NCBI RefSeq assembly: GCF_026015965.1
Contig: NZ_CP110383.1
Coordinates: forward strand, 2,172,051-2,236,050
DNA from: Selenomonas sputigena
Lineage (GTDB): Bacteria; Bacillota; Negativicutes; Selenomonadales; Selenomonadaceae
DNA length: 64,000 nt
Direction of reading: 5' to 3'
The first letter of the stretch is position 1. Each line of letters opens with the position of its first letter. Position numbers and translations under genes: made by a program. The notes under the pieces are model-generated. The model saw nothing but the letters and a program-made list of their open reading frames with translations, had not been told where the DNA came from and did not search any database. Positions 1 through 64,000 of the stretch are shown here, one piece after another.

Positions 1-875
1 AGTGCTGCAATCGCATTGCCGCGCACGAGACGCGCCATGCCCGAGATGCGCTCGCAGGTGATGGGATTGCGCTTGTGCGGCATGGCGGACGAACCCTTCT
101 GGCCGGGAGCGAAGTATTCCTCCGCCTCGCGGATGTCCGTGCGCTGCAGGTTGCGGACTTCCGTCGCGAACTTTTCGAGCGAGCTTGCAACGATGGCGAG
201 TGTCGTCATGTACTCGGCATGACGGTCGCGCTGAATGACCTGCGTCGCGAGGCGCACGGGCGTGATGCCGAGCTTCTTGCACGTGATCTCCTCGATGCGC
301 GGGTCGATGTTTGAATAGGTGCCGACGGCGCCCGAGAGCTTGCCAACGGCGACGATCTTCTTCGCGTGCTCGACGCGTTCGATGTCGCGCTCGACCTCGG
401 CGCTCCACAGGAGCAGCTTCAAGCCGAAGGTCATCGGCTCTGCGTGGATGCCGTGCGTTCTGCCGATGCACGGCGTGTGCTTGAACTCGACGGCGCGGCG
501 GCGCAATACTTCGAGGAGCTTCTTAAGATCATCGATGATGATGTCGGCAGATTTCTTCATCATGATGCCAAGTGCTGTGTCCTTGACGTCGCTCGACGTC
601 AGTCCCTTGTGGATGTATTTCGAGTCCTCGCCGACATACTCAGCGACGTTCGTGAGGAAAGCGATGATGTCGTGGTTCGTGACCTTTTCGATCTCCTTGA
701 CGCGCGGCAGGTCGAACTTCGCCTTGGCGCGGATGTTCGCCGCAGCTTCCTGCGGGATCTCCCCGAGTTCCGCCATGGCTTCGCAGGCCGCGATCTCGAC
801 TTCGAGCATGGTCTCAAACTCATGCTGCAGCGTCCAGATATTGCCCATTTCAGGATTCGTATAGCGTTCTATCAT
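1..875 (-). CDS. purB: Adenylosuccinate lyase, 3' end beyond window
   Basis: This is a fumarase/aspartase-superfamily lyase that splits adenylosuccinate to AMP and SAICAR to AICAR in purine synthesis, in the cytosol. The protein begins MIERYTNPEMGNIW. It carries the N-terminal GRTHG-type motif (about residue 140) and the mobile catalytic loop signature SSAMPHKRNP near residue 260, both typical of PurB. About 290 residues are visible; the rest lies left of the window. The ATG at 875 is preceded by GGAGG about 10 nt upstream. The gene is divergent from the small toxin-like unit to its right. The product assignment is firm; only the missing C-terminus is unseen. Confidence 0.95.
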   Translation of the reverse strand, partial: MIERYTNPEMGNIWTLQHEFETMLEVEIAACEAMAELGEIPQEAAANIRAKAKFDLPRVKEIEKVTNHDIIAFLTNVAEYVGEDSKYIHKGLTSSDVKDTALGIMMKKSADIIIDDLKKLLEVLRRRAVEFKHTPCIGRTHGIHAEPMTFGLKLLLWSAEVERDIERVEHAKKIVAVGKLSGAVGTYSNIDPRIEEITCKKLGITPVRLATQVIQRDRHAEYMTTLAIVASSLEKFATEVRNLQRTDIREAEEYFAPGQKGSSAMPHKRNPITCERISGMARLVRGNAIAA

Positions 876-1043
876 GGATGCGATTCCTCCTGTCATAGAA
901 AGCGTGCCAAGCCTTCGCCGCACGCTGATTTTCCTCGTCTATCATAGCATTTTAATCGCTTCGCTGTCAATTCAACATCTTGCAAAAGAAAAATGCTGTG
1001 AGACTGCGTTTTAGCATACATAGCGCCATTTGCTCAGTTATGC

Positions 1044-1049
1044 TATACT
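1044..1049 (+). promoter_or_regulatory. Extended -10 promoter of the toxin-like gene
   Basis: The hexamer TATACT is preceded by TG and one base, an extended -10 element. No good -35 is seen. It would give a leader of about 40 nt in which CCCCT (1063-1067) can pair with the ribosome binding site AGGGG (1083-1087) and hide it. Confidence 0.5.
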
Positions 1050-1087
1050 GTATGCGTTGCCGCCCCTACATATGGCAATAGAAGGGG

Positions 1088-1114
1088 GTGTGCTTGATGA
1101 GTATTCTGACGTTT
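1088..1114 (+). repeat. Direct repeat a of the par-like unit
   Basis: This stretch covers the start codon region of the small ORF. It recurs at 1262-1286 after the terminator with only a small indel and one mismatch. In Fst/par loci such paired direct repeats are where toxin mRNA and antisense RNA contact each other. Confidence 0.65.
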
Positions 1115-1201
1115 ATTCTCTCCATCTTGGCTGGTGTGGTTGCCAACCACATCTGCAAATGGCTCGATGAGAGAGACGACGGCAACGAGCCTAGGCGCTG
1201 A
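1097..1201 (+). CDS. Small hydrophobic peptide, Fst-like type I toxin candidate
   Basis: This 34-residue peptide has one hydrophobic segment (about residues 3-19), then CKWLDER and a charged tail. That is the layout of Fst/Ldr-type membrane toxins and of many unnamed Firmicute peptides with an ICKWLD motif. AGGGGG lies just upstream of the ATG at 1097. A perfect 15-bp hairpin follows at 1225-1261, and beyond it are a convergent promoter and a second copy of the start-region repeat. The set matches the pAD1 par plan: toxin mRNA, convergent antisense RNA, shared terminator and two direct repeats. Toxicity is inferred from architecture. It was too short for routine ORF calling. Confidence 0.6.
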   Translation: MSILTFILSILAGVVANHICKWLDERDDGNEPRR

Positions 1202-1224
1202 TCCCTGCCTGCGACATGGGAATA

Positions 1225-1261
1225 GAAGCACCCCCCAAGGAGCTAGCTTGGGGGGTGCTTC
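1225..1261. terminator. Perfect 15-bp hairpin shared by two convergent transcripts
   Basis: The arms 1225-1239 and 1247-1261 are perfect complements around a 7-nt loop containing AGCT. The hairpin lies between the toxin-like ORF and the convergent antisense promoter, so it could end both transcripts. Confidence 0.75.
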
Positions 1262-1286
1262 GTGTGCTTTGAGTATTCTCACGTTT
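1262..1286 (+). repeat. Direct repeat b of the par-like unit
   Basis: This is the second copy of the 1088-1114 sequence. It is placed past the hairpin, so the antisense transcript carries its complement and could pair with the translation start of the toxin mRNA. Confidence 0.65.
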
Positions 1287-1295
1287 GCCACTCAT

Positions 1296-1325
1296 AGTAT
1301 AGCATGATTCCATGCCACTGCGCAA
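1296..1325 (-). promoter_or_regulatory. Promoter for the antisense RNA
   Basis: On the minus strand there is TTGCGC, an 18-bp spacer and TATACT, pointing toward the hairpin and the toxin-like gene. Confidence 0.5.
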
Positions 1326-1373
1326 GTCGAATATCTTCATTTCCACTGTCGCGCTACGAGGATTGACACATCC

Positions 1374-1841
1374 TCAATTCCGCCAGCGCGAGAAAGGCAG
1401 GCGCATGAGGCTTGCGTTTAGGTAGCGGCTGTCGTCGGAGACCTCTTCGCCGAGCCAGGTCGGATGCTCGAACATCTCGTCCGCCGCAGAAAGCTCGATC
1501 TCGGCTACGACGAGACCTTCGTTCTCGCCCATAAAGCAGTCGATTTCCCATGTATGCGCACCGCATTGCTCGCAGTAGCGGCGCTTTTCAATCCATGGAC
1601 GCTCGCAGAGGGCGAGCATGGCGCGTGCATCATCCGTTGGGACCTCGTACTCGAATTCGAGCCGTTCGACACCCTTCGTCGGCCCCTTGACGGTCAGATA
1701 GGCGCGGTCTCCCGCCAGGCGCACGCGCACGGCGCGCTTCTTATCCGCTGCGAGGTAGCCCTGCGCGATCTCGATTCCTTCGCCCTTCGGCTGCCAAAGC
1801 TCCCTATGGACGAGGAACTTGCGCTCGATTTCTTTTGCCAT
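1374..1841 (-). CDS. CYTH domain protein (triphosphate tunnel metalloenzyme)
   Basis: This 155-residue protein starts MAKEIERKFLV, the ExExK signature of the CYTH/triphosphatase tunnel fold. Alternating charged strands follow (VRVRL, LTVKG, FEYEV, EIDCF, AEIEL), as expected for an eight-stranded tunnel that binds triphosphates and Mg2+. Bacterial members are inorganic triphosphatases or class IV adenylyl cyclase relatives; the true substrate cannot be read here. A TTG four codons upstream is possible, but the ATG at 1841 is correctly placed after GGGAGG. The gene stands alone between a hairpin terminator and the par-like unit. Confidence 0.85.
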   Translation of the reverse strand: MAKEIERKFLVHRELWQPKGEGIEIAQGYLAADKKRAVRVRLAGDRAYLTVKGPTKGVERLEFEYEVPTDDARAMLALCERPWIEKRRYCEQCGAHTWEIDCFMGENEGLVVAEIELSAADEMFEHPTWLGEEVSDDSRYLNASLMRLPFSRWRN

Positions 1842-1861
1842 ATTGCCTCCCAACTCAAAGG

Positions 1862-1910
1862 AAAGAGCCGCTGCAGGAAGTCTCTCGGACTCGTGCAGCG
1901 GCTCTTTTTT
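1862..1910. terminator. Hairpin terminator, probably bidirectional
   Basis: A 14-bp stem (1862-1875 with 1894-1907) is followed by T's on the plus strand and a shorter T run on the minus strand. It sits downstream of the anion transporter, which reads leftward. Confidence 0.7.
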
Positions 1911-1973
1911 GCATTACATCAGGCTGAACTTATGTCCAACCACAGGCTTGCTGCAAGCGGCAAAGTCCCGCCT

Positions 1974-3527
1974 TCAGCGCGCACCAACGATGAACTCGAC
2001 GAGGTAGAGCACGATCGGGATCGTCACGCAGAAGATGCCGATGAAGTCGATGTAGACGCCCGTCTTGATCATCTTCGTGATGGGCACATAGCCCGACGCG
2101 TAGACGATGGCGTTCGGCGGCGTCGATACCGGCAGCATGAAGCCGAGCGACGAGGAGAGCGCGATGCCGACCGCGACGGGAATCGGGCTGAAGCCCGCTG
2201 CCATGGCGGCCGTAACGCCCAAGGGGCCGATCATGTTTGTCGCCGCCGTGTGCGACGAAAGCTCCGACAGGAGAAGCGCCATGACGGAGAAGATCGCGAC
2301 CATCATGAAGAGCGACGGCTCGCCGCCCATCCAGCCGACGATGCAATCGCCGACCCACGTCGAAAGACCCGTCTTGTACATCATGCCACCCATCGCGAGA
2401 CCGCCGCCGAAGAGGATCAGCGTGCCCCACTCGATGCCGGCGGCTGCGTCCTTCCAGTTCAGCGTGAACTCGCGCTCCTTCCAGTTGACGGGCAGGAAGA
2501 AGAGCAGGAGAGCACCCGCCATCGCGGCAATCGCCTCGGGGAAGAGCTTACCGTACATCTTGAGGATCGGCGAATCCGGGCCGAGGGCGATGTTCAGGAT
2601 GCCAGGCGTGACCCAGAGGATGACGGCGACGCAGAAGCCGACGAGCGTGTTCTTCTGAGCACGCGTCCAGCCGCCGAGAGCGCGGCGCTTCTCAGCGATG
2701 AATGCCTCTGCGCCATCGATGCGCTTGACGTCAGCGGGGAACATGTTGACGAGGATGAAGTAGGCAATGATGAAGTAGACGACCATGGCGACGAAACCCC
2801 AGATCATCCATTCAAAGAAGGAGATGTGAATGCCTGCCATCTGATCGAGGAAACCGAGCATGATGATGTTCGGGGGCGTACCAATCGGGGTCAAAACGCC
2901 GCCGATGGAGCACGCATAAGCCGTCATGAGCATGAGACCCGTGGCGTACTTGTACTCGTGCAGATCGATCGTCTTGCCATTCGCAGCGAACATTTCCTTG
3001 ATCGCTTCCAGAAGGCCGAGCGCGATCGGGAACATCATGGCCGCCGTCGCCGTGTTACTGACCCAGCCCGAGCACAGTGCGCAGGCGAGACCGACGGCGA
3101 GGAAGATGCGCCTGGGGTTTGAGCCGACCCAGGACATCGACAAGAGCGCGAAGGCGAATTTTCGGTCGAGCCCGTGCATCATCATGCCCTTGGCGATGAT
3201 GAAGCCACCCATGAAGAGGAAGATCATGGGGTTCGCGAACGCCGCATAGGCGTCCTTCGCCCCCACGACACCGCAGATGACGGCGAGCGTCGGCCCGAGG
3301 AGCGACGTCACCGGGATGGGGATCGGCTCTGTGATCCACCAAAGAGCGATCAGCGTCATGATCGCCAGGAGCTTGTGCGCCGGAAGCGGCAAGTCGGGAA
3401 TCGGCGTAATCATGACGAGAATGGCGCAGATCGGCCCGCAGATCATGCCGAAGGTACGCCTTTTCCGGTCAAACGCCAGCTCGGCCTCATGGATCTTGTC
3501 GCTTTGGCTTTTTGTTTCCGTACTCAT
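1974..3527 (-). CDS. DASS/SLC13 family anion:sodium symporter
   Basis: This 517-residue polytopic membrane protein has the marks of divalent-anion symporters (di- and tricarboxylates, sulfate). SNTATAAM about one third in and SSHTAATN in the second half are the two SNT/substrate-binding motifs. Each is followed by a TPP turn (TPIGTPPN and LPVSTPPNAIVYASG). The inverted repeat halves and about 11-12 membrane segments fit the family, as does the length. It would import a C4-dicarboxylate or citrate with Na+; the substrate cannot be fixed by eye. It is a single gene with AGGAGG-like sequence before the ATG and a terminator after the stop. Confidence 0.9.
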   Translation of the reverse strand: MSTETKSQSDKIHEAELAFDRKRRTFGMICGPICAILVMITPIPDLPLPAHKLLAIMTLIALWWITEPIPIPVTSLLGPTLAVICGVVGAKDAYAAFANPMIFLFMGGFIIAKGMMMHGLDRKFAFALLSMSWVGSNPRRIFLAVGLACALCSGWVSNTATAAMMFPIALGLLEAIKEMFAANGKTIDLHEYKYATGLMLMTAYACSIGGVLTPIGTPPNIIMLGFLDQMAGIHISFFEWMIWGFVAMVVYFIIAYFILVNMFPADVKRIDGAEAFIAEKRRALGGWTRAQKNTLVGFCVAVILWVTPGILNIALGPDSPILKMYGKLFPEAIAAMAGALLLFFLPVNWKEREFTLNWKDAAAGIEWGTLILFGGGLAMGGMMYKTGLSTWVGDCIVGWMGGEPSLFMMVAIFSVMALLLSELSSHTAATNMIGPLGVTAAMAAGFSPIPVAVGIALSSSLGFMLPVSTPPNAIVYASGYVPITKMIKTGVYIDFIGIFCVTIPIVLYLVEFIVGAR

Positions 3528-3551
3528 TTACTAACACCTCCATTGCTGTTT

Positions 3552-3592
3552 GGGAAGCGCTGATAAGATGTACTGGATTTATCGGTGCTTCC
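3552..3592. mobile_element. Solo terminal-repeat pair of a MITE family
   Basis: This is a 41-bp imperfect palindrome: GGGAAGCGCTGATAAGAT, then the complement of GGAAGCACCGATAAATCC. Its arms match the ends of the full MITE copies at 22839-23123 and 52670-52834. It looks like an internally deleted copy just upstream of the transporter gene. Confidence 0.5.
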
Positions 3593-3833
3593 TTTCGAAG
3601 AACGGCATGGAGCACCCGTTCCATAACCAGAGACTATCGACGCATAGCACTCCGGAATCGTCACGCTTTTATGATAATATAAATTAGATGATTTTACAAT
3701 AGGAAAGAGCAGCTTCGAGAGGAAATAATAACCAAAAAAATCCCTTACTTAACGTCCACATGCTCATGCGCAGGATTTGCCCCTTCTTTTTCGTGAAATC
3801 CTCCTAATTCCGCCCAAAATGGAAAAATATCAT
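3593..3833. other. Intergenic stretch without a recognised gene
   Basis: This AT-rich region separates two divergent genes. No convincing ORF or RNA fold was seen besides the MITE remnant on its left edge and the promoter on its right. Confidence 0.5.
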
Positions 3834-3862
3834 TTGCGTAAAGAAACAAGACCTTTTATAAT
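3834..3862 (+). promoter_or_regulatory. Sigma70-type promoter for the LCP gene
   Basis: TTGCGT, a 17-bp spacer and TATAAT. The predicted leader is about 130 nt and holds a 9-bp hairpin (3934-3942 with 3947-3955) that is not followed by T's, so it is probably an mRNA leader element. Confidence 0.7.
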
Positions 3863-3999
3863 AGGAGAAACACCTTGCGGGCGAGGAATCACCCCATGCG
3901 TGCCGTGTTCCTTTCGCTTGGGCCTATACGGACGTCCGCTTTGTAAAAAGCGGACGCCGCCTTGCTGGAACTTGATATGAAAAATGCTGAAAAGAAGGT

Positions 4000-5286
4000 A
4001 TGATCTTGCAGAAAAATTCTCCGCCTCCTGCCGTGCCGAAAAAGAAGCGGCGCATCTGGCCTTATGTCGCCGTCGTATTCCTCTTTTTTGCCGCCGCTGC
4101 GGCGGGTGCGCTCTTCGCTTCGACGAGCCTCCTGGACAAGGAGAAGCCAAAAGCGGACGAGGAGCATCTCCTGACCGCAAAGGACAAGTCGACCATCATG
4201 ATCATGGGCGTCGACCAGAGAGAAGACGACGTCGGCCGCTCCGACACCTTGATGGTCACGATGATCGATCCGAAGAAGAACAAGGCAGCGCTCCTTTCCG
4301 TGCCGCGCGACACGCGCGTGAAGATCAAGGGGCATGGCTACGACAAGATCAACGCCGCTTACGCCTACGGCGGACATAAGCTCAGCGAGAGCACAGTCGA
4401 AGACCTCTTGGGCGTGCGCATCGACCACTACATCATCATCAACACGCACTCCTTCCAACGCATCATCGACGCCTTGGGCGGCATCGACATCAACGTGGAG
4501 AAGCGCATGTACTACGAAGATCCGTGGGACGACGACGGCGGCCTCCTCATCGACCTCAAGCCCGGCATGCAGCACATGGACGGCAAGACGGCTGTGACCT
4601 ATGTGCGCTACCGCGACGAGGAGGGCGACATCGGGCGCATCGAGCGCCAGCAGAAGTTCATGAAGGCGGTCATGGAAAAGCTCACGTCGCCCGCCATCAT
4701 CACGCGCCTGCCCTCCGTCATCAAGGAGGTCATGGATTCCATCGAAACCGACCTCTCCTTCCGCCAAATGCTTGAGTTCGCGGGCACTCTGAAGGAGGCG
4801 CAGAAGAATGGCCTCAAGACCGACATGGTGCCAGGGCGTCCGCTCTACATCTCGGGGATCAGCTATTGGATTCCCGACATCATGAAGCTTCGCCAGACGG
4901 TCGCCAACACACTCGACATCGATGTCAACGCCTCGATGCGCGCCGCCATGGAACGTGAGAGCCACGAGTACGAAAGCTCGATCCCCGCGGGCGCAACCGA
5001 AGTGCCTGCAAGCGACACCTCCATCGGCCGTCCCAAGCGCGAAAGTTCGGGCAGAAGCGAAAGCTCCTCGAAGAGTTCGACAAGCCGCGAGGACGCGGAC
5101 GAGAAGGAGTCGAAGAAGGGCGGCAGGGATCGCTCGTCGTCCGCTTCGTCAACAGAGAAGAAAGGCGCGGCACAGGACGCAGACGATTCGCGCACGCGTA
5201 CGGAGACGAAGGCTTCGGGCGCATCGTCCGCAGCGACGCCCTCTGCTGCACCCACCCCCGGCGCCGAGACGCAGAAAACGCAATGA
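4000..5286 (+). CDS. LytR-CpsA-Psr (LCP) family phosphotransferase
   Basis: This 428-residue membrane-anchored protein has a short basic cytosolic tail, one transmembrane helix (about residues 23-45) and an extracytoplasmic LCP domain (about 60-300). The LCP motifs are seen: GVDQREDDVGRSDTLMV, the SVPRDTRV loop with catalytic Arg/Asp, and YVRYRDEEGDIGRIERQQ. Such enzymes move undecaprenyl-linked polymers onto cell wall or other acceptors. The last 110 residues are a low-complexity Ser/Glu/Lys/Thr-rich tail, an unusual extension. A dispersed terminator follows. Confidence 0.9.
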   Translation: MILQKNSPPPAVPKKKRRIWPYVAVVFLFFAAAAAGALFASTSLLDKEKPKADEEHLLTAKDKSTIMIMGVDQREDDVGRSDTLMVTMIDPKKNKAALLSVPRDTRVKIKGHGYDKINAAYAYGGHKLSESTVEDLLGVRIDHYIIINTHSFQRIIDALGGIDINVEKRMYYEDPWDDDGGLLIDLKPGMQHMDGKTAVTYVRYRDEEGDIGRIERQQKFMKAVMEKLTSPAIITRLPSVIKEVMDSIETDLSFRQMLEFAGTLKEAQKNGLKTDMVPGRPLYISGISYWIPDIMKLRQTVANTLDIDVNASMRAAMERESHEYESSIPAGATEVPASDTSIGRPKRESSGRSESSSKSSTSREDADEKESKKGGRDRSSSASSTEKKGAAQDADDSRTRTETKASGASSAATPSAAPTPGAETQKTQ

Positions 5287-5301
5287 CACTCCCCATACGA
5301 A

Positions 5302-5358
5302 AGGGGCTGTCGCACAAATCATGTGCAACAGCCCCTTTTTCGTGCGCAAAAGCGCCTT
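5302..5358 (+). repeat. Dispersed terminator repeat, copy 1
   Basis: A hairpin (GGGGCTGT ... ACAGCCCC) with a T run ends the LCP transcript. The 57-bp unit recurs at 6501-6557 with two mismatches, so it is a repeated element and not only a terminator. Confidence 0.85.
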
Positions 5359-5461
5359 CTTCATCAACCTTGTCTGTCACTGATGCACATGGGAAGAATT
5401 TCTGGCGAAGCTTCCCGAATCATGGTATGATAGTAAAGAGAAAAAAAGGAGGCCGCCTGCC

Positions 5462-6445
5462 ATGACGTCATCGAACATCACGCCGGAGGATCTGCTGCTC
5501 GGCTATGCGAACCCTGCCTACGATCAGCATGCCAAGCGTTTGCTCGCGCAAAAAGATGTCGTGGCGCGAATCCTCAAGGGCGTCGTTCCTGAATTTCGTC
5601 AAATCGATCTCGCAACCATCGTTGGTCGATGCATCGAGGGCGAGCCGGAAATCGGCGTCATCCCCGTCGATATGGACAAGACGAACGCTGCAAGGCGGAT
5701 TCCGAAGGAGATTCGCGGAGACAATACGGAGAGCGCCAGTCCCACGGAAGGATGGATTCGTTTCGACATTTTGTTCCGTGCGAAAGTGCCTCAGACAGGT
5801 GCGCGTATCACCTTGATCGTCAACATTGAAGCTCAGAAGACGCAGTCGCACAGCCGTCTCGGTTACGCGCTGCTGCGGCGAGCCATATACTATGCCTGCC
5901 GCTTGATTTCCTCCCAGAAGGAAACGGAGTTTGCAAAATCAAACTATAATGACATCAAGAAGGTTTATTCCGTCTGGATCTGCATGGATGCGCCTGATGA
6001 CAAGAGCGCCATCAACTTCTACGATATGCAGGAGCGTCACTTTCTGCATCGCACGAAAGCAGAAAAAAGCGATTATGATCTGCTGAACATCATCATGATT
6101 TACCTCGGTGCGGATGACTCGGGCAATGATCTCGTCCGCTTTCTGAAGCTCTTATTTCGCGATACAGCAAAATCTGCGGCAGAAAAGAAGAAGATTCTCG
6201 AATCTGAATTCGATCTTGATGTTTCAAGCGATATGGAAAGGGAGATGAACACCATGTGCAATTTGAGCGAAGGCATCTTCGAGCGCGGCATCGTGCAGGG
6301 CATTGAGCAGGGCATTGAGCAGGGAGAATCTGGCATGATCCTTTCCATGCTGAAGAAAGGATACGATCTCACAAGCATCGCCGATATATCTCAATGGTCA
6401 ATCAAGAAGATCGAGCAGTTGGCAAAGGCGCATCATCTGCTGTAA
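5462..6445 (+). CDS. PD-(D/E)XK nuclease family transposase-like (Rpn/PDDEXK_2)
   Basis: This 327-residue protein matches the Rpn/YhgA-like group, recombination-promoting nucleases often annotated as PD-(D/E)XK transposases. The nuclease core runs from the N-terminus to about residue 240. It includes RFDILFRA with the metal-binding Asp, followed by LIVNIEAQK as the (D/E)xK element. The C-terminus carries a short repeat, GIEQGIEQG, common in this family. The start follows AAAGGAGG by 8 nt. The gene sits alone between two nearly identical copies of a terminator repeat, which suggests insertion by or near that repeat. Confidence 0.8.
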   Translation: MTSSNITPEDLLLGYANPAYDQHAKRLLAQKDVVARILKGVVPEFRQIDLATIVGRCIEGEPEIGVIPVDMDKTNAARRIPKEIRGDNTESASPTEGWIRFDILFRAKVPQTGARITLIVNIEAQKTQSHSRLGYALLRRAIYYACRLISSQKETEFAKSNYNDIKKVYSVWICMDAPDDKSAINFYDMQERHFLHRTKAEKSDYDLLNIIMIYLGADDSGNDLVRFLKLLFRDTAKSAAEKKKILESEFDLDVSSDMEREMNTMCNLSEGIFERGIVQGIEQGIEQGESGMILSMLKKGYDLTSIADISQWSIKKIEQLAKAHHLL

Positions 6446-6500
6446 ATACGCGCACAAACGTCCGCTGTTTGGAAAAAGATGCTTACACATTACCCCAAAG

Positions 6501-6557
6501 AGGGGCTGTCGCACAAATCATGTGCAACAGCCCCTTTTTCGTGTGCAAAAACGCCTT
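6501..6557 (+). repeat. Dispersed terminator repeat, copy 2
   Basis: This is near identical to 5302-5358 and in direct orientation. Together the two copies bracket the PD-(D/E)XK gene. The hairpin also lies past the 3' end of the leftward NlpC/P60 gene. Confidence 0.85.
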
Positions 6558-6578
6558 TATTGAACTACACGATACCCT

Positions 6579-7415
6579 TCACCGTACAATATGCTTGCCG
6601 CCGTAATAATGCGCATTCCAGTAGTCGCTCGAAAGTTCGTCGATGCGCACGCCTTTGCTCGTCGAGGCGTGGATGAACTTGCCGCCGCCGAGGTAGATGC
6701 CGCAGTGCGACGCGCCCTTTTCATACGTCTCGAAGAAGACGAGGTCGCCCTCTTCAAGCTCCGCCGTCTTCGCACTCTTCCCGAGCTTGAACTGCTCGTC
6801 CGCCGTGCGCGGCAGCGTCATGCCGTTCTCTTGGAAGACGTACTGCAGGTAGCCCGAGCAGTCGAACGCCTTCGGCGTTGTGCCGCCGAATTTGTACGGC
6901 GTGCCGATGTACTTCTTCGCCGTCGCTATGACGGCCGCCACCTTGGCTCGCTGCAGGAACGGAGCGCTCTCGGGCGCTTTTTTTATGCGCGGTTCGAGTG
7001 CGGGTACGTTCTCTTTGCCCGGCGCTTCCGCCGCTGTATCATCGACTGGCTTCACAGCGGGAAAGGCGATCGAGCCGCCCTGCGCAGGCTTTGCGGCGGG
7101 CGGGAGAGGAGCGGGAGAAGCGTCTCGTGCAGGCTGCTCCTGCAGGCGGCTCCATGTCTCGCGATCAACGACGCCCGTTTCCTTGAGGCTCTGGGCGCGT
7201 TGGAACGCAAGAACCGCGCTCTTCGTGCGGCTGCCGAAGATGCCGTCCGGCTCGTCGCTGAGGTAGCCTGTGCGCTTCAGTTCCTTTTGCAGCTTGAGGA
7301 CGTCGTGCCCATGGGAGTTTTCCGAGAGGATCGGCGCGGCCAAGGCCGTGCCCGCCGACAAGAATACGGCAAGTCCGAAAGCAAGAAAGACCTTGCGCAA
7401 ACGACAGAGGCGCAT
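6579..7415 (-). CDS. NlpC/P60 endopeptidase with peptidoglycan-binding domain
   Basis: This 278-residue secreted enzyme likely cuts peptide stems of peptidoglycan. A signal peptide (about 1-26, ending ALAA) leads to a PG_binding_1 domain (LQKELKRTGYLSDEPDGIFG, about 35-95). A Pro/Ala-rich linker follows, then an NlpC/P60 domain from about 160. That domain holds the catalytic Cys in FDCSGYLQYVF, His in ASHCGIYLG and the third polar residue in KFIHAST. Length and order are usual for cell-wall hydrolases of Firmicutes. It is divergent from the Pel operon and probably transcribed alone. Confidence 0.92.
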   Translation of the reverse strand: MRLCRLRKVFLAFGLAVFLSAGTALAAPILSENSHGHDVLKLQKELKRTGYLSDEPDGIFGSRTKSAVLAFQRAQSLKETGVVDRETWSRLQEQPARDASPAPLPPAAKPAQGGSIAFPAVKPVDDTAAEAPGKENVPALEPRIKKAPESAPFLQRAKVAAVIATAKKYIGTPYKFGGTTPKAFDCSGYLQYVFQENGMTLPRTADEQFKLGKSAKTAELEEGDLVFFETYEKGASHCGIYLGGGKFIHASTSKGVRIDELSSDYWNAHYYGGKHIVR

Positions 7416-7774
7416 ACCATCCCATCCTTTCCACGTAGCGGCAATCGCCTTAAATATATCTGTGCTTTTATATCGTTGCTTTCAAGTATACTGTAAAACT
7501 CCGAGAAGTCAAGCCTGAAGGGTATCGGCTCTATGTGAGCCCTTTGTCCTTAAAGGAAAGAATCCTATAAGATTTACAGAACATGTGGATAAAGACTTGC
7601 CATAAAATAATGAGTCATATATACTAGTAAAGCAAGTAATTCTAGGCGGATAAATACAGAATTTGCCACATTCACCGTCTTGTCGATAGACAGAAAGTCC
7701 TTTGCTAAACGATACACTGCCTGTTGCGTCGGATGGTGAATAAAGGTCAAGCGAATGGAGCCTGAGACAAGAAT
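7416..7774. other. Intergenic region upstream of the Pel operon
   Basis: This 359-bp AT-rich region lies between divergent genes and must hold the Pel operon promoter. TACACT-like and TATACT-like hexamers are present, but no promoter with a good -35 and correct spacing stands out. No small ORF or RNA was recognised. Confidence 0.4.
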
Positions 7775-9910
7775 ATGAGTACATGGACGAAAAAAGTGAT
7801 GTTTGCGGGGCTGCCGCGCTTCTTGGAGCAGCTGCTTGCCGCGTGTTTTCGCAAGGAGGCGTGGGACGTCTCGCGCCTTTCTGCGAGCGCGGAGGAGCGC
7901 CCGCCCGCAGGCATGAAGACGTATGACTGCGCCTTGGAGAGCGCTGAGGCGGGCATGGTCTTTGCCGTGGAGAATCTCGATCTCCTCATCTATCGTTTGG
8001 AGTGCGATCCCGTGCTGGGAGTGCGACGCCTCGATGCCATGCTGCGCTTTGCCCGCGCCTCGAAGGTACGGCGCGTGTTCCTGCTCTCGGGTGACGAGGT
8101 GTTTGCGCCTGGGACAGAGCCGCTGGAAGACGCAGCGCTCCAGCCGCAGAGCGAAACGGGGGCGCTGCTCGCGCGTTTGGAAGCTATGGGGCTCTCCTGG
8201 CGTGCGCAGGGACTTTCCGTGTCCATCGTGCGCCTTTCTGAGCTTTATGCGCCGGGACAGACTTCAGACGACGGCTTCATCGGGCGCCTCTTCGGCGCGG
8301 CTCTGATGAATCGTCCGCTGCCGCGCTACACTGAGCCGGCCGCCATCTCCTGCGGCTTTCTCGATGCGCGTGACGCAGTCTATGCGATCTATCAGGCGGC
8401 GGCACGCGACTTCAATGGCGCACATCTGCACATCGGCGCACCTGCGGCAACGACGATGGAGGAGCTTTATGCGATCTGCCGCGAGTTCTTCCCGCGCACG
8501 AAGGAGGCGGCACTTCCGCGCGAAACGCAGGGACGCGCTATCTTGAAAAGCGCAATCGCAGAAAAGGAACTCGGCTGGCGTCCCGTGCGTCCTCTCGCGC
8601 AGGGGCTCAAGGAGACGTGGGAGACGATGTGCGCGATGCACGATACGCGCGTCGCGGACGTCCGCGCGATGTCGCGGCGCGCGCGTCTCGCACGCCTCCA
8701 GCAGCGCTTCATCCCCTACGCGGAGAACCTCGCGGGCACGGCTTTGACGGCGGGCGCAGGCGCTTTGCAGGGCGGCACGACGGTGAACGCCATGACGGCG
8801 TTCGACTTCGCCTTCCTCTACATTGGCTGCATGGGACTTCTCTACGGCAAGCAGCAGGCGCTGATCGCGGCGGTGCTCTCGCTTGCGCTGCTCGTGCACA
8901 GCCTTTTGGGGGCAGGCGGCGACCTCGTGGCGATGCTCTACAATCCGCGCGAGTTCCTGCACTTCGTTTCGTACTTCTTCGTCGCAGTGCTGACGGGCTA
9001 CTTCGCCGATCGCGCGAGCTATCAGCAGCTCGCCGACACGCGCATCAAGCGCCGTCTGAAGAATCGCTATTCCTTTTTGGAAAGCCTTTTCAAGGAAAAC
9101 CTCGCCGTGAAAGATCGTCTTTATCGACAGATCGTGAACTCGGACGACAGCATCGGCCGCCTTTACCGCATCATCTCGCGCCTCGATTCCGTCGAGACGG
9201 AGAACCTCTTCACGCAGGCGACCTCGGTCACGGCAGACATCCTCGACGTCGAGGATGTCGTCGTCTACGTCGTCGGCGAGGGCGGCTACTACCTGCGACA
9301 GAAGGTGCGCCTCGGAAGCCGGACGGGTGAGATGCCGCGCTCTTTGCGCGTTGACGATTATCCGTATCTGCAGGAAATGCTCCGGGAGAAGAAGATCTTC
9401 GTCAACCGCGATCTCATCAAGGGGCTGCCCGATCTCGCCGCGCCGATTTCCTACGAAGGGCAAGTGATCGCCGTCCTGCAGATCTATCATCTGGACTTCG
9501 AGCAGTGGAGTCTCTATGAGCAGAACCTCCTCTCCATTACCGCGCGCCTTGTTTCGAGCTCGCTCGGACGCGCCTACGCGTGGGAGCAGGAGACGGCAGG
9601 GCGCAAATACATCGACGAGACGCGCATCCTGCGCATCGAGGAGTTCCAAAAGGTCATCGAGGAGTTTCGCGAGCGCCGCCGCATGCAGGCAGACTATCCT
9701 GTCGCGCTGCTGCCCGTCAACGTCAAGGACGAGAACTACCGAGAGATCGATCACAAGATTGCGAACAGCATTCGCGCCGAAGACTTCATCGGCGCGACGA
9801 CAGACGGCGTTGCCCTCCTTCTGCCCGACGTCGCGGGCAAGACGCTCGACATGGTGCGTAACCGCTTGGAAAAGGCGGGAATTGAAACGGGGGAGAGCCT
9901 TTCGCTATGA
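7775..9910 (+). CDS. pelD: PelD-like c-di-GMP receptor fused to an SDR-like domain
   Basis: This 711-residue inner-membrane protein is the first gene of the Pel operon. Residues about 1-290 resemble an NAD-dependent epimerase/SDR domain (FLLSGDEVFAPG, SIVRLSELYAPG) but lack a clear YxxxK catalytic pair. About 310-420 are four membrane helices. A coiled stretch and a GAF domain follow (to about 610), then a GGDEF fold at the end. In that fold the active-site motif is replaced by TDGVA, while the I-site RxxD is kept as RAED (residues 667-670). GAF plus degenerate GGDEF with an intact I-site defines PelD, which turns on Pel export when c-di-GMP binds. The SDR fusion is absent from Pseudomonas PelD. 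Confidence 0.88.
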   Translation: MSTWTKKVMFAGLPRFLEQLLAACFRKEAWDVSRLSASAEERPPAGMKTYDCALESAEAGMVFAVENLDLLIYRLECDPVLGVRRLDAMLRFARASKVRRVFLLSGDEVFAPGTEPLEDAALQPQSETGALLARLEAMGLSWRAQGLSVSIVRLSELYAPGQTSDDGFIGRLFGAALMNRPLPRYTEPAAISCGFLDARDAVYAIYQAAARDFNGAHLHIGAPAATTMEELYAICREFFPRTKEAALPRETQGRAILKSAIAEKELGWRPVRPLAQGLKETWETMCAMHDTRVADVRAMSRRARLARLQQRFIPYAENLAGTALTAGAGALQGGTTVNAMTAFDFAFLYIGCMGLLYGKQQALIAAVLSLALLVHSLLGAGGDLVAMLYNPREFLHFVSYFFVAVLTGYFADRASYQQLADTRIKRRLKNRYSFLESLFKENLAVKDRLYRQIVNSDDSIGRLYRIISRLDSVETENLFTQATSVTADILDVEDVVVYVVGEGGYYLRQKVRLGSRTGEMPRSLRVDDYPYLQEMLREKKIFVNRDLIKGLPDLAAPISYEGQVIAVLQIYHLDFEQWSLYEQNLLSITARLVSSSLGRAYAWEQETAGRKYIDETRILRIEEFQKVIEEFRERRRMQADYPVALLPVNVKDENYREIDHKIANSIRAEDFIGATTDGVALLLPDVAGKTLDMVRNRLEKAGIETGESLSL

Positions 9911-10812
9911 TCAGCGATTTGTTTGCAGGAACAGGACTCCTGCTTCTCGTATATTTCATATTGGTCGCCGTCTATATGGCGGTCGAAGGAAAGCGCCGAG
10001 GTCGGATCTCAGCGGCAGCCAAGGGCGTCTTTGCCGCCGCTCTGCCCGGTCTCGGGCTTCTTCTGCTGCTCCTTTACGAGCTTTTCGGTCATGCGCTCGG
10101 GCTCATGAAGCGCACGGGGTCGGAGGAAGAGGAGGAGGACTTCAGCATGTCCTTCGGCGATCATGCGTACAGTGCAGACATCGTGCCGCTGCGCGACACT
10201 TTCTTGATGGACGATCCGAAACTCAAGCGCAAGTTCTTCACCGACGCCATCAAGCAGAACGTCGTGGAGCAGCAGGGAATCCTCAACGAGGCCGTGCATG
10301 ACAGCGACCGCGAGATCGCCTACTATGCCGTGTCGATGATGACGGCGCACATGGAGCAGCTCGGCGAGGAGATCTATGCGCTCGAAGAGGCGATCAAGCG
10401 CGGCGTGGATGACGATGCGCTTCTCGACAAGTATGTGGAAAAGGTGCGTGAGTTTCTGCTGCGCCGCTACGGCGACTCCGTGACGCGCGAGCAGCAGCGC
10501 ATGCGCTACATGGAGATGCTGCGCCTCCTCTCGGAGCGCCATCCCGGCCATCCAGCCTACCACGCCGAGCGCATCCGTGCATTGATCCGCGCAAAGCGCC
10601 TGGAGGAGGCGGCAGAAGCCTGCGCCGCATTTCGCGCAAGCCTCCCCGAGGCGGAGCTGCCGCTTCTCCTGACGCTTCAAATACAGCAGGCGGCGCATGA
10701 GCGCGAGGCGATGGAGGAAACGATCGAGTCGCTCAAGCGACTGCCAACGCGCCTGACGAACGAAGCGATGCAGGCGATCCGCTACTGGGAAGGAGGTGCG
10801 GCGCGTGAATAA
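9907..10812 (+). CDS. pelE: PelE-like membrane/TPR protein
   Basis: This 301-residue protein overlaps pelD by 4 bp (ATGA). Two membrane helices fill the first 60 residues. An acidic stretch and a helical region with tetratricopeptide character follow (about 95-290; ERHPGHPAYHAERIRALIRA and similar). In Pel systems PelE is an inner-membrane TPR partner of PelD and PelG. Sequence conservation of PelE is low, so the call leans on position, topology and length. The end overlaps the next gene's ribosome binding site. Confidence 0.75.
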   Translation: MISDLFAGTGLLLLVYFILVAVYMAVEGKRRGRISAAAKGVFAAALPGLGLLLLLLYELFGHALGLMKRTGSEEEEEDFSMSFGDHAYSADIVPLRDTFLMDDPKLKRKFFTDAIKQNVVEQQGILNEAVHDSDREIAYYAVSMMTAHMEQLGEEIYALEEAIKRGVDDDALLDKYVEKVREFLLRRYGDSVTREQQRMRYMEMLRLLSERHPGHPAYHAERIRALIRAKRLEEAAEACAAFRASLPEAELPLLLTLQIQQAAHEREAMEETIESLKRLPTRLTNEAMQAIRYWEGGAARE

Positions 10813-12631
10813 GCGAAGTCTTTGCCTCCTGCTCTTCATCGCGTTCCTTCTGGGCTGCTTCTTCCAATACAGCCGCTTCGACGGCTTTCTTCATCTCGAT
10901 GCTCGGGGAAACCGCACGCTTGCGGATCGCGTCCTGCGGCCGATGCCGCCCGAAGGGGCGGAGATCGCGCGCGAGAAGTTCCTCATCGTCTACGATCCCG
11001 CCGATGTTCTCAGCATGTATGCGCGGCACAATATGGAAAAGATCCTCAAGGAAAAGCGCAAGGACTACGAGAGCCGCACCGTCTACGATACGCGCCCCTT
11101 TGACGGCGCATATCAGGGCGTCGCTCTGGCGACGGGGCGCTTGGACGCGGTGAAGATGCTGCCCGCGCTCTTGGACTATGTGCGCTCGGGCGGCACGCTG
11201 CTCGCTCTGCAAAAGATCGAGCAGACGCCCGAAAATCCTTTGCCGGCTGCCGTCCTGCAAGATTTCGGCATCGCATCCGTAGGCGAGACTGCCGATGTTC
11301 ACGGCATCCATATACGGACGAACTTCCTCGTCGGCGGCAAGGATTTCCGCTTTGGCGAAAATTCGGCGTTTACGACGCAAGTCAATACGGTCGATCTGAC
11401 CAAGGACGCTGCCGTGCAGATCGAAAGCGCCAACGGGGTGCCGCTTCTCTGGGAAAAATCACTGGGGACGGGGCACATTTATGCCTACAACGGCGTTGAG
11501 CGTGACGACAAGACGAACCTCGGCATCTTCACGGCGATGGCGGCGCACTGTGGCGAGGATGCGATCTATCCCGTCGTCGGCGTGAAGATCTTCGTCCTCG
11601 ACGATTTTCCCGCCCCCGTGCCCGAAGGGGATTTCTCGCGCATCTACGACGAACTCGGCGTAGATACGGAGACCTTCTACCGCCAGATCTGGTGGCCGTT
11701 CATCCGCCGTCTGGCACAGGAGGAGGACATCCGCTATACGGGCGCCATCATCGAGACGTACGGCGCACAGGTCAAAGGGCCGTTCCGGCCGCTTGGCGGA
11801 CGCGCGGCGCGTGACGGACTGATCATCTACGGGCGCGAACTTTTGAACATGGGCGGCGAGCTCGGCCTGCACGGCTACAACCATCAGCCGCTCGCCCCTG
11901 CGGGCTATGGACAGCCGCGGCTCAACTATGTGCCGTGGGAAAGTCAGGCGGATATGGAGGAAGCGCTGCGCGAGCTGAGGAACTACGTCAAGTCCGTCTA
12001 TCCCGACTACGACTTCCGCTTCTATGTGCCGCCGTCGAACATCATGAGTCCCGAGGGGAAAGCCGCGATCCGCAAGGTGTTCCCCGAGGTCATCGCCTTC
12101 GGCTCTCTGTTCGACGGGCCGGCGAATGAGCGCGCCTACTATCAGGATTTTGAGCGCAAGGACGGCGTCTTTGAACTGCCGCGCATCAGCTCGGGTCATG
12201 AGGATGACGGGCTCATGCTCTGGCAGGAAATCAGTGCGCTGAACTATATCGGCGTTTTCTCGCATTTCATCCATCCGGACGAATTGTTCTACGAGGAGAG
12301 CGCGAACATGACGTGGCAGGGCATGTCGGAGGGGCTGAAGAGCTTCATGCACAAGATCCGCGTGCGCTATCCGTGGCTGACGGCGGAAACGATTTCGGAC
12401 AGCCTGCCGCTCTTTTCGGATTACTTCGATATGGATTACCGCGTGCGCCGGACAGATGATCGTCTGGAGCTTTATTCGTGGGGCACGGGCGGCGAGCTGC
12501 GCTTCCTGCTGCGCACGGCGAAGGAGATCGAGCGCACGGAAGGCTGCACGGCGGAATTTGCCGATGACGGCGTTTACCTCGTCCGCACGAGTGAGGCGCG
12601 AGCCTGCATCTATTGGAAAGGAGAGAAGTGA
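10805..12631 (+). CDS. PelA-type polysaccharide deacetylase (DUF2194-like)
   Basis: This 608-residue envelope protein has an N-terminal signal anchor (residues 5-22). It is expected to deacetylate the Pel polymer, making it cationic. The first half looks like a glutamine-amidotransferase-like fold (DYVRSGGTLLALQ). The second half has deacetylase marks: LDDF (about residue 264, metal Asp), LHGYNH (HxxxH-like) and FSHFIHPDE. PelA of Pseudomonas joins hydrolase and deacetylase in one protein; here the hydrolase is a separate gene further down. The GTG at 10805 is chosen because AGGAGGT lies 7 nt before it; a GTG at 10796 overlaps that site. Confidence 0.82.
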   Translation: MNKRSLCLLLFIAFLLGCFFQYSRFDGFLHLDARGNRTLADRVLRPMPPEGAEIAREKFLIVYDPADVLSMYARHNMEKILKEKRKDYESRTVYDTRPFDGAYQGVALATGRLDAVKMLPALLDYVRSGGTLLALQKIEQTPENPLPAAVLQDFGIASVGETADVHGIHIRTNFLVGGKDFRFGENSAFTTQVNTVDLTKDAAVQIESANGVPLLWEKSLGTGHIYAYNGVERDDKTNLGIFTAMAAHCGEDAIYPVVGVKIFVLDDFPAPVPEGDFSRIYDELGVDTETFYRQIWWPFIRRLAQEEDIRYTGAIIETYGAQVKGPFRPLGGRAARDGLIIYGRELLNMGGELGLHGYNHQPLAPAGYGQPRLNYVPWESQADMEEALRELRNYVKSVYPDYDFRFYVPPSNIMSPEGKAAIRKVFPEVIAFGSLFDGPANERAYYQDFERKDGVFELPRISSGHEDDGLMLWQEISALNYIGVFSHFIHPDELFYEESANMTWQGMSEGLKSFMHKIRVRYPWLTAETISDSLPLFSDYFDMDYRVRRTDDRLELYSWGTGGELRFLLRTAKEIERTEGCTAEFADDGVYLVRTSEARACIYWKGEK

Positions 12632-14073
12632 TGCGCATCTGTCTGTTGGCGGAAGGTTCTTATCCCTATGTCGTAGGCGGCGTGTCCTCGTGGATTCAGA
12701 TGCTCATGGAGGGTCTGCCCGAGCATGAGTTCGTCGTCTACACCATCGGCGCGGAGATGAAGGATCGCGGCAAGTTCAAGTTCAAGCTGCCCGCGAACTG
12801 CGTCGGCATCGAGGAGGTGTTTCTCGACGAGATCCTCTCCCTGCGCGCTTCCGATATGCTTGAGGGCATCTTGACGTACGACGATTGCCAGACGCTCTAC
12901 GAGCTTGTGCGCGGTGAGCGCGACATCCCGCTCAAGCGGCTGTTGGAAGTCTTCGCCTACGGGCGCTGGAAGTCGCCGCTCGCTGTCTTCATGTCGAGCG
13001 ACTTCTTCGATGTGATCGTGCGCGTCTATCGCGAGCAGTACGAAAATCTGCCGTTCACGGATTTTTTCTGGACGATGCGCTCGATGCTCCTGCCGCTCTT
13101 CTACTTGCTGCAGCAGAAGCTGCCTGAGGCGGACGTCTACCACAGCGTCGCTACGGGCTACTCGGGCGTCATTGGCGGCATGGCGGCGACGCGATACAAG
13201 AAGCCGTACATGATCACGGAGCACGGCGTCTACTCACGCGAGCGCGAGGCGGAAATCTTGAAGAGCGACTGGGCGAAGGCGGACTTCAAGGGCGTGTGGA
13301 TTCGCTACTTCTACTACCTCGCACGCCTTTCGTACCACAGCGCCGATCGCCTCTACACACTCTTCGAGCACAACGGCAAGATCGCTGCTGACCTCGGCTG
13401 CGATCCGGAAAAAATCGAGATCGTGCCGAACGGTGTGCGCATGGAGCGCTTCTCTTCCGTTCCCGAGCTTCTCAATCACAAGGGGCCGATCACGATCGGC
13501 GCAGTCGTGCGCGTCGTGCCCATCAAGGACATCTTGACGCTCCTTCGCGCCTTTGCCATCGTCAAGCGCGAACTGCCCGACGCGCGCCTCGTCGTCATGG
13601 GCGGACTCGAAGAAGATCCCGACTACGTTGCAGTCTGCCATCGCACGGTGCGCATGCTCGGACTTGAAGATGTGACCTTCGCCGGCTCCGTCCCCGTGGC
13701 AGAATATCTGCCGAAGATGGACATCCTCGTCCTGTCGAGCATCAGCGAGGGGCAGCCGCTCGCCGTCTTGGAAGGATTCTCGGCGCACCGCCCCTACGTG
13801 ACGACGGACGTCGGCTGCTGCCGCGAGCTGATCTACGGCGACAGCGGCGACGATCTCGGCACGGCGGGCGCGGTCGTCGCGCCGCTCGACTACGAGGCGA
13901 TGGCGCACGAGATCGTGCGGCTCGCGAAGGACTACGAGCTACGCCGCTCGATGGCGGCCATCGGCTTTGCCCGCACGAAGTCGCGCTACACGCACGAACA
14001 ATTCATTGAGTCGTATCGCAAGGCTTATCAGGACATAGGAAAGGAGGGGGCACATGGCAGGCGTCGGATTTGA
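12631..14073 (+). CDS. pelF: PelF glycosyltransferase (GT4)
   Basis: This 480-residue cytosolic GT-B enzyme should polymerise UDP-GlcNAc/UDP-GalNAc into Pel. It begins MRICLLAEGSYPYVVGGVSSW, typical of PelF. It has the TEHGVYSRERE segment, the IVPNGVRMERF linker and the EGQPLAVLE nucleotide-sugar motif (EX7E type) near residue 375. Its length matches PelF (about 500). The ATG at 12631 overlaps the stop of the preceding gene (TGATG) and follows AGGAGAG; upstream TTG/GTG starts are less well placed. The end overlaps pelG by 20 bp, implying coupled translation. Confidence 0.93.
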   Translation: MRICLLAEGSYPYVVGGVSSWIQMLMEGLPEHEFVVYTIGAEMKDRGKFKFKLPANCVGIEEVFLDEILSLRASDMLEGILTYDDCQTLYELVRGERDIPLKRLLEVFAYGRWKSPLAVFMSSDFFDVIVRVYREQYENLPFTDFFWTMRSMLLPLFYLLQQKLPEADVYHSVATGYSGVIGGMAATRYKKPYMITEHGVYSREREAEILKSDWAKADFKGVWIRYFYYLARLSYHSADRLYTLFEHNGKIAADLGCDPEKIEIVPNGVRMERFSSVPELLNHKGPITIGAVVRVVPIKDILTLLRAFAIVKRELPDARLVVMGGLEEDPDYVAVCHRTVRMLGLEDVTFAGSVPVAEYLPKMDILVLSSISEGQPLAVLEGFSAHRPYVTTDVGCCRELIYGDSGDDLGTAGAVVAPLDYEAMAHEIVRLAKDYELRRSMAAIGFARTKSRYTHEQFIESYRKAYQDIGKEGAHGRRRI

Positions 14074-15526
14074 ACTCAAGCGTCTCTTTCGGGCGCGCAC
14101 GGCGACGGGGCATCTCAAGGCGTACTCGTATTCCGCCATCGTCACGACGGGGCCGTTCGCCCTTTTGACGAGCATGGTGCTGCTGATCCAGACGCTCTTC
14201 CAGCTCCACGGCACGCCGGAGGCGGAATCGGCGGTCTATCTTGGCGCCGTCGTCTATTCCTTCGTGTTTTCCCAGCTGCTCTCATGCGGCTTCATGATCG
14301 TCCTGACGCGCTACCTCGCGGACTGCATCACCGTGCAGCACTACCGCGATGTGACGCCGTCGCTCTTCGGCATGAGCGCGATCCTGCTCGTGCTCGGCGC
14401 TGTCGCCTCCGCGCTCTTCTTCTGGGACAAGCCGCTCGCCTTCGAGCTGAAACTCCTGTCGTACCTCTTCTTTTCGGAACTGCTGCTCGTCTGGACGGCG
14501 AGCGTCTATCTGACGGCGGTCAAGCGCTTCAAGTACCTGATCCTCGGCTACCTTGCGGGCGTCCTTTTAAGCGTTGCGCTCGCGGCGCTCCTCTTGGAGC
14601 TGGCGTGGCTTTCGCCTGCGGCGGCGGCGCTCTTTGCCATGGACGTCGGCATGGGCGCACTCGTCCTCTTCTTCTTCCTCTATGTGACGAGCCGTTTCGG
14701 CTTGCCGAAAGACGGCATGATCTTCGCCTTCCTGCCCTATCTCGGGCGACACGGGCGGCTCTTCATCGGCGCGTTCGGCTACACGCTCGGGCTTTTCCTG
14801 CCGAACATCCTCATCTGGCAGGGGCCTTGGGGCGTGCTCATCGAGGACACGTTCCTCTACGCGCCGCGCTACGACGTCGTCGTCTTCTACGCGCTCCTTT
14901 CCATCCTGCCACTCACGACGATGTTCGTCGTCAAGGTGGAGACGCATTTCTACGAGCGCTACGCGCAGTATTTCACCTCCATCACGCACGGCGGCAACCT
15001 TCAGATGATCGAGGACGCGCGAAAGGATCTGCTCTACGTCATGTGGTTCGAGCTGCGTCAGGCGTTCGAGTTCCAGTTCGTCTTTACGCTCGTCTTTCTG
15101 GCCTTTGGCAACTATGTGCTGTCGTTTGCCGGACTCGATTACAACTCGGTCAACATGTTCAACGTCATGCTCTTCGCAGCCTTCTTCGCGGGCGCTCTGC
15201 AGGTTCTCATGATCATGCTTGAGTACTTCGACTTCCAGAGCGGCGTCTGGCGCATCGGCGCGATTGCGGCGCTCGGGAATCTCGCGCTGGGTCTTTTCTC
15301 TCTCTATCTCGGGGAAAAGAGCTACGGCTTCGGCTTCTTCCTCGCGACGACGCTTGCGCTCGCCTACGGCATCTGGGCATTGATGCGCTTCGCCAAGGGC
15401 ATCAACTACTATGTGTTCTGCGCACAGCCCGTCTTCTATCGGGCGGACGCGGGGATTTTCCAAAAGATCGCATATTGGCTCTACGGAGAGGAGCTTCCCG
15501 ATCTCGAAAGGATGGAAAAAGCATGA
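14054..15526 (+). CDS. pelG: PelG inner-membrane Pel exporter
   Basis: This 490-residue polytopic protein of the MOP/Wzx-like superfamily moves the growing Pel chain across the inner membrane with PelD and PelE. It begins MAGVGFELKRLF, a conserved PelG start, followed by about 12 membrane helices. The segment FVVKVETHFYERYAQYF in the middle is characteristic. The ATG follows AAGGAGG. It overlaps pelF upstream by 20 bp and the outer-membrane gene downstream by 4 bp (ATGA), so the cassette is one operon. Confidence 0.93.
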   Translation: MAGVGFELKRLFRARTATGHLKAYSYSAIVTTGPFALLTSMVLLIQTLFQLHGTPEAESAVYLGAVVYSFVFSQLLSCGFMIVLTRYLADCITVQHYRDVTPSLFGMSAILLVLGAVASALFFWDKPLAFELKLLSYLFFSELLLVWTASVYLTAVKRFKYLILGYLAGVLLSVALAALLLELAWLSPAAAALFAMDVGMGALVLFFFLYVTSRFGLPKDGMIFAFLPYLGRHGRLFIGAFGYTLGLFLPNILIWQGPWGVLIEDTFLYAPRYDVVVFYALLSILPLTTMFVVKVETHFYERYAQYFTSITHGGNLQMIEDARKDLLYVMWFELRQAFEFQFVFTLVFLAFGNYVLSFAGLDYNSVNMFNVMLFAAFFAGALQVLMIMLEYFDFQSGVWRIGAIAALGNLALGLFSLYLGEKSYGFGFFLATTLALAYGIWALMRFAKGINYYVFCAQPVFYRADAGIFQKIAYWLYGEELPDLERMEKA

Positions 15527-17520
15527 GCATACTACAGAAGATGAAACGTCGCAGGGCGCTCGCACTCCTCAAGAGAGCCTGCACCCTGACGCTCGCTCTC
15601 GGCATGACGTCGGGCGCGGCGTCGGCGGCGAGCCACGACGCCCTGCACGATGTCTACGGCTACTTCTCCTACATGATGAACGTCCGAGACGAGATACGAT
15701 CCCACCGCGCGGCTCTCGCGGCGCTCGCCGAAGCACGGGCGGACGTGGAAAGCGCGCGCGCCAACCTCGTCGAGGCGCAGGAAGCGACGCGGGATGCCGC
15801 CGCCAACCTCGCGCTTGCCATCCAAAACCTGCGCGCGGCAGAAGAGCATCTCGCCGCCGTTCGCAAGGCGCTCGCGTCGGCTGAAGAAGCGAGCGCCTTG
15901 CGAACGGAAGAAGCGATCGCGGCACAGAACGCTGAGGCAGACTACGCACCCGAGGTCGAGGCGCAGCGCACGGCACTGGAATCGCTCTACCGCGAGGCGG
16001 ACAGTCTCTCGCGTGCGTCAGATACGACGGGCGGGGAGAATCCCGATCGCGAGAAAGTGGTCACACGCATCCTCGCAGAAGTCGGCTACGAGCAGAACCG
16101 CATCGTCGACGCGCAGCGCATGGTCGAAGAAGCCCTTGCCGCCGAGCGCGGCACGACGCCGGACGCGGCCGGCGCAAAGCTCGCGGCCGTCTCCGCCGAG
16201 GTCGATGCGGCGCAGGCGACGCTCGACGCGATGGAGGCGCAGCTCGATGCGCTGACGGCTCTGCGCGAGCAGGCGGAGGACGCGGAGCGCGACGCGCGCG
16301 AACTCGTCGCCGACTACACGCAGGAAGCCCAAGCGAGCGAAGCCGACCTCGCCGAGAGCCGCAAGCACAAGGCGGAAGCGGAAACGTACGACGCGGAGGC
16401 GAAAGCCTGGGCGCTGCAGGCGGCGGACGAGCAGAAGGCTGCCGAGCATCGGCTCCTCCAGAGCGAGCATGATCTCGCCTATTTCGGCGAAGGCGCGGGC
16501 GCGGAGACGGGTGTCGAGTACTACACATGGCGCGGCGAGAGAGCGGGGCATCAGCTCTATCTGCCGCTTTCGTACTTTTCGCGCACGCACGCGGGCAAGA
16601 CGAAGCTCGACTACGGCATCTCTGCGGGCTACGTCAAATCCCATACGGGATTTGACAGCGGCGTCTCGGGCTTGACGGATACGCAGCTCAGTGTTACGAT
16701 TCACAATGAAAAGCCTCGGACGAGCGTCCATTATGGCCTCTCGGTCAACCTGCCGACGGGCGAGAGCAAGATATACCAGCGTGCTGCCGTACCCGAAGGA
16801 CTCGCACGCTTCACCGACTTCGGTGCGGGCTGGCAGTTCATCCCGAGCGTCGAAGTCACGCACCGCATCAGCGAGCGCGACCGTCTGACGGGGAGGTTCA
16901 GCTATGCCATGCGCGGCGGCTACGACTATTCGAAGGAAGTGCCGAATGCGCATGTATCGCCGGGCAACATCTTCGCGCAGGAAATCGAGTACCTCCATGC
17001 GGGAGATAGGAAATCATATATGGTGCAGTTCTACCACAACGCAACGTCGAGCGCCGTACAAGACGCGGTGGACACAGACAGCCGCACGATCACGGGCAGC
17101 ACGCGCTACCGCGACGGCGACGATTGGGAGCTTCGCTTCTTCTATAACGGGATGATTGCCCCAAAAGATGAACTGCGCTTCTATTCCATCTATGCGCTGA
17201 CTGAGGCGGCCAAGGGCATCGCCTCGCAGGAAGTCGGGCGGCAGTACTACGGCCTCGGCCTGCGCCACCGCGTGTCCGACAAATTGACGTGGCAGATCAT
17301 GGCGCACTATCAGAACGTGAGCACGACCTACGATCCTTTGCGCACAGCGCTCAACACGGGCAGCGGCTTCAAGCGCCGCTCGCTGATCGCAGGTCTTGCG
17401 TGGAAGGCGAGCGAGCGCAAAAATCTCACGTTCCAAGTCGAACGCTATGTGAGAAGCGACGTGGGCGGCGCGGGCTACAACGGCTGGGGCACTGCGCTCT
17501 GGTATCAGCAGTCGTTCTGA
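15523..17520 (+). CDS. Coiled-coil plus beta-barrel outer-membrane protein, candidate Pel export channel
   Basis: This 665-residue protein has a signal peptide (about 1-36, ending ASAAS). A long Ala/Glu/Arg-rich coiled coil follows (about 60-335, full of heptads such as ARANLVEAQEATRDAAANLA). The C-terminal domain (about 345-665) has alternating aromatic strands and ends WYQQSF, a terminal Phe typical of outer-membrane barrels. It occupies the operon place where Gram-negative Pel has PelB (TPR scaffold plus porin). I infer that the coiled coil replaces the TPR scaffold and that the barrel is the export pore. I recognise no named family. The ATG at 15523 overlaps the pelG stop. Confidence 0.7.
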   Translation: MSILQKMKRRRALALLKRACTLTLALGMTSGAASAASHDALHDVYGYFSYMMNVRDEIRSHRAALAALAEARADVESARANLVEAQEATRDAAANLALAIQNLRAAEEHLAAVRKALASAEEASALRTEEAIAAQNAEADYAPEVEAQRTALESLYREADSLSRASDTTGGENPDREKVVTRILAEVGYEQNRIVDAQRMVEEALAAERGTTPDAAGAKLAAVSAEVDAAQATLDAMEAQLDALTALREQAEDAERDARELVADYTQEAQASEADLAESRKHKAEAETYDAEAKAWALQAADEQKAAEHRLLQSEHDLAYFGEGAGAETGVEYYTWRGERAGHQLYLPLSYFSRTHAGKTKLDYGISAGYVKSHTGFDSGVSGLTDTQLSVTIHNEKPRTSVHYGLSVNLPTGESKIYQRAAVPEGLARFTDFGAGWQFIPSVEVTHRISERDRLTGRFSYAMRGGYDYSKEVPNAHVSPGNIFAQEIEYLHAGDRKSYMVQFYHNATSSAVQDAVDTDSRTITGSTRYRDGDDWELRFFYNGMIAPKDELRFYSIYALTEAAKGIASQEVGRQYYGLGLRHRVSDKLTWQIMAHYQNVSTTYDPLRTALNTGSGFKRRSLIAGLAWKASERKNLTFQVERYVRSDVGGAGYNGWGTALWYQQSF

Positions 17521-17544
17521 TTTTGTCATCGCGAAGGAGTGTGT

Positions 17545-18567
17545 ATGGGGAAAATAAAAAAAAGCGTTGCCGCGCTTCTCTTAGGAGCGGCGGGACTCTT
17601 CGGGCTGCAGCAGATGCCCTTTATCGCAGATGCGCCAAAGGATGCCGCGGCACGCACCGCCGTCGTGCCGGAAACGGCGATGGTCGATCTTACGCAAGCG
17701 CTCGGCCGCTATGCACGCGTCCGTAAGGAAGACTTCCTGCTCGTCGGCAACGGCCCCGTGGGGCTTCTGGAAGTGACGGAGGACAATCCCGAGGAAAACG
17801 TCGCACGGCTCATCGGAACGCTCGACGGCATCCTCATGGAGTCAGTCTTCTATGACGGCTATGAGGAAGAAGGAGAGATGCCCGAGCGGCGCGATGCAGA
17901 GACGGAAGAATACCTCGCCGCCATGCTGCGAAAGCCGCTGCTCGCAGGACGCTCCGTCTTCACGCTCGACTATGTGAAGGGCGAGAAAATCGCCGAGGTG
18001 GAAGCGCTCGGACATGCGGCCGGCTACATCTCAGAAGCCGGCGACCGCCTCTTGGATGTGATTCCTGCGCATGCGCCGCAGGAAGAAAATGCGGCGGACG
18101 TCACGCGCCTCAAGCAGGTGAAAAACTTCCTCGCGCTGTTGAACCCCGAGCATTTTCCCACGCGCGAAGCCTACCTCGACGCGCTCGCCGCGACGAACTA
18201 CGACCTCCTGATCATCGACCTCTACTATGGCGACCGCCCGCTCACACCTGCAGAAACCGCCCGCCTCAAGCACAAGGCGAATGGCGGCCGCCGCCTCGTC
18301 CTCTCTTACATGAGCGTCGGCGAAGCGGCGGATTACCGCCCCTATTGGAAAAAGGAATGGGACAGCGAGCGTCCGCACTGGCTCGCCGAGCCGAATCCCG
18401 AATGGCCGGGCAGCTACAAGGCGCGCTATTGGTCAAGAGAATGGCACGACATCCTCTACGGCAGGGAGGACGCCTACCTCGACCGCATCATCGCCGCCGG
18501 CTTCGACGGCGCCTTCCTCGACGTCATGGACGCGTGGCAGTATTTCAAGGAATCGAGGACGAAATAG
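17545..18567 (+). CDS. GH114/TM1410-like glycoside hydrolase, last gene of the Pel operon
   Basis: This 340-residue exported protein has a hydrophobic N-terminus (about 5-22). A poorly known segment follows, then a TIM-barrel domain from about residue 180. The family pattern is clear: LLIIDLYYGD, RLVLSYMSVGEAADYRPYW, YKARYWSREWH and GFDGAFLDVMDAW, with acidic residues at strand ends. GH114 enzymes are endo-alpha-1,4-polygalactosaminidases, and PelA carries an analogous hydrolase domain, so this protein likely trims Pel. The ATG at 17545 follows AAGGAG; a GTG two codons earlier overlaps it. The gap from the previous gene is 24 bp. Confidence 0.85.
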   Translation: MGKIKKSVAALLLGAAGLFGLQQMPFIADAPKDAAARTAVVPETAMVDLTQALGRYARVRKEDFLLVGNGPVGLLEVTEDNPEENVARLIGTLDGILMESVFYDGYEEEGEMPERRDAETEEYLAAMLRKPLLAGRSVFTLDYVKGEKIAEVEALGHAAGYISEAGDRLLDVIPAHAPQEENAADVTRLKQVKNFLALLNPEHFPTREAYLDALAATNYDLLIIDLYYGDRPLTPAETARLKHKANGGRRLVLSYMSVGEAADYRPYWKKEWDSERPHWLAEPNPEWPGSYKARYWSREWHDILYGREDAYLDRIIAAGFDGAFLDVMDAWQYFKESRTK

Positions 18568-18621
18568 CTCTGTCTGATCGGCGCTGTAAATTTCCATAAA
18601 AAAGCCGGAGAAGAATTTTCT

Positions 18622-18650
18622 TTGAAAAAATCTTTCTTTTGTTCTATAAT
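18622..18650 (+). promoter_or_regulatory. Strong promoter for the PAS-GGDEF gene
   Basis: TTGAAA, a 17-bp spacer and TATAAT. It shows that the downstream gene is transcribed on its own and not only as the tail of the Pel operon. Confidence 0.75.
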
Positions 18651-18725
18651 GAAAGAAAGGCTGTTTCACAGCGGTAGGGATTTATACTCGTCTCGAACTG
18701 CAGCGGCCGGATAGGAGTTTTACCG

Positions 18726-19742
18726 ATGAAAAGCACCGACATGAGAAGGAAGCGCTCGCTGAAAGTCAGCGGGGCGCACCCTATGGAAACCTTGGACATT
18801 CCTCAACCCATGCCGCAAGAAGCGAAGAAAGAGACAAAGGGGCGGGAGGAGGCGTGCAGAGAGGCGATATTACGCGTCTTCTTGGAAAAGACAAATGTGA
18901 TCGCTTACCGCTACGAAGTGGCGAAAGACGAAACGACGCTCTGGCAGGCTGCTCCTGGCGAAGAAATGAAAGAAGCACATAGGGCAAACTTCTACGACTA
19001 TTTTACCAATGAAGTGCTCGCGGATGCCGACCAGCGCGAGGAAGTGCTCGCACGCTTGACAGACGCCTGCCGGAGGATTCGCGACGATGTCGTCGAGTAT
19101 CGGGTCAAGACGAAAGACGGCAGTCCGCTTTGGCGGCGCACGTCGTATCGCAGCTTGGCGGCAGAGGACGGACAGATCTATGCGGTCGTCGGACTCATGG
19201 AGGATCTGCACGATACTACGCACATGATGGAGCGGCAGGAGGCACAGCTGAAACGCGATCCGCAGACGAGGCTCTTTGACCGCGAGGGGCTGGAACTTCT
19301 CGTCAACCATCAGCTCTTGAACCTCTTGCGCGGCGAGAAGGGTGTGCTCTTCATCGTTGGCATCGACGACTACGAAGAGCTTTGTGAAGCGTTGGGCGAG
19401 TCAGCATGCAATGGCTACATCGGCACGCTCTCAGACTCCGTTCGTGCGGACTTCCGAGGCGTCGATGTCTTCGGGCGCGTCAAAAGAGATGAGGTTGCCG
19501 TCTTCATCTCGGGACGCATCTCCATCGATATCATCGAAAAGCGTGCGCAGCGCATTCTTGATCTCTTCCTGCGCGTGCAACCGCAGGACCATGCGCCGGT
19601 ATCATTCAGCATGGGTATATCGGTCACGGGATCGCCTGCAGAGACGTTTGATCACATGGTCGATGAGGCGGAGGAAGCCATGCTGTCAGCGCGTAGGTTC
19701 GGGCCGAACCGCTGCCGCATGTACGACGAGATCAAGGGATGA
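18726..19742 (+). CDS. PAS domain protein with degenerate GGDEF domain
   Basis: This 338-residue soluble protein has a variable N-terminus (1-45), a PAS-like domain (about 50-165, EYRVKTKDGSPLWRRTSYRSL) and a GGDEF-fold domain (about 178-335). The active-site motif reads KRDEV (GRVKRDEVAVFIS) in place of GGDEF. The usual inhibitory RxxD is replaced by VRADFRGVDVFG. It is therefore probably not a cyclase. It may be a sensor, a GTP or c-di-GMP binder, or a partner for another cyclase. Its place directly after the Pel genes suggests a role in Pel control. The ATG follows AGGAG and the gene has its own promoter. Confidence 0.85.
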   Translation: MKSTDMRRKRSLKVSGAHPMETLDIPQPMPQEAKKETKGREEACREAILRVFLEKTNVIAYRYEVAKDETTLWQAAPGEEMKEAHRANFYDYFTNEVLADADQREEVLARLTDACRRIRDDVVEYRVKTKDGSPLWRRTSYRSLAAEDGQIYAVVGLMEDLHDTTHMMERQEAQLKRDPQTRLFDREGLELLVNHQLLNLLRGEKGVLFIVGIDDYEELCEALGESACNGYIGTLSDSVRADFRGVDVFGRVKRDEVAVFISGRISIDIIEKRAQRILDLFLRVQPQDHAPVSFSMGISVTGSPAETFDHMVDEAEEAMLSARRFGPNRCRMYDEIKG

Positions 19743-19765
19743 GGTTTATTCTTGATATGAAAAAA

Positions 19766-19798
19766 GAGGGGCTTCCCAGCGGAAGCCCCTCTTTTTCT
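19766..19798. terminator. Bidirectional terminator
   Basis: An 11-bp stem (GAGGGGCTTCC with its complement) and a 4-nt loop, with T runs on both strands. It lies between the convergent PAS-GGDEF and NTF2-like genes. Confidence 0.85.
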
Positions 19799-19799
19799 G

Positions 19800-20231
19800 T
19801 CAGATCTGCTGGCGTTCGTTTGTGATCGGCATGCCCGAGATATGAGCGTGCAGGATCTTCCAGCCTTCCTGCGAGGTGCGGCGGTACATCTGGCTCGTGC
19901 GTCCCTTATGCTCGATCTCCGTGCCATCGGAGCGCAGCTTGCCGTGAAAGTCCCATGTGTACATGGCAATCGCCGTATCGCGGTAGACTTCGATCTCGAG
20001 GTCGCGGAACTCGAAGTGACGCTCCGTGTAGAGCTTCTGCAGGCGATCAATGTAGAAGTGCTGCCGGATGTTCTCCCAGCCGATGTCCTCCCCGCGCGGG
20101 TGCACCATGGACGTCTTCGGTCCTGATTGCCAGATGCTGTCTGCAAGCGCCGTGTTTGCATCATTCAGCGTCTTTTTGTAGAGATCGACGAACTCCTCTA
20201 CGATGGCGGCGTCTCCTTCACGAACTGTCAT
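19800..20231 (-). CDS. NTF2/SnoaL-like domain protein
   Basis: This 143-residue cytosolic protein has the fold of nuclear transport factor 2/ketosteroid isomerase relatives. An N-terminal helix holds VEEFVDLYKKTLN, followed by the FRDLEIEVYRDTAIAMYTW strand pair and a final RTSQMYRRTSQEGWKILHAH strand. Members of this group serve as enzymes or binding domains, and the ligand cannot be predicted. The ATG at 20231 follows AAAGGAGG. It is a single gene, bounded by a terminator on one side and a repeat remnant on the other. Confidence 0.8.
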   Translation of the reverse strand: MTVREGDAAIVEEFVDLYKKTLNDANTALADSIWQSGPKTSMVHPRGEDIGWENIRQHFYIDRLQKLYTERHFEFRDLEIEVYRDTAIAMYTWDFHGKLRSDGTEIEHKGRTSQMYRRTSQEGWKILHAHISGMPITNERQQI

Positions 20232-20354
20232 GGACGATTCCTCCTTTGGATGGGGAGAGTGACCGTATGGAGCAAGAACCCCGTTCGGGGCAAAGGGTCA
20301 CACTGCCCGATGTTGAAATTTCCACAATCATCTGTTTTTATTTTACCATGAAAA

Positions 20355-20396
20355 TCCAAGAGGTCAAGTCCGAAGGGCGCAGACTGATTGGCTAAG
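20355..20396 (+). repeat. Partial copy of the 118-bp repeat unit
   Basis: The stretch resembling CCAAGAGGCAAGTCCGAAGG followed by CGCAGACTGATTGG matches the first third of the unit arrayed at 35315-35900. It is a decayed partial copy. Confidence 0.6.
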
Positions 20397-20508
20397 CTTC
20401 GGTAAGATATGTTATACTAGCATTGACGTATCTAGCCCTCTATAGACTTTAGCGCAGAGGAGCCGCTGCCCGAATGCGCCACATGAAGGAAAGGGAAAAT
20501 CGCATACA

Positions 20509-21135
20509 ATGAAAACACCGCTTCACTATCAAATTTCCGAATACGACTGCGGACCGACATCCATGCTCAATGCCATGAGCTTCCTCTTCTCGCGTGAGGA
20601 ACTGCCGCCCGAAATCCTGCGCAATACGATGCTCTACTGCCTCGACTGTTACGGAAAGGAGGGACACCCTGGCAAGAGCGGCACCTCGTGCATGGCGATG
20701 ATGTTCCTGTCGAACTGGCTCGACGGCTTCGGCAGGGCAGGTCTGCTCCCTGTATCGAGCCGCTATCTTCGCGGCGAGGAAGTATTCATCGGGAAAGGCA
20801 GCCGACTCAACGACGCGCTGTGTCGCAAAGGCGTCGCCGTCGTGCGCCTGTGGTTCGAGGTCGAGCACTATGTGCTCATGACGGGCATCGAGGATGAGGA
20901 AATCCTGCTCTTCGATCCCTATTATCAGGAAGAGCCGTTCAAGGGTGCAGAGTCTTCTGTGCGCATAGATCTGAAGCATCCCTTATGGTACAACCGCCGC
21001 GTCCCTTTCTCCTTCTTCAACTGTGAGACGCAGGAGCTGTACGCACTCGGAGAGAAAGATACGCGCGAAGCCGTACTGCTCTTCAACGATACGACGAAGC
21101 TCACGGCAGAGAAATCCATCGAATACTTCATCTGA
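20509..21135 (+). CDS. C39-like cysteine peptidase domain protein
   Basis: This 208-residue protein resembles the papain-like C39/C39_2 fold used by bacteriocin leader peptidases and related proteins. It shows YDCGPTSMLNAM (catalytic Cys near residue 11 with oxyanion Gln/Asp region), a His in WFEVEHYVLMTG and Asp in LLFDPYY. There is no signal peptide or ABC transporter part, so it is likely a stand-alone cytosolic peptidase-like protein of unknown substrate. A TATACT hexamer about 90 nt upstream may be its promoter. A terminator hairpin follows. Confidence 0.8.
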   Translation: MKTPLHYQISEYDCGPTSMLNAMSFLFSREELPPEILRNTMLYCLDCYGKEGHPGKSGTSCMAMMFLSNWLDGFGRAGLLPVSSRYLRGEEVFIGKGSRLNDALCRKGVAVVRLWFEVEHYVLMTGIEDEEILLFDPYYQEEPFKGAESSVRIDLKHPLWYNRRVPFSFFNCETQELYALGEKDTREAVLLFNDTTKLTAEKSIEYFI

Positions 21136-21166
21136 ACGATGGATTGACCGCGCAGATCGCATCAAA

Positions 21167-21208
21167 AAAGCCGCTGCATGTCCGAAAGGTTCATGCAGCG
21201 GCTTTCTT
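21167..21208 (+). terminator. Intrinsic terminator
   Basis: A 14-bp stem AAAGCCGCTGCATG with its complement, followed by a short T-rich run, after the C39-like gene. Confidence 0.8.
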
Positions 21209-21217
21209 TACGGCAAA

Positions 21218-21302
21218 CTAGACGCACAAACGTCCACTTCGCGGACAAAAGTGCGCCGCCCTTAATGAAAGTTCCGAGAAGCTATGTCATACGGGCGCAG
21301 AC
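21218..21302. repeat. Dispersed repeat, copy 1 (related to 62153-62256)
   Basis: The segment CGCACAAACGTCCAC, a small hairpin and CCGCCCTTAATGAAAGTT recurs at 62153-62256. Both copies end in a segment like CGCAGACTTTCAT. The bactofilin gene ends at its edge. Confidence 0.65.
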
Positions 21303-21304
21303 TT

Positions 21305-21805
21305 TCATTTTTTCTCTGCCTTCGTCGATGATTTCAGCTGCGCCGCCATCTTCGACGATGATTTCGCCGAAGTGTCTGCGGAAGACGCTTGTTCCTGCAA
21401 CGGTCTTGCCGCAGGCTGCGGGCGCACTTTCAGTTCAATGCCGGCGCGCGGGTTCATTTCGCTGCGCCCCTTGAAGATACCGCCGTCCTCGATCTGGAAA
21501 GCGTTGACCTTGACATCGCCGATGAGCTGCCCTTCGCTGTGGATCGTCAGTCCCTCTTCCGTCTGCGCGTTGCCGTGTACCGTGCCCGATACGTCAAGCG
21601 AGCGCGCAGAGACGTTACCCGTGACCATGCCTGTCTCTCCGACGATTACGGAGCCGGAGAGTTTTAGCTCACCCTCGATCTCCCCGTCGATGCGCAGATT
21701 TCCCGTGCCGCTGACCTCGCCATGAATCTTCGTATTCTTGCCGATGATCGTTTCTATATCGCCTGAGGCGGAACTGTCATCGCGCCTTTTCATCACACCA
21801 AACAT
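21305..21805 (-). CDS. Bactofilin
   Basis: This 166-residue polymer-forming cytoskeletal protein (DUF583) has a central right-handed beta-helix (about 20-115). It repeats short turns such as IHGEVSGTGNLRIDGEIEGEL and ends in a disordered Ala/Lys/Ser tail. Bactofilins form membrane-linked filaments that place cell-wall enzymes. The neighbour 14 bp upstream on the same strand is an M23 endopeptidase, the standard partner. The start follows GGGGAG. Confidence 0.93.
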   Translation of the reverse strand: MFGVMKRRDDSSASGDIETIIGKNTKIHGEVSGTGNLRIDGEIEGELKLSGSVIVGETGMVTGNVSARSLDVSGTVHGNAQTEEGLTIHSEGQLIGDVKVNAFQIEDGGIFKGRSEMNPRAGIELKVRPQPAARPLQEQASSADTSAKSSSKMAAQLKSSTKAEKK

Positions 21806-21819
21806 AGACTCCCCACTTC

Positions 21820-22746
21820 CTATAGATAGCTTGCCGGATTCACCGTCTCGCCATTGACATGGATCTCATAGTGGACATGCGGCCCCGTCGAAAAACCCGT
21901 GCTGCCCATATAGGCGATCACATCACCGCGCTTCACATGCTGTCCCTCGTGCACCAAGACTTCGGACGCATGACCGTAGCGCGTGAGGATGCCGTTGCCA
22001 TGGTCAATATCGACCATGTTGCCGTAGCCGCCTCCATTCCAGCCAGCCGCCGTCACGACGCCGTCCGCCGTCGCCACGATGGGCGTCCCCATATCGTTGG
22101 CGATGTCGATGCCTGGATGGAAGTCCGTGCCGTTCCAACGCCAGCCGAAGGGTGACGATATGTCGCCCGATGTCGGCCAGCCCGAAGGGACATTTCCCGG
22201 CACGCTCGTCCGCGCCATCTTATCCTTTTCGGCCGCACGCGCCGCCGCTTCTTCTCGCTGCTTCTCATATCTCGCTTCAAGCTTCGCGAGGCTTTCGCGC
22301 CGCTCAGGCAAACCGCGCGACACCGCATCGAGTGCACGTCGCACCTGCGAGACTTCCGCCGGCACAGCCGGCCCACCTTGCCCCGTATGCTTAGCAGACT
22401 CGTCCGCCGCCCCCTCATCGAGCAGACGGCGCAGCGTCTTCTCGCGTTCTGTGAGCTTTTCCATCTCGCTCTGCAGATTTTGCGCCTCCTTGGCAAGCTC
22501 CTTCAGCTCCGCCTGGCGGCCCGTCTCAGCGGGCGTCTCCGCCTTCGCGTCCGCCGCTTCGCTCCAAAGGCTGTACGATACATAGCCGAATCCCGCCAGT
22601 AAAACCACACCAAGAGCTGCCAGAGCGCACGCCAGAAGCTTCAGCCTCCGAACCGAGAAGCTGTAGCTTCGCACTGTCTCGCCCTGGTGCGGGATGACCT
22701 TCAGCGTATACTCACGCTTGTCCGGCTTCTTTCCTTTCGTATTCAA
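21820..22746 (-). CDS. M23 family metallopeptidase
   Basis: This protein of about 308 residues cuts peptidoglycan cross-bridges outside the inner membrane. One transmembrane helix (about 30-55) leads to a coiled coil (75-165) and a LytM/M23 domain (about 190-305). The zinc ligands are visible: HPGIDIAND and the HVHYEIHVN pair. It forms an operon with the bactofilin. The TTG at 22746 is preferred because GGGGGA lies 7 nt upstream; a TTG five codons earlier lacks a site. Confidence 0.9.
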   Translation of the reverse strand: MNTKGKKPDKREYTLKVIPHQGETVRSYSFSVRRLKLLACALAALGVVLLAGFGYVSYSLWSEAADAKAETPAETGRQAELKELAKEAQNLQSEMEKLTEREKTLRRLLDEGAADESAKHTGQGGPAVPAEVSQVRRALDAVSRGLPERRESLAKLEARYEKQREEAAARAAEKDKMARTSVPGNVPSGWPTSGDISSPFGWRWNGTDFHPGIDIANDMGTPIVATADGVVTAAGWNGGGYGNMVDIDHGNGILTRYGHASEVLVHEGQHVKRGDVIAYMGSTGFSTGPHVHYEIHVNGETVNPASYL

Positions 22747-22838
22747 GCCATGATCCCCCAACGATTTTGAAGAATGATACTACTTTTTCTCATACAGTTA
22801 TCATTATAGCATAGAAGAAAAGAGAAGATCAAACGTTT

Positions 22839-23123
22839 TAGGGAAACGCTGATAAAATGAAGTTGCCCAGATTTACACAGATGCGCTGTATCTATAGCGG
22901 TCAACGTCAGCCAATCATGCGGCGCACTTCGCGCTTGCATTCTTGGGACGTTTTCGCATACGAGCCGTTGCCCAATCGCCTGCGTCCTTCGGACTTGGCT
23001 CTTGGACGGCTCAGCAAGGAGACAAACCACAGGCGTAGCGGTGCTACGTCGAGGATTTATCGACGACGAGAGGACAGCGCAGATGTGTGAAGATGGGTGG
23101 CTGAATTTATCAGTGATTCCTTA
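22839..23123. mobile_element. MITE copy 1, with a nested repeat unit
   Basis: A 285-bp non-coding element with inverted ends: TAGGGAAACGCTGATAAA on the left and the complement of TAAGGAATCACTGATAAA on the right. It matches the 165-bp element at 52670-52834 except for an extra block of about 119 bp at 22896-23014. It has no transposase of its own, so it is called a miniature inverted-repeat element. Confidence 0.8.
22896..23014 (-). repeat. 118-bp repeat unit inserted inside the MITE
   Basis: This block is absent from the MITE at 52670. It is the reverse complement of the unit tandemly repeated at 35315-35900, closest to the diverged fifth copy there. Its exact fit into the MITE shows that the unit itself can move or be copied. 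Confidence 0.75.
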
Positions 23124-23174
23124 GTTGTATCTGCTGTAAATCTGTCATACCGCACCGATTTCCATCACAAAGAA

Positions 23175-23322
23175 AAGTAGAGAGAACTGCCGAAACAATT
23201 CTCTCTACTTCCGAGCAGCGGCGAGTTTCCCTACCCTCGCCGACGGTCAACTCCGCTGTATCTTTATTGTCCCCAAACGGAAGGGATGGCCATAGCCGCT
23301 CGTAACAGCCATATATTCTCTT
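23175..23322 (-). ncRNA. Candidate small transcript of about 150 nt with own promoter and terminator
   Basis: A strong minus-strand promoter (23329-23357) is followed by a short ORF and a hairpin CGGCGAG...CTCGCCG (23219-23242). A 12-bp terminator hairpin at 23175-23210 with a T-rich tail ends it. The unit is self-contained in an otherwise empty region. It may be a small RNA, a peptide gene or part of a type I toxin-antitoxin locus. No known family was recognised. Confidence 0.55.
23247..23312 (-). CDS. Possible 21-residue peptide in the small transcript
   Basis: ATG at 23312, preceded by AAGAGA, encodes a short peptide beginning MAVTSGYGHPF and ending KIQRS. Its place at the 5' end of the candidate transcript fits translation, but there is no protein-level support. 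The peptide is not hydrophobic, so it is unlike a membrane toxin. Confidence 0.35.
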   Translation of the reverse strand: MAVTSGYGHPFRLGTIKIQRS

Positions 23323-23328
23323 AACCTA

Positions 23329-23357
23329 AAGATACATGATGGCGTCTTCTCTGTCAA
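23329..23357 (-). promoter_or_regulatory. Near-consensus promoter
   Basis: TTGACA, a 17-bp spacer and TATCTT on the minus strand. It drives the candidate small transcript ending at 23175. Confidence 0.7.
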
Positions 23358-23632
23358 GGATTTTCTTGGGAGAGACTTATTCTGAGTGAGGCTTCACTAT
23401 CGTCAAACGCTATGGTAATATCGGTAACTCAAACTTCGCACATCAAAAACGTTGCACTTGACTTGACAATTCGCGCTCAAAATCGCCATTTTCTCGACCG
23501 CGCTCGTTCTCGGAAATAGGTCGATGTGCTTGTTCCTACTATATAATGCAGGTGCACAGATTTTCCAATCGCCTCAAGACTTCGCTCTGAGGGAATAAGT
23601 CAAAATACCCGCGATTCCCCATCCACTCAACT
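23358..23632. other. Intergenic stretch without a recognised gene
   Basis: The DNA between the small transcript and the 3' end of the Fic gene holds no convincing ORF, hairpin with T run, or repeat. Confidence 0.4.
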
Positions 23633-24730
23633 CTATTGCTGCCGGAAGTGATACTTGCCTTTTCCGTGTCCGGTCACCGGTTCAATGACTCCATGTTCTA
23701 CCATTTCCTTCAGAAGATCAGAGGCTCTGGATGCTTTAATATCAATCGCCTTCATTACATCTGACCGCCCAAAGATCGTCTGTCCCGGAAATGCCTCACG
23801 CAGCTTCAAAATATGGCTTGCAGTTTTCGGTTGAAAAACAGCTTCAATGTCCGGTTTTAGATCGTTAATGTCCGGTTTTGCAATTTCAATGTCCGGTTTT
23901 TCTGCTTCCTTAAAGATGCCGCTAATGTGCAATGTCCGGTTATGCAACGGATGATTCTCGTTCAGCAGGAGATTGCGGAGGAATACTTCAAGGAATTCCG
24001 TCGTTTCGTGAATGCCGTTCTTCAGGTCATTGTAATTTGCCCTGACCAGCGAATTACGAAAATACCAAGCATTCTCAGCAAAAATATCGTTTGTCACATC
24101 AAAGCCCAATGTACGCAGATACTTGATAAAGAATACCGCTGTCGTTCTGGTGTTGCCCTCACCGAAAACATGGATCTGCCACAGTCTTGAAATAAAAAAC
24201 GCAAGATGGTGGATGATCTCATCCATCGAGAGGTTCTTATAAGAGAAATTCTTCTCCTCCGAAAAATCATAGTCCAATGTCGCCCGCAGCTCCGTGGCGC
24301 TGCCGTAGAGTACAGTCGCGCCATTTAAGACCCATTCCTTCTTCGTGATGTTGTAATCCCGAATGCGACCGGCGTGGGAATAGATACCGGTAAACAGCTT
24401 TCTGTGAATAGAGATGTATTCATTCGGCGTGAAACTAAAGGCACGCTCGGAAAGCAGCGCAGCAATCCGTGCGGATACCTTGTCGGCCTCCTCAGTACGA
24501 TCTGACGCATCACGAGTGGGATTTTCCTCGTAGTAGGTCTGCAAAAGCGCATTTGCCTCTTCAAAGGAAATCTCGCCCTCGATATTCCGGACGGCAGTAT
24601 GAACCAGATATTCTGATGTCTTCAGCCCGTCAACTGCCTGAAGACCTATGGCCGTATGCCATGCATAGCCCTTGTCCCGCTTTGCAGGCTCGGATTCTTT
24701 GATATATTCCTTAAATGGATCTTTGTTCAC
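23633..24730 (-). CDS. Fic family protein (putative adenylyltransferase)
   Basis: This 365-residue protein has an N-terminal helical region (GLQAVDGLKTSEYL ... NIEGEIS, about 25-60), a Fic core with HVFGEGNTRT (about 195-205), and a C-terminal winged-helix-like end (DIKASRASDLLKEM). Fic enzymes transfer AMP to target hydroxyls, and HxFx(D/E)GNxR is the active-site loop; here one Gly of the common GNGR is Thr. The IEGE motif may act as the built-in inhibitory helix. A linker (about 275-305) repeats KPDI several times, mirrored in DNA by repeats of the same 12-mer. The start is a GTG after GAGGTGAT. Confidence 0.88.
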   Translation of the reverse strand: MNKDPFKEYIKESEPAKRDKGYAWHTAIGLQAVDGLKTSEYLVHTAVRNIEGEISFEEANALLQTYYEENPTRDASDRTEEADKVSARIAALLSERAFSFTPNEYISIHRKLFTGIYSHAGRIRDYNITKKEWVLNGATVLYGSATELRATLDYDFSEEKNFSYKNLSMDEIIHHLAFFISRLWQIHVFGEGNTRTTAVFFIKYLRTLGFDVTNDIFAENAWYFRNSLVRANYNDLKNGIHETTEFLEVFLRNLLLNENHPLHNRTLHISGIFKEAEKPDIEIAKPDINDLKPDIEAVFQPKTASHILKLREAFPGQTIFGRSDVMKAIDIKASRASDLLKEMVEHGVIEPVTGHGKGKYHFRQQ

Positions 24731-24904
24731 TCCATATCACCTCGCTTTTTTGCCCATGCCATAAATCCACCGCTTCCGCAGGTCTCGTCATCCCTTCATG
24801 GCATGAGCCTCCATTGGATATTTTTTGTTTGACACTTAAAATTATACCAAATGGATGTCGCTCATGCTATTTTATTTGCCAAGACGATAGATACTTCAAG
24901 GGTT

Positions 24905-25055
24905 ACAGCAGATTATTCATCTGCGACGTTTGAGTTTGTTACTCTTCGTTATTCTAGCAGTTCTCTTAACAAGAAAGTAACCGCCCCTCGTCCCTGACGT
25001 GTGGCGGTTAATTCCTAAAACATATAGGGGCACTGACCGTCTGTCGGCAGTCCCT
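24905..25055 (+). pseudogene. Decayed holin-like (Hol_Tox type) toxin locus with 3' hairpins
   Basis: The region 24926-24980 can be read as TFEF, then after a one-base slip LLFVILAVLLTRK and a stop. This resembles the putative holin-like toxin peptides of Firmicutes. It is followed by the hairpins usual for such loci: TAACCGCC with GGCGGTTA (24978-25010), and a second stem with a T run (25027-25057). No intact start or frame remains. The match is from memory of the family and is tentative. Confidence 0.35.
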
Positions 25056-25137
25056 TTTCTATACTTATTGTAGAGCGTTTCCGTCCCTGCGTCAACACCC
25101 TGCTGCGCCTTTCATCGATGCAGGCTGCGCCCCTGCG

Positions 25138-26106
25138 TCAGCGTATCTTTTGCAGGAAGAGGCGCATACCGTCGGTGACGTAACGGTAAATCCACTCACT
25201 GCCGGCATGATATTCTCCACTGCTGTCCGGCGTATAAACATCTGTATGCACGCCGCCCCCAACGCTCTTGACCTCCAGTCTGCCGCCTCCGATGAACCGG
25301 CGGTACGCATACGGCTTATCCGCCCCGTTCTCGGAATCCGAATACATGGTAAATATCCCCGTCGCCGTATCGTAGCTGAACGCGACCCATTCCGAGCTGT
25401 CGTTCGCATCGATGACCATGTAGCGCGCGGGAACGGCGGGGCTTGCCTGCGGCGCGCTTGCCTGCTTTTTCGTCTTGCGCACGACGAATGAGATATACTC
25501 GCCATTGGCATCACCGCCGAGTACGTACGTTTCTCCTTCGTCGAGGAGGTCCTTCATGCTATTGAACATCCTTATTACATTCAAGATATACTCAGGCAGG
25601 GTCCTTTCCCCGATACCCGGGATATAGGCAACATGGGCGCTGCGGTCTTCCTGCCACTCATAGATCGCGTCATAGGCGCTGTTCTCGGGGATGAGCTGCT
25701 CTACCCGCACATCGCCCGGCTCCCACCCCTTCCATGATAAAATTGTCCACCGCTCGATGGGGCCCCCATCGTCGTAGAGGGTGAGCACGCCTGTTTTCTC
25801 GTCGTAGTCAAACGACCGGTTCCATCGGCCTGCCTCCTGCGTCGGGTCGACGATTTCATAGGTGCCCTGTTCGGGCTCGGGCGTCACGAGCACAGTCCCG
25901 TCGCTGCTGCCGCCGTTCGGTTTCGCATAGCGCTTGAGGATATAGGTGCTCTGATTATCCCATCGGTCTAGGCTCGTAAAGCGCGTCTCCCCGATATCCC
26001 CGTTGTAGAGCGCGGCGGAGGCAGGCTCCACCTGAGCCAGCAGGAATAGGGCGGCAAACAGCAGCGCCGCCGTGCAGGTCTTCATCATCGCGATTGGATG
26101 TCTCAT
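25138..26106 (-). CDS. Secreted protein with two YxIVD/FDYD modules, fourth gene of operon
   Basis: This 322-residue protein has a signal peptide (about 1-32, ending ASAA). After ALYNGDIGETRF and TYILKRYA come two copies of an unnamed module. Each has a start like TYEIVD or YMVIDAND, a middle W..(S/A)FDYD or W.AFSYD, and a strand like LTLYDD or FTMYSD. It ends YRYVTDGMRLFLQKIR. The protein at 53690-54682 has the same plan and nearly the same ends. I do not know the function; secretion and repeated beta-rich modules suggest a surface or extracellular role. The ATG follows AAGGAG; the previous gene ends 17 bp upstream. Confidence 0.75.
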   Translation of the reverse strand: MRHPIAMMKTCTAALLFAALFLLAQVEPASAALYNGDIGETRFTSLDRWDNQSTYILKRYAKPNGGSSDGTVLVTPEPEQGTYEIVDPTQEAGRWNRSFDYDEKTGVLTLYDDGGPIERWTILSWKGWEPGDVRVEQLIPENSAYDAIYEWQEDRSAHVAYIPGIGERTLPEYILNVIRMFNSMKDLLDEGETYVLGGDANGEYISFVVRKTKKQASAPQASPAVPARYMVIDANDSSEWVAFSYDTATGIFTMYSDSENGADKPYAYRRFIGGGRLEVKSVGGGVHTDVYTPDSSGEYHAGSEWIYRYVTDGMRLFLQKIR

Positions 26107-26123
26107 TTCCGTTCAGCTCCTTA

Positions 26124-26609
26124 TCACTTTGCTTTCTGAATGGTAAAGGTATGCGATTTCCCATCCGGCATATCGGCGGTGACGCTGATATCCTCCATGC
26201 TGTAGTTGCCGAGCCCGTTGATAGGGCCGTGAAACTGGATCAACGCCTGTATGATATATGCAGGCAATGTTTTCGGGCCTTTTCCTTCATAAAGGACTGG
26301 TATTTCATAGACCCCGCTGTAGGATTTGTTCTCCGGACGCAGCTCCTCCACGGTCACGCGGTTGTTCCAATAGTCGCTGAAATCCAGCCGCCGCACTGCG
26401 CCCTTATCGTCATACAGCGTAATTATCTGCGTGGACGTGTCGTAATCAAATGACCGATTCCATTCGGACGGCGACACCTCGTCCACGATGTTGTAGGCGC
26501 CGTGTTTCGGCGCGGCGGAGGCGACGCCTCCCTGCGCGAGCAGCAGCGTGCCGACGAGCAGGAATGCCGCCATGTAGACCTTAAAAATGTTCCTTGTTTG
26601 ATTCCTCAT
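26124..26609 (-). CDS. Secreted single-module protein, third gene of operon
   Basis: This 161-residue protein has a signal peptide (about 1-33, ending ASAAP) and one copy of the module seen twice in its neighbour: AYNIVDEVSPSEWNRSFDYD then IITLYDDKGAVRRLDF. VTVEELRPENKSY and TLPAYIIQALIQF follow, matching VRVEQLIPENSAY and TLPEYILNVIRMF next door. It is a one-module member of the family. The start follows AAGGAG in nearly the same leader as the next gene, a sign of tandem duplication. Function unknown. Confidence 0.75.
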   Translation of the reverse strand: MRNQTRNIFKVYMAAFLLVGTLLLAQGGVASAAPKHGAYNIVDEVSPSEWNRSFDYDTSTQIITLYDDKGAVRRLDFSDYWNNRVTVEELRPENKSYSGVYEIPVLYEGKGPKTLPAYIIQALIQFHGPINGLGNYSMEDISVTADMPDGKSHTFTIQKAK

Positions 26610-26614
26610 TTCAT

Positions 26615-27058
26615 TCAGCTCCTTATCCGTCGTGTCAGCTTATCCAAGATACACCGCCATCCATCTGCCCATATGAGATAGTCCAGCAGTGCTATCACTA
26701 TTCCTATGGAAAAAGACACAAGGTGTTCGTCTATTTCTTGTTCTTCTATATTAAGTACGAACTTAGCGACAACTCTAACTATGAGTAGCGCCATGATACC
26801 TGTTATCAACAGGCTCGGCCGTGTCTTTCCATCTATACAAGCAAACCGTACGCAAAACATTGTCGCAAGTGGCGGCATAGCATGTATAGCAAACCATAAA
26901 CCGAGCTCCGTTTGCCAAATCAACATAGCAACACAAAAAACACCGATAAGTGTCCAAATCACTGAAAGCTTTATGCGTTCTGCTTTAGGGCGTTTTGGCA
27001 GGCGCCATATCCATATAAAAACACCTACATAAATCAGTATCTCTATAGACCACCACAT
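26615..27058 (-). CDS. Small polytopic membrane protein, second gene of operon
   Basis: This 147-residue protein has about four membrane helices and starts MWWSIEILIYVGVFIWIW. It can be aligned with the 148-residue protein at 53189-53635: both have a Trp-rich first helix, a short basic/acidic loop (PKRPKAERIK versus PKEEHPKF), and a last helix with SIG...(L/V)...IW. Both sit immediately before a secreted YxIVD-module gene. The function is unknown; a partner or transport role for the secreted proteins is a guess. The ribosome binding site is weak (GAGAGC). Confidence 0.65.
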   Translation of the reverse strand: MWWSIEILIYVGVFIWIWRLPKRPKAERIKLSVIWTLIGVFCVAMLIWQTELGLWFAIHAMPPLATMFCVRFACIDGKTRPSLLITGIMALLIVRVVAKFVLNIEEQEIDEHLVSFSIGIVIALLDYLIWADGWRCILDKLTRRIRS

Positions 27059-27097
27059 AAACAGCTCTCACATCCTTCCTTGAGCAACATCCCTACC

Positions 27098-27685
27098 TCA
27101 CCGCAGCGTCCCCTCGTCTACCATCGGAGGAACTTTATTCCCCTTGTCAAGCGCATAGAGCACGTTCAGCACGTAGGCGGCGCTCCCGACATAGGCGATG
27201 CTGTTGTACTTGCGCACGCCGAACTTCTTGACGAGGGTGCGCGCCGTTTCATTCGGTCCCGTCTTGAAACAAACGCCCGTCTTGCTCGCCTGTTCCACGG
27301 GAACGAGGTGCGCATCGTCAAAGTCAAAATCATAGACGCCCTTCTCGTTCTTCTCGATAAACATACCGCGCCATGCGCCCGTGACATTACTGTGCGCGAA
27401 TCCGTAGACGCCCTGCATCACCGAACTCTTGCCGCCGCGCGGGTAGATCTCCAGCTCGGCAGGCACATAATAAGAGGTGACGAGTCCCTCGCGAATAACC
27501 TGTCTCTCCTCCTGGTGAATGATGACGTTGTAGTGGATGTCGACATCGCCGCCCTCCCCCGCAACCGTATACTGTGCGACCACGACGGGGAACCCCTTCG
27601 CCGACGCGAGGCCCGCATTCGCCCCGAGCGCGACGCACAAGACGGCGCAGAGTGCAATCGCAAAACTCCATACATGCTTTCTCAT
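27098..27685 (-). CDS. Secreted protein of unknown function, first gene of operon
   Basis: This 195-residue protein has a signal peptide (about 1-29, ending LASAKG) and a beta-rich body (VVAQYTVAGEGGDVDIHYNVIIH and similar). It does not obviously carry the YxIVD module of the later genes. The ATG at 27685 follows AAGGAGG. A tract of nine G's on this strand lies about 50 bp before the start, within a region homologous to the leader of the second locus at 53070-53135. I do not recognise the family. Confidence 0.7.
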   Translation of the reverse strand: MRKHVWSFAIALCAVLCVALGANAGLASAKGFPVVVAQYTVAGEGGDVDIHYNVIIHQEERQVIREGLVTSYYVPAELEIYPRGGKSSVMQGVYGFAHSNVTGAWRGMFIEKNEKGVYDFDFDDAHLVPVEQASKTGVCFKTGPNETARTLVKKFGVRKYNSIAYVGSAAYVLNVLYALDKGNKVPPMVDEGTLR

Positions 27686-27720
27686 AGAAATCCTCCTTGA
27701 ACAAAACCCAATATACTTTA

Positions 27721-27790
27721 GATATGGATATTATTCCCCCCCCCGCGGATTTTCCTGCTAATTCTAAAAATATTTTTCAAAATGATATAA
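27721..27790 (-). promoter_or_regulatory. Leader region with G9 tract, homologous to 53070-53135
   Basis: On the minus strand AAAAATATTTTT is followed by GCAGGAAAATCC, nine G's (27736-27744) and TATCCATA. The same order appears before the second secreted-module locus with ten G's. Homopolymer tracts of this kind vary in length during replication, so expression may switch on and off. Confidence 0.6.
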
Positions 27791-27805
27791 AACTCCGCAC
27801 AAAAA

Positions 27806-27836
27806 AGCCGCACACGTAAAACGCATGCGGCGGCTC
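27806..27836 (-). terminator. Hairpin with T run on the minus strand
   Basis: AGCCGC pairs with GCGGCT, and six T's follow on the minus strand. No gene on that strand lies upstream, so it looks like an orphan or insulating terminator between divergent promoters. Confidence 0.5.
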
Positions 27837-27938
27837 TATCCTAAGGAAATGGAAAACTGCATAGGCAGACATGACGTATAGGTTGCATCCTATGGTATAA
27901 TAGAGGAAAAATCATTGAACTGCGACAAAGGAGGCGCC

Positions 27939-28892
27939 ATGAAAATTCTGATTGCCTTGCGAACAAACGAGCATCATAAGGAACAGCTGCAAAGAAATGC
28001 GACGGGGGCAGAGCTTCTTTTCGTGCCCGCCGATCAGGTGCGTGAAGAAGACCTCGCCGATGTTGATGCCATCATCGGTAACGTGCCGACGGAGCTTCTG
28101 CCCGCAGCGAAGAAATTGCGCTGGTTGCAGCTCAATACGGCAGGGGCAGACACCTACTGCAAAGAAGGCGTGCTCAAGGACGATGTCCTCCTGACGAATG
28201 CGACGGGAGCCTATGGCCTTGCCCTTTCCGAGCATCTGCTCGCACAGCTCCTCGCGATGATGAAGAAGCTCTATCCCTACTATGACAACCAGAAGAAGGG
28301 AATCTGGCACGATGAAGGGAGCGTCACCTCGATCGAGGACGCGACCGTCTTGATTCTCGGCGCAGGCGACATCGGTCGTGCCTTCGCGCGTCGCGTCAAG
28401 GCGCTCGGCGCTTACGTCATCGGCGTGCGCCGCCGTGAGGGAACGAAGCCCTTCGGCATCGACGAGATGGGCACGATGGAAGAACTCGATTCTCTGCTCG
28501 CACGTGCTGATGTCGTCGTATCGGTTCTGCCAGGGACACCGGCGACGAGGGGTATCTTCGACAAAAAGCGCTTTACTGCGATGAAAAAAGGCTCCTACTT
28601 CCTGAACATCGGGCGCGGCAACGCCGTCGTCACGGAAGATCTCATCGAAGTGATGAAGGAAGGGCATCTCGCAGGCGCGGCGCTCGACGTCACAGATCCC
28701 GAGCCCCTTCCCGCCGATCACTCGCTCTGGCATACACCGAATATTTATATAACGCCGCATATCTCGGGCGACGATCACCTGAGCGCAACGCAGGATAAGA
28801 TCGTTCAGATCGCTGCGAGAAATCTTGCGGCATTCATGCAGGGCGTACCGCTCGAAAACCTCGTCAATCGCACGACGGGATACAAGGACTGA
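27939..28892 (+). CDS. D-isomer-specific 2-hydroxyacid dehydrogenase family protein
   Basis: This 317-residue NAD(P)-dependent dehydrogenase has a split catalytic domain around a central Rossmann fold. The nucleotide motif is LILGAGDIGRAFARRV (about residue 140). The catalytic set shows as an Arg in SVLPGTPATRG or nearby, Asp in GAALDVTDPEPLP, and a His in YITPHISGDD. The substrate could be a 2-keto acid such as glyoxylate, hydroxypyruvate or 2-ketoisocaproate. The ATG at 27939 follows AAAGGAGG; an upstream TTG is not needed. The CsoR-type gene follows within 11 bp. Confidence 0.9.
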   Translation: MKILIALRTNEHHKEQLQRNATGAELLFVPADQVREEDLADVDAIIGNVPTELLPAAKKLRWLQLNTAGADTYCKEGVLKDDVLLTNATGAYGLALSEHLLAQLLAMMKKLYPYYDNQKKGIWHDEGSVTSIEDATVLILGAGDIGRAFARRVKALGAYVIGVRRREGTKPFGIDEMGTMEELDSLLARADVVVSVLPGTPATRGIFDKKRFTAMKKGSYFLNIGRGNAVVTEDLIEVMKEGHLAGAALDVTDPEPLPADHSLWHTPNIYITPHISGDDHLSATQDKIVQIAARNLAAFMQGVPLENLVNRTTGYKD

Positions 28893-28903
28893 GGAGGGAT
28901 ACG

Positions 28904-29179
28904 ATGCGTCAATGCATGGACATGGAGAACCTGCACCGCAGGCTCAGAAAGATTCGCGGACAGGTCGAGGCTCTCGACCGCATGGTCGAGGAGGAAATTC
29001 CATGTGAGGACCTTCTCTCGCAAATCAATGCCGCAAAGGCTGCGCTGCACAAATGCGGTCAAATCGTGCTCGAAGGCCACATCCAACACTGCGTGAAAGA
29101 CGGCATCGCCCACGGCGATGCGGAAAAGACGGTCGAGAGCTTCACCAAGGCGGTCGAGCGCTTCGCCAATATGGGATGA
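28904..29179 (+). CDS. CsoR/FrmR family metal- or formaldehyde-sensing repressor
   Basis: This 91-residue all-helical DNA-binding protein (DUF156 family) binds as a tetramer. The sensing set is visible: Cys in EEIPCEDLL and His/Cys in EGHIQHCV, matching the Cys-His-Cys of Cu(I)-sensing CsoR; FrmR-type formaldehyde or Ni sensors share part of it. Its place 11 bp after the dehydrogenase suggests cotranscription. The target gene is not evident here; the metal ATPase cassette is 6 kb away. The ATG follows GAGGAGGG. Confidence 0.9.
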   Translation: MRQCMDMENLHRRLRKIRGQVEALDRMVEEEIPCEDLLSQINAAKAALHKCGQIVLEGHIQHCVKDGIAHGDAEKTVESFTKAVERFANMG

Positions 29180-29211
29180 GACTTTGTGAACGTCAGCTGC
29201 ACCCTGTGGGC

Positions 29212-29262
29212 TTGATTTGCGGAACGTTTTCATATACGACTTTGGCATACGGATTAAAACGA
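29212..29262 (-). repeat. Decayed fragment of the 118-bp repeat unit
   Basis: The minus strand of the unit (CTTGATTTGCGG, ACGTTTTC, then CATACG-like sequence) is recognisable just past the CsoR gene. Confidence 0.45.
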
Positions 29263-29285
29263 ATACCGAAAGCGCCCGGCTAATT

Positions 29286-30809
29286 CTACTTCTTCTCGCC
29301 AAATTGCGCGAGAGCTTCGGAGAAGTCCTCAACGAGTTCGACCGCGCCCGTGTATTCGCCGTTCTCGTCGTAGATGGCGAGATAGCGCACGCCGACAGGC
29401 TTGCCCTTGATATAGCGATAGATCTCCATGCGATCGCGCTTCTTCGCCTTGAAATCGGCGACGAGCTGCTCGATGATCGGCACGATGTTGGCGGGATGGC
29501 AGTTGTAGACCTTGCTGCCCAAAGCGATGCGCGGGCGCGCGAAGACCTGCCCGGGATTCGAGAAGAAGCGCAGCATCTCGTCCTTGTCGATGTAGGTGAT
29601 GTCGACGGGCAGGAGGTTCAAGATGGCTTCTAGCTCCTTGCAGCCGATTTCGCCCGTCGATAGCCGCACCTTGCCCGAGGCGATCATCTTGCGCTCTTTC
29701 GCTTCTGCCTCCGCAACATAGGCATCGCCCGCCGCCCATTTCGGTGCATCCTTGATGAATGCGATGCCGAATTCCGGCATGTCGCGGTAAATCATGAGCC
29801 AATCTTCTTCAGAGAAGAAGCGCAGCGTCAGCGGGAAGAGGATCTTCTCTTCCTTGTAGATCATGTCACGGATGCGCTGGAAAAAGGCCGAATAACGCTC
29901 CTCTTCGCCCGAGATCCCATCGCCGAACGACTTCATGAGTGCGCGAAGCTCCGCCTTGATCTCATCATCGACACCCCACATGACGCCCGAAGGACCCGTC
30001 ACGCCGTAGCGGTAGAGAAGTGTCATGAGCAGCGATTCCTTCTTGCCGTAGTGCGAGTAGATCGCGTGCAGTTCGCCGAGACCGCGGCTCAAGCCGGGGA
30101 CATCGTTCGCCTCCAAGGCGGTTTTCAGGCGATCAAGGAGTTCGGACAGCCCCTTGTTTTCGAGATTTAACACCGTAAGCGGATGCCCGTCGGGCAGATC
30201 CTGCACCTCGGGTGCGGCGTCCGCAGCGGGCGCTGCGCCGCCAATATGCCCGTGGAAGAGCGCCGAGTGTACATCGCAGAGCTTCTGCACCTCGTGAATC
30301 GGCGTGCCGCCTTCGATGAGCTGCTGCTCGGCAGCGGAGATCTCCTCGGCCGAAACGCTCGCGAAGTCTTTGATGAAATCTTTGCGTACCGTCTCCAGAG
30401 ACTCGCCCGCCGAAAGGCGCTGCAGGAAACCCTTGAGCACAGCCGCGCGTTCCGTCGCCTCTCCGTCCGCCGCGCCTGCCGTCGCAGCTGCATGGGTGCA
30501 GCCGCAGCCGCCTTCGCCGTGCACATGGGGCTGCGCCTCGTGCGTACCGCAAGAGCTGCACGCATGCGCCGCAGCAGCTTCATCCTGCTTGATCGTGAAA
30601 CCGCGTGCCTCCAGCTCGCGCACGACGTCTTCCAACTTCATCCCCTTGATCGCCACACCCTTGGGCACGGTCATGACGCGCCCCATGACGTTCAAGACCA
30701 TCGGATTCGTAATCTCCTTGAAGCCGATCTCTGCCATTGCCTGCTGAAACTCCGGAAACTCCTCGACAAGTTCCGCCACCGTTTTATTTAAGTCCAATTC
30801 CTTTTTCAT
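29286..30809 (-). CDS. DUF438 protein: DUF1858, DUF438, hemerythrin-like and PAS domains
   Basis: This 507-residue protein has domains in the usual order: DUF1858 (about 1-65, LDLNKTVAELVEEFPEF), a Cys/His-rich linker (CSSCGTHEAQPHVHGEGGCGC), DUF438 (about 110-185), a HHE/hemerythrin-like helical bundle (about 205-340) and a PAS domain (about 375-500). Hemerythrin-like plus PAS architecture suggests sensing of oxygen, NO or redox state in an anaerobe. The ATG at 30809 follows AGGAGAG; an upstream in-frame ATG is not supported. It is a single gene. Confidence 0.88.
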   Translation of the reverse strand: MKKELDLNKTVAELVEEFPEFQQAMAEIGFKEITNPMVLNVMGRVMTVPKGVAIKGMKLEDVVRELEARGFTIKQDEAAAAHACSSCGTHEAQPHVHGEGGCGCTHAAATAGAADGEATERAAVLKGFLQRLSAGESLETVRKDFIKDFASVSAEEISAAEQQLIEGGTPIHEVQKLCDVHSALFHGHIGGAAPAADAAPEVQDLPDGHPLTVLNLENKGLSELLDRLKTALEANDVPGLSRGLGELHAIYSHYGKKESLLMTLLYRYGVTGPSGVMWGVDDEIKAELRALMKSFGDGISGEEERYSAFFQRIRDMIYKEEKILFPLTLRFFSEEDWLMIYRDMPEFGIAFIKDAPKWAAGDAYVAEAEAKERKMIASGKVRLSTGEIGCKELEAILNLLPVDITYIDKDEMLRFFSNPGQVFARPRIALGSKVYNCHPANIVPIIEQLVADFKAKKRDRMEIYRYIKGKPVGVRYLAIYDENGEYTGAVELVEDFSEALAQFGEKK

Positions 30810-31001
30810 ATCGATCTCTCCTGTTCCAAATCTGAATGCGTTTCTCATTGCTGTCATTATAACAAATACAGATTGCGCTTGTCGTCATATTTGTTACGGG
30901 TTTTGGAGCAGCATTTGTTTAGTTCGGTATTGACAATGCCTGTGATGCATGATATTCTTTGGCGGAAGGATTGTTATGAAGAAATAAAATTTCTATATTT
31001 G

Positions 31002-31149
31002 GGTCAGGTGTCGCAAGACTTAATAGGGAAGTCGGTTGAAGCCGGCGCGGTCACGCCACTGTAACAGGGAGCACGCTGCAAAATGCCACTGAGGAAACTT
31101 GGGAAGGTGCAGCCGTGCGATGAACTGGAGCCAGGAGAACTGCCTGATC
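31002..31149 (+). ncRNA. Cobalamin (B12) riboswitch aptamer
   Basis: The conserved parts are present in order: P1 arm GTCAGG, TAATAGGGAA, GCCACTGT, GGGAAGG, the B12-box-like GAGCCAGGAGAACTGCC and the closing CCTGA. It precedes a TonB-dependent receptor and a terminator at 31262-31309. B12 binding should therefore stop transcription of the receptor when the vitamin is plentiful. Confidence 0.93.
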
Positions 31150-31261
31150 AACAATCACCGTTTGAACCTGCGAGCGATGGGGAGGAGATTTTGGCGGCAG
31201 CAAGCCCATGCCTTTTGCTAGGCCGAGGCACAGCGTACAGCCATTGACGGAAGTTTTCGCG

Positions 31262-31309
31262 CAGCCCCTCCTTTTTCGCGCACGAAAGGAGGGGTTGTGT
31301 TTTATTTTT
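31262..31309 (+). terminator. Riboswitch-linked intrinsic terminator
   Basis: Stem CCCCTCCTTT with AAAGGAGGGG and a long T-rich run, about 110 nt after the aptamer and 50 nt before the receptor gene. This layout indicates control by transcription termination. Confidence 0.85.
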
Positions 31310-31357
31310 GGAGATTGTGCGTGTAGTTTACTAGATGAGGAAAGGGAGTTCTGCAAA

Positions 31358-33595
31358 ATGAATCCATGGAAAAAGAAATGCCTGACGCTTGCCGTCATCT
31401 GTTCCGTTGCGGGAACAACCCAAGTGTATGCGGCGGAAAAAAGTGCTGAGACGACGAACACAGCAGTTGATTCGACGACGGTGTCCACGGAAACTTCGTC
31501 CGCGGGGGGGGGACATGACCTCGGAGAGACGACCGTCACGGCGACGAGAGTCGCGGAACCTGTCAACAAAGTTCCCGCCAACGTCACCGTCATCACGGCG
31601 AAAGAACTTGAAAAGAGGCATGTCTTCAGTTTGCGCGAAGCGCTTGCGAGGGAGGCAGGCATCTATGTTGCGCCGACGGCAGAAGTGAAGGATGGCTTGG
31701 AGCTGCGTGGATTTAGCAGTCCGAACATCCTTGTCATGTACAATGGACAGCAGCTCAACACGGCCTTTGACGGCGGCGTCAATTGGGATTCCATCCCGCT
31801 CAGTGACATCGAGCGCATCGAGATCGTGCGCGGAGCCAGTTCCTCGCTCTACGGCGGTCATGCTGTCGCCGGTGTCATCAACATCATTACGAAGAAACCG
31901 AAAAAGCCGGAGAATCCAGAGCAGCAGCTCCTTCATGGCAAAATTGAAGTCTCTCACGGCAGCAACAACACATGGCAGCGCGGCATGCAGGTCACGGGCG
32001 GCGACGGTAAGCTCGACTTCCGTCTCGGTTACGAAAAACGTACATCGGATGGCTGGGTCGGGCACTATGCCACGACGGAAGAGTGGTATAATGCAGGTGT
32101 TACTCCGGATGCGACGGGCGTATTTCCGAAGCTTTCTGATGGCGAATATATCGTAGGCAGCCGTGGTGCAAGAAAAAGATCAAGTGAAAATGTCTTCTTT
32201 GATATGAATTACGACTTTGATGCCAGCCGTTCGCTCAGCTACACCTATATGCACAATTCTTATAAGTATTCTTACCATGACCCCATCACTTATTTGCGTG
32301 ATGCGAGCGGAAATCCTACATTTTCCGGGACGGTACTCTTGCCGAACGGTAATTATATCAGCGCCTCGCCAGGGGATTTTCTCGGCTATATGGGAAAGCG
32401 CGAGCAAGACGTCCACAAATTGCGCTATGAGGATAAGAAAAACTCTTTCACGGCGAACATCGGCTATAGCGACACCACGAAGGATGGTTATTCCGGTGCC
32501 TCGTGGCGCGCTACAAGCATCGATTGGACGGGATTGGGAAACCGAGCGGAATATCCTACGAAGAACTACAATATAGAAGCGCAAAAGAAATGGACGATTA
32601 AGAATCATACGCTGCTTGCAGGCTTTGCATGGATGAAAGACAAGATGCGCTATCGTGCCGTTGATCTTCATCGTTGGAAGGATTGGAGTTCAGAATATGG
32701 CGATCCATACGCACAGAGCGGTGGATCCATCATCTCCACAGCTCTTTTCGTGCAGGATGAGTTAGAGCTTGATCCGCGTTGGCGGCTGCAGGTCGGTCTG
32801 CGTTATGACCGCTTCGATAAGAAGGATGGCTATTCCTACATCGATGATGTACGCAAAGATTATGAAGACACGGCCTTCAATGCCTGGAGTCCAAAATTCG
32901 CTGTGACCTATGAGCCGCAAAAGGACACGATGATTTATGCCAGCTTTGGCAAATCATTCAATCCGCCGTCGATTTATCGTCTTTATCGCCGTGCGGGAGA
33001 CGACCCGCGTTCCATCAAGGCCAATCCTGATCTGACGCCGGAAAAATCTACGACGTACGAACTGGGAATGAAACAGAAGATAAACAAGAACACCTCATAT
33101 GGTTTGACGTTCTTCCGCGTGGATACGAAGGATAAGATTGCCATCGCTACGCGCAACGGTATCAGAGCCTATTACAACATGAATGAAGCGATGATCAAGG
33201 GGATAGAGTTCGACGTCAAGCATCGTCTGAGCCGCGATTGGCGGGTATATCTGAACTACACCTTTGAATCAGGCGAATATACGAGCGGCGGCGATACGTA
33301 CCGAGATTGGGATTTGCCGAAGCACATGGCAGGCTTCGGTATCGACTATACGCGCGGGAAGTTCGGCGGTGTCCTTGATGCAAGGTATGTGGCCGCAAGG
33401 CAGGATGTTGATACAACTACTGGTGAATACGGCTCAGAGGACAGTTTCTTCACTACGAATCTCTACTTGACGTATAAGTTCGACGACAGCTTCAGAATGC
33501 AGTTCGGCATCGATAACCTCTTCAATCGGCACTTCTACGCGAATGAAGCAGCGAGCGATAGAACCTACTCTCTCGGTGCGACGTATTCCTTCTAG
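31358..33595 (+). CDS. TonB-dependent outer-membrane receptor, probably for cobalamin (BtuB-like)
   Basis: This 745-residue protein has a signal peptide (about 1-25, ending VYAA), a TonB-box-like ETTVTATR, a plug domain (about 75-180; GSSSLYGGHAVAGVINIITKK) and a 22-strand-type barrel ending ATYSF with terminal Phe. It imports a large ligand with energy from TonB. The B12 riboswitch upstream points to cobalamin or a related corrinoid. The long upstream extension is in the riboswitch leader and is not coding; the ATG at 31358 follows GGGAG. Presence of this class supports a diderm cell. Confidence 0.9.
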   Translation: MNPWKKKCLTLAVICSVAGTTQVYAAEKSAETTNTAVDSTTVSTETSSAGGGHDLGETTVTATRVAEPVNKVPANVTVITAKELEKRHVFSLREALAREAGIYVAPTAEVKDGLELRGFSSPNILVMYNGQQLNTAFDGGVNWDSIPLSDIERIEIVRGASSSLYGGHAVAGVINIITKKPKKPENPEQQLLHGKIEVSHGSNNTWQRGMQVTGGDGKLDFRLGYEKRTSDGWVGHYATTEEWYNAGVTPDATGVFPKLSDGEYIVGSRGARKRSSENVFFDMNYDFDASRSLSYTYMHNSYKYSYHDPITYLRDASGNPTFSGTVLLPNGNYISASPGDFLGYMGKREQDVHKLRYEDKKNSFTANIGYSDTTKDGYSGASWRATSIDWTGLGNRAEYPTKNYNIEAQKKWTIKNHTLLAGFAWMKDKMRYRAVDLHRWKDWSSEYGDPYAQSGGSIISTALFVQDELELDPRWRLQVGLRYDRFDKKDGYSYIDDVRKDYEDTAFNAWSPKFAVTYEPQKDTMIYASFGKSFNPPSIYRLYRRAGDDPRSIKANPDLTPEKSTTYELGMKQKINKNTSYGLTFFRVDTKDKIAIATRNGIRAYYNMNEAMIKGIEFDVKHRLSRDWRVYLNYTFESGEYTSGGDTYRDWDLPKHMAGFGIDYTRGKFGGVLDARYVAARQDVDTTTGEYGSEDSFFTTNLYLTYKFDDSFRMQFGIDNLFNRHFYANEAASDRTYSLGATYSF

Positions 33596-33652
33596 GGAAG
33601 CGCGGATAAACCCGGCAGGGCTTATCATATCTGCACCACGAAAGGACACTTC

Positions 33653-34927
33653 ATGAGACTCATCTATCGTCTGCATCGCTGGATCAGTGCCGTATGTGCG
33701 TTCTTCTTCCTGCTGCTCGTCTTGACGGGACTGCCGCTGCTCTTCAACGGCGATATCGCGCGCTGGAATGCGCTTGAAAAACGGCCTGCCTTCGGCGAGA
33801 CATCCTCTCGTATGCTTTGGGCAGAAGCGGTAAGGGGCTTGGAGCGGATCGAGCGCGAGAATCCCGGGCGCAGGGTGCAGTCGATTTCCGCCTATCCCGA
33901 GCGCGGGCTTCTCGTCTATCGGTTTTCGCACACCGGCGGCGGATATGGCGTGTCTGCGCTCGCCTACGCGCCGCAGCAGGACACGCTTGTGCCTTGGCGG
34001 AGCGGCGGCGTCAAATCGCCCGCGCTCGCTGCCTTCATGGGCTGGATGCATCACCTGCATCTGCGTCTCGCCATGGGGCAGGGCGGCATGATCTTCCTCG
34101 GCATCATGTGCTTCTTGAGCTTCCTCTCGCTCTTGGGCGGGGTGCTTCTCTATCCGTCCTTCATGAAGCGGCGGCTTTTCGGCGGTATGCGAGGTGGCAC
34201 GTCAGCGGGCAGTTTTTTCGACTGGCACATCTTCCTCGGCATCATCACGGCAGTCTGGGCGGCGCTCTTGACCTTGAGCGGAATCGCCATCGTCTTCGGC
34301 ATGCTCGGCTACAGCAGCTATGCCGAGGATGTGATAGCAAGTGTGCCGCAGAGGGAAAGTGCGCCGCCCGCCATAACCTTCGCTGAGATGATTGCTTATG
34401 CAAAGGAGCATTTTCCCGCCCAGGAGATTCTCTACCTCGACGCTGCCGAAGGATCAACCCCCGCCGCATTGACGCTGGCGGATGCCGAGAGACCGCAGAT
34501 GTTTCGCGGGCAGGACGTCTACCTGCTGCGCACGGCGGGCGGCGAGATCGAGAACTTCACGAAGCCCTTGCCGCGCTGGCTCGTCTTTTGTGATGCCGTG
34601 CGCGATCTGCACCTGCACAATCATTCGACGATGTTCCTGAAGATCATCTGGGCGGTTCTCGATCTGCTTTGCGCCGCCGTCATCGTCACGGGCTTTTGCG
34701 GCTGGCTGCAGAGAAGCCGCCGCAAAAAGGAGAGACCGCCCGTGCTCGCGCCCCATCCGGCGGCGAAGGCTGTGCCGTGGAAGGCGCCTGCGCTCTTCGT
34801 CGCGCTCTCCCTCGTCGCCATGGCCGCGCCGCTTGGCGATACGCTTGCGGGCAATATCGTGGGATCTGCCGCGTGGCTCGCGTTCTTCGTCAGCGCTTTC
34901 GTGCTATGGCGGCGCGGCAAGCGGTAA
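33653..34927 (+). CDS. PepSY-associated transmembrane protein
   Basis: This 424-residue inner-membrane protein has the iron-regulated/PepSY_TM plan: helix 1 with LHRWISAVCAF, an extracytoplasmic PepSY segment, helices around 140-165 and 190-225 (GWMHHLHLRL and DWHIFLGIITAVWA carry conserved His residues), a second PepSY part and helices at the end. Such proteins often accompany TonB-dependent receptors and may reduce ligands or bind haem. It lies 57 bp after the receptor, so it is probably in the same B12-controlled transcript. Confidence 0.85.
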   Translation: MRLIYRLHRWISAVCAFFFLLLVLTGLPLLFNGDIARWNALEKRPAFGETSSRMLWAEAVRGLERIERENPGRRVQSISAYPERGLLVYRFSHTGGGYGVSALAYAPQQDTLVPWRSGGVKSPALAAFMGWMHHLHLRLAMGQGGMIFLGIMCFLSFLSLLGGVLLYPSFMKRRLFGGMRGGTSAGSFFDWHIFLGIITAVWAALLTLSGIAIVFGMLGYSSYAEDVIASVPQRESAPPAITFAEMIAYAKEHFPAQEILYLDAAEGSTPAALTLADAERPQMFRGQDVYLLRTAGGEIENFTKPLPRWLVFCDAVRDLHLHNHSTMFLKIIWAVLDLLCAAVIVTGFCGWLQRSRRKKERPPVLAPHPAAKAVPWKAPALFVALSLVAMAAPLGDTLAGNIVGSAAWLAFFVSAFVLWRRGKR

Positions 34928-35022
34928 AAAGAAAATGGCAGCTTCGTCCATGCGGTGAGGTTGCTATTTTTTATTCGGAACAACAGCTGTGTGCCTATGC
35001 CAATCTTTTTCTAAAAAATCGC

Positions 35023-35051
35023 TTGACAAACTTTCTCGACCTCGCTATAAT
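35023..35051 (+). promoter_or_regulatory. Consensus promoter of the metal-binding protein gene
   Basis: TTGACA, a 17-bp spacer and TATAAT. An AT-rich imperfect palindrome (ATTAAATAATCACTTAATCA, about 35062-35081) lies between the promoter and the start codon. It could be an operator for a metal-responsive repressor. Confidence 0.8.
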
Positions 35052-35097
35052 GGCCATAACGATTAAATAATCACTTAATCATTAAGGAGGAACTCCC

Positions 35098-35316
35098 ATG
35101 AAAAAGAGCTACAAGATCGAAGTCGAGTGCGCGAACTGCGCTCAGATGATGGAAGACGCAACGAAGAAGATCGAGGGCGTAAAGGACGCAACGGTGAACT
35201 TCATGGCGCTGAAGATGAAGGTCGAATTCGCCGACGGCAGCGAGCCGGCTGAAGTCATGCCGCGCGTCTTAGAGGCCTGCCGCAAGATCGAAAGCGACTG
35301 CAATATTGAATTCTGA
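35098..35316 (+). CDS. Heavy-metal-associated (HMA) domain protein
   Basis: This 72-residue ferredoxin-like metal-binding protein has the motif ECANCAQMM (CxxC) in loop 1 and the usual beta-alpha-beta-beta-alpha-beta order. It resembles the detached N-terminal metal-binding domain of zinc/cadmium/lead ATPases and likely passes metal to the P-type ATPase encoded 630 bp downstream, which lacks such a domain. The gene has its own strong promoter with an operator-like palindrome. Its stop codon lies at the first base pairs of the tandem repeat array. Confidence 0.9.
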   Translation: MKKSYKIEVECANCAQMMEDATKKIEGVKDATVNFMALKMKVEFADGSEPAEVMPRVLEACRKIESDCNIEF

Positions 35317-35900
35317 GCCGTCCAAGAGGCAAGTCCGAAGGACGCAGACGATTGGGAAACGGCTCGAATGCGAAAACGTCCCGCAAATCAAGCTCGAAGA
35401 GCGCAGATGCGCGGTTGACGTTGACCGCTTCTGAGCCGTCCAAGAGGCAAGTCCGAAGGACGCAGACGATTGGGAAACGGCTCGAATGCGAAAACGTCCC
35501 GCAAATCAAGCTCGAAGAGCGCAGATGCGCGGTTGACGTTGACCGCTTCTGAGCCGTCCAAGAGGCAAGTCCGAAGGACGCAGACGATTGGGAAACGGCT
35601 CGAATGCGAAAACGTCCCGCAAATCAAGCTCGAAGAGCGCAGATGCGCGGTTGACGTTGACCGCTTCTGAGCCGTCCAAGAGGCAAGTCCGAAGGACGCA
35701 GACGATTGGGAAACGGCTCGAATGCGAAAACGTCCCGCAAATCAAGCTCGAAGAGCGCAGATGCGCGGTTGACGTTGACCGCTTCTGAGCCGTCCAAGAG
35801 GCAAGTCCGAAGGACGCAGACGATTGGGAAATGGCTCGAATGCGAAAACGTCCCAAGAACGCGAGCTGCAAGCGAAGCGTGATTGGTTGACGTTGACCGC
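35315..35900 (+). repeat. Tandem array of five 118-bp repeat units
   Basis: Units begin at 35315, 35433, 35551, 35669 and 35787. Copies 1-4 are nearly identical; copy 5 differs in its last third. Each unit has inverted parts (GAGCCGT with ACGGCTC, and GCGGT with ACCGC). The unit is non-coding. Single or partial copies lie at 22896-23014, 20355-20396, 29212-29262 and 62203-62256. Confidence 0.92.
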
Positions 35901-35945
35901 CCAGAGTAGGATTCAACATCACGTCGCCAGAAAGCAGGTATTTTC

Positions 35946-37826
35946 GTGAACAAGAAACAAAAAAGAAATCTCATCCGCATCCTTCTGGCGGCCGCCTTGA
36001 TGATCGTCTTGAGCCAGCTGCCCGTGGCGGGTCTGCCGCGCTTCTTCCTCTACGTCGTGCCGTACCTCATCGTCGGCTATGACATCATCATCAAGGCAGC
36101 GAAGGGCGTATGGAATCGTCGTCCGCTCGACGAAAATCTCCTGATGTCGATCGCGACCATCGGCGCGATGGGGCTTGCTCTCTACGAGGATGGCGACTAT
36201 GTGGAAGGCATCGCCGTCATGCTCTTCTACCAGGTCGGCGAATGGTTTCAAAGCTATGCCGTCGGAAGAAGTCGCAGAAACATCGGCGAGCTCATGGACA
36301 TCCGCCCCGACTACGCGAATGTGGAAGAGGATGGAAAGCTTATACGCCGTGACCCCGACGAAATCGAAATCGGCACGGAGATCGTCGTGCAGCCGGGCGA
36401 GAAGATCCCCATTGACGGCATCATCACGGATGGCGCATCGACGCTCAATACGAGCGCACTGACGGGCGAGAGCCTGCCGCGCGACGTAGAGAAGGGGCAC
36501 GCCGTCTTCAGCGGCTGCATCAATCTCACGGGCGTCTTGAAGATTCGTACGACGAAGGAGTTCGACGAATCGACCGCCTCGAAGATTTTGGAACTTGTCG
36601 AGGATGCCAGCGCGCGCAAGTCGCGTTCGGAGACGTTCATCGCACGTTTTGCGCGCGTCTATACGCCGATCGTCGTCGCGGCCGCCATCCTCCTCGCCAT
36701 CGTGCCGCCCGTCGTGTGCCTCGCCGCGCTCGATGCCGCGCCCGACTGGGGTACATGGATTTACCGCGCCCTGATCTTCCTCGTCATGAGTTGCCCATGC
36801 GCACTCGTCGTCAGCGTTCCCCTGAGCTTCTTCGCGGGCATCGGCGGTGCGAGCCGCGAGGGCGTGCTCGTCAAGGGCGCGAACTACCTCGAAATGCTCG
36901 CCGAGGTCGACACCGTCGTCTTCGACAAAACGGGTACTTTGACCCGTGGCGTCTTCGAGGTCAACGCCGTGCATCACAGCACGATGGATGACAAAAAGCT
37001 TCTGGAGCTTGCCGCGCTCGCCGAGAGCGCTTCGTCGCATCCCATCAGCCGCAGCCTGCAGCAGGCTTACGGCAAGGAGATTGATCGCTCGCGCGTCACG
37101 GACATCGCGGAGATCGGCGGTCTCGGCGTGACGGCGAAGGTCGACGGTATCGAAGTGGCCGCTGGCAATGGCAAGCTCATGGAGCGTCTCGGAATTGAGT
37201 ACCGCCCGTGTCACCACCCGGGCACAATCGTACAGATGGCGGTCGCAGGCAAGTACGCCGGACACATCGTCATTTCCGATGCGCTCAAACCGACGTCGGA
37301 GGCGGCGATCAAAAGTCTGCATGAAGCGGGCGTGAAGCGCGCCGTCATGCTCACAGGCGACGCGCATGCCGCCGCTGAGAAGGTCGCGGCGGAACTCGGC
37401 ATAGACGAGGTCAAGAGCGAGCTTCTGCCTGCCGACAAGGTGCAGGAGGTCGAGCGCCTGCTCGCGGGGAAAACGGCGAAGAAGCTCGCCTTCGTCGGCG
37501 ACGGCATCAACGACGCACCCGTCCTCAGCCGCGCAGACATCGGCATCGCCATGGGCGCGATGGGCTCTGACGCCGCCATCGAGGCCGCCGACGTCGTGCT
37601 GATGGACGACGATCCGCTGAAGCTGCCGAAGGCGATCCGCATCGCGAGAAAGTGTATGGCAATCGTGCATCAGAACATCGTCTTCGCCATCGGCATAAAG
37701 CTCCTGTGCCTCGTGCTCGGCGCCATCGGCATCGCCAACATGTGGTTCGCCATCTTCGCTGACGTCGGCGTCATGGTTCTCGCCGTCTTGAACGCGCTGC
37801 GCGCTCTCTTCGTGCGCAAGATGTAA
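35946..37826 (+). CDS. Heavy-metal translocating P-type ATPase (Zn/Cd/Pb type)
   Basis: This 626-residue P1B-ATPase exports metal ions. It has TGES (about 173), the metal-site CPC in [12 protein letters not shown] (about 283), the phosphorylation site DKTGT (about 326), SSHPIS and GDGIND (about 518). The CPC motif and the absence of a long N-terminal metal-binding domain fit a ZntA/CadA-type pump with the HMA domain encoded as a separate gene (35098-35316). The GTG start at 35946 follows AGCAGGT. The repeat array lies between the two genes, so transcription must read through it or start after it. Confidence 0.92.
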
Positions 37827-37880
37827 GCCGTGAGTATTAGGCAATTGGAACGAGAATCATTCATATTAAACAAATAGGGA

Positions 37881-37909
37881 TTGACGGTATTTGCCGCCGG
37901 TGTTATGAT
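37881..37909 (+). promoter_or_regulatory. Promoter of the rubrerythrin gene
   Basis: TTGACG, a 17-bp spacer and TATGAT, about 45 bp before the start codon. Confidence 0.75.
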
Positions 37910-37955
37910 ACAGGAAAATCCGTATCTACAAACTATTCTATGAGGAGGAATTATC

Positions 37956-38489
37956 ATGGAATTGAAAGGTTCACAGACCGAAAAGAATCTTTGGGCGGCA
38001 TTTGCCGGCGAATCGCAAGCTTATACGAAGTACGGCTACTATGCATCGCGTGCGAAGAAGGACGGCTTCGAGCAGATTTCGGCGCTTTTCACGGAGACTT
38101 CGGGCAACGAGAAGGAGCATGCGAAGATCTGGTTCAAGCTCGTCGCGGGCATCGGCACGACGGCGGAGAACCTTGAGGCAGCCGCTGATGGCGAGCACGA
38201 GGAATGGACGTCGATGTATCCCGAGTTTGCCAAGGTCGCAAGGGAAGAGGGCTTCACGAAGATCGCAAATCTCTTCGAGGCCGTCGCAAAGATCGAGAAG
38301 GAGCACGAGGAGCGTTATCGCCTCTTGCTCGCAAACGTCAAGGATGAGAAGGTCTTCAAGAAGGACGATAAGATCATCTGGCAGTGCCGCAACTGCGGCT
38401 ACGTCTGCGAATCGCCGCAGGCACCGCAGGTCTGTCCTGTCTGCGCCCATCCGCAGGCATATTTTGAACAGCTCAAGAAGAATTATTGA
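37956..38489 (+). CDS. rbr: Rubrerythrin
   Basis: This 177-residue peroxide-reducing diiron protein occurs in anaerobes. The ferritin-like bundle shows the metal ligands EsQAY near residue 20, EKEHAKIW (ExxH) near 53, the EE pair and the second EKEHEERY near 117. The C-terminal rubredoxin domain holds CRNCGYVC and CPVC cysteine pairs. The length is slightly short but complete. It reduces H2O2 with electrons from rubredoxin/NADH. It has its own promoter and terminator. Confidence 0.95.
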
Positions 38490-38512
38490 TTCAGCGCGTC
38501 CTGCAAAAGGAA

Positions 38513-38556
38513 ACGGGGCTGCTGCACGTCCATTTCGTGCAGCAGCCCCGTTTTTT
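38513..38556. terminator. Strong terminator
   Basis: A 16-bp stem ACGGGGCTGCTGCACG with its complement and six T's on the plus strand, between the convergent rubrerythrin and methyltransferase genes. Confidence 0.9.
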
Positions 38557-38577
38557 AGCTGTATGATCGCGCGCCGA

Positions 38578-39336
38578 CTATACCCGCGTGCTGAAGTTTG
38601 CCACATAGCCGAGCTGGGCGGCGTGGTCGTGGAAGAAGTCGAACATCGTAGTGAACATGTCGCGGTTCTCCTTCTTCATGGCGTTCGTCATGATCTTTAA
38701 CGCACCCTTCGCGCCTTCGTCGTGCAGGATGCCCGGCGGGTCGAGGAGCGTCATATCGCCATGCTTCTGCTCCGTACGGAAGGCATGCTTCTCGATCGTT
38801 TCCTTCCAGCCTGCAAGCGTCAGCGGCTCGACGTGGACGTTGATCGCCTTGGAAAGCCCGGCCATAAGCTCGTGCTGCACCTTCGGGTCTTTCTCTCGGA
38901 AGACGACGTCGTGCGTCAGAAGGACGCCGCCGGGCTTCAGGACGCGCGAATACTCCTTGAGCGCGCGCTCCTTGTCCTCACCGATGAGCATCGTAAGCAT
39001 CGCCTCGTTGATGACGACATCGAAGCTCGCATCCTCGAAGGGCAGCGCGAAAGCGCTGCCGTTGACGACGGAGAGTTTGTCTTCGAGCTTCTTTTTCTTG
39101 ATATTTTCACGCGCTTTTTCGAGCGCCGCCTCATCGAGGTCTATGCCGACGACTTCGCAGCCGTACCGCTCGGCGACGAGGATCATCGTCGTCCCCATGT
39201 TGCACGCAACTTCAAGAACTTTGGACGACGGCTCGATCTTCGCCTTCTCCAAGAGCCAGTTCGTCGCGTCGATGCCGCCTGGGCGCAGCTTCGTCTTCCC
39301 CATTCTCGCCAAAAAGGTATGTCCTGCTTCACGCAT
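38578..39336 (-). CDS. Class I SAM-dependent methyltransferase
   Basis: This 252-residue cytosolic enzyme has a Rossmann-like methyltransferase core: VLEVACNMGTT (motif I, about 42-52), VVGIDLDEAAL (acidic residue binding ribose), NGSAFALPFEDASFDVV (motifs II/III) and RVLKPGGVLLTHD. It belongs to the Methyltransf_11/UbiE-like group; the substrate is unknown. The ATG at 39336 is 9 nt from AAAGGAG; the ATG three codons earlier lies directly on that site. Confidence 0.88.
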   Translation of the reverse strand: MREAGHTFLARMGKTKLRPGGIDATNWLLEKAKIEPSSKVLEVACNMGTTMILVAERYGCEVVGIDLDEAALEKARENIKKKKLEDKLSVVNGSAFALPFEDASFDVVINEAMLTMLIGEDKERALKEYSRVLKPGGVLLTHDVVFREKDPKVQHELMAGLSKAINVHVEPLTLAGWKETIEKHAFRTEQKHGDMTLLDPPGILHDEGAKGALKIMTNAMKKENRDMFTTMFDFFHDHAAQLGYVANFSTRV

Positions 39337-39591
39337 GATCGTCATCTCCTTTATATAATAGGCAGTTATCTCTATTGATTCTCATTATAGTAAAGAAAAG
39401 ACAAAAAGTCAACAGTTTTCCTATTGAATTTATATGATTTTTACATCTGTGCCGAAAGCGCGGCGCAGAAGCTGTCCGTTTTTTACGACAGGACTCAAGC
39501 GCGTGCAGCAGCCGTTCTTTCTTGCTATAATAAACACAGCGTTTTCTCAAGACGAGAGAATGGTGTGCGATACAGGGAGGAGTACCCCACA

Positions 39592-40449
39592 ATGAAACCA
39601 TACGAAAAGTACATGTTGATCAGCGACCTTGACGGTACAATCGTGCCGCATGGGAAGGCGATTTCTGCGGCGAATGCGGAGGCGATTCGCACTTTTGTCG
39701 CGGGCGGCGGCCTTTTTGGCATCGCGACGGGGCGCACGCCCGAGGCGGCGGGCGGCTATGTCCGCGGACTGCCGATCACGGCGCCGAGCATCTTCTTCAA
39801 CGGTTCCATGCTCTACGACTGGCAGGCGCGGAAGGTTCTCGCGCAAAGAAATTTGCAGGGCGCAGAAGACTCGCCCAATATCTGGCCGCGCTTCGCCGCC
39901 GAGTGCTTGAAGATGTTTCCGCAGGCGTGCGTCGAGGTCTATACGAAAGAAGCCTGCTGCATCGTCAGCCCTGAAGAGAACGACGATCCGCGGCTCGTTC
40001 GGGAGTTCTATCGCTGCCGGCATGCAGCTCTTGCCGACGTTTCCGACATGCAGCGGACACCGTGGCTCAAACTCCTCGTCTGCGATGCGCCGCCCGCGCT
40101 GCACCGTGTGGAGCGTCTTGCGAAGAACTTCGGCACAGCGAGTCTCAGCCATCATTTCTACTCCGAGGCCAATTATTATGAGTTTGTCGCCCAAGGCGTA
40201 TCGAAGGGCGCCATGATCGAAGAGATTCGAGGGCTTCCCATCTGCCAAGGAAGGCGCATCATCGCTCTTGGCGACTACTTGAACGACTGGGAGATGATCG
40301 AGCTTGCCGACATCGGCATCGCCTCGGGCAACGCGCATGAGAGTATCAAGCAGGCCGCTGACTTCACGGGCTGCCGGGCGGAAGATGATCTCGTCGTCTG
40401 GCTGCTCGCACATTTCGCTGAAATCACGGCGCAGAAAAGCGCGGATTGA
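39592..40449 (+). CDS. Cof-type HAD-IIB hydrolase
   Basis: This 285-residue phosphatase-like protein has HAD motif I in LISDLDGTIV (about 9-18), motif II as GIATGRTPE (Thr), a Lys after the cap and motif IV in ALGDYLNDWEMIELA. A type IIB cap sits between them. It probably acts on sugar phosphates or nucleotide cofactors in the cytosol. The ATG at 39592 follows GGGAGGAG; the in-frame upstream extension has no site. Confidence 0.9.
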   Translation: MKPYEKYMLISDLDGTIVPHGKAISAANAEAIRTFVAGGGLFGIATGRTPEAAGGYVRGLPITAPSIFFNGSMLYDWQARKVLAQRNLQGAEDSPNIWPRFAAECLKMFPQACVEVYTKEACCIVSPEENDDPRLVREFYRCRHAALADVSDMQRTPWLKLLVCDAPPALHRVERLAKNFGTASLSHHFYSEANYYEFVAQGVSKGAMIEEIRGLPICQGRRIIALGDYLNDWEMIELADIGIASGNAHESIKQAADFTGCRAEDDLVVWLLAHFAEITAQKSAD

Positions 40450-40530
40450 TGCGCCGCGTCCTTTCGCCCCCTGCGCTCCGCGCCGATCAGCTTTGCACGG
40501 GTCGTGCGGCAAAACTGCCGCATCATGCAA

Positions 40531-40564
40531 AAATCCCTGCCGTCAATCGGACGGCAGGGATTTC
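40531..40564 (-). terminator. Terminator overlapping the cdd 3' end
   Basis: A 14-15-bp stem (AAATCCCTGCCGTC with its complement) lies across the cdd stop codon, between convergent genes. Confidence 0.7.
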
Positions 40565-40944
40565 TCTTCAAGCGAAAAGGCGAAGGGCAGCAGTTCTTCT
40601 TTGGTCACGACGCGGCGCTTTCCCGCGAGGTTGGCGAGGATGATGCGCTCGACGGCGAATTCGGCGATGACCTGGCGGCACGCGCCGCACGGCGAGCACG
40701 GCAGCTCGCCGTCTGCGACGACGGCGAGTGCCGCAAAGCGTCGGACGCCCGCAGCGACGGCGCTGAAGATGGCGGTGCGCTCGGCGCAGTTCGTCAGACC
40801 GTAAGAGGCGTTTTCGATGTTGCAGCCCAAGAAGACGCGCCCGTCGGGCGCGAGCGCCGCCGCGCCGACGGCAAAGCCCGAATACGGCACATAGGCATGG
40901 GCGCGCGCTTTCTTGGCAAGCTCGATGAGGGATTCATCGTCCAT
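40543..40944 (-). CDS. cdd: Cytidine deaminase
   Basis: This 133-residue zinc enzyme deaminates cytidine and deoxycytidine in pyrimidine salvage. The signature CAERTAIF (Cys/Glu) and the PCSPCGACRQ zinc pair are intact, and YVPYSGFAVGAA binds substrate. The ATG at 40944 follows AAGGAGG and overlaps the end of deoA by 11 bp, so the two salvage genes are cotranscribed. Confidence 0.94.
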   Translation of the reverse strand: MDDESLIELAKKARAHAYVPYSGFAVGAAALAPDGRVFLGCNIENASYGLTNCAERTAIFSAVAAGVRRFAALAVVADGELPCSPCGACRQVIAEFAVERIILANLAGKRRVVTKEELLPFAFSLEEKSLPSD

Positions 40945-42367
40945 CTGCGCCGCCCTCCTTCTCTTCACGTCTTGCCATGGCGGCGCGGATCTCAGCGAGG
41001 AGTGCGTCGCTCATGATGTCTTTTGCCTCTTCCTCATGCGCCCTTTCGGCGTGGCCGAAGCTTTCCTTCGTGACGCGCGCGAAGATGCGCGGGCGCTTCT
41101 CGGGCGGCTCGGCCGTGATCTCAAGGGCGCGGGTATAGCAAACGGCTGCAGATGCGAGCCGACTTTCATCATTCGTGCAGAGCACGGCGAGCGCCTCTTT
41201 GGCTTCGATGGCTTCGCCCGTCTTTTTCAAGATGCGGATGCCTGCCGCATGGTCGATGACGCTTTCCTTCGTCTCGCGCCCCGCGCCGAGCATACAGGCG
41301 GCCTGACCGATCATTTCGGCGTCCATGTGCGTGATATAGCCGGCCCTCTCAGCGAGGATTTCCAATTGAAACGCCGCCTGCGGCAGTTTTCTTGGATCGG
41401 CGAGGCAGGAGGCGTCGCCGCCCTGCGCCTCGACCATGGCGGCGAAGGTGCGAAAGGCGCTGCCGTCCTCGATGGCCTTCTCTGCAAGCCTTTGGCACTC
41501 GGCGAAGTCGCCGCGCCCGATGAGGCGCAGCATGTCGGCGGCGAGCGCGAGGCTGACCTCCCTGAGATCGGCAGGGCCTCTGCCCTGCAGCACTTCCATG
41601 GCTTCAGCGACTTCGAGCGAGTTGCCGACGGCAGAGCCCAAGGGTACGTCCATGTCGGTGATGACGGCGGAGGTCTTTCTTCCCGCACCCTCGCCGATGG
41701 CGACCATGGCACGCGCGAGCGCGAGCGCGTCGTCGAGCGTCTTCATGAAGGCACCGCTGCCCGTCTTGACATCGAGCACGATCGCCGCGCTGCCCGCCGC
41801 GAGTTTCTTGCTCATGATAGAGGCGGCGATGAGCGGAATGGAGTCGACCGTCGCCGTGACGTCGCGCAGCGCATAGAGCTTCTTGTCGGCGGGTGCAAGC
41901 TCGCCCGACTGCCCGATGAGGGAAAGCCCCGTCTTTTCTATGACGGCGAAAAAGTCTTCGCGCGAGAGCGTCGTCTGAAAGCCCGGAATGGATTCGAGCT
42001 TGTCGACGGTGCCGCCCGTGTGGCCGAGACCGCGCCCGCTCATCTTGGCGATGCGCCCGCCCGCCGCCGCGACGATGGGGCAGGCGATGAGCGTCGTCTT
42101 GTCGCCGACGCCGCCCGTCGAGTGCTTGTCGACCGTGGAGCCGCCAAAGGCTGAGAGGTCGACCTCGTCGCCCGAGGCCGCCATGGCGAGCGTTAAGTCG
42201 CGCATCTCCTCTTCCGTCATGGAGCGAAAGCAGATCGCCATGAGCATCGCCGCCATCTGATAGTCGGGAATCTCACCTTTCGTGAATCCCTCGACCATGG
42301 CGCGGATCTCGCTTGCAGCAAGCGGTTCGCCGCGCTTCTTCTTCGTGATGAGATCATACATGCGCAT
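40934..42367 (-). CDS. Pyrimidine-nucleoside phosphorylase (DeoA/Pdp)
   Basis: This 477-residue enzyme, longer than the usual 430-440, splits thymidine, uridine or deoxyuridine with phosphate. The family signature SGRGLGHTGGTVDKLESIPGF (about residue 110) and KHSTGGVGDK phosphate loop are clear, as is KTGSGAFMK. The extra length is a Glu/Arg-rich C-terminal tail after residue 430. The start ATG follows GGGAGG. It is the first gene of a pair with cdd; CcdA lies 18 bp upstream, so a longer operon is possible. Confidence 0.93.
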   Translation of the reverse strand: MRMYDLITKKKRGEPLAASEIRAMVEGFTKGEIPDYQMAAMLMAICFRSMTEEEMRDLTLAMAASGDEVDLSAFGGSTVDKHSTGGVGDKTTLIACPIVAAAGGRIAKMSGRGLGHTGGTVDKLESIPGFQTTLSREDFFAVIEKTGLSLIGQSGELAPADKKLYALRDVTATVDSIPLIAASIMSKKLAAGSAAIVLDVKTGSGAFMKTLDDALALARAMVAIGEGAGRKTSAVITDMDVPLGSAVGNSLEVAEAMEVLQGRGPADLREVSLALAADMLRLIGRGDFAECQRLAEKAIEDGSAFRTFAAMVEAQGGDASCLADPRKLPQAAFQLEILAERAGYITHMDAEMIGQAACMLGAGRETKESVIDHAAGIRILKKTGEAIEAKEALAVLCTNDESRLASAAVCYTRALEITAEPPEKRPRIFARVTKESFGHAERAHEEEAKDIMSDALLAEIRAAMARREEKEGGADGR

Positions 42368-42385
42368 GGAGATTCCTCCCAGAAA

Positions 42386-43180
42386 CTAGAAAGAGAACGG
42401 CACGAGGCCGGAGAGCCAGCCCATGAAGCGCATCGTCCAGCCGAACCACATCATGACGCCGAGCACGACGAGCGAGACGCCCGCGACCTTCTGCACGGCA
42501 GGCAGGAAGCGGTAGAGCGTGCGCACGCGCTTTTCGAGTCGCTGCCAGAGGAGCGCGAGCACAAAGAACGGCAGGGCGAAGCCGAGCACGTAGAAGCCGA
42601 GCAGCCAAAGCCCCTCGACGACGGTCGCGCGGCTTCCCGCATAGATGAAAATCGCCGCGAGGATCGGCCCCGTGCACGGCGTCCAGCCGACGGTGAACGA
42701 CATGCCCAGAAGGAACGAGCCGACGATGCCCTCCGACGGGCGATGCAGGAACGGCCGCCACTCGCGGTAGAGGAAGCGCGGGCTGATGAGTCCCGAGAGG
42801 AACAGTCCGAGCAGCGCGAGCATGACGGCCCCCGCCTTTTCCAAAAGCGCGAGATGACCTGTGAGAAACTGCCCGAGCACCGTCGCCGTCGCGCCGAGCG
42901 CGAGAAAGACGACGGCGAAGCCTGCGAGGAAGGCCGCGACGTTGCGAAAGAGCGCACGCCCTGCCGCAGCGGGCGGCGCCGAAACACCTGCCGCGCCGCT
43001 TGGAGCTGCTGCACCGCTTGAAGCCGCCGCGCCGCTTGAGGCCGTTGCGCCATTTGAAGCCGCCGCGCTGCTCGATCCCGCGAGGATCAGCACGAAGGTC
43101 GGCAGCATCGGCAGCACGCACGGCGAGACGAAGGAGACGACGCCGGCGAGAAACGCCGCGCCGAAGGAGATTGCTTCCAA
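42386..43180 (-). CDS. ccdA: CcdA/DsbD-type thiol-disulfide membrane protein
   Basis: This 264-residue inner-membrane protein has about six helices and passes electrons from thioredoxin across the membrane. It begins with FLAGVVSFVSPCVLPMLPTF (first Cys). The second Cys is in FTVGWTPCTGPILAA. Between helices 1 and 2 there is a low-complexity Ser/Gly/Ala insert (about 36-75) made of near-identical 5-residue repeats, which is unusual. The TlpA lipoprotein gene ends 11 bp upstream, the classical CcdA/TlpA pairing. Confidence 0.92.
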   Translation of the reverse strand: MEAISFGAAFLAGVVSFVSPCVLPMLPTFVLILAGSSSAAASNGATASSGAAASSGAAAPSGAAGVSAPPAAAGRALFRNVAAFLAGFAVVFLALGATATVLGQFLTGHLALLEKAGAVMLALLGLFLSGLISPRFLYREWRPFLHRPSEGIVGSFLLGMSFTVGWTPCTGPILAAIFIYAGSRATVVEGLWLLGFYVLGFALPFFVLALLWQRLEKRVRTLYRFLPAVQKVAGVSLVVLGVMMWFGWTMRFMGWLSGLVPFSF

Positions 43181-43191
43181 GAGAAAACCTC

Positions 43192-43743
43192 CTACTTCGC
43201 CGCGCGCGTGAGTGCCGTTTCCAGCTCCGCCGCCGTCGTTCCGCCGATCTTCTTCAGCAGGATCTTGCCATCCCGGTCGATGACGTAGGTCGTCGGAATG
43301 GCGCGAACCTTGTAGGTATCCGCCGCCTCTCCCTTGAGGTCGAGGAGCACGGGCATCGTGTAGCCGTTGTCCTTGAGGAACTTGTCGACCGTGTCCTTCG
43401 GCTCCTGCAGGTTGACGGCGTAGAACGTGACCTCGCCTTCATGCTTCTTGGCGAACTCGTTGAGCTCGGGCATCTCGGCGCGGCACGGCGGGCACCATGT
43501 CGCCCAGAAGTTGATGACGTAGAGCTTCTTGTCCATGGCGGCGTTGATCGCGACCTCCGAGCCGTCGAATGATGTCGCCTTGAAAGGCGGCGCCGTCCCT
43601 TCCACGCCCTCTGCATCCATCGCCTGCTCCGCCTTGGCTTCCGCCGACTTGCCCGATTCCTCCGCCTGCAGGCCGCAGCCCGTCATAAGAAAGAGCGCGA
43701 GAAGAGCGCCGATCAGACCTTGCATCGTTCGTCTTGTTTTCAA
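43192..43743 (-). CDS. TlpA-like thioredoxin lipoprotein
   Basis: This 183-residue exported thiol oxidoreductase has a lipobox LMTGC at about residues 19-23, a charged linker, then a TlpA/ResA domain with the active site FWATWCPPCRAEMPEL and the cis-proline segment RAIPTTYVIDRDGK. It is kept reduced by the CcdA protein encoded downstream and probably serves cytochrome c maturation or repair of envelope disulfides. First gene of the pair. Confidence 0.93.
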   Translation of the reverse strand: MKTRRTMQGLIGALLALFLMTGCGLQAEESGKSAEAKAEQAMDAEGVEGTAPPFKATSFDGSEVAINAAMDKKLYVINFWATWCPPCRAEMPELNEFAKKHEGEVTFYAVNLQEPKDTVDKFLKDNGYTMPVLLDLKGEAADTYKVRAIPTTYVIDRDGKILLKKIGGTTAAELETALTRAAK

Positions 43744-44004
43744 AGTGAATTCCTCCTTTGTGATTCCATAGGCTCACAGTCCCGAGACAGGACTCTTCTC
43801 AGCGACCTACGTCGCGCCGATGTTTCCATTTCTCTCCATAACGTTTATAGTACTATTCTACGGAGGAACGTTCTCAAGGTCAAGGCGAAAAAGATGAGAA
43901 TAGGAGATTTCATATACTTTTCATGTACTCGTATGCTACAATAGATTTAGGGGAATTCGTCCCGTAAGAAAGAACGTGTCTGCAAAAGAAAAAGGAGCAA
44001 TACC

Positions 44005-45132
44005 ATGGCAGAGAAAGCAAAAGTTTATTTCACCGATTTCCGCACGGACGTCGGCACGAGCCTGACGAAGAAGCTGCAGCGTCTGTGTCTTACGGCGGGC
44101 CTCAAGACGATCGAGCTTGAGGGCCGCTTCGTCGCCATCAAGATGCACTTCGGCGAACTCGGCAACCTTGCGTTCCTGCGCCCGCAGTACGCGAAAGCCG
44201 TCGCCGACCTCGTGAAGGAGGAAAAGGGCATTCCTTTCCTGACGGACTGCAACACGCTCTATCCGGGCAGCCGCCGCCATGCGCCCGAGCATCTCGACTG
44301 CGCGAACATCAACGGCTTCAACCCGACGACGACGGGCTGTCAGATCATCATCGGCGACGGTCTGCGCGGCACGGACGAGCTGGAAGTGCCGATCAAGAAC
44401 GCCCTCGTATTGAAGACGGCGAAGATCGGACGCGCCGTCATGGACGCCGACGTCTTCATCAGCCTCACGCACTTCAAGGGGCACGAGCAGACGGGCTTCG
44501 GCGGCGCGATCAAGAACATCGGCATGGGCTGCGGCAGCCGCGCGGGCAAGATGGAGCAGCATTCGTCGGGCAAGGTCGGCGTGCACGAGGAGCTTTGCCG
44601 CGGCTGTCGTCGCTGCGCGAAGGAATGCGGCTCGGACGCGATTTCCTACGTTGAGAACAAGGCGGTCGTCGACAAGGAGCTTTGCAAGGGCTGCGGCCGC
44701 TGCATCGGCTCGTGCACGTTCAACGCGCTCTACAACGAGGTCTGGGACGCCGCCGACATCCTCGACCGCCGCATGGCAGAGTACGCGCAGGCGGTCTGTC
44801 AGGATCGTCCGTGCTTCCACATCAGCATCGCGCGTGACATCTCGCCAAACTGCGACTGTCATGGCGAAAATGACGCACCGATCCTGCCCGACATCGGCAT
44901 GTTCGCCTCGTTCGATCCCATCGCGCTCGACCAAGCGTGCGTCGACATGGCGCTGAAGGCGCAGCCGATCCGCAACAGCAAGCTCGGCGACCACCTCGCC
45001 AAGCCCGATTGGCATCACCATCACGACCACTTCCTCGACTCGAACCCCAACGTCTGTTGGGAAGAAACGCTCGTGCACGGCGAGAAGATCGGACTCGGTA
45101 CGCGCGACTACGAGCTCATCACACTGAAATGA
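44005..45132 (+). CDS. DUF362 protein with two 4Fe-4S clusters
   Basis: This 375-residue cytosolic protein has a DUF362 domain (about 30-185; ISLTHFKGHEQTGFGGAIKN). A bacterial ferredoxin-type insert with two CxxCxxCxxxC sets follows (CRGCRRCAKEC, about 197-207; CKGCGRCIGSC, about 226-236), then the DUF362 remainder. The reaction is unknown; family members are electron-transfer proteins in anaerobes. The C-terminus is His-rich (WHHHHDHF). The ATG follows AAGGAG, and a strong terminator follows. Confidence 0.9.
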   Translation: MAEKAKVYFTDFRTDVGTSLTKKLQRLCLTAGLKTIELEGRFVAIKMHFGELGNLAFLRPQYAKAVADLVKEEKGIPFLTDCNTLYPGSRRHAPEHLDCANINGFNPTTTGCQIIIGDGLRGTDELEVPIKNALVLKTAKIGRAVMDADVFISLTHFKGHEQTGFGGAIKNIGMGCGSRAGKMEQHSSGKVGVHEELCRGCRRCAKECGSDAISYVENKAVVDKELCKGCGRCIGSCTFNALYNEVWDAADILDRRMAEYAQAVCQDRPCFHISIARDISPNCDCHGENDAPILPDIGMFASFDPIALDQACVDMALKAQPIRNSKLGDHLAKPDWHHHHDHFLDSNPNVCWEETLVHGEKIGLGTRDYELITLK

Positions 45133-45177
45133 TTTGCACCGCCGCGCCGAATGCGTTAAAATAAGGCAAAGGGTGCA

Positions 45178-45233
45178 AAAAGCCAAGGGAAGCCCGTGCA
45201 GATTCGCACGGCGGCGGCTCCCTTGGCTTTTTT
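45178..45233 (+). terminator. Intrinsic terminator
   Basis: Long stem AAGCCAAGGGA with TCCCTTGGCTT and a run of T's, separating the DUF362 gene from trkA. Confidence 0.85.
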
Positions 45234-45262
45234 GTGCATACATCTCAAGAGGAGGAGTTTCC

Positions 45263-46609
45263 TTGCGCATTGTCATAGTCGGTGCGGGAAAGCTCGGCTA
45301 CAGCATCGCCGAGCTGCTCGCGAACGAGGAGTTCGACGTCGTGCTCGTCGATCAGGACGAGACGCGGCTCGAAGCGGCGAAGAACACGCTCGACGTGCTG
45401 ACGGTCACGGCGAACGGCGCCAGCCCCATCACGATGAACGATCCCGACATCCGCTCGGCAGACATCCTCATCGCCGTGACGGCGGGCGACGAAGTCAACA
45501 TGGTCGCGTGCATCCTCGCGAAGAAGCACGGCATCACGCACACGGTCGCACGCATCCGCGACATGCAGTTCCTTTCGGAAGCGAAGGAATACCTGAAGGA
45601 GAACTTCGACATCGACCTCATGCTGAATCCCGAACTGATCACGGCGCGCGAGGTCTATCGCATCCTCATGACGCCCGCCGCGCTCGACGTCGAGGACTTC
45701 GCAAGCGGCAAGGTGCGCCTCTTTGAGACAAAGGTGACGCGCCACTCGCCCTTGGCAAACATCCCGCTGAAGGATCTCGAAATGCCCAAGGCGATCCTCG
45801 CGGGCATGATCTTCCGCGACCACCGCATGATCATCCCGCACGGCGACGACTGCCTGCTGCCGCACGACAACGCCTACTTCATCGGCGATCCCGCCGAAAT
45901 CGAGAAGTTCAGCGAGACCTTCGTACACCGCGACGCGAGAAAGCTCGAGCACGTCATGATCATCGGCGCGGGGCGCACGGGGCGCTTCCTCGCCAAGATG
46001 CTCGACGAGGCGGACGTCGCCGTGAAGATCATTGATACCAATCGCGAACGAAGCCGGCTGGCGGCAGAGGCACTCGAAAACGGCCTTGCCATCTGCGGCG
46101 ACGGCACGGACATCGATCTTTTGACGGAAGAGGGCGTCGCCGATGCCGACGCCGTCGTCTGCCTGACGGAGGACGACAAGCTGAACCTCATGCTCGCGCT
46201 TTTAGCCAAGCATCTGGGAGCAAAGAAGACGGTCGTGCGCGTCGCGCGCGGCGAATACGTCGATCTCATGGAAAAGGTCGGCGTCGACATCGTCCTGCCG
46301 ACGCGCCTCTTGTCCGCCTCCGAAGTCCTCGCTTTCGCGCGGCGCGGCGGCGTCGTTTCGGTATCCCTTCTTGAGGGCGCGAAGGCGGAGGCGGTCGAGG
46401 TCATCGTGCAGGAAGGCGCACCTGTCGCGGGCATTCCTCTGATGAAGGCGCATCTGCCGCGCGAATGCCTCGTCTGCGCCTATGTGCGCGGCGATGAGGC
46501 CATGATACCAAACGGCACTTCGGTTCTTCTGCCCGGCGACCGAACCATTCTCTTCATCCAGACGCGCTTCGCGCAGAAGGTCATGAAGTATTTCAAGGGC
46601 AAGGATTGA
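45263..46609 (+). CDS. trkA: Trk potassium uptake system NAD-binding protein TrkA
   Basis: This 448-residue peripheral regulator of the Trk K+ channel has two tandem RCK halves: Rossmann IVGAGKLGYSIAELLA (residues about 5-20) with TrkA_C, then IIGAGRTGRFLAKML (about 233) with a second TrkA_C. The duplicated architecture is that of TrkA. The start is a TTG at 45263, 4-5 nt after AGGAGGAG; the upstream in-frame region overlaps the terminator and is not coding. trkH follows with a 1-nt gap. Confidence 0.95.
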   Translation: MRIVIVGAGKLGYSIAELLANEEFDVVLVDQDETRLEAAKNTLDVLTVTANGASPITMNDPDIRSADILIAVTAGDEVNMVACILAKKHGITHTVARIRDMQFLSEAKEYLKENFDIDLMLNPELITAREVYRILMTPAALDVEDFASGKVRLFETKVTRHSPLANIPLKDLEMPKAILAGMIFRDHRMIIPHGDDCLLPHDNAYFIGDPAEIEKFSETFVHRDARKLEHVMIIGAGRTGRFLAKMLDEADVAVKIIDTNRERSRLAAEALENGLAICGDGTDIDLLTEEGVADADAVVCLTEDDKLNLMLALLAKHLGAKKTVVRVARGEYVDLMEKVGVDIVLPTRLLSASEVLAFARRGGVVSVSLLEGAKAEAVEVIVQEGAPVAGIPLMKAHLPRECLVCAYVRGDEAMIPNGTSVLLPGDRTILFIQTRFAQKVMKYFKGKD

Positions 46610-46610
46610 T

Positions 46611-48059
46611 ATGGACGCGCGCATCGTTTCTTTCCTGCTCGGGCGCATGGCGTTTCTGGAAGGCGCGGCTCTTTTTCTCGCCTTCGGCCTCGCGCTCTTC
46701 TGGGAGGATGAGCACCCGCTTGCCTTCGGTATGCCCGCGGCGCTCTCCTTCGTCCTCTGGCGCGTCTTCTCGCATCTCTCCAAGGGGCATCGTCACACGA
46801 TCGGCGTCACGGATGGAGCCGTCTTCCTCTTCGCCGCATGGCTTTTGAACTCGCTTCTGGGTGCACTGCCCTTTTTCCTCACGGGCGAGCTTTCTGCCGC
46901 CGATTCCTTCTTCGCGAGCGTCGCGGCATTTACGACGACGGCGCTCCTCTTCACACCGACGGGACTCGAAAGCTCCCTCGGCTTCTGGCAGATCTTCCAA
47001 GGATGGATCGGCGGCATGTACTTCCTGTGCCTCCTCGTCACGATCATGCCGCAGGTCGGCGGCTGCTTCGGTCTGACGCTCTCGGTGCAGCAGGGTACGA
47101 ACTTCAGCCCTCTCCTGCGGCGCATGAATGCGGCGGCGCGAAAGATGGCGCTCCTCTACGCCTGTCTGACGCTCGTCGCGCTCGGCCTCTTCCTGCTCGC
47201 TGGCGAAAGCTTCCTGTCGAGCGCCGTGCTCGCCTTGACCTCGATCTCGACGACGGGACTCGACCCGCGCGGCGTCGTGCTGAAAGGGAGCGGCATCACG
47301 ACGGAACTCGCGGCAGAAGCCGCGATGCTGCTCGCGGGCGTGAACTTCCTCCTGTGGCAGCGGGCGGCGGCGCGGCGCGACGTGCGCGCTCTCTTTGCCG
47401 ATGCAGAACTGCGCTTCTTCCTCCTCGTCGTCTTTTTTGGGGGCGCGGCGCTCGCCTGCTACCTCGCCGTCGTCGGCGTCTACGATGTCGAGCACAGCCT
47501 TCGCATGGGCTTCTTTCATGCCATCTCGTTCGCGACGACGACGGGCTTTGCCGCCGCGCCTCTCGCCTCATGGCCGACCTTTCCTCATGCCGTACTGCTT
47601 CTTCTCGCCACGCTCGGCTCTTCGGTCGGCGCGGTCGGCGGCGGTTTCAAGGTGATGCGCCTGCTCGTGCTTGTCAAGATGGCAAAGAGGGAGATCCTGC
47701 GCACGATCCACCCGCGCATGATCGTCAACATCAAGATCGACGGCAAGTCCGTGCCGCACAAACTCTACGGCAGGATCTTGAGCTTCTTCTTCCTCTATGT
47801 CGTCGTGCTGATTCTCGCGACGCTCGGCCTCGCTCTCGCGCACATCGACACCCTGCCCGCCATGGGCTTCGCCGTCGGCTGCCTGTCGGGCACGGGCACC
47901 GTCGTGACTCTCCTCTACGGCGGCAAGGACTTCCTGCTCCTGCCCGGCTGGGTCAAGGTCTTCGCAGGCTTCTTGATGATCCTCGGGCGGCTCGAAATTT
48001 TCTCCTTCTTGATCCTGCTGCGTGCAGGAATCGACCGGCTGCACAGGCGACAGTGGTGA
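46611..48059 (+). CDS. trkH: Trk potassium transporter membrane subunit TrkH
   Basis: This 482-residue inner-membrane K+ channel-like subunit has four membrane-pore-membrane repeats. The selectivity loops are seen as AFTTTALLFTPTGLES, SISTTGLDPRG, FATTTGFAAAP and CLSGTGTVV. About 8-10 helices and the length match TrkH. The ATG at 46611 almost touches the trkA stop, so the two subunits are translated from one message. Confidence 0.94.
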   Translation: MDARIVSFLLGRMAFLEGAALFLAFGLALFWEDEHPLAFGMPAALSFVLWRVFSHLSKGHRHTIGVTDGAVFLFAAWLLNSLLGALPFFLTGELSAADSFFASVAAFTTTALLFTPTGLESSLGFWQIFQGWIGGMYFLCLLVTIMPQVGGCFGLTLSVQQGTNFSPLLRRMNAAARKMALLYACLTLVALGLFLLAGESFLSSAVLALTSISTTGLDPRGVVLKGSGITTELAAEAAMLLAGVNFLLWQRAAARRDVRALFADAELRFFLLVVFFGGAALACYLAVVGVYDVEHSLRMGFFHAISFATTTGFAAAPLASWPTFPHAVLLLLATLGSSVGAVGGGFKVMRLLVLVKMAKREILRTIHPRMIVNIKIDGKSVPHKLYGRILSFFFLYVVVLILATLGLALAHIDTLPAMGFAVGCLSGTGTVVTLLYGGKDFLLLPGWVKVFAGFLMILGRLEIFSFLILLRAGIDRLHRRQW

Positions 48060-48080
48060 CGCTGAGCAATATTTCAAGAG

Positions 48081-48626
48081 ATGCACTCATATACATCGGG
48101 CGAAAAGATTTGGCTGTGCAGCGGGTTTTTATATGAAAAAATTTGGCTAGATGCTTGGATTTTATCCAAAAAGATTTGGCTAGATGACGGGATTTCTGTC
48201 GAAAACATTTGGCTAAATGCTGAAATTGTGCTAGTCTTTACGACCCTCGCTTTTCGTGATCAAGAATTTACCGACAATATCATATATCAGAAGCTTTTGA
48301 GCGATCGTCTGCCGGCAAATCTCGGCTATCTCTATGAAAACATCGTTGCCCAGACGCTCGCTGCCAACGGCAGACAACTCTATTACCATACATTTCCCAA
48401 TGAAAAGAAGACCAATCTGTACGAGATTGATTTCCTTGTGCCGCGAAAGAACAAGATCTGCCCATTGGAGGTCAAATCTTCCGGCTACAAAAGGCATGCT
48501 TCTCTCGATGCCTTTTCCGAGCGATATTCGCAGCATATCGACGAGAAGTATCTAATCTATACGAAAGATTTGCAGCGAGAGCATGATGTCCTTTGCCTGC
48601 CAGTCTATATGACGCAGTTTCTCTAG
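48081..48626 (+). pseudogene. C-terminal DUF4143 fragment of an AAA ATPase fused to 11-residue repeats
   Basis: The last 130 residues (LAFRDQEFTDNIIYQKL onward, with YLYENIVAQ, YEIDFLV and PLEVKSSG) are the C-terminal part of an ATPase with a DUF4143 domain. The ATPase core is missing. The first 45 residues are four in-frame repeats of 11 residues based on EKIWLDxxIxS, encoded by a 33-bp DNA repeat. No good ribosome binding site is seen. It is probably a remnant, though the open frame leaves expression possible. Confidence 0.7.
48105..48236 (+). repeat. Four 33-bp tandem repeats
   Basis: Copies of a unit containing ATTTGGCTAGATG start at 48108, 48141, 48174 and 48207, exactly 33 bp apart, keeping the reading frame. 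Confidence 0.85.
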
Positions 48627-48632
48627 GATGCC

Positions 48633-49805
48633 TCACTCGAACGCGCGTGCCAGAGCCTCAAGCCCCTTTGTGAGCGTCGCCTGCGGGCAGGCGATGTTGA
48701 TGCGCTGGAAGCCTGCGCCGCTCTTGCCGAAGATCGCGCCGTCGTCGAGCCAGAGGCGTGCCTCGTCGATGATCTTTCGGTCGAGCACTTTCGCTTCAAG
48801 GCCGTAGGCGCGAAAATCGAGCCATAAGAGGTAGGTGCCCTCGGGCTCGACGAGCTGCACCTTGGGCAGACGTTCGGCGAGGAAGCGCTTCGTGTGCGCG
48901 ATATTCTGCTCAAGGTAGGCGAGAAGCGCATCGAGCCACGCGCCGCCCTCGCTGTATGCCGCCTGCGCGGCGAGAAGGCCGAAGATGTTCGGTTCGTCAT
49001 AGCCTGTGCTGTAGACTTCCTTGCGGAAGGTATGGCGCAGGCTTTTTTCCGTGATGAAGATGTTCGAAAGCTGCAGCCCTGCGAGGTTGAACGTCTTGCT
49101 CGGCGCGGTGCAGGTGATCGTCCGCGCCGCAGTCTCGGGCGAGAGCGAGGCAAAAGGCGTGTGCTTGTGGCCGGGACGCACGAAGTCGGCGTGAATCTCG
49201 TCGGCGACGACGAGAACGTCGTGCGCGAGGCAGATCGCGGCAAGACGCTCCAACTCTTCGCGCCGCCAGACGCGCCCGACGGGGTTGTGCGGGCTGCAGA
49301 GAATCAGAAGCTTCACCTTGTGCTCGCGAATCTTCTGCTCGATGTCAGCGAAGTCCATGCGGTATGCGCCGTCCTCGAAGAGCAGCGTGCTCGTGACGAG
49401 CTTGCGCCCATTGCCCTCGACGACGCTGAAAAACGGATAGTAGACGGGTTCGGTTATGAGAATGGTATCATTCGGCGCGGTAAATGCACGCACCGCCATG
49501 GAGAGCGCGAAGACGACGCCCGGCGTCATGACGAGGGATTCCCTGCCGAGATTCCAGCCGTGGCGCGTGCTGAACCATTGTTCGAGCGCCCTATAGTAGT
49601 CCTCCTTCGGACGCGAATAGCCGAAGATGCCGTGCTCGGCGCGTCGGCGAATGGTATCACGCACCGCCTGCGGCGCACGAAAGTCCATGTCGGCGACCCA
49701 GAATGGCAAAACGTCCTCGGGATAGCCGCGCTCTCTGGCGAAGTCGTATTTGAGGCTGTTCGTATGACGGCGCTCGATGATCTCATCAAAGTCGAAATGG
49801 TTCAT
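48633..49805 (-). CDS. MalY/PatB family PLP aminotransferase (C-S lyase)
   Basis: This 390-residue class I/II aminotransferase-fold enzyme begins with the MalY-type segment RRHTNSLKYDFARERG and LPFWVADMDF. It has SPHNPVGRVW, VVADEIHADFV, and the PLP lysine in APSKTFNLAGLQLSN. Such enzymes are beta-C-S lyases acting on cystathionine or cysteine, releasing H2S or homocysteine. A cystathionine gamma-synthase-like gene lies 1.6 kb upstream on the same strand. The ATG at 49805 follows AAAGGAG; the longer frame overlaps the ATPase gene. Confidence 0.9.
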   Translation of the reverse strand: MNHFDFDEIIERRHTNSLKYDFARERGYPEDVLPFWVADMDFRAPQAVRDTIRRRAEHGIFGYSRPKEDYYRALEQWFSTRHGWNLGRESLVMTPGVVFALSMAVRAFTAPNDTILITEPVYYPFFSVVEGNGRKLVTSTLLFEDGAYRMDFADIEQKIREHKVKLLILCSPHNPVGRVWRREELERLAAICLAHDVLVVADEIHADFVRPGHKHTPFASLSPETAARTITCTAPSKTFNLAGLQLSNIFITEKSLRHTFRKEVYSTGYDEPNIFGLLAAQAAYSEGGAWLDALLAYLEQNIAHTKRFLAERLPKVQLVEPEGTYLLWLDFRAYGLEAKVLDRKIIDEARLWLDDGAIFGKSGAGFQRINIACPQATLTKGLEALARAFE

Positions 49806-51276
49806 GAAAGAAGTCTCCTTTCGTATGCTTTGGGTATGTGGCTGCAGCCATGCGTTCCTCGTGACCGAGGAGGTAGAGGAAGGCGAAGGCAGGGATGCGC
49901 AGCAAGGAAGCACCGGAGTTCGCCTTCTGTATGCTGCAGTCCGTAAGGTTTTTCGTGAGGACGAAGGAGGCCGCGGCCTCTGCCGCCAATTCGCTGATGG
50001 CGTCATCGTCCGAAATGGCGGCATTTTCACGGTACTTGACCTCGATAAGGATATTGGCGAGACGCGGACGCTCAATGACGATGTCGATTTCCTTATTTTT
50101 TCGGCCGCCGCGGAAATAGCCGACCGATGTCGCCTTTTGGTAATAGAAGGCCGCCGTATGCTTGTAGACGGTGGTTTCTACGATCTTTCCCATCTGTACG
50201 GGATCGGTCAGAATGGCGTCGTCCATGAGAACGGCATTCCGTATGGCGGCGTCGGCAATATAGATCTTGGGCTGCGCCTTTAAGATTTTTTTCCCTGCCA
50301 TCTCGACAGGCCAACTCTGATAGATGAGGTTGCCGCTTTCAAGATAGCGAATGTAGTTTTCGACCGTGGGGCGCGAAACTCCGTTCAATTCCTTGGCAAT
50401 CGCCTCTACGGAAACAATCTCGGAGGATACGTTGCATAGATAGAGAAAGATCCGTTCCAATTCAGTGGCGTTGCGTATATTGTAGAGTGCGGGCAGATCG
50501 CGCTTCAAGACCTTGTCGACGACATCTTCGCGCAGAATCTGCTGCGCCAGCATATCGTTATCTGCAAGCGCAAGCTCAGGAAATCCTCCGACTCGCAGAT
50601 AACGGATGAAGTGCTTGTGCACATCCGCGAGCAACAAGAGAAACATCTGTCGCTCCTGCTGCTCCAAGGAAAATAAGGTCGACAGCTTCAAATCGGGATC
50701 AAGATCCGGCAGAGAAACCTGCAGAAGAGCGCAATATTCATAGAAGGAGAGCGTCGGAACGGAGATGATGGACCAGCGCCCCGTGCCGCTTTCCTCGCTG
50801 CCGCGCACGATGGCGGGACTTGCCGATCCCGTGGCGACGATGTGCGAATCCGGCTGCATGTCATAGAGCGTTTTGAGCCACCTGTCCCAATCCGAAGCGT
50901 ACTGGATCTCGTCAAAGAAATAGTAGACATCGTGTCCCGCATAGATCATCTCATGGTAGCAGTCCAAAATCGCCTGAAACGCGCTGAGTTTCAGCATGGG
51001 ATGATCGAGCGAGATGAAGACGATTTTCTGCGGTGCGACGCCCTGTGCGAGAAGCGCCTCAATCATTTGATATTGTATCGTCGTCTTGCCGACTCGCCGC
51101 GCTCCCGTCAAGACGACAGTGCGCCGCAGGGTCGTCTCCGACAAACGCCGCATCGCATCATAAAAGGCAAAGCGTCTGTAACTTTTCGACATGCCTCGCG
51201 CAATCATTCCCGTTTTCCACCATGGATTGTACGCTGTGAGGACTTTGCATATTGCCTCCTGGCTGATCAAAGGCAT
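49786..51276 (-). CDS. ATP-binding AAA protein with DUF4143 domain
   Basis: This protein of about 496 residues has an N-terminal AAA_14 ATPase with Walker A GARRVGKTT (about 60), Walker B YYFFDEIQYA and a DUF4143 nuclease-like C-terminus (VGYFRGGRKNKEIDIVIE ... ILIEVKYRE, a PD-(D/E)XK-like pattern). The family is common in mobile regions, function unclear. The fragment at 48081-48626 derives from a relative. The ATG at 51276 is 8 nt from AAGG; the 3' end overlaps the next gene by 20 bp. Confidence 0.88.
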   Translation of the reverse strand: MPLISQEAICKVLTAYNPWWKTGMIARGMSKSYRRFAFYDAMRRLSETTLRRTVVLTGARRVGKTTIQYQMIEALLAQGVAPQKIVFISLDHPMLKLSAFQAILDCYHEMIYAGHDVYYFFDEIQYASDWDRWLKTLYDMQPDSHIVATGSASPAIVRGSEESGTGRWSIISVPTLSFYEYCALLQVSLPDLDPDLKLSTLFSLEQQERQMFLLLLADVHKHFIRYLRVGGFPELALADNDMLAQQILREDVVDKVLKRDLPALYNIRNATELERIFLYLCNVSSEIVSVEAIAKELNGVSRPTVENYIRYLESGNLIYQSWPVEMAGKKILKAQPKIYIADAAIRNAVLMDDAILTDPVQMGKIVETTVYKHTAAFYYQKATSVGYFRGGRKNKEIDIVIERPRLANILIEVKYRENAAISDDDAISELAAEAAASFVLTKNLTDCSIQKANSGASLLRIPAFAFLYLLGHEERMAAATYPKHTKGDFFHEPFRL

Positions 51277-51413
51277 CAAGATCACCTTCTTTCAAGGTGA
51301 TTATAGCACAAACTTTCATCTTTGGCGACAAAGATTGAAAGTATACTTGTAATCCTTGCAGAAAAAGATGAAAGTTGGGTCTCTAATTCTTTTGTCTTTG
51401 CCCTGCTTCCCTC

Positions 51414-52553
51414 TTATCCCTGCAAGGCCTGCTGCAGATCGGCCTTGAGGTCTTCGACGTCCTCGATGCCGACGGAGAGTCGCAGGAGTTTGTCGTCGAG
51501 TCCCGTGCGTTTTAGGAGCGCGGCGGGCATTTCAGCGTGCGTCTGGGCGATCGGATATGTCAGAAGCGTCTCGACGCCGCCGAGACTCTCGGCGAAGGCG
51601 ATGAGATGCAGTCTGCCGAGAGCCGCCTTCGCGATCTCAGCGGAGCGCACCTTGAAGGAGATCATGCCGCCCGCGCCGCTCGCCTGCTTCTGCTGCAGCG
51701 CGTAGCCCGGATGGTCGGCGAGTCCCGGGTAGAGCACTTCGGTGACCTCGGGCAGCGTGCCGAGCCACCGGGCGATGGCGAGCGCGTTCTCCGCCTGCCG
51801 CTCGACGCGCACGCCGAGCGTCTTGATGCTGCGCAGCATGAGCCACGAGTCGAGCGCCGAGAGGTTCGGCCCTGCCGCTTTGGCGAGCAGTTCGATGCGC
51901 TTTGCCTCTGCGCTCGTCGCATCTTTGAGCACGAGGAAGCCTGCGATGACGTCGTTGTGTCCGCACAGATATTTCGTGCCGCTGTGCAGCACGATGTCCG
52001 CGCCGAGCGTCAAGGGCTTCTGGAAATGCGGCGAGAGGAAGGTATTGTCGACGGCGAGCAGGGCGCCGTTTTCGTGCGCGAGCGCAGAGAGCGCCGCGAT
52101 GTCCGCGATCTGCATCATCGGATTCGACGGGGTCTCAATGAAGACGAGCTTCGTCTCAGAGCGCATACGCTTGCCGACGAGTGCGAGATCGCGCACGTCA
52201 ACGTATTCGAAGGTGACGCCGTAGCCCGCAAAGACTTCTTCGGCGAGACGCACCGTGCCGCCGTAGAGGTCTTCGCTCATCAGGACGTGATCGCCTGCCG
52301 AAAGAAGAGAGAAAACGAGCTGCACCGCCGCCATGCCCGAGGAAAGCGCCCAAGAGCGCCCACCGCGCTCTAAGAGCGCCACCGTCTTTTCGAGAGATTC
52401 GCGCGTCGGATTCGCCACGCGTCCGTAGTCGTAGCCCGTACTCTCGCCGAAACGCGGATGACGGAACGTCGCCGACAGGCAGATCGACGGACTGATCGCC
52501 CCCGTCGCATCGTAGGTATGGCAGCCGTGCACTTCAAGCGAATGGTCTTTCAT
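51414..52553 (-). CDS. Cystathionine gamma-synthase/lyase family PLP enzyme
   Basis: This 379-residue Cys/Met metabolism enzyme has YDYGRVANPTRESLE (PLP phosphate site), EDLYGGTVRL, IETPSNPMMQ and the PLP lysine in HSGTKYLCGHND. The family includes MetB, MetC and methionine gamma-lyase; sequence alone cannot separate these. With the MalY-type gene downstream it could build methionine by transsulfuration. The start at 52553 is preceded by GGAGGAA. Single-gene transcript probable. Confidence 0.9.
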   Translation of the reverse strand: MKDHSLEVHGCHTYDATGAISPSICLSATFRHPRFGESTGYDYGRVANPTRESLEKTVALLERGGRSWALSSGMAAVQLVFSLLSAGDHVLMSEDLYGGTVRLAEEVFAGYGVTFEYVDVRDLALVGKRMRSETKLVFIETPSNPMMQIADIAALSALAHENGALLAVDNTFLSPHFQKPLTLGADIVLHSGTKYLCGHNDVIAGFLVLKDATSAEAKRIELLAKAAGPNLSALDSWLMLRSIKTLGVRVERQAENALAIARWLGTLPEVTEVLYPGLADHPGYALQQKQASGAGGMISFKVRSAEIAKAALGRLHLIAFAESLGGVETLLTYPIAQTHAEMPAALLKRTGLDDKLLRLSVGIEDVEDLKADLQQALQG

Positions 52554-52669
52554 GATTCTTCCTCCAATATACTATTCATATTGATATACTATGGTTTAAT
52601 ATTATAGCATAGGAAAAAGATTTGCGCCACAAGATAATGCAGCGCTTGCAGATGCCGACTGCAAAATTT

Positions 52670-52834
52670 TAGGAAACGCTGATAAAATGAAGTCGCCCAG
52701 ATTTGCGCAGATGCGCTGTATCTATCGAGGAGACAAACCGGAGGCGTAGCGGTGCTACGTCGAGGATTTGTCGACGACGAGAGGACAGCGCAGATGCGTG
52801 AAGATGGGTGGCTGAATTTATCAGTGATTCCCTA
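52670..52834. mobile_element. MITE copy 2 (165 bp)
   Basis: Inverted ends TAGGAAACGCTGATAAA and the complement of TAGGGAATCACTGATAAA, with a TA at each edge. The body equals the copy at 22839-23123 without the nested 118-bp unit. It cuts into a transposase gene remnant on its right. Confidence 0.85.
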
Positions 52835-52925
52835 GCTCTTTGGCGGCTTTCACCTGGCCAATTTCCTGTGCCAGTTTGATTGCCTGCACCTTAAACTCGT
52901 GATCGTATTGCCTGTTTGTTGCCAT
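52821..52925 (-). pseudogene. Truncated IS transposase OrfA (HTH) remnant
   Basis: ATG at 52925 after AAGGAGAGG encodes MATNRQYDHEFKVQAIKLA and on to AKELGNH, a helix-turn-helix start of an IS3-like transposase OrfA. The frame runs into the MITE end at 52834 and stops. The rest of the IS is gone. Confidence 0.75.
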
Positions 52926-52976
52926 TTTGACCTCTCCTTCTCCTCTTTGACTTTATCAAAAATCCTTGCGAAGAAG

Positions 52977-53002
52977 TTGTCAACTTTATTTATACAACAT
53001 CA
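52977..53002 (+). repeat. 26-bp inverted repeat, left copy
   Basis: The perfect reverse complement of 55357-55382. It lies just upstream of the IS OrfA remnant, so it may be the tip of that IS. The pair brackets the second secreted-module locus. Confidence 0.85.
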
Positions 53003-53069
53003 ATGTGTGGCGGCGTATCCTTCCACGCAATCCGGGCGCGCATCTGTACAGGATACAAAATTGTGTCGA

Positions 53070-53135
53070 TTTAAAAAAATATTTTTCGTATAGGCAGGAG
53101 AATCCACGGGGGGGGGGAGAACTATATCCATAGTC
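53070..53135 (+). promoter_or_regulatory. Leader region with G10 tract, homologous to 27721-27790
   Basis: AAAAATATTTTT, then GGCAGGAGAATCC, ten G's (53108-53117) and TATCCATA, the same order as before the operon at 25138-27685. The tract is about 70 bp before the first start codon. Length change of the G run could alter promoter or leader function. Confidence 0.6.
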
Positions 53136-53188
53136 CAAGGACTTTCCGTGTATGAAAAGACGTGCAGATGAAAGGAGGCGGGGCGTCG

Positions 53189-53635
53189 ATGGATATCGGT
53201 GTGATGTTCCAAATTTCTATACCGGTGTTTGCGTTTGTCTATCTATGGCAATTTACCTTGAACCATGCGCCGAAAGAGGAGCATCCTAAATTCCTTGCCC
53301 TTTTGGTGGCGATGTTCGGTCTTTATGGTTGTATGGCCGCGTTTGTGTACGGCTTGCCGGAAACGGCCAGCGCGTCCGCATGGGCGAAATTTGCGATGTG
53401 GGGCGCGAAGATTGCGGTGAAGATGCTGTTGGCGCTCATGACCCTGTATGTTGTCCGGCTTGCGCGCGCGGGCAGACTGCCGGAGAAGGGGATGGCGACC
53501 GTAGGCATCGGAGGCCTGCTGCTCGCGTCGCTGTTGTTCGCCTGCTCCTACGCATATGCGGCCGACGTCCTTGCGGCGCTCAGTATCGGGGTGCTGGCGG
53601 GGGCTGTGAACGTGTGGATTTGGGGGAGAAGATAA
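53189..53635 (+). CDS. Small polytopic membrane protein, first gene of second secreted-module locus
   Basis: This 148-residue protein has four to five membrane helices (MDIGVMFQISIPVFAFVYLW onward). Distant likeness to the 147-residue protein at 26615-27058 is seen in the first loop (APKEEHPKF) and the last helix (LSIGVLAGAVNVWIW). Both precede a secreted module gene. The ATG at 53189 is 10-11 nt from AGGAGG, a little far; a GTG nine codons earlier precedes that site. Function unknown. Confidence 0.65.
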   Translation: MDIGVMFQISIPVFAFVYLWQFTLNHAPKEEHPKFLALLVAMFGLYGCMAAFVYGLPETASASAWAKFAMWGAKIAVKMLLALMTLYVVRLARAGRLPEKGMATVGIGGLLLASLLFACSYAYAADVLAALSIGVLAGAVNVWIWGRR

Positions 53636-53685
53636 TGTCGACCTCCGAAGATGATGATCAGGAGATGAAGGAACATGAGGAGTGA
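53635..53685 (+). CDS. Possible 16-residue acidic peptide between coupled genes
   Basis: The ATG at 53635 overlaps the previous stop (TAATG). The ORF encodes MSTSEDDDQEMKEHEE and ends inside the ribosome binding site of the next gene. It may be a coupling peptide that keeps ribosomes moving to the secreted protein. It is too short for firm support. Confidence 0.3.
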   Translation: MSTSEDDDQEMKEHEE

Positions 53686-53689
53686 AACA

Positions 53690-54682
53690 ATGAAACTTTT
53701 GAAAACATGGATGACGGCGCTCTGCCTTGCCTTCGCCGTCCTACTCATGCAGGGCGGAACGGCGCTTGCCGCGCTCTATCAGGGAGACATCGGCGAGACG
53801 CGGTTCACGACGCCCGAGGGCACCTACATATTAAAACGCTATGCGCCGCCGCAGGGCGGCGCGTACGGCGCATCGTCTTCCAGCGGGAGCAGCGGCGGCG
53901 GGCTGACCGTCGTTCCGCCTACGCCGCAGCAGGGGCGATATGAGATCGTGGACGAGGCGCAGTCGGGATGGGACGTCACATTTGATTTCGACCATTCCAG
54001 AACCTTTACGATCTACAATGAGGCGGGTCCGACGCAGCGGATTCAGTACCGTCCGGGCGGCGCCAGCGTCTATGTAACGAACCTGGTCGACAAGGACAGC
54101 ATCTTCGACGGCGAATATGAAAGACAGGAATCGGGCGACTTCATCGCCTATATCCCGGGCGTCGGAGAGCGCAAGCTGCCGCCGTACATCATGGCGGGGC
54201 TGCGGATTGTCCTCGATAACAGTGTGGCGGGACTGGAGCAGGGGATTACATATCCCTATACCTCGCAGGTGCCGAACGTCGGGACGATGTGGAACTTCAC
54301 CCTGCGCAAAACGCAGCCGCGGCAGCTGACCGAGATAGAGACGACGCCGAGCGCGGCGCCGCAGACGAATACGGCAAGTCCGCCGAAGAGTGCGCTCTAC
54401 ATGATTGTCAATGCGAATGACAGAGAGGATTGGACGGCGTTCACCTATGACACGAATACGCGCGTATTTACCATGTACGACGCTGAGTTCTATGGCATAG
54501 GAAAACCGTATTCAGAGCGCCGGTTCCTCTCCGATGGCAGGCTCGAGGTCAAGAGCCTTGGCGCAGGTGCGCATACGGACATCTACACACGGACTGCCGG
54601 CGGGACATACGAGACGTCCAGCGAGAGGATTTACCGCTACGTCACCGACGGCATGAGGCTCTTCCTGCAAAAGGTACGCTGA
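53690..54682 (+). CDS. Secreted protein with two YxIVD/FDYD modules (second locus)
   Basis: This 330-residue protein has a signal peptide (about 1-27, ending LAALY), then GDIGETRF and TYILKRYA as in the protein at 25138-26106. A Ser/Gly linker and two modules follow: YEIVDEAQSGWDVTFDFD, then YMIVNANDREDWTAFTYD. The last 60 residues (RRF..GRLEVKS.G.G.HTDIYT, RIYRYVTDGMRLFLQKVR) are almost the same as in the paralogue. The ATG at 53690 follows GAGGAG; an ATG five codons earlier overlaps that site. Function unknown; an extracellular or surface role is inferred. Confidence 0.75.
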   Translation: MKLLKTWMTALCLAFAVLLMQGGTALAALYQGDIGETRFTTPEGTYILKRYAPPQGGAYGASSSSGSSGGGLTVVPPTPQQGRYEIVDEAQSGWDVTFDFDHSRTFTIYNEAGPTQRIQYRPGGASVYVTNLVDKDSIFDGEYERQESGDFIAYIPGVGERKLPPYIMAGLRIVLDNSVAGLEQGITYPYTSQVPNVGTMWNFTLRKTQPRQLTEIETTPSAAPQTNTASPPKSALYMIVNANDREDWTAFTYDTNTRVFTMYDAEFYGIGKPYSERRFLSDGRLEVKSLGAGAHTDIYTRTAGGTYETSSERIYRYVTDGMRLFLQKVR

Positions 54683-54705
54683 ACGAACACGCGGTAATTC
54701 CAAAT

Positions 54706-54766
54706 GAAAAAGGGGCTGTAACGAAATTGTGTAAAAGCACGATGCCGTTACGGCTCCTTTTTTATG
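54706..54766 (+). terminator. Terminator after the secreted-module gene
   Basis: AAAGGGGCTGTAACG pairs with CGTTACGGCTCCTTT and is followed by T's. It resembles the dispersed terminator repeat at 5302 and 6501. Confidence 0.8.
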
Positions 54767-54774
54767 CCGACATG

Positions 54775-54896
54775 CCCTCTCCGCGGCATCCGCCGCGCAG
54801 CTCGCGGAGGCGGATGCGCCGAGCGTCTTTGCCGCGGGTCTGCCCGCATGGGATCTCTTGCCGCCGCACATCCCCATGCGCAGGAAAGGGACATGA
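54775..54896 (+). pseudogene. 5'-truncated small ORF coupled to the next gene
   Basis: In one frame the region reads ALSAASAAQLAEADAPSVF then GLPAWDLLPPHIPMRRKGT and a stop that overlaps the ATG at 54893. The PAWDLLPP..RRK pattern looks like the end of a small conserved protein. Its start has been lost to the terminator region. Confidence 0.4.
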
Positions 54897-55354
54897 CGGC
54901 GCCCGCGACCTATGCCGACTGGGCGGCGCTCCTGCGCCGGTTCAAAGAGGGCGGCAGCGACGACGAGGTGCTCGCCGCCATGCGGGCGGGCACGATCGTA
55001 TGGCAGTCCGGCGTCGCGGTGCGGTTCGTGACGCGGCTCACGGACGCCGTCAACGCACGCATGAACGCGGCGACGGACGCGTTTGACCGCGCCATGGGAC
55101 GCGCCCGGGACGAATCCGAAGTCATCGCCGCGCTGCTGGGGCTGCGCCGCGCCATGACGCGCTGTTTGCGCGCCGCGGATCTCCCCGCCCTGCCGCCGGA
55201 ACAGCGCCGTCAATGTATGGATCTTGTATGGACACAAGCAGAGCGTATGCAGGAGAGCCTCGAACAGTCTGCCAAGAACGACCGTACGATTGGGGCTTTC
55301 TGCGCGACACAATACATTGTTGCACGGAAAGCCCTGTTTTTATACCCGTCTTGA
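54893..55354 (+). CDS. Helical protein of unknown function, altered C-terminus
   Basis: This 153-residue helical protein begins MTAPATYADWAALLRRF, then DDEVLAAMRAGTIVWQSGV and LEQSAKNDRT. I recall similar Firmicute hypothetical proteins ending in a conserved tail after NDRT. Here the tail after NDRT looks different and ends next to the 26-bp inverted repeat at 55357, suggesting the 3' end was rewritten by that junction. The ATG follows GGAAAGGG and overlaps the upstream stop (ATGA). Function unknown. Confidence 0.55.
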   Translation: MTAPATYADWAALLRRFKEGGSDDEVLAAMRAGTIVWQSGVAVRFVTRLTDAVNARMNAATDAFDRAMGRARDESEVIAALLGLRRAMTRCLRAADLPALPPEQRRQCMDLVWTQAERMQESLEQSAKNDRTIGAFCATQYIVARKALFLYPS

Positions 55355-55356
55355 TA

Positions 55357-55382
55357 TGATGTTGTATAAATAAAGTTGACAA
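55357..55382 (-). repeat. 26-bp inverted repeat, right copy
   Basis: A perfect inverted match to 52977-53002. Outside the match both sides keep weak likeness (GAAGAAG), while inside it they differ at once, as expected for the tips of two related insertion elements facing away from the cassette. Confidence 0.85.
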
Positions 55383-55645
55383 GATCTTCTTCGGTCTTTA
55401 TACTAGAACCAAAGAGGTCAAAGAACCTTTTACCCTCCAGGGGCAATTGAAGCCCGGCGGACTGGTAAAAGGTCTTGGCCTTTCTTTTCTTCTTCTTTTT
55501 GCAGTTTGAACTTGACAAGATCTTCTTCGGTCTTTATACTGCAGTTGATGAGGTTGCCTTTTTTAGCTGCTAGGGGAAATTGGATCCCGGCAGGAGCTAG
55601 AAATTCGGCAACCTTTTTCATGTCTGCATAAATCAAATTTTCCAT
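55377..55645 (-). pseudogene. Frameshifted gene with two copies of a short AGxQxPL...SIKTEEDLV module
   Basis: The minus strand reads MENLIYADMKKVAEFL then AGIQFPLAAKK and SIKTEEDLVKF. After a Lys-rich run and a frame change it reads AGLQLPLEGK and SIKTEEDLVNF. The two modules are separated by 137 bp and share a 29-bp identical DNA block. The frame change lies in an A/G-rich stretch (about 55480-55505), so replication slippage is likely. No ribosome binding site is seen. The family is not recognised; it lies beside polyvalent-type genes. Confidence 0.5.
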
Positions 55646-55751
55646 TGACAAAGAGCCTGAATGTACAAAGAGCGTCAATGGCTTCGGATGACGCGCGAAA
55701 CTCGTTCGCGTGGGTTCTGAGCCATTTGAGGCTCTTCTTTTTGTTGATTCT

Positions 55752-56315
55752 TCATCGCGCCATGGCGGCTTCTTCGTAGTCTTCAGTGTACCTTTGCGCG
55801 GCTTCCTTGCGTTCGGCTTTCTTCTCTTCCTTGCCGTCCTTTTCTTCACGTCTTTCAAACGTCGTGTGTGCGGCGAATTCCATTGCCCACGGCGTATCTT
55901 CGTATTCTTTCGCCGCGCCATGCCACGCTTGCTGATAATAAGTTTTCCCGTCGGCATCCTTGACACCGGCGAGCATTTCGCGTATAGTAATGGTATCAGG
56001 AGATGCGTTTACCCCAACAACGGGCTTTAAGCCTGATCGGGGGCGCGTCTTCTTTTTGTCTTCAATGATGATGTCATAAAGATTGACTTCATACGGCGGA
56101 ATAGTGACATGCCCATCTATTTGTTCCTCCATAACAAGACGCACGGTTACGAGTGTATTCTTTGTTTTCACAGGCACATAGAGACGATGATAGGCGTGCA
56201 CTGATGGCTTTTTTGCTGTTTTTGTATTGTGAACGGTTTCAATAAGAACAGCATTTCTTAGCAAAGATTCTATGGAATACGCTGCTGCGGTACGAATGGT
56301 TTTTCCTGCTGGCAT
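55752..56315 (-). CDS. LPD3-like polyvalent/nuclease domain protein, partial copy
   Basis: This 187-residue protein parallels the C-terminal half of its upstream neighbour: SIESLLRNAVLIETVHNTK, YHRLYVPVKTKNTLVTVRL and IREMLAGVKDADGKTYYQQ. This pattern is known from large polyvalent protein domains and RelE/EndoU-like nuclease domains on mobile elements. It is probably a duplicate whose 5' part is missing: the frame overlaps the end of the previous gene by 46 bp and has no clear ribosome binding site. The C-terminus is a Glu/Lys-rich tail. Confidence 0.55.
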   Translation of the reverse strand: MPAGKTIRTAAAYSIESLLRNAVLIETVHNTKTAKKPSVHAYHRLYVPVKTKNTLVTVRLVMEEQIDGHVTIPPYEVNLYDIIIEDKKKTRPRSGLKPVVGVNASPDTITIREMLAGVKDADGKTYYQQAWHGAAKEYEDTPWAMEFAAHTTFERREEKDGKEEKKAERKEAAQRYTEDYEEAAMAR

Positions 56316-57259
56316 CTGAATCGTTCTGCTGGAATAGGCGATGTGTCGCTCATCTTTTTGTAAGTTTTCCCGTTGGCATCCTTGACACTGGCGAGCATTT
56401 CGCGTATACTAACAGTAGTGAGAGCGTGTTGCCGCGTGTTTATGCTAACCCTATGTTGGGTGGGCATCAACGCGGGATCACGCTCCTTATTTGCGTACTG
56501 GATTTGATACAGCTCCACTTGCGCTGTTTCTCCAATAAGGCAGCCGTTTCGTTCCTCCGCAATCAAGACAAGCGTGTTCAGTTGGTTATTGTGCTTGACG
56601 GGAAGCATGATGTAATAATACGCATTTACCGTATTTTTATGGTGTTGTGCGCGTTTTTGTCCATCGGACATGCCCGAGAGGTTTCTTCCTGCTTTGCGAT
56701 TTGGCGCGATCTCGATGACGACAGAACTTTTTATGAAATCTTCCATGTTACTCAATACTTTTCCCGTAGCCACAAGATTTTTGCGCCGATCCGTCGCCTT
56801 ATTGCGAACAACATGCCTCTTTCCATAAGGTCTGCTCGAAATGCCAACATTAGCCGAAGCATCAAGCATGAGTATGGGGCTTTGCTGTGCAAGCTGAGCA
56901 ATGAACGCCGCTGCTTGCTGATTTGTCATACCACGCAGCCGATTGTCCATGGCATCAATATCGAGCACTGGAACGCGCTCATCGAGATCAACGCCTGAGC
57001 GCAAAGCGTTGAGTGCGCCTTCCTGCACCGTGCCGTCGGCTTCGATCGTCACGCTCTTCATGTAGTCCTCTGCCGTGAACGGCTTCCCCGTCGCACGCGA
57101 TACGCGCTCTGCCCATGTCGCGGCGTGAGCGGCGAGGATCGCCGCGCCGACGCTTGCGGCGCTCTTCGCCCTCGCATTGCCGCCTTCGAGCGTCTTCTCG
57201 ATCTCTTTGCAGACGCGGCTGCCGTCTTCGCCGAGCAGTTCCTTCAATTCTTCCGTCAT
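56270..57259 (-). CDS. Polyvalent-type protein with LPD3-like nuclease domain
   Basis: This 329-residue protein has a helical N-terminal part (1-100, AAILAAHAATWAERVSRATGK), a linker, then a domain (about 165-310) with SNMEDFIKSSVVIEIAPNRK, NTVNAYYYIMLPVK and VSIREMLASVKDANGKTY. This fits large polyvalent protein-associated or barnase/EndoU/RelE-like nuclease domains carried by phage and conjugative elements; the activity is not proven. The last 25 residues run out of frame into the next copy, so its own end may be lost. The ATG at 57259 follows AAAGGAGG. Confidence 0.65.
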   Translation of the reverse strand: MTEELKELLGEDGSRVCKEIEKTLEGGNARAKSAASVGAAILAAHAATWAERVSRATGKPFTAEDYMKSVTIEADGTVQEGALNALRSGVDLDERVPVLDIDAMDNRLRGMTNQQAAAFIAQLAQQSPILMLDASANVGISSRPYGKRHVVRNKATDRRKNLVATGKVLSNMEDFIKSSVVIEIAPNRKAGRNLSGMSDGQKRAQHHKNTVNAYYYIMLPVKHNNQLNTLVLIAEERNGCLIGETAQVELYQIQYANKERDPALMPTQHRVSINTRQHALTTVSIREMLASVKDANGKTYKKMSDTSPIPAERFRCQQEKPFVPQQRIP

Positions 57260-57423
57260 CGCCGTCCCTCCTTTTCTCTCTGCCTCTATTGTAAATGCTT
57301 GCAGTATCAAAATACTGCACACTTTCCGACGGGTGTGAATTTTTTTCCGAGGCTTTGCCAAAGGGCGATTTTTCCTGTATACTTGGAGTGAAACAGGTGC
57401 TGTGACGAAAAGGAGCGCGGACG

Positions 57424-57615
57424 ATGAAAGAGCAGGCGAGCACGCAGGTGCATGATTTGAACGATCCCGATATGGCGGGCGATGTTCTGACGATGGACGA
57501 GGTTGTCGCGGAATTCGGCTATGACTGGGGTCCGCCGAACTTCTGGCCGATCGACGAAACACCGACGCAGGAAGAGATTCAAGAATGGGGACGCAAGCTG
57601 GGCGTCATGGACTGA
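57424..57615 (+). CDS. Small acidic protein of unknown function
   Basis: This 63-residue protein starts MKEQASTQVHDLNDPDM and is rich in Asp, Glu and Trp (DWGPPNFWPIDE). The ATG at 57424 follows AAAGGAG at proper distance. A terminator hairpin comes 45 bp later. It is divergent from the polyvalent-type gene. No family recognised; an antitoxin or immunity-like partner of that nuclease-like protein is only a guess. Confidence 0.5.
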   Translation: MKEQASTQVHDLNDPDMAGDVLTMDEVVAEFGYDWGPPNFWPIDETPTQEEIQEWGRKLGVMD

Positions 57616-57660
57616 CCAGAAAGGGATGAATCCGTGCAGGACATATAGACAGCGAAAAAG

Positions 57661-57700
57661 AATCCCTCCGACGGGATTGCCGTCGGAGGGATTCTTTTTC
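57661..57700. terminator. Strong bidirectional terminator
   Basis: A 14-bp stem AATCCCTCCGACGG with its complement and T runs, between convergent genes. Confidence 0.85.
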
Positions 57701-57705
57701 GTTCT

Positions 57706-58695
57706 TCACTTGAACGGCACGAAGCCTTTTGGCTTTTCACGTTCATAAGGATAGCTTTTCTTCAGTTCCTCGCTGTAGGGATCGACGAAGAGCAGTTCGC
57801 CTTTTCCGTATTCCTTCTGGCGCTCGATCTCTGTGTCGAGTTCTTCGGCTTGCTGATCGCGCCGGAGGTGCGTCCTTGCAGCGAGGAGCGCGGAGACTTG
57901 CGTCGCGCCGCTCGCGTGCAGGGCTTCGAGCCGGGAGAGGATCTGGCGAAGCTCGGTTTCTCCCTGCGCCCTAGCGGCAGCGTCGAGGAGCGCCTGTACG
58001 GCAGCACGGGTTTCATCGCTGTCGCTTGCCGCACCTTGCGCGACTTCGGCGTAGGTTTCGGCTGCTGCTGCGATCTGCTGCCGCTGTGATATTGTCAAGA
58101 TCAGTTTTAAATAATCTTGCGCTAATGTGTGTGAATACATTTTAGGTTGATCGGAATCACGAACAATTCGCCATAGGATAGCAGCTGCCTTTAATTTTGA
58201 TTTGAACTTGTCATTTATGGGATCAGCGCAGAAATCTTTTAAGAAGCGGTTCCATTCGCATACAGAAGAATCATACTTTGCATACGTCGATATCCCCTTA
58301 TATACATTCAACATGTCCTGTATAGTAAACGATGTGTCGTGATCCGCTTTCACCTTTCGCCATGCGGTCGCCATATCTGCTGTAAATTTAAAGGGCGCAA
58401 CCCTCGTCAGATTTGAGAAATATGTTCTAAACTTTGTGTTGAACGAAAAGTTGCAAGCAAGTAATGGTGTGTCCAAGGAAATCGCTCCAGATGATATCAT
58501 CTGCTCTTTTTCGGGAGTGGCTTTGACTATGTTCCCTTTAAAGTATTCTGCAATGTTGTGATTGAGATCTTTTTTTACCCCCCTGTGTGCAATTCCAATC
58601 TTTTTGCAAATCTCTACGAGTTCTGTTCGATACCAATAATATTTTATAAACTCCTCATATGAGCGAATCTCATCAAATGCAGGACGCTGTGTCAT
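57706..58695 (-). CDS. SAP domain protein with an added helical C-terminus
   Basis: This 329-residue protein has an N-terminal SAP-like motif (FIKYYWYRTELVEICKKIG, then GVKKDLNHNIAEYFKG), typical of small DNA-binding proteins. The DUF6434-like part follows to about residue 205 (LKAAAILWRIVRD). After about 215 it becomes an Ala/Gln/Glu-rich helical region and a Tyr/Pro/Lys tail (DPYSEELKKSYPYEREKPKG) with higher GC, which looks like a segment from another gene. The ATG at 58695 follows AAAGGAG. A fusion event is inferred. Confidence 0.65.
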   Translation of the reverse strand: MTQRPAFDEIRSYEEFIKYYWYRTELVEICKKIGIAHRGVKKDLNHNIAEYFKGNIVKATPEKEQMISSGAISLDTPLLACNFSFNTKFRTYFSNLTRVAPFKFTADMATAWRKVKADHDTSFTIQDMLNVYKGISTYAKYDSSVCEWNRFLKDFCADPINDKFKSKLKAAAILWRIVRDSDQPKMYSHTLAQDYLKLILTISQRQQIAAAAETYAEVAQGAASDSDETRAAVQALLDAAARAQGETELRQILSRLEALHASGATQVSALLAARTHLRRDQQAEELDTEIERQKEYGKGELLFVDPYSEELKKSYPYEREKPKGFVPFK

Positions 58696-58809
58696 AATGA
58701 CATCTCCTTTCGTAAATAGCAGGTCAGACAAATAGATGTTTATCATTATATCACATTTATGGTATGACACAGCGCATGATTTCGAGATGGGGCAGGCGCG
58801 TGTTTTTCG

Positions 58810-59166
58810 GTGTGCCGCATCACTGCGGTGAAGGAGTGTATGGATGTGGCGGGGATGCCTCTCTCGTCCTTTGCACACGCCCCTCAGAGAAACTTTATCG
58901 CCGTGCAGATGCTCTCTCCTTTGTTGTCGAAATTACAGCAAAAGGACGAGATTTTTTATAAAGAACACTATCCATCCATGCGACTTGTGGAGGAGAATGG
59001 GCGGTACTATATCCATGGATTTTACAATGTGGGCGAGGAGGAGTTTATCGCGGATTACTTTATCCACTATGGAGATGAAGTTCAAACGGTCGAGTCTATG
59101 GCACTCAGAGAGGTGATCCGTACACGACTACGTACGTTGACGATGCATTATAAGGAGATGGCTTAA
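58810..59166 (+). pseudogene. C-terminal fragment of a WYL-domain regulator
   Basis: About 105 residues match the end of WYL-type transcription regulators: MPLSSFAHAPQRNFIAVQML, then YPSMRLVEENGRYYIHGFY and REVIRTRLRTLTMHYKEMA. The helix-turn-helix and most of the WYL domain are absent. A truncated gene. Confidence 0.7.
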
Positions 59167-59620
59167 TTACTCATCGACTACATTTTGATTATGTGCAGAA
59201 CCTCCCGCATAGGGAAACTGTGGCAGGCACAAACGAAATGCGAAGGTCTCGCGATCAACGATACCGGTTGTCTGGTCGCTATCGTATAGGGCGAGAAGGA
59301 ACTCTGCCATTTGGTTGCTTGTGTGATAGGTGCCGAACGCCTTGTCATAGTCATAGGCGGCGTTGTTGTTCGCGACTGCGCCGAACTCGGTCTGCGTTGC
59401 AGCAGGGGCAAGGAGCTTTGCACGGAGCTTCGCGCCGCGTGCTATGAGTTCATGTGCGAGTCCCTCGGTGAATGCACTGACATAGAATTTTGTCGCGCAG
59501 TAGGTGACAGCAGTTGGGACAATGGTGTAGCCGCCGACGGAGGAAATGTTGATCAGCTGCGTATCTTCTATCTCAGCGAAGTCTCGTACGAAGAGTGTGG
59601 AAAAGAGAACGAGATGTTGC
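59167..59620 (-). pseudogene. 5'-truncated SDR oxidoreductase
   Basis: The visible 145 residues are the C-terminal two thirds of a short-chain dehydrogenase: INISSVGGY, the catalytic YCATK motif, and LAPAATQTEFG. The Rossmann nucleotide site is missing. The coding match ends near 59600, where it meets a truncated MerR gene on the opposite strand. Confidence 0.75.
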
Positions 59621-59855
59621 GTGGGCAGCATTCATCCTGCGACTCAAGGAGACGGGAATGCCAATTCGGGAGATTCGGCGCTATGCTGCGTTGCGGGCAG
59701 AGGGCGACGATACTCTTTCAGCGCGGATGGAAATGCTCATAGGGCACCGTGCCAATCTTGCGGCAGAGGTGGAGAAGCTGCACGCACATATGGAGGCACT
59801 CGATGCCAAGATCGCATTTTATTGTGAGGCAATCGAGGAGAATAGTGAAAAATGA
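59595..59855 (+). pseudogene. 5'-truncated MerR family regulator
   Basis: The sequence ERDVAWAAFILRLKETGMP onward and the long helix to the end match the effector half of MerR regulators. The DNA-binding half is missing. Together with the truncated SDR gene this fits one deletion that removed the shared promoter region and both 5' ends of a divergent pair. Confidence 0.72.
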
Positions 59856-60057
59856 TTTGATGCAAAGATGTCTGTGTCATATAAGATGTGCAGAAAAGGT
59901 GTTGTCATGGTACATGGGTAAAACCATCTGTTTTTGGAAAAGTTTTCCGCCGTAGTTGGGGCGCTACAGGCGGAATTTTTTCGCAAAGAATCATTAGCCA
60001 CCTTCCCCTATCCTGTGTTATAATTTTCTTATATTTGAAACGTGGGAGGGAAGGCCG

Positions 60058-61157
60058 TTGTTTGCAAAGACCTATGGTGCGACGACCCTCAGGATCGATG
60101 GACGGATTATCGACGTTGAGGTGGATGTGTCGCCCGGGCTGCCGGGCTTTGAGCTGGTCGGGCTTCCCGATACGTCGGTAAAGGAGTCAAAGGAGCGGGT
60201 ACGGACTGCGATTCGTAACTCCGGTATGCAGCTGCGGCAGGAGCGGGTGACGGTGAATCTTGCACCTGCGGACATACGCAAGGACAGCTCGGGGCTTGAT
60301 CTGCCGATTGCGGTTGGTCTCCTTGCATCCTACGGTATGGTTCCGGAGACGGCGGTGCAGAATGCGCTCTTCTCGGCGGAACTCTCTCTCTCGATGGGAA
60401 CTGCCGACCGATTAGCGGCATTCTTCCGATGGCGATTACGGCGCGAGAACATGGGGTGAAGGAGTTTTACGTTGCACCGTCCAATGCAGACGAGGCACTC
60501 CTTATTGACGGGCTGAAGGTCTATGCGGTCGAGAATCTGGCGCAGCTTGTACGTCATTTGACAGGCACGGAGACGCTGACTCCCGCCGTGCCACAAGGAA
60601 CAGAGCAGAAAAAGGACGCTGCATTTACCGATGACTTTGCGGATGTGCAGGGACAGTATCAGGCGAAGCGTGCACTTGAGATTGCGGCGGCAGGGGGACA
60701 CAATGTCCTCATGGTCGGAGTGCCGGGCTCGGGCAAGACGATGCTGGCACGTCGGATGAGTTCGATTTTGCCGGAGCTGACAAAGGAAGAAGCCATTGAG
60801 ATCACGAAGATTTACAGCATCTCGGGGCTGCTCGGCAAGGATACGGGGCTTGTGACGACGCGTCCCTTCCGCAGTCCGCACCATACCTCCTCGACGGTGG
60901 CGATGATCGGCGGCGGCAGCATCCCGCGTCCGGGCGAGGTGACGCTCTCGCATCACGGCGTGCTGTTTCTCGACGAGCTGCCGGAGTTCGGCAAGTCGAC
61001 GCTGGAAGTCCTGCGTCAGCCGTTGGAGGACGGTGCTGTGACCGTGGCACGCGTCAATGCGACTTTGACGTTTCCCTCTCGTATCATTTTGGTCGTGGCA
61101 ATGAACGACGTAACGTCAATAACGATACAATGTAATGATGAACAAGATGCCGCCTAA
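60058..61157 (+). pseudogene. ComM/YifB Mg-chelatase-like ATPase, frameshifted and truncated
   Basis: The N-terminal domain (VSPGLPGFELVGLPDTSVKE, then [20 protein letters not shown]) is followed at about 60381-60393 by a CT-repeat with two extra bases that shifts the frame. The second frame resumes with [18 protein letters not shown]-type sequence and the ATPase core ([22 protein letters not shown]). After VVAMN the sequence leaves the family, before the conserved CPCG Cys motif. ComM is a helicase-like protein for branch migration in natural transformation; this copy cannot be functional. Confidence 0.88.
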
Positions 61158-61270
61158 ATTTTAACATGAAGGAAGAGTACACTGACCGTGGTTCTTGCCA
61201 GCATCGTAGGCAATCAGAGGAAAAGCTGCGCGGTTATGTGATATAATGATATGAGTGAACAGGAGGGATT

Positions 61271-61576
61271 ATGATGCAGAAGCCTGTATTTACAATGGAA
61301 CATATCGTTGCGAAGGTAAAACCACTTGCTGATAAATACCGTGTGAAAGAAATTTATTTGTTTGGCTCGTATGCGAGAGGTGAAGCAGATGAAAACAGTG
61401 ATTTGGATTTTTTGGTTTACGGTGGAGAAAAGTTCAAGAGAACAATGATTTTTGCTCTGGCAGAGGATTTGCGAGAAACGTTAGAGAAAAAAGTAGATGT
61501 TTTTGAGATCGGTGAAGTCAACCCGGACAGTAATTTCTACAAAACAATTATGAAAGAAAAGGTTTTGGTGGCATGA
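61271..61576 (+). CDS. MntA-like nucleotidyltransferase antitoxin
   Basis: This 101-residue minimal nucleotidyltransferase has GSYARGEADENSDLDF (GSx10DxD active site, about 34-49). Proteins of this type, MntA, inactivate the neighbouring HepT toxin by AMP addition. AGGAGGG precedes the double ATG. The stop overlaps the next start (ATGA), as usual for this module. Confidence 0.88.
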   Translation: MMQKPVFTMEHIVAKVKPLADKYRVKEIYLFGSYARGEADENSDLDFLVYGGEKFKRTMIFALAEDLRETLEKKVDVFEIGEVNPDSNFYKTIMKEKVLVA

Positions 61577-61935
61577 AGTATTCCGATCGACAAAGAGTTC
61601 AAAAGATCTATGACTATGCCGCTCGTCTGCAGGAATATATCCTAAAAAATAGCATTGAAAAAGAAGCACTGATGACACAGTTGCCGTTGCAGTGGCTTGT
61701 CACAACGCCGCTATATAATATGGGGGAGCATAGCCATAACTTGACCCCGGAGTATAAAGCGAAACATAGTGAAATTCCATGGGCGATGATCGCAGGCTTG
61801 CGGCATCGTCTTGTACATGATTATGATGGAACAAACTGGAATATTATAGCGGAAGTCGTTTTTGAAGAATTACCAATCTTGATAAGACAGTTAGAGACGT
61901 GTTTGACGGAAAAAGAGAATACGGATGCTGTATGA
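61573..61935 (+). CDS. HepT-like HEPN ribonuclease toxin
   Basis: This 120-residue helical protein has the HEPN active-site motif in GLRHRLVHDYDG (RX4H with a following Tyr that would be AMPylated by MntA). Length and pairing fit the HepT/MntA type VII toxin-antitoxin system. Overlaps mntA by 4 bp. A terminator lies at 62022-62066. Confidence 0.86.
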   Translation: MKYSDRQRVQKIYDYAARLQEYILKNSIEKEALMTQLPLQWLVTTPLYNMGEHSHNLTPEYKAKHSEIPWAMIAGLRHRLVHDYDGTNWNIIAEVVFEELPILIRQLETCLTEKENTDAV

Positions 61936-62021
61936 CAGCAAATGACCATTCTCTAGGAATCCTTGATTGCGTTATCCTTTGATTCCCTGGAAAAAAATTT
62001 TCAAACGAAGCTGGAAAATAA

Positions 62022-62066
62022 AAAGAACGGTCGTGCAAGCCAAATGCTCGCATGACCGTTCTCTTT
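62022..62066 (+). terminator. Terminator after hepT
   Basis: AAAGAACGGTC pairs with GACCGTTCTCTTT across a 20-nt loop. Confidence 0.65.
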
Positions 62067-62152
62067 GCAATATTCGCTTCAAACTTCCCACATAAAAAAT
62101 CCGTATAGTTCATTGAAAACCGTATATCCCAGGAAATAAAAAAGGCGTAAAC

Positions 62153-62256
62153 TACACGCACAAACGTCCACCTTGTGGACATTGTGCACCGCCCTTAATG
62201 AAAGTTACCCAATCAGTCTGCGTCCTTCGGGCTTGACTTCTTGGACTTTCATAGTA
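62153..62256. repeat. Dispersed repeat, copy 2, with a 118-bp unit fragment
   Basis: The left half matches 21218-21274 (CGCACAAACGTCCAC, hairpin, CCGCCCTTAATGAAAGTT). The right half (CCAATCAGTCTGCGTCCTTC onward) is the complement of the first third of the 118-bp unit. The two repeat families are therefore joined here. Confidence 0.65.
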
Positions 62257-62446
62257 AAACCTCGCTTCTTGGTACAATAGAAATACAATCTTCCTTTAGC
62301 AGAAAAATGCGATAATTAAACTTGCAATCTTTCCATCCCCTTCTGTACAATCGAATGCCCAAAAGGCAACGAAGATGCTATAATATGAACAAGAAGAGAA
62401 GATATGGCACGCGCAGGGTTGCCCGCCATAGGAAAGGAGCGTTGTC

Positions 62447-62893
62447 ATGAAATACATATCGGGGCTTCATGCGCTCAACATTCCGTGCCGTTTGGAAACG
62501 AGCGGCGATTGGCATACGCTGTCTTTGTCATGGGAAAACATTCCCTTATGGAATACGGAGAAATCGCCGTTTGGCACGGAAGGGATCGAACGGCATCAAA
62601 GCCTTATGGGCAAAAAAGGGACTTTCTACATTGCAAACCACATCCGAGCCTGCCTTGATCTGCTCTTGGCGGGAGATTTCTCCAATTTACAAGGCATGCG
62701 CCGCGATTATATCTGCACGGATATTTATGACGCAGATATTTTTTCCGCTGTTTGGAAACTGCACAAGACAGCGCACTGGACAGACATCGACCGATTCATG
62801 GAAAAAGAGTATCGAATGAAGTGGATTCTTTTCAGGAAGGAGCAAAAGGCGAATGAATACCGCACAAATGCGTCATATAGAAATCATGCGTAA
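62447..62893 (+). CDS. Putative antitoxin-type partner of the AbiEii-like gene
   Basis: This 148-residue protein begins MKYISGLHALNIPC, then SGDWHTLSLSWENIPLW and FYIANHIRACLDLLLAG. Proteins of this kind are commonly encoded directly upstream of AbiEii/AbiGii nucleotidyltransferases, as here, with a 41-bp overlap. No DNA-binding helix-turn-helix typical of AbiEi is obvious, so its mode of action is unknown. The ATG follows GGAAAGGAG. Confidence 0.65.
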   Translation: MKYISGLHALNIPCRLETSGDWHTLSLSWENIPLWNTEKSPFGTEGIERHQSLMGKKGTFYIANHIRACLDLLLAGDFSNLQGMRRDYICTDIYDADIFSAVWKLHKTAHWTDIDRFMEKEYRMKWILFRKEQKANEYRTNASYRNHA

Positions 62894-63560
62894 TTTCTTG
62901 ACAGAACTCAACAAGGAAACCGATACGTTCATCTTGAAAGGCGGGACGAGCCTTCTTCTTGCTTATGGACTGGATCGGTTTTCCGAGGATATTGACTTGG
63001 ATGGAGAGAAACGGCGTCTCAAGGGATTCATCGAAAGTTATTCCCAAAAGCATGGATTTTCTTTCCGTATCGCCAAAGATACGCCAACCGTCGAGCGATT
63101 CATGCTGGCATATGACCCATCCATACAGAAACCATTAAAAATCGAAATCTCCTATCGCAGCCGCAGCATTCCAGCGAATACGCATCATCGCGTGAATGGA
63201 ATAGAGGTCTACACAATCGACCGAATTTGCCAGTTGAAAACAGGCGCGTACCAGGGACGGGATAAGATCCGTGATCTCTATGACATTTGCTTCATTTGCG
63301 ATCGATACTTTGAGGACTTGTCGGAGTCTGCAAAGGAGCAGCTGAAGGACGCTTTGACCTATAAAGGCTTTGATTATTTTGATTATGTCACTTCCACGCA
63401 GGACGACGCACTGATCGATAAGGACACATTGGCAGGACTTTATCTGAATATGTTTGAAAAGCTGGATCTTCTCTATTCAGAGGAGGAAGCGAAAACTCTT
63501 TCTGCAAAGGAAACGGATGCAGAAAAAGAGGACGATGAACAAGAGGACCGGCGCCGCTGA
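62853..63560 (+). CDS. AbiEii/AbiGii-like nucleotidyltransferase toxin
   Basis: This 235-residue cytosolic protein has the motif FILKGGTSLLLAYGLDRFSEDIDLD (about 26-50), the GGTSL...SxDIDL active site of AbiEii/MenT-type nucleotidyltransferases. The conserved IDRICQLKTGAYQGRDKIRDLYDI follows. Such enzymes are type IV toxins that block translation, often used against phages. The C-terminus is a Glu/Lys/Asp-rich tail. The ATG at 62853 follows AGGAAGGAG and overlaps the upstream gene. Confidence 0.88.
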   Translation: MNTAQMRHIEIMRNFLTELNKETDTFILKGGTSLLLAYGLDRFSEDIDLDGEKRRLKGFIESYSQKHGFSFRIAKDTPTVERFMLAYDPSIQKPLKIEISYRSRSIPANTHHRVNGIEVYTIDRICQLKTGAYQGRDKIRDLYDICFICDRYFEDLSESAKEQLKDALTYKGFDYFDYVTSTQDDALIDKDTLAGLYLNMFEKLDLLYSEEEAKTLSAKETDAEKEDDEQEDRRR

Positions 63561-63855
63561 AACTCCTGATAGACAGTATTGGCATAGCGTTCCTGCTCTT
63601 TCTCCCGCTCTTTTATCTCCTTTTCTTCAGTCACTCGTCGGATGTCCTCTGCGAGTTTTTGACGATCGCCCCAGATTTCTTCGACGCTCGTCGATAGTAT
63701 CTGCGGATCTTCTCTGCAATCTCCATGGTAGGAGGCGGCATCGGATTTGTTTTTTCCATACAGAATGTATCTCCGTAACATCTTTTTTATGTTATGTTAC
63801 GTCGGTACAAAATGTATCTCCGCAACATATAGTTTAGAGCCCCTTTGTCAAACAA
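63561..63855. other. Remnant region with IS-end-like direct repeats
   Basis: No intact gene is seen. A minus-strand frame (QILSTSVEEIWGDRQKLAED) may be the end of a lost gene. Two similar 22-bp stretches on the minus strand (TGCGGAGATACATTTTGTA type; 63759-63782 and 63806-63829) stand 47 bp apart, like the repeated end sequences of IS21-type elements. Confidence 0.4.
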
Positions 63856-63893
63856 AAACGGCGTCCCATTTCAAGCGAAAGGGGACGCCGCTG
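63856..63893 (-). terminator. Terminator of the alr gene
   Basis: Stem GGCGTCCC with GGGACGCC and a T-rich run on the minus strand, just past the alr stop. Confidence 0.75.
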
Positions 63894-63911
63894 AATGTAT
63901 GTCCTGAAAGC

Positions 63912-64000
63912 TCAGATATAGACGCGCGGCACGCGCGATGCGATGAGACATGGGATCTCGTAGTTGATTGTGCCGAGCCAAGCGGCAACATTGTCGGCAG
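63912..64000 (-). CDS. alr: Alanine racemase, C-terminal end only
   Basis: The last about 28 residues are visible, with GTINYEIPCLIASRVPRVYI at the end. GTINYEI and RVPRVYI are hallmarks of the alanine racemase C-terminal domain, where this segment lies near the active-site Tyr. The enzyme makes D-alanine for peptidoglycan. The rest is right of the window. Confidence 0.88.
   Translation of the reverse strand, partial: ADNVAAWLGTINYEIPCLIASRVPRVYI

What the first reader, a model, noticed from the sequence alone, without database searches (positions are those of the whole stretch)
53070..54682. Second unlinked locus with the same leader, membrane partner and module protein
The leader (AT palindrome, GCAGGA.AATCC, G10, TATCCATA), the order of membrane protein then secreted protein, and the ends of the secreted proteins all match the locus at 25-27.7 kb. 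Conservation of non-coding leader plus gene pair in two places suggests a real functional system with on/off control.
Basis: seen in the sequence. Interest (0 to 1): 0.8.

Follow-up and report, generated by a model that had tools for sequence, protein, structure and literature searches.

The report
Shared promoter leader with G-tract spacer
Two sets of genes for membrane and secreted proteins in a Selenomonas-family bacterium sit behind the same short DNA leader, which recurs in about three dozen related genomes and looks like a promoter whose spacing is set by a run of G's, so that a slip of a G or two could turn the genes up or down.

Summary
Leaders at 53073-53132 (+, G10) and 27724-27785 (-, G9) are the only exact copies in the 2.61 Mb genome. 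Module proteins are 45% identical, membrane partners only 22%. Locus A has one more secreted-protein gene first.

A profile finds 46 copies in 36 of 189 family genomes; a pattern scan of 84,980 species genomes hit only Selenomonas and Centipeda records. Plan: AT box, GCAGGANAATCC, G-run, GAAT-ATAT. 25 of 33 copies read are intergenic and 38-139 nt before a reading frame (5% of random places); many of the genes encode envelope or secreted proteins of unrelated families. G-runs span 3 to 12, yet AGGA-to-GAA spacing is 15-17 nt in 29 of 33; the three copies with runs of 10 or more, B among them, depart. That is promoter-spacer behaviour.

AGGA/GAAT matches sigma-H and SigH is encoded, but SigH spacing is 17-18 while A has 16 and B 19. 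I call it a SigH-like promoter with a G-run spacer. Slippage-driven switching is likely but unproven: no reads or second strain were available. It works like porA-type phase variation.

The parts
53073..53132 (+). Leader B: AT box, GCAGGAGAATCCAC, G10 (53108-53117), GAAC-TATATCCATA; AGGA (53096-53099) to GAAC (53119-53122) spacer 19 nt
53189..53635 (+). Membrane protein of locus B (148 aa from ATG 53189 after AGGAGG; open frame from GTG 53162), 5 hydrophobic segments
   Evidence: the start is my reading of the sequence
53675..54682 (+). Secreted module protein P0002, 335 aa, signal-peptide-like N-terminus, repeated beta-rich FDYD...FTMY module
27724..27785 (-). Leader A: AT box, GCAGGAAAATCCGC, G9 (27736-27744), GAAT-AATATCCATA; AGGA (27753-27756) to GAAT spacer 16 nt
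27098..27685 (-). First gene of locus A, 195-aa secreted protein P0006 (40% identical to the first gene of the S. massiliensis operon)
26615..27058 (-). Membrane protein of locus A (P0005, 147 aa), distant relative of the B membrane protein
26124..26609 (-). Secreted 161-aa protein P0004, single module
25138..26106 (-). Secreted module protein P0003, 322 aa
52976..53001 (-). IS-like element end left of locus B, inverted relative to the one at 55358 (IS3 type is recalled from the frame beside its copy in L095)
55358..55383 (+). IS-like end right of locus B; the two are the only copies in the genome at up to 2 mismatches

Best explanation
The leader is a conserved promoter module of this family. 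AGGA acts as the -35 and GAAT as the -10 element of a SigH-like promoter, with an AT-rich upstream box as a likely UP-type element; the G-run fills the spacer. The spacing is held at 15-17 nt in most copies. Slipped-strand loss or gain of one or two G's changes the spacer (A is 16 and B is 19 in this isolate, either side of the 17-18 preferred by sigma-H promoters), so transcription of the gene set behind it should go up or down in a heritable, reversible way. Shown: conservation, position, spacing constraint, length variation between species, presence of SigH. Inferred: promoter activity, sigma identity, slippage within a strain, switching.
For: 46 leader hits in 36 of 189 family genomes. In 33 copies read, AGG-to-GAA distance is 20 in 17, 21 in 8 and 19 in 4, although the longest G-run ranges from 3 to 12. 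All three copies with a pure run of 10 or more fall outside that range, 29 of the other 30 inside (Fisher p=7e-4). 30 of 33 have an open frame of 60 aa or more starting 38-139 nt after AGG, 26 of 33 are not covered by a frame of 100 aa or more, 25 of 33 meet both; random places in the same loci: 22%, 13%, 5% of 6,600. Loci with the same genes behind differ in tract: G188 GGAGGGGGG versus G186 G10; locus A G9+AATAAT versus S. massiliensis G8+AAAAATAAT. SigH is encoded (369 bits, cut-off 294.8). Sporomusa, same class, has 322 SigH start sites with AGGA and GAAT at 17-18 nt (PMC12456013, passages). In the own genome AGGANWW...GAAT sites with AT-rich spacers peak at 17-18 (13 of the 17 with AT of at least 0.7, among the 100 forward-strand sites listed of 209), one upstream of a gene that I read as dnaG.
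Against: G-run copies are spaced shorter than sigma-H promoters: 15-16 in 10 of 12 exact GCAGGANAATCC...GAAT sites, while 59 sites of that pattern without a G-run peak at 17-18 (32 of 59; their context was not checked). B has GAAC, not GAAT. Conservation of TCC and of the G-run goes beyond what a sigma-H promoter needs. 14 of 33 copies hold G7, which need not be hypermutable. The wider set was found by a model trained on 11 whole leaders, and GAA was located by searching for it, so the spacing count is partly circular; in the 11 copies chosen by the left half alone, 8 are in range, one of them with AAAC in place of GAAT. 7 of 33 leaders lie inside some open frame of 100 aa or more. No within-strain variation was seen.
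Confidence: 0.5

Rival explanations
1. A regulon promoter with a fixed, non-switching G-run: the run is a structural or protein-binding part (rigid spacer, or part of a site overlapping GGA-NNN-TCC) and the length differences between species are ordinary drift.
For: G7 in 14 of 33 copies across seven genera (for the count, for the genomes); GCAGG, TCC and the run are nearly invariant; spacing kept in 29 of 33.
Against: Copies in the window's genome and in genus g9 (Centipeda and relatives) carry pure runs of 8-12 and differ between apparently orthologous loci; runs of this length are slippage-prone in other bacteria (recalled).
Confidence: 0.3
2. A housekeeping (sigma-A) promoter with a dedicated activator at GGAAAATCC: GGAAAA-17-TATATA, not sigma-H.
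For: In G7-AGAAT-TATATA copies the distance from GGAAAA to TATATA is 17 nt (my count); GGA/TCC is a small dyad; conservation goes beyond sigma-H needs.
Against: No TTGACA-like -35; TATATA is not kept at that place in the AATAATAT copies including A, while GAA followed by T, C or G is found in 30 of 33 copies (a search for it, so partly circular).
Confidence: 0.3
3. The leader is carried by a mobile element or repeat and its conservation is transposition, not function.
For: Locus B lies between inverted IS-like ends; MITE-like elements sit beside the leader in S. massiliensis and near B; a 56-bp leader island joins different genes in S. massiliensis and C. periodontii; the G087 and G078 copies carry a long inverted repeat.
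Against: 1-3 copies per genome; no inverted repeat of 10 or more bases around leaders A and B; the IS-like ends lie outside leader B and are absent at A; constant spacing, orientation and distance to a start codon; the same gene family (PF12869) follows the leader in 5 genomes of 3 genera.
Confidence: 0.1

Closest known systems
porA / fetA / opc promoter phase variation in Neisseria meningitidis
   Same: A homopolymer lies between the -10 and -35 elements of promoters for surface proteins and is thought to alter sigma-factor binding (PMC2791445, passage).
   Different: There the promoters belong to single genes; here one 60-bp leader of constant design recurs before many unrelated genes across a bacterial family, with SigH-like elements, and switching is untested.
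SigH promoters of Negativicutes (Sporomusa sphaeroides)
   Same: AGGA and GAAT elements; SigH gene present.
   Different: Spacer 16 (A) or 19 (B) against 17-18; the G-run spacer, the invariant TCC and the AT box are extra.
nadA repeat-tract promoter of N. meningitidis
   Same: Repeat length changes the spacing of promoter parts of a surface adhesin gene (PMC2791445, start of abstract and passages).
   Different: That tract lies upstream of the promoter and works with a repressor; here it is inside the inferred promoter.

Membership tests
SigH (Spo0H) promoter | -35 AGGA element | tested here: met
   AGGA in both window leaders; among 32 non-duplicate copies, aligned on AGG, A follows in 28
SigH (Spo0H) promoter | -10 GAAT element | tested here: inconclusive
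   GAAT in A, GAAC in B; fourth base T in 25 of the 31 copies anchored there
SigH (Spo0H) promoter | 17-18 nt between the elements | tested here: not met
   A 16, B 19; 15-16 in 10 of 12 exact G-run sites; 17-18 in Sporomusa
SigH (Spo0H) promoter | SigH encoded in the genome | tested here: met
   TIGR02859, 369.3 bits against cut-off 294.8
SigH (Spo0H) promoter | SigH-dependent transcription | not testable with these tools
   no expression data
Homopolymer promoter-spacer phase variation (porA type) | pure homopolymer between the two promoter elements | tested here: inconclusive
   G10/G9 between AGGA and GAA(C/T), but the promoter elements are inferred
Homopolymer promoter-spacer phase variation (porA type) | tract length varies within a strain or species | not testable with these tools
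   one genome per species held; differences seen only between species
Homopolymer promoter-spacer phase variation (porA type) | expression follows tract length | not testable with these tools
   no reporter or RNA data
Homopolymer promoter-spacer phase variation (porA type) | controls surface or secreted products | tested here: inconclusive
   signal-peptide-like and membrane proteins at A and B, lipoproteins, autotransporters and an exporter elsewhere; location is predicted from sequence, and some genes behind leaders look cytosolic or are unassigned
Mobile repeat / MITE | terminal inverted repeats bounding the leader | tested here: not met
   no inverted repeat of 10 or more bases in window 27650-27870 or 53005-53200; a long one only in the G087 and G078 copies among the four folded
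Mobile repeat / MITE | many copies per genome | tested here: not met
   2 in own genome, 1-3 elsewhere

The most novel reading that the evidence does not exclude
The family keeps a set of SigH-like promoters whose spacer is a G-run held about one base short of the SigH optimum, so that envelope genes respond to SigH only in cells whose tract has slipped: bet-hedging gated by a stationary-phase sigma factor, on a portable 60-bp leader behind which surface genes are exchanged.
Probability: 0.25. Interest if true: 0.82.

Novelty: new variant of a known kind. Interest (0 to 1): 0.6.

Why it matters
It names a concrete candidate switch for surface variation in Selenomonas and its relatives, for which the rows that I saw of five paper searches showed no work on phase variation. 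Because the leader marks its targets, one can list a candidate phase-variable repertoire from genomes alone. If the sigma-H link holds, it would join a growth-phase sigma factor to random switching, a combination that I do not know from the literature (recalled).

Tried and rejected
Viral contigs gave no hit for the leader pattern and no relative of the B module protein. Pfam and NCBIfam gave no family above cut-off for the A and B locus proteins; DUF1686 for the B membrane protein is below its cut-off. PDB sequence searches gave only E above 0.1. A structure model of P0002 from 6 rows is weak (mean pLDDT 63.7; most of the C-terminal module 80-93), and fold searches gave only beta-sheet look-alikes such as OspA (Foldseek E 0.0046 at best, best Z 5.2); I draw no function from them. 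Folding of leaders A and B as single-stranded DNA is no better than shuffles. Genome-wide G-run depletion, which I first assumed, was wrong: 3 tracts of 9 or more observed against 4.5 expected. A DnaA-box-like TTATNCACA (0-1 mismatch) follows the leader in 8 of 33 copies (shuffles mean 0.9, largest 6); one pair of these is a duplicate and neither window leader has one; left open. The AGGANWW...GAAT excess in the own genome (209 against 45 for the reversed pattern) is not used as proof, since ribosome-binding sites and codon use also favour AGGA. In the own genome all 100 listed sites together show no sharp spacing peak (14:7, 15:18, 16:11, 17:19, 18:27, 19:18); only the AT-rich subset does.

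Full report
OBSERVATION. Both leaders are in the sequence as described, apart from G9 instead of G10 at locus A. The exact motif AGGANAATCCNCGGGGG has two sites in the 2,613,980-base genome, both here; the next best have two mismatches. Three G-runs of nine or more exist in the genome, all within this window: the two leaders and one inside a TonB-receptor frame. The genome-wide number is ordinary (4.5 expected from the window's composition), the clustering is not (0.11 expected in 64 kb).

GENES. Locus B is leader, membrane protein, module protein. Locus A is leader, 195-aa secreted protein, membrane protein, 161-aa secreted protein, 322-aa module protein. P0002 and P0003 are 45% identical, the membrane proteins 22%. 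The module proteins match no Pfam or NCBIfam family above cut-off; a two-row profile finds relatives in 16 of 189 family genomes. At DNA level A and B share 64 bp at the leader, a 43-bp stretch early in the module gene and about 290 bp at its 3' end, so the leader is conserved as an island.

SPREAD. The tools give the family no name; I call it Selenomonadaceae from the record titles. A scan of 84,980 species genomes for GCAGGANAATCCNCGGGGGGG gave 6 stretches, all titled Selenomonas or Centipeda; the scan may leave out the window's own genome. Viral contigs gave none. AGGANAATCCRCGGGG has 10 exact sites in 8 of 189 family genomes (the 0-mismatch rows). A sequence-only model built on 11 leaders gave 46 hits in 36 of 189 genomes, 1-3 per genome. 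I read 35 of the 46 and aligned 33. Behind them lie tRNA_anti-like proteins in five genomes of three genera (PF12869), an AIDA-type adhesin and an autotransporter domain, an HlyD-type exporter (a second, near-identical copy by reading), genes that I read as a dynamin-like pair but that Pfam does not name, and many small unassigned proteins.

POSITION. 30 of 33 copies have an open frame of 60 aa or more starting 38-139 nt after AGG, 26 of 33 are not covered by a frame of 100 aa or more, and 25 meet both, against 22%, 13% and 5% of 6,600 random places in the same loci. Seven copies lie inside some longer frame on one strand.

SPACING. In 33 aligned copies the AT box (A's then T's, about 11 to 20 bases before AGG), GCAGG and GAA are the fixed points. 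The longest G-run varies from 3 to 12 (7 in 14 copies, 9 in 8), but AGG-to-GAA stays at 19-21 in 29 of 33; B and G089 are at 23, G186 at 22, and the S. massiliensis operon copy lacks GAAT. Copies keep the distance even when the run is broken (GGGGGAGG) or CAC is lost to G's. Constant distance with variable filling is what a two-part promoter requires. These counts are partly circular, since the model saw whole leaders and GAA was searched for. So I also searched 189 genomes for GCAGGANAATCC, 6-16 bases of anything, GAAT: of 71 sites 12 hold a G-run of five or more, and 10 of these have AGGA-to-GAAT 15-16; the 59 others peak at 17 (22) and 18 (10) (Fisher p=1e-5 for 15-16). The context of those 59 was not checked.

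SIGMA FACTOR. AGGA and GAAT are the sigma-H elements; a start-site map of Sporomusa, of the same class, gives 322 such promoters with 17-18 nt spacers (PMC12456013, passages read). The own genome encodes SigH. Of 209 AGGANWW...GAAT sites, 100 were listed; all together they show no sharp peak, but the 17 with the most AT-rich spacers lie at 17-18 in 13 cases, one before a gene that I read as dnaG; in B. subtilis the dnaG-sigA operon has a sigma-H promoter (recalled). The leaders miss this spacing (A 16, B 19), and B reads GAAC. I therefore do not file them as SigH promoters but describe them as SigH-like. One reading is that the default is off-optimum and a slip corrects it; another is that a different factor prefers 16.

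MOSAIC LOCI. Locus A and its S. massiliensis counterpart share leader plus signal peptide at 89% over 196 bp and the last two genes at 92% over 1,770 bp, while the first two genes between show only an 83-bp stretch at 70% (first genes 40% identical as proteins). S. massiliensis contig 9 and C. periodontii share the leader (95% over 56 bp) and a downstream flank (96% over 1,377 bp) but carry a module gene in one and a membrane gene in the other. G087 and G078 have the leader divergent from a PTS-transporter gene (my reading), with different genes behind. So genes behind the leader are exchanged or lost while it stays.

MOBILITY. Locus B lies between two inverted 25-base IS-like ends, the only copies in the genome at up to 2 mismatches, and near a MITE-like element. 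In S. massiliensis a similar element sits between the leader and a 59-bp stretch that adjoins it at locus A. No inverted repeat of 10 or more bases surrounds leader A or B. These elements explain movement of neighbourhoods, not the leader's internal constancy.

VERDICT. A conserved promoter-like leader with a G-run spacer is well supported; sigma identity and switching are inferred. The mechanism class is known from Neisseria (PMC2791445, passage). Its family-wide, SigH-like form before exchangeable envelope genes did not appear in the rows that I saw of five paper searches (searches show 20 of 292 and 10 of 113 papers).

Noticed in passing
window 31504-31512: The third G9 run of the genome lies inside a TonB-dependent receptor frame (31208-33595 +), just before a TonB-box-like stretch (my reading), downstream of a cobalamin riboswitch (30989-31161): a candidate frameshift-type phase-variable receptor.
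   Followed up: partly
window 52672-52831 and 22842-23120: Two MITE-like elements with GGAATCRCTGATAAA inverted ends; relatives of the first sit beside the leader in S. massiliensis (L094).
   Followed up: partly
window 52976-53001 and 55358-55383: Inverted 25-base IS-like ends enclose locus B; only two copies in the genome.
   Followed up: yes
L097:4300-4390 and L098:4070-4156: Leaders divergent from a PTS gene carry a long inverted repeat GCGGATTTTCCTG...CAGGAAAATCCGC (DNA fold z -7.5 and -5.9) and different genes behind.
   Followed up: partly
L095:6393-6952: The module gene behind the G12 leader of G089 looks frameshifted compared with the relative in L092.
   Followed up: no
leaders in L136, L138, L145, L146, L148, L151, L154, L155: DnaA-box-like TTATNCACA (0-1 mismatch) in the 50 nt after the leader in 8 of 33 copies; meaning unknown.
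   Followed up: partly
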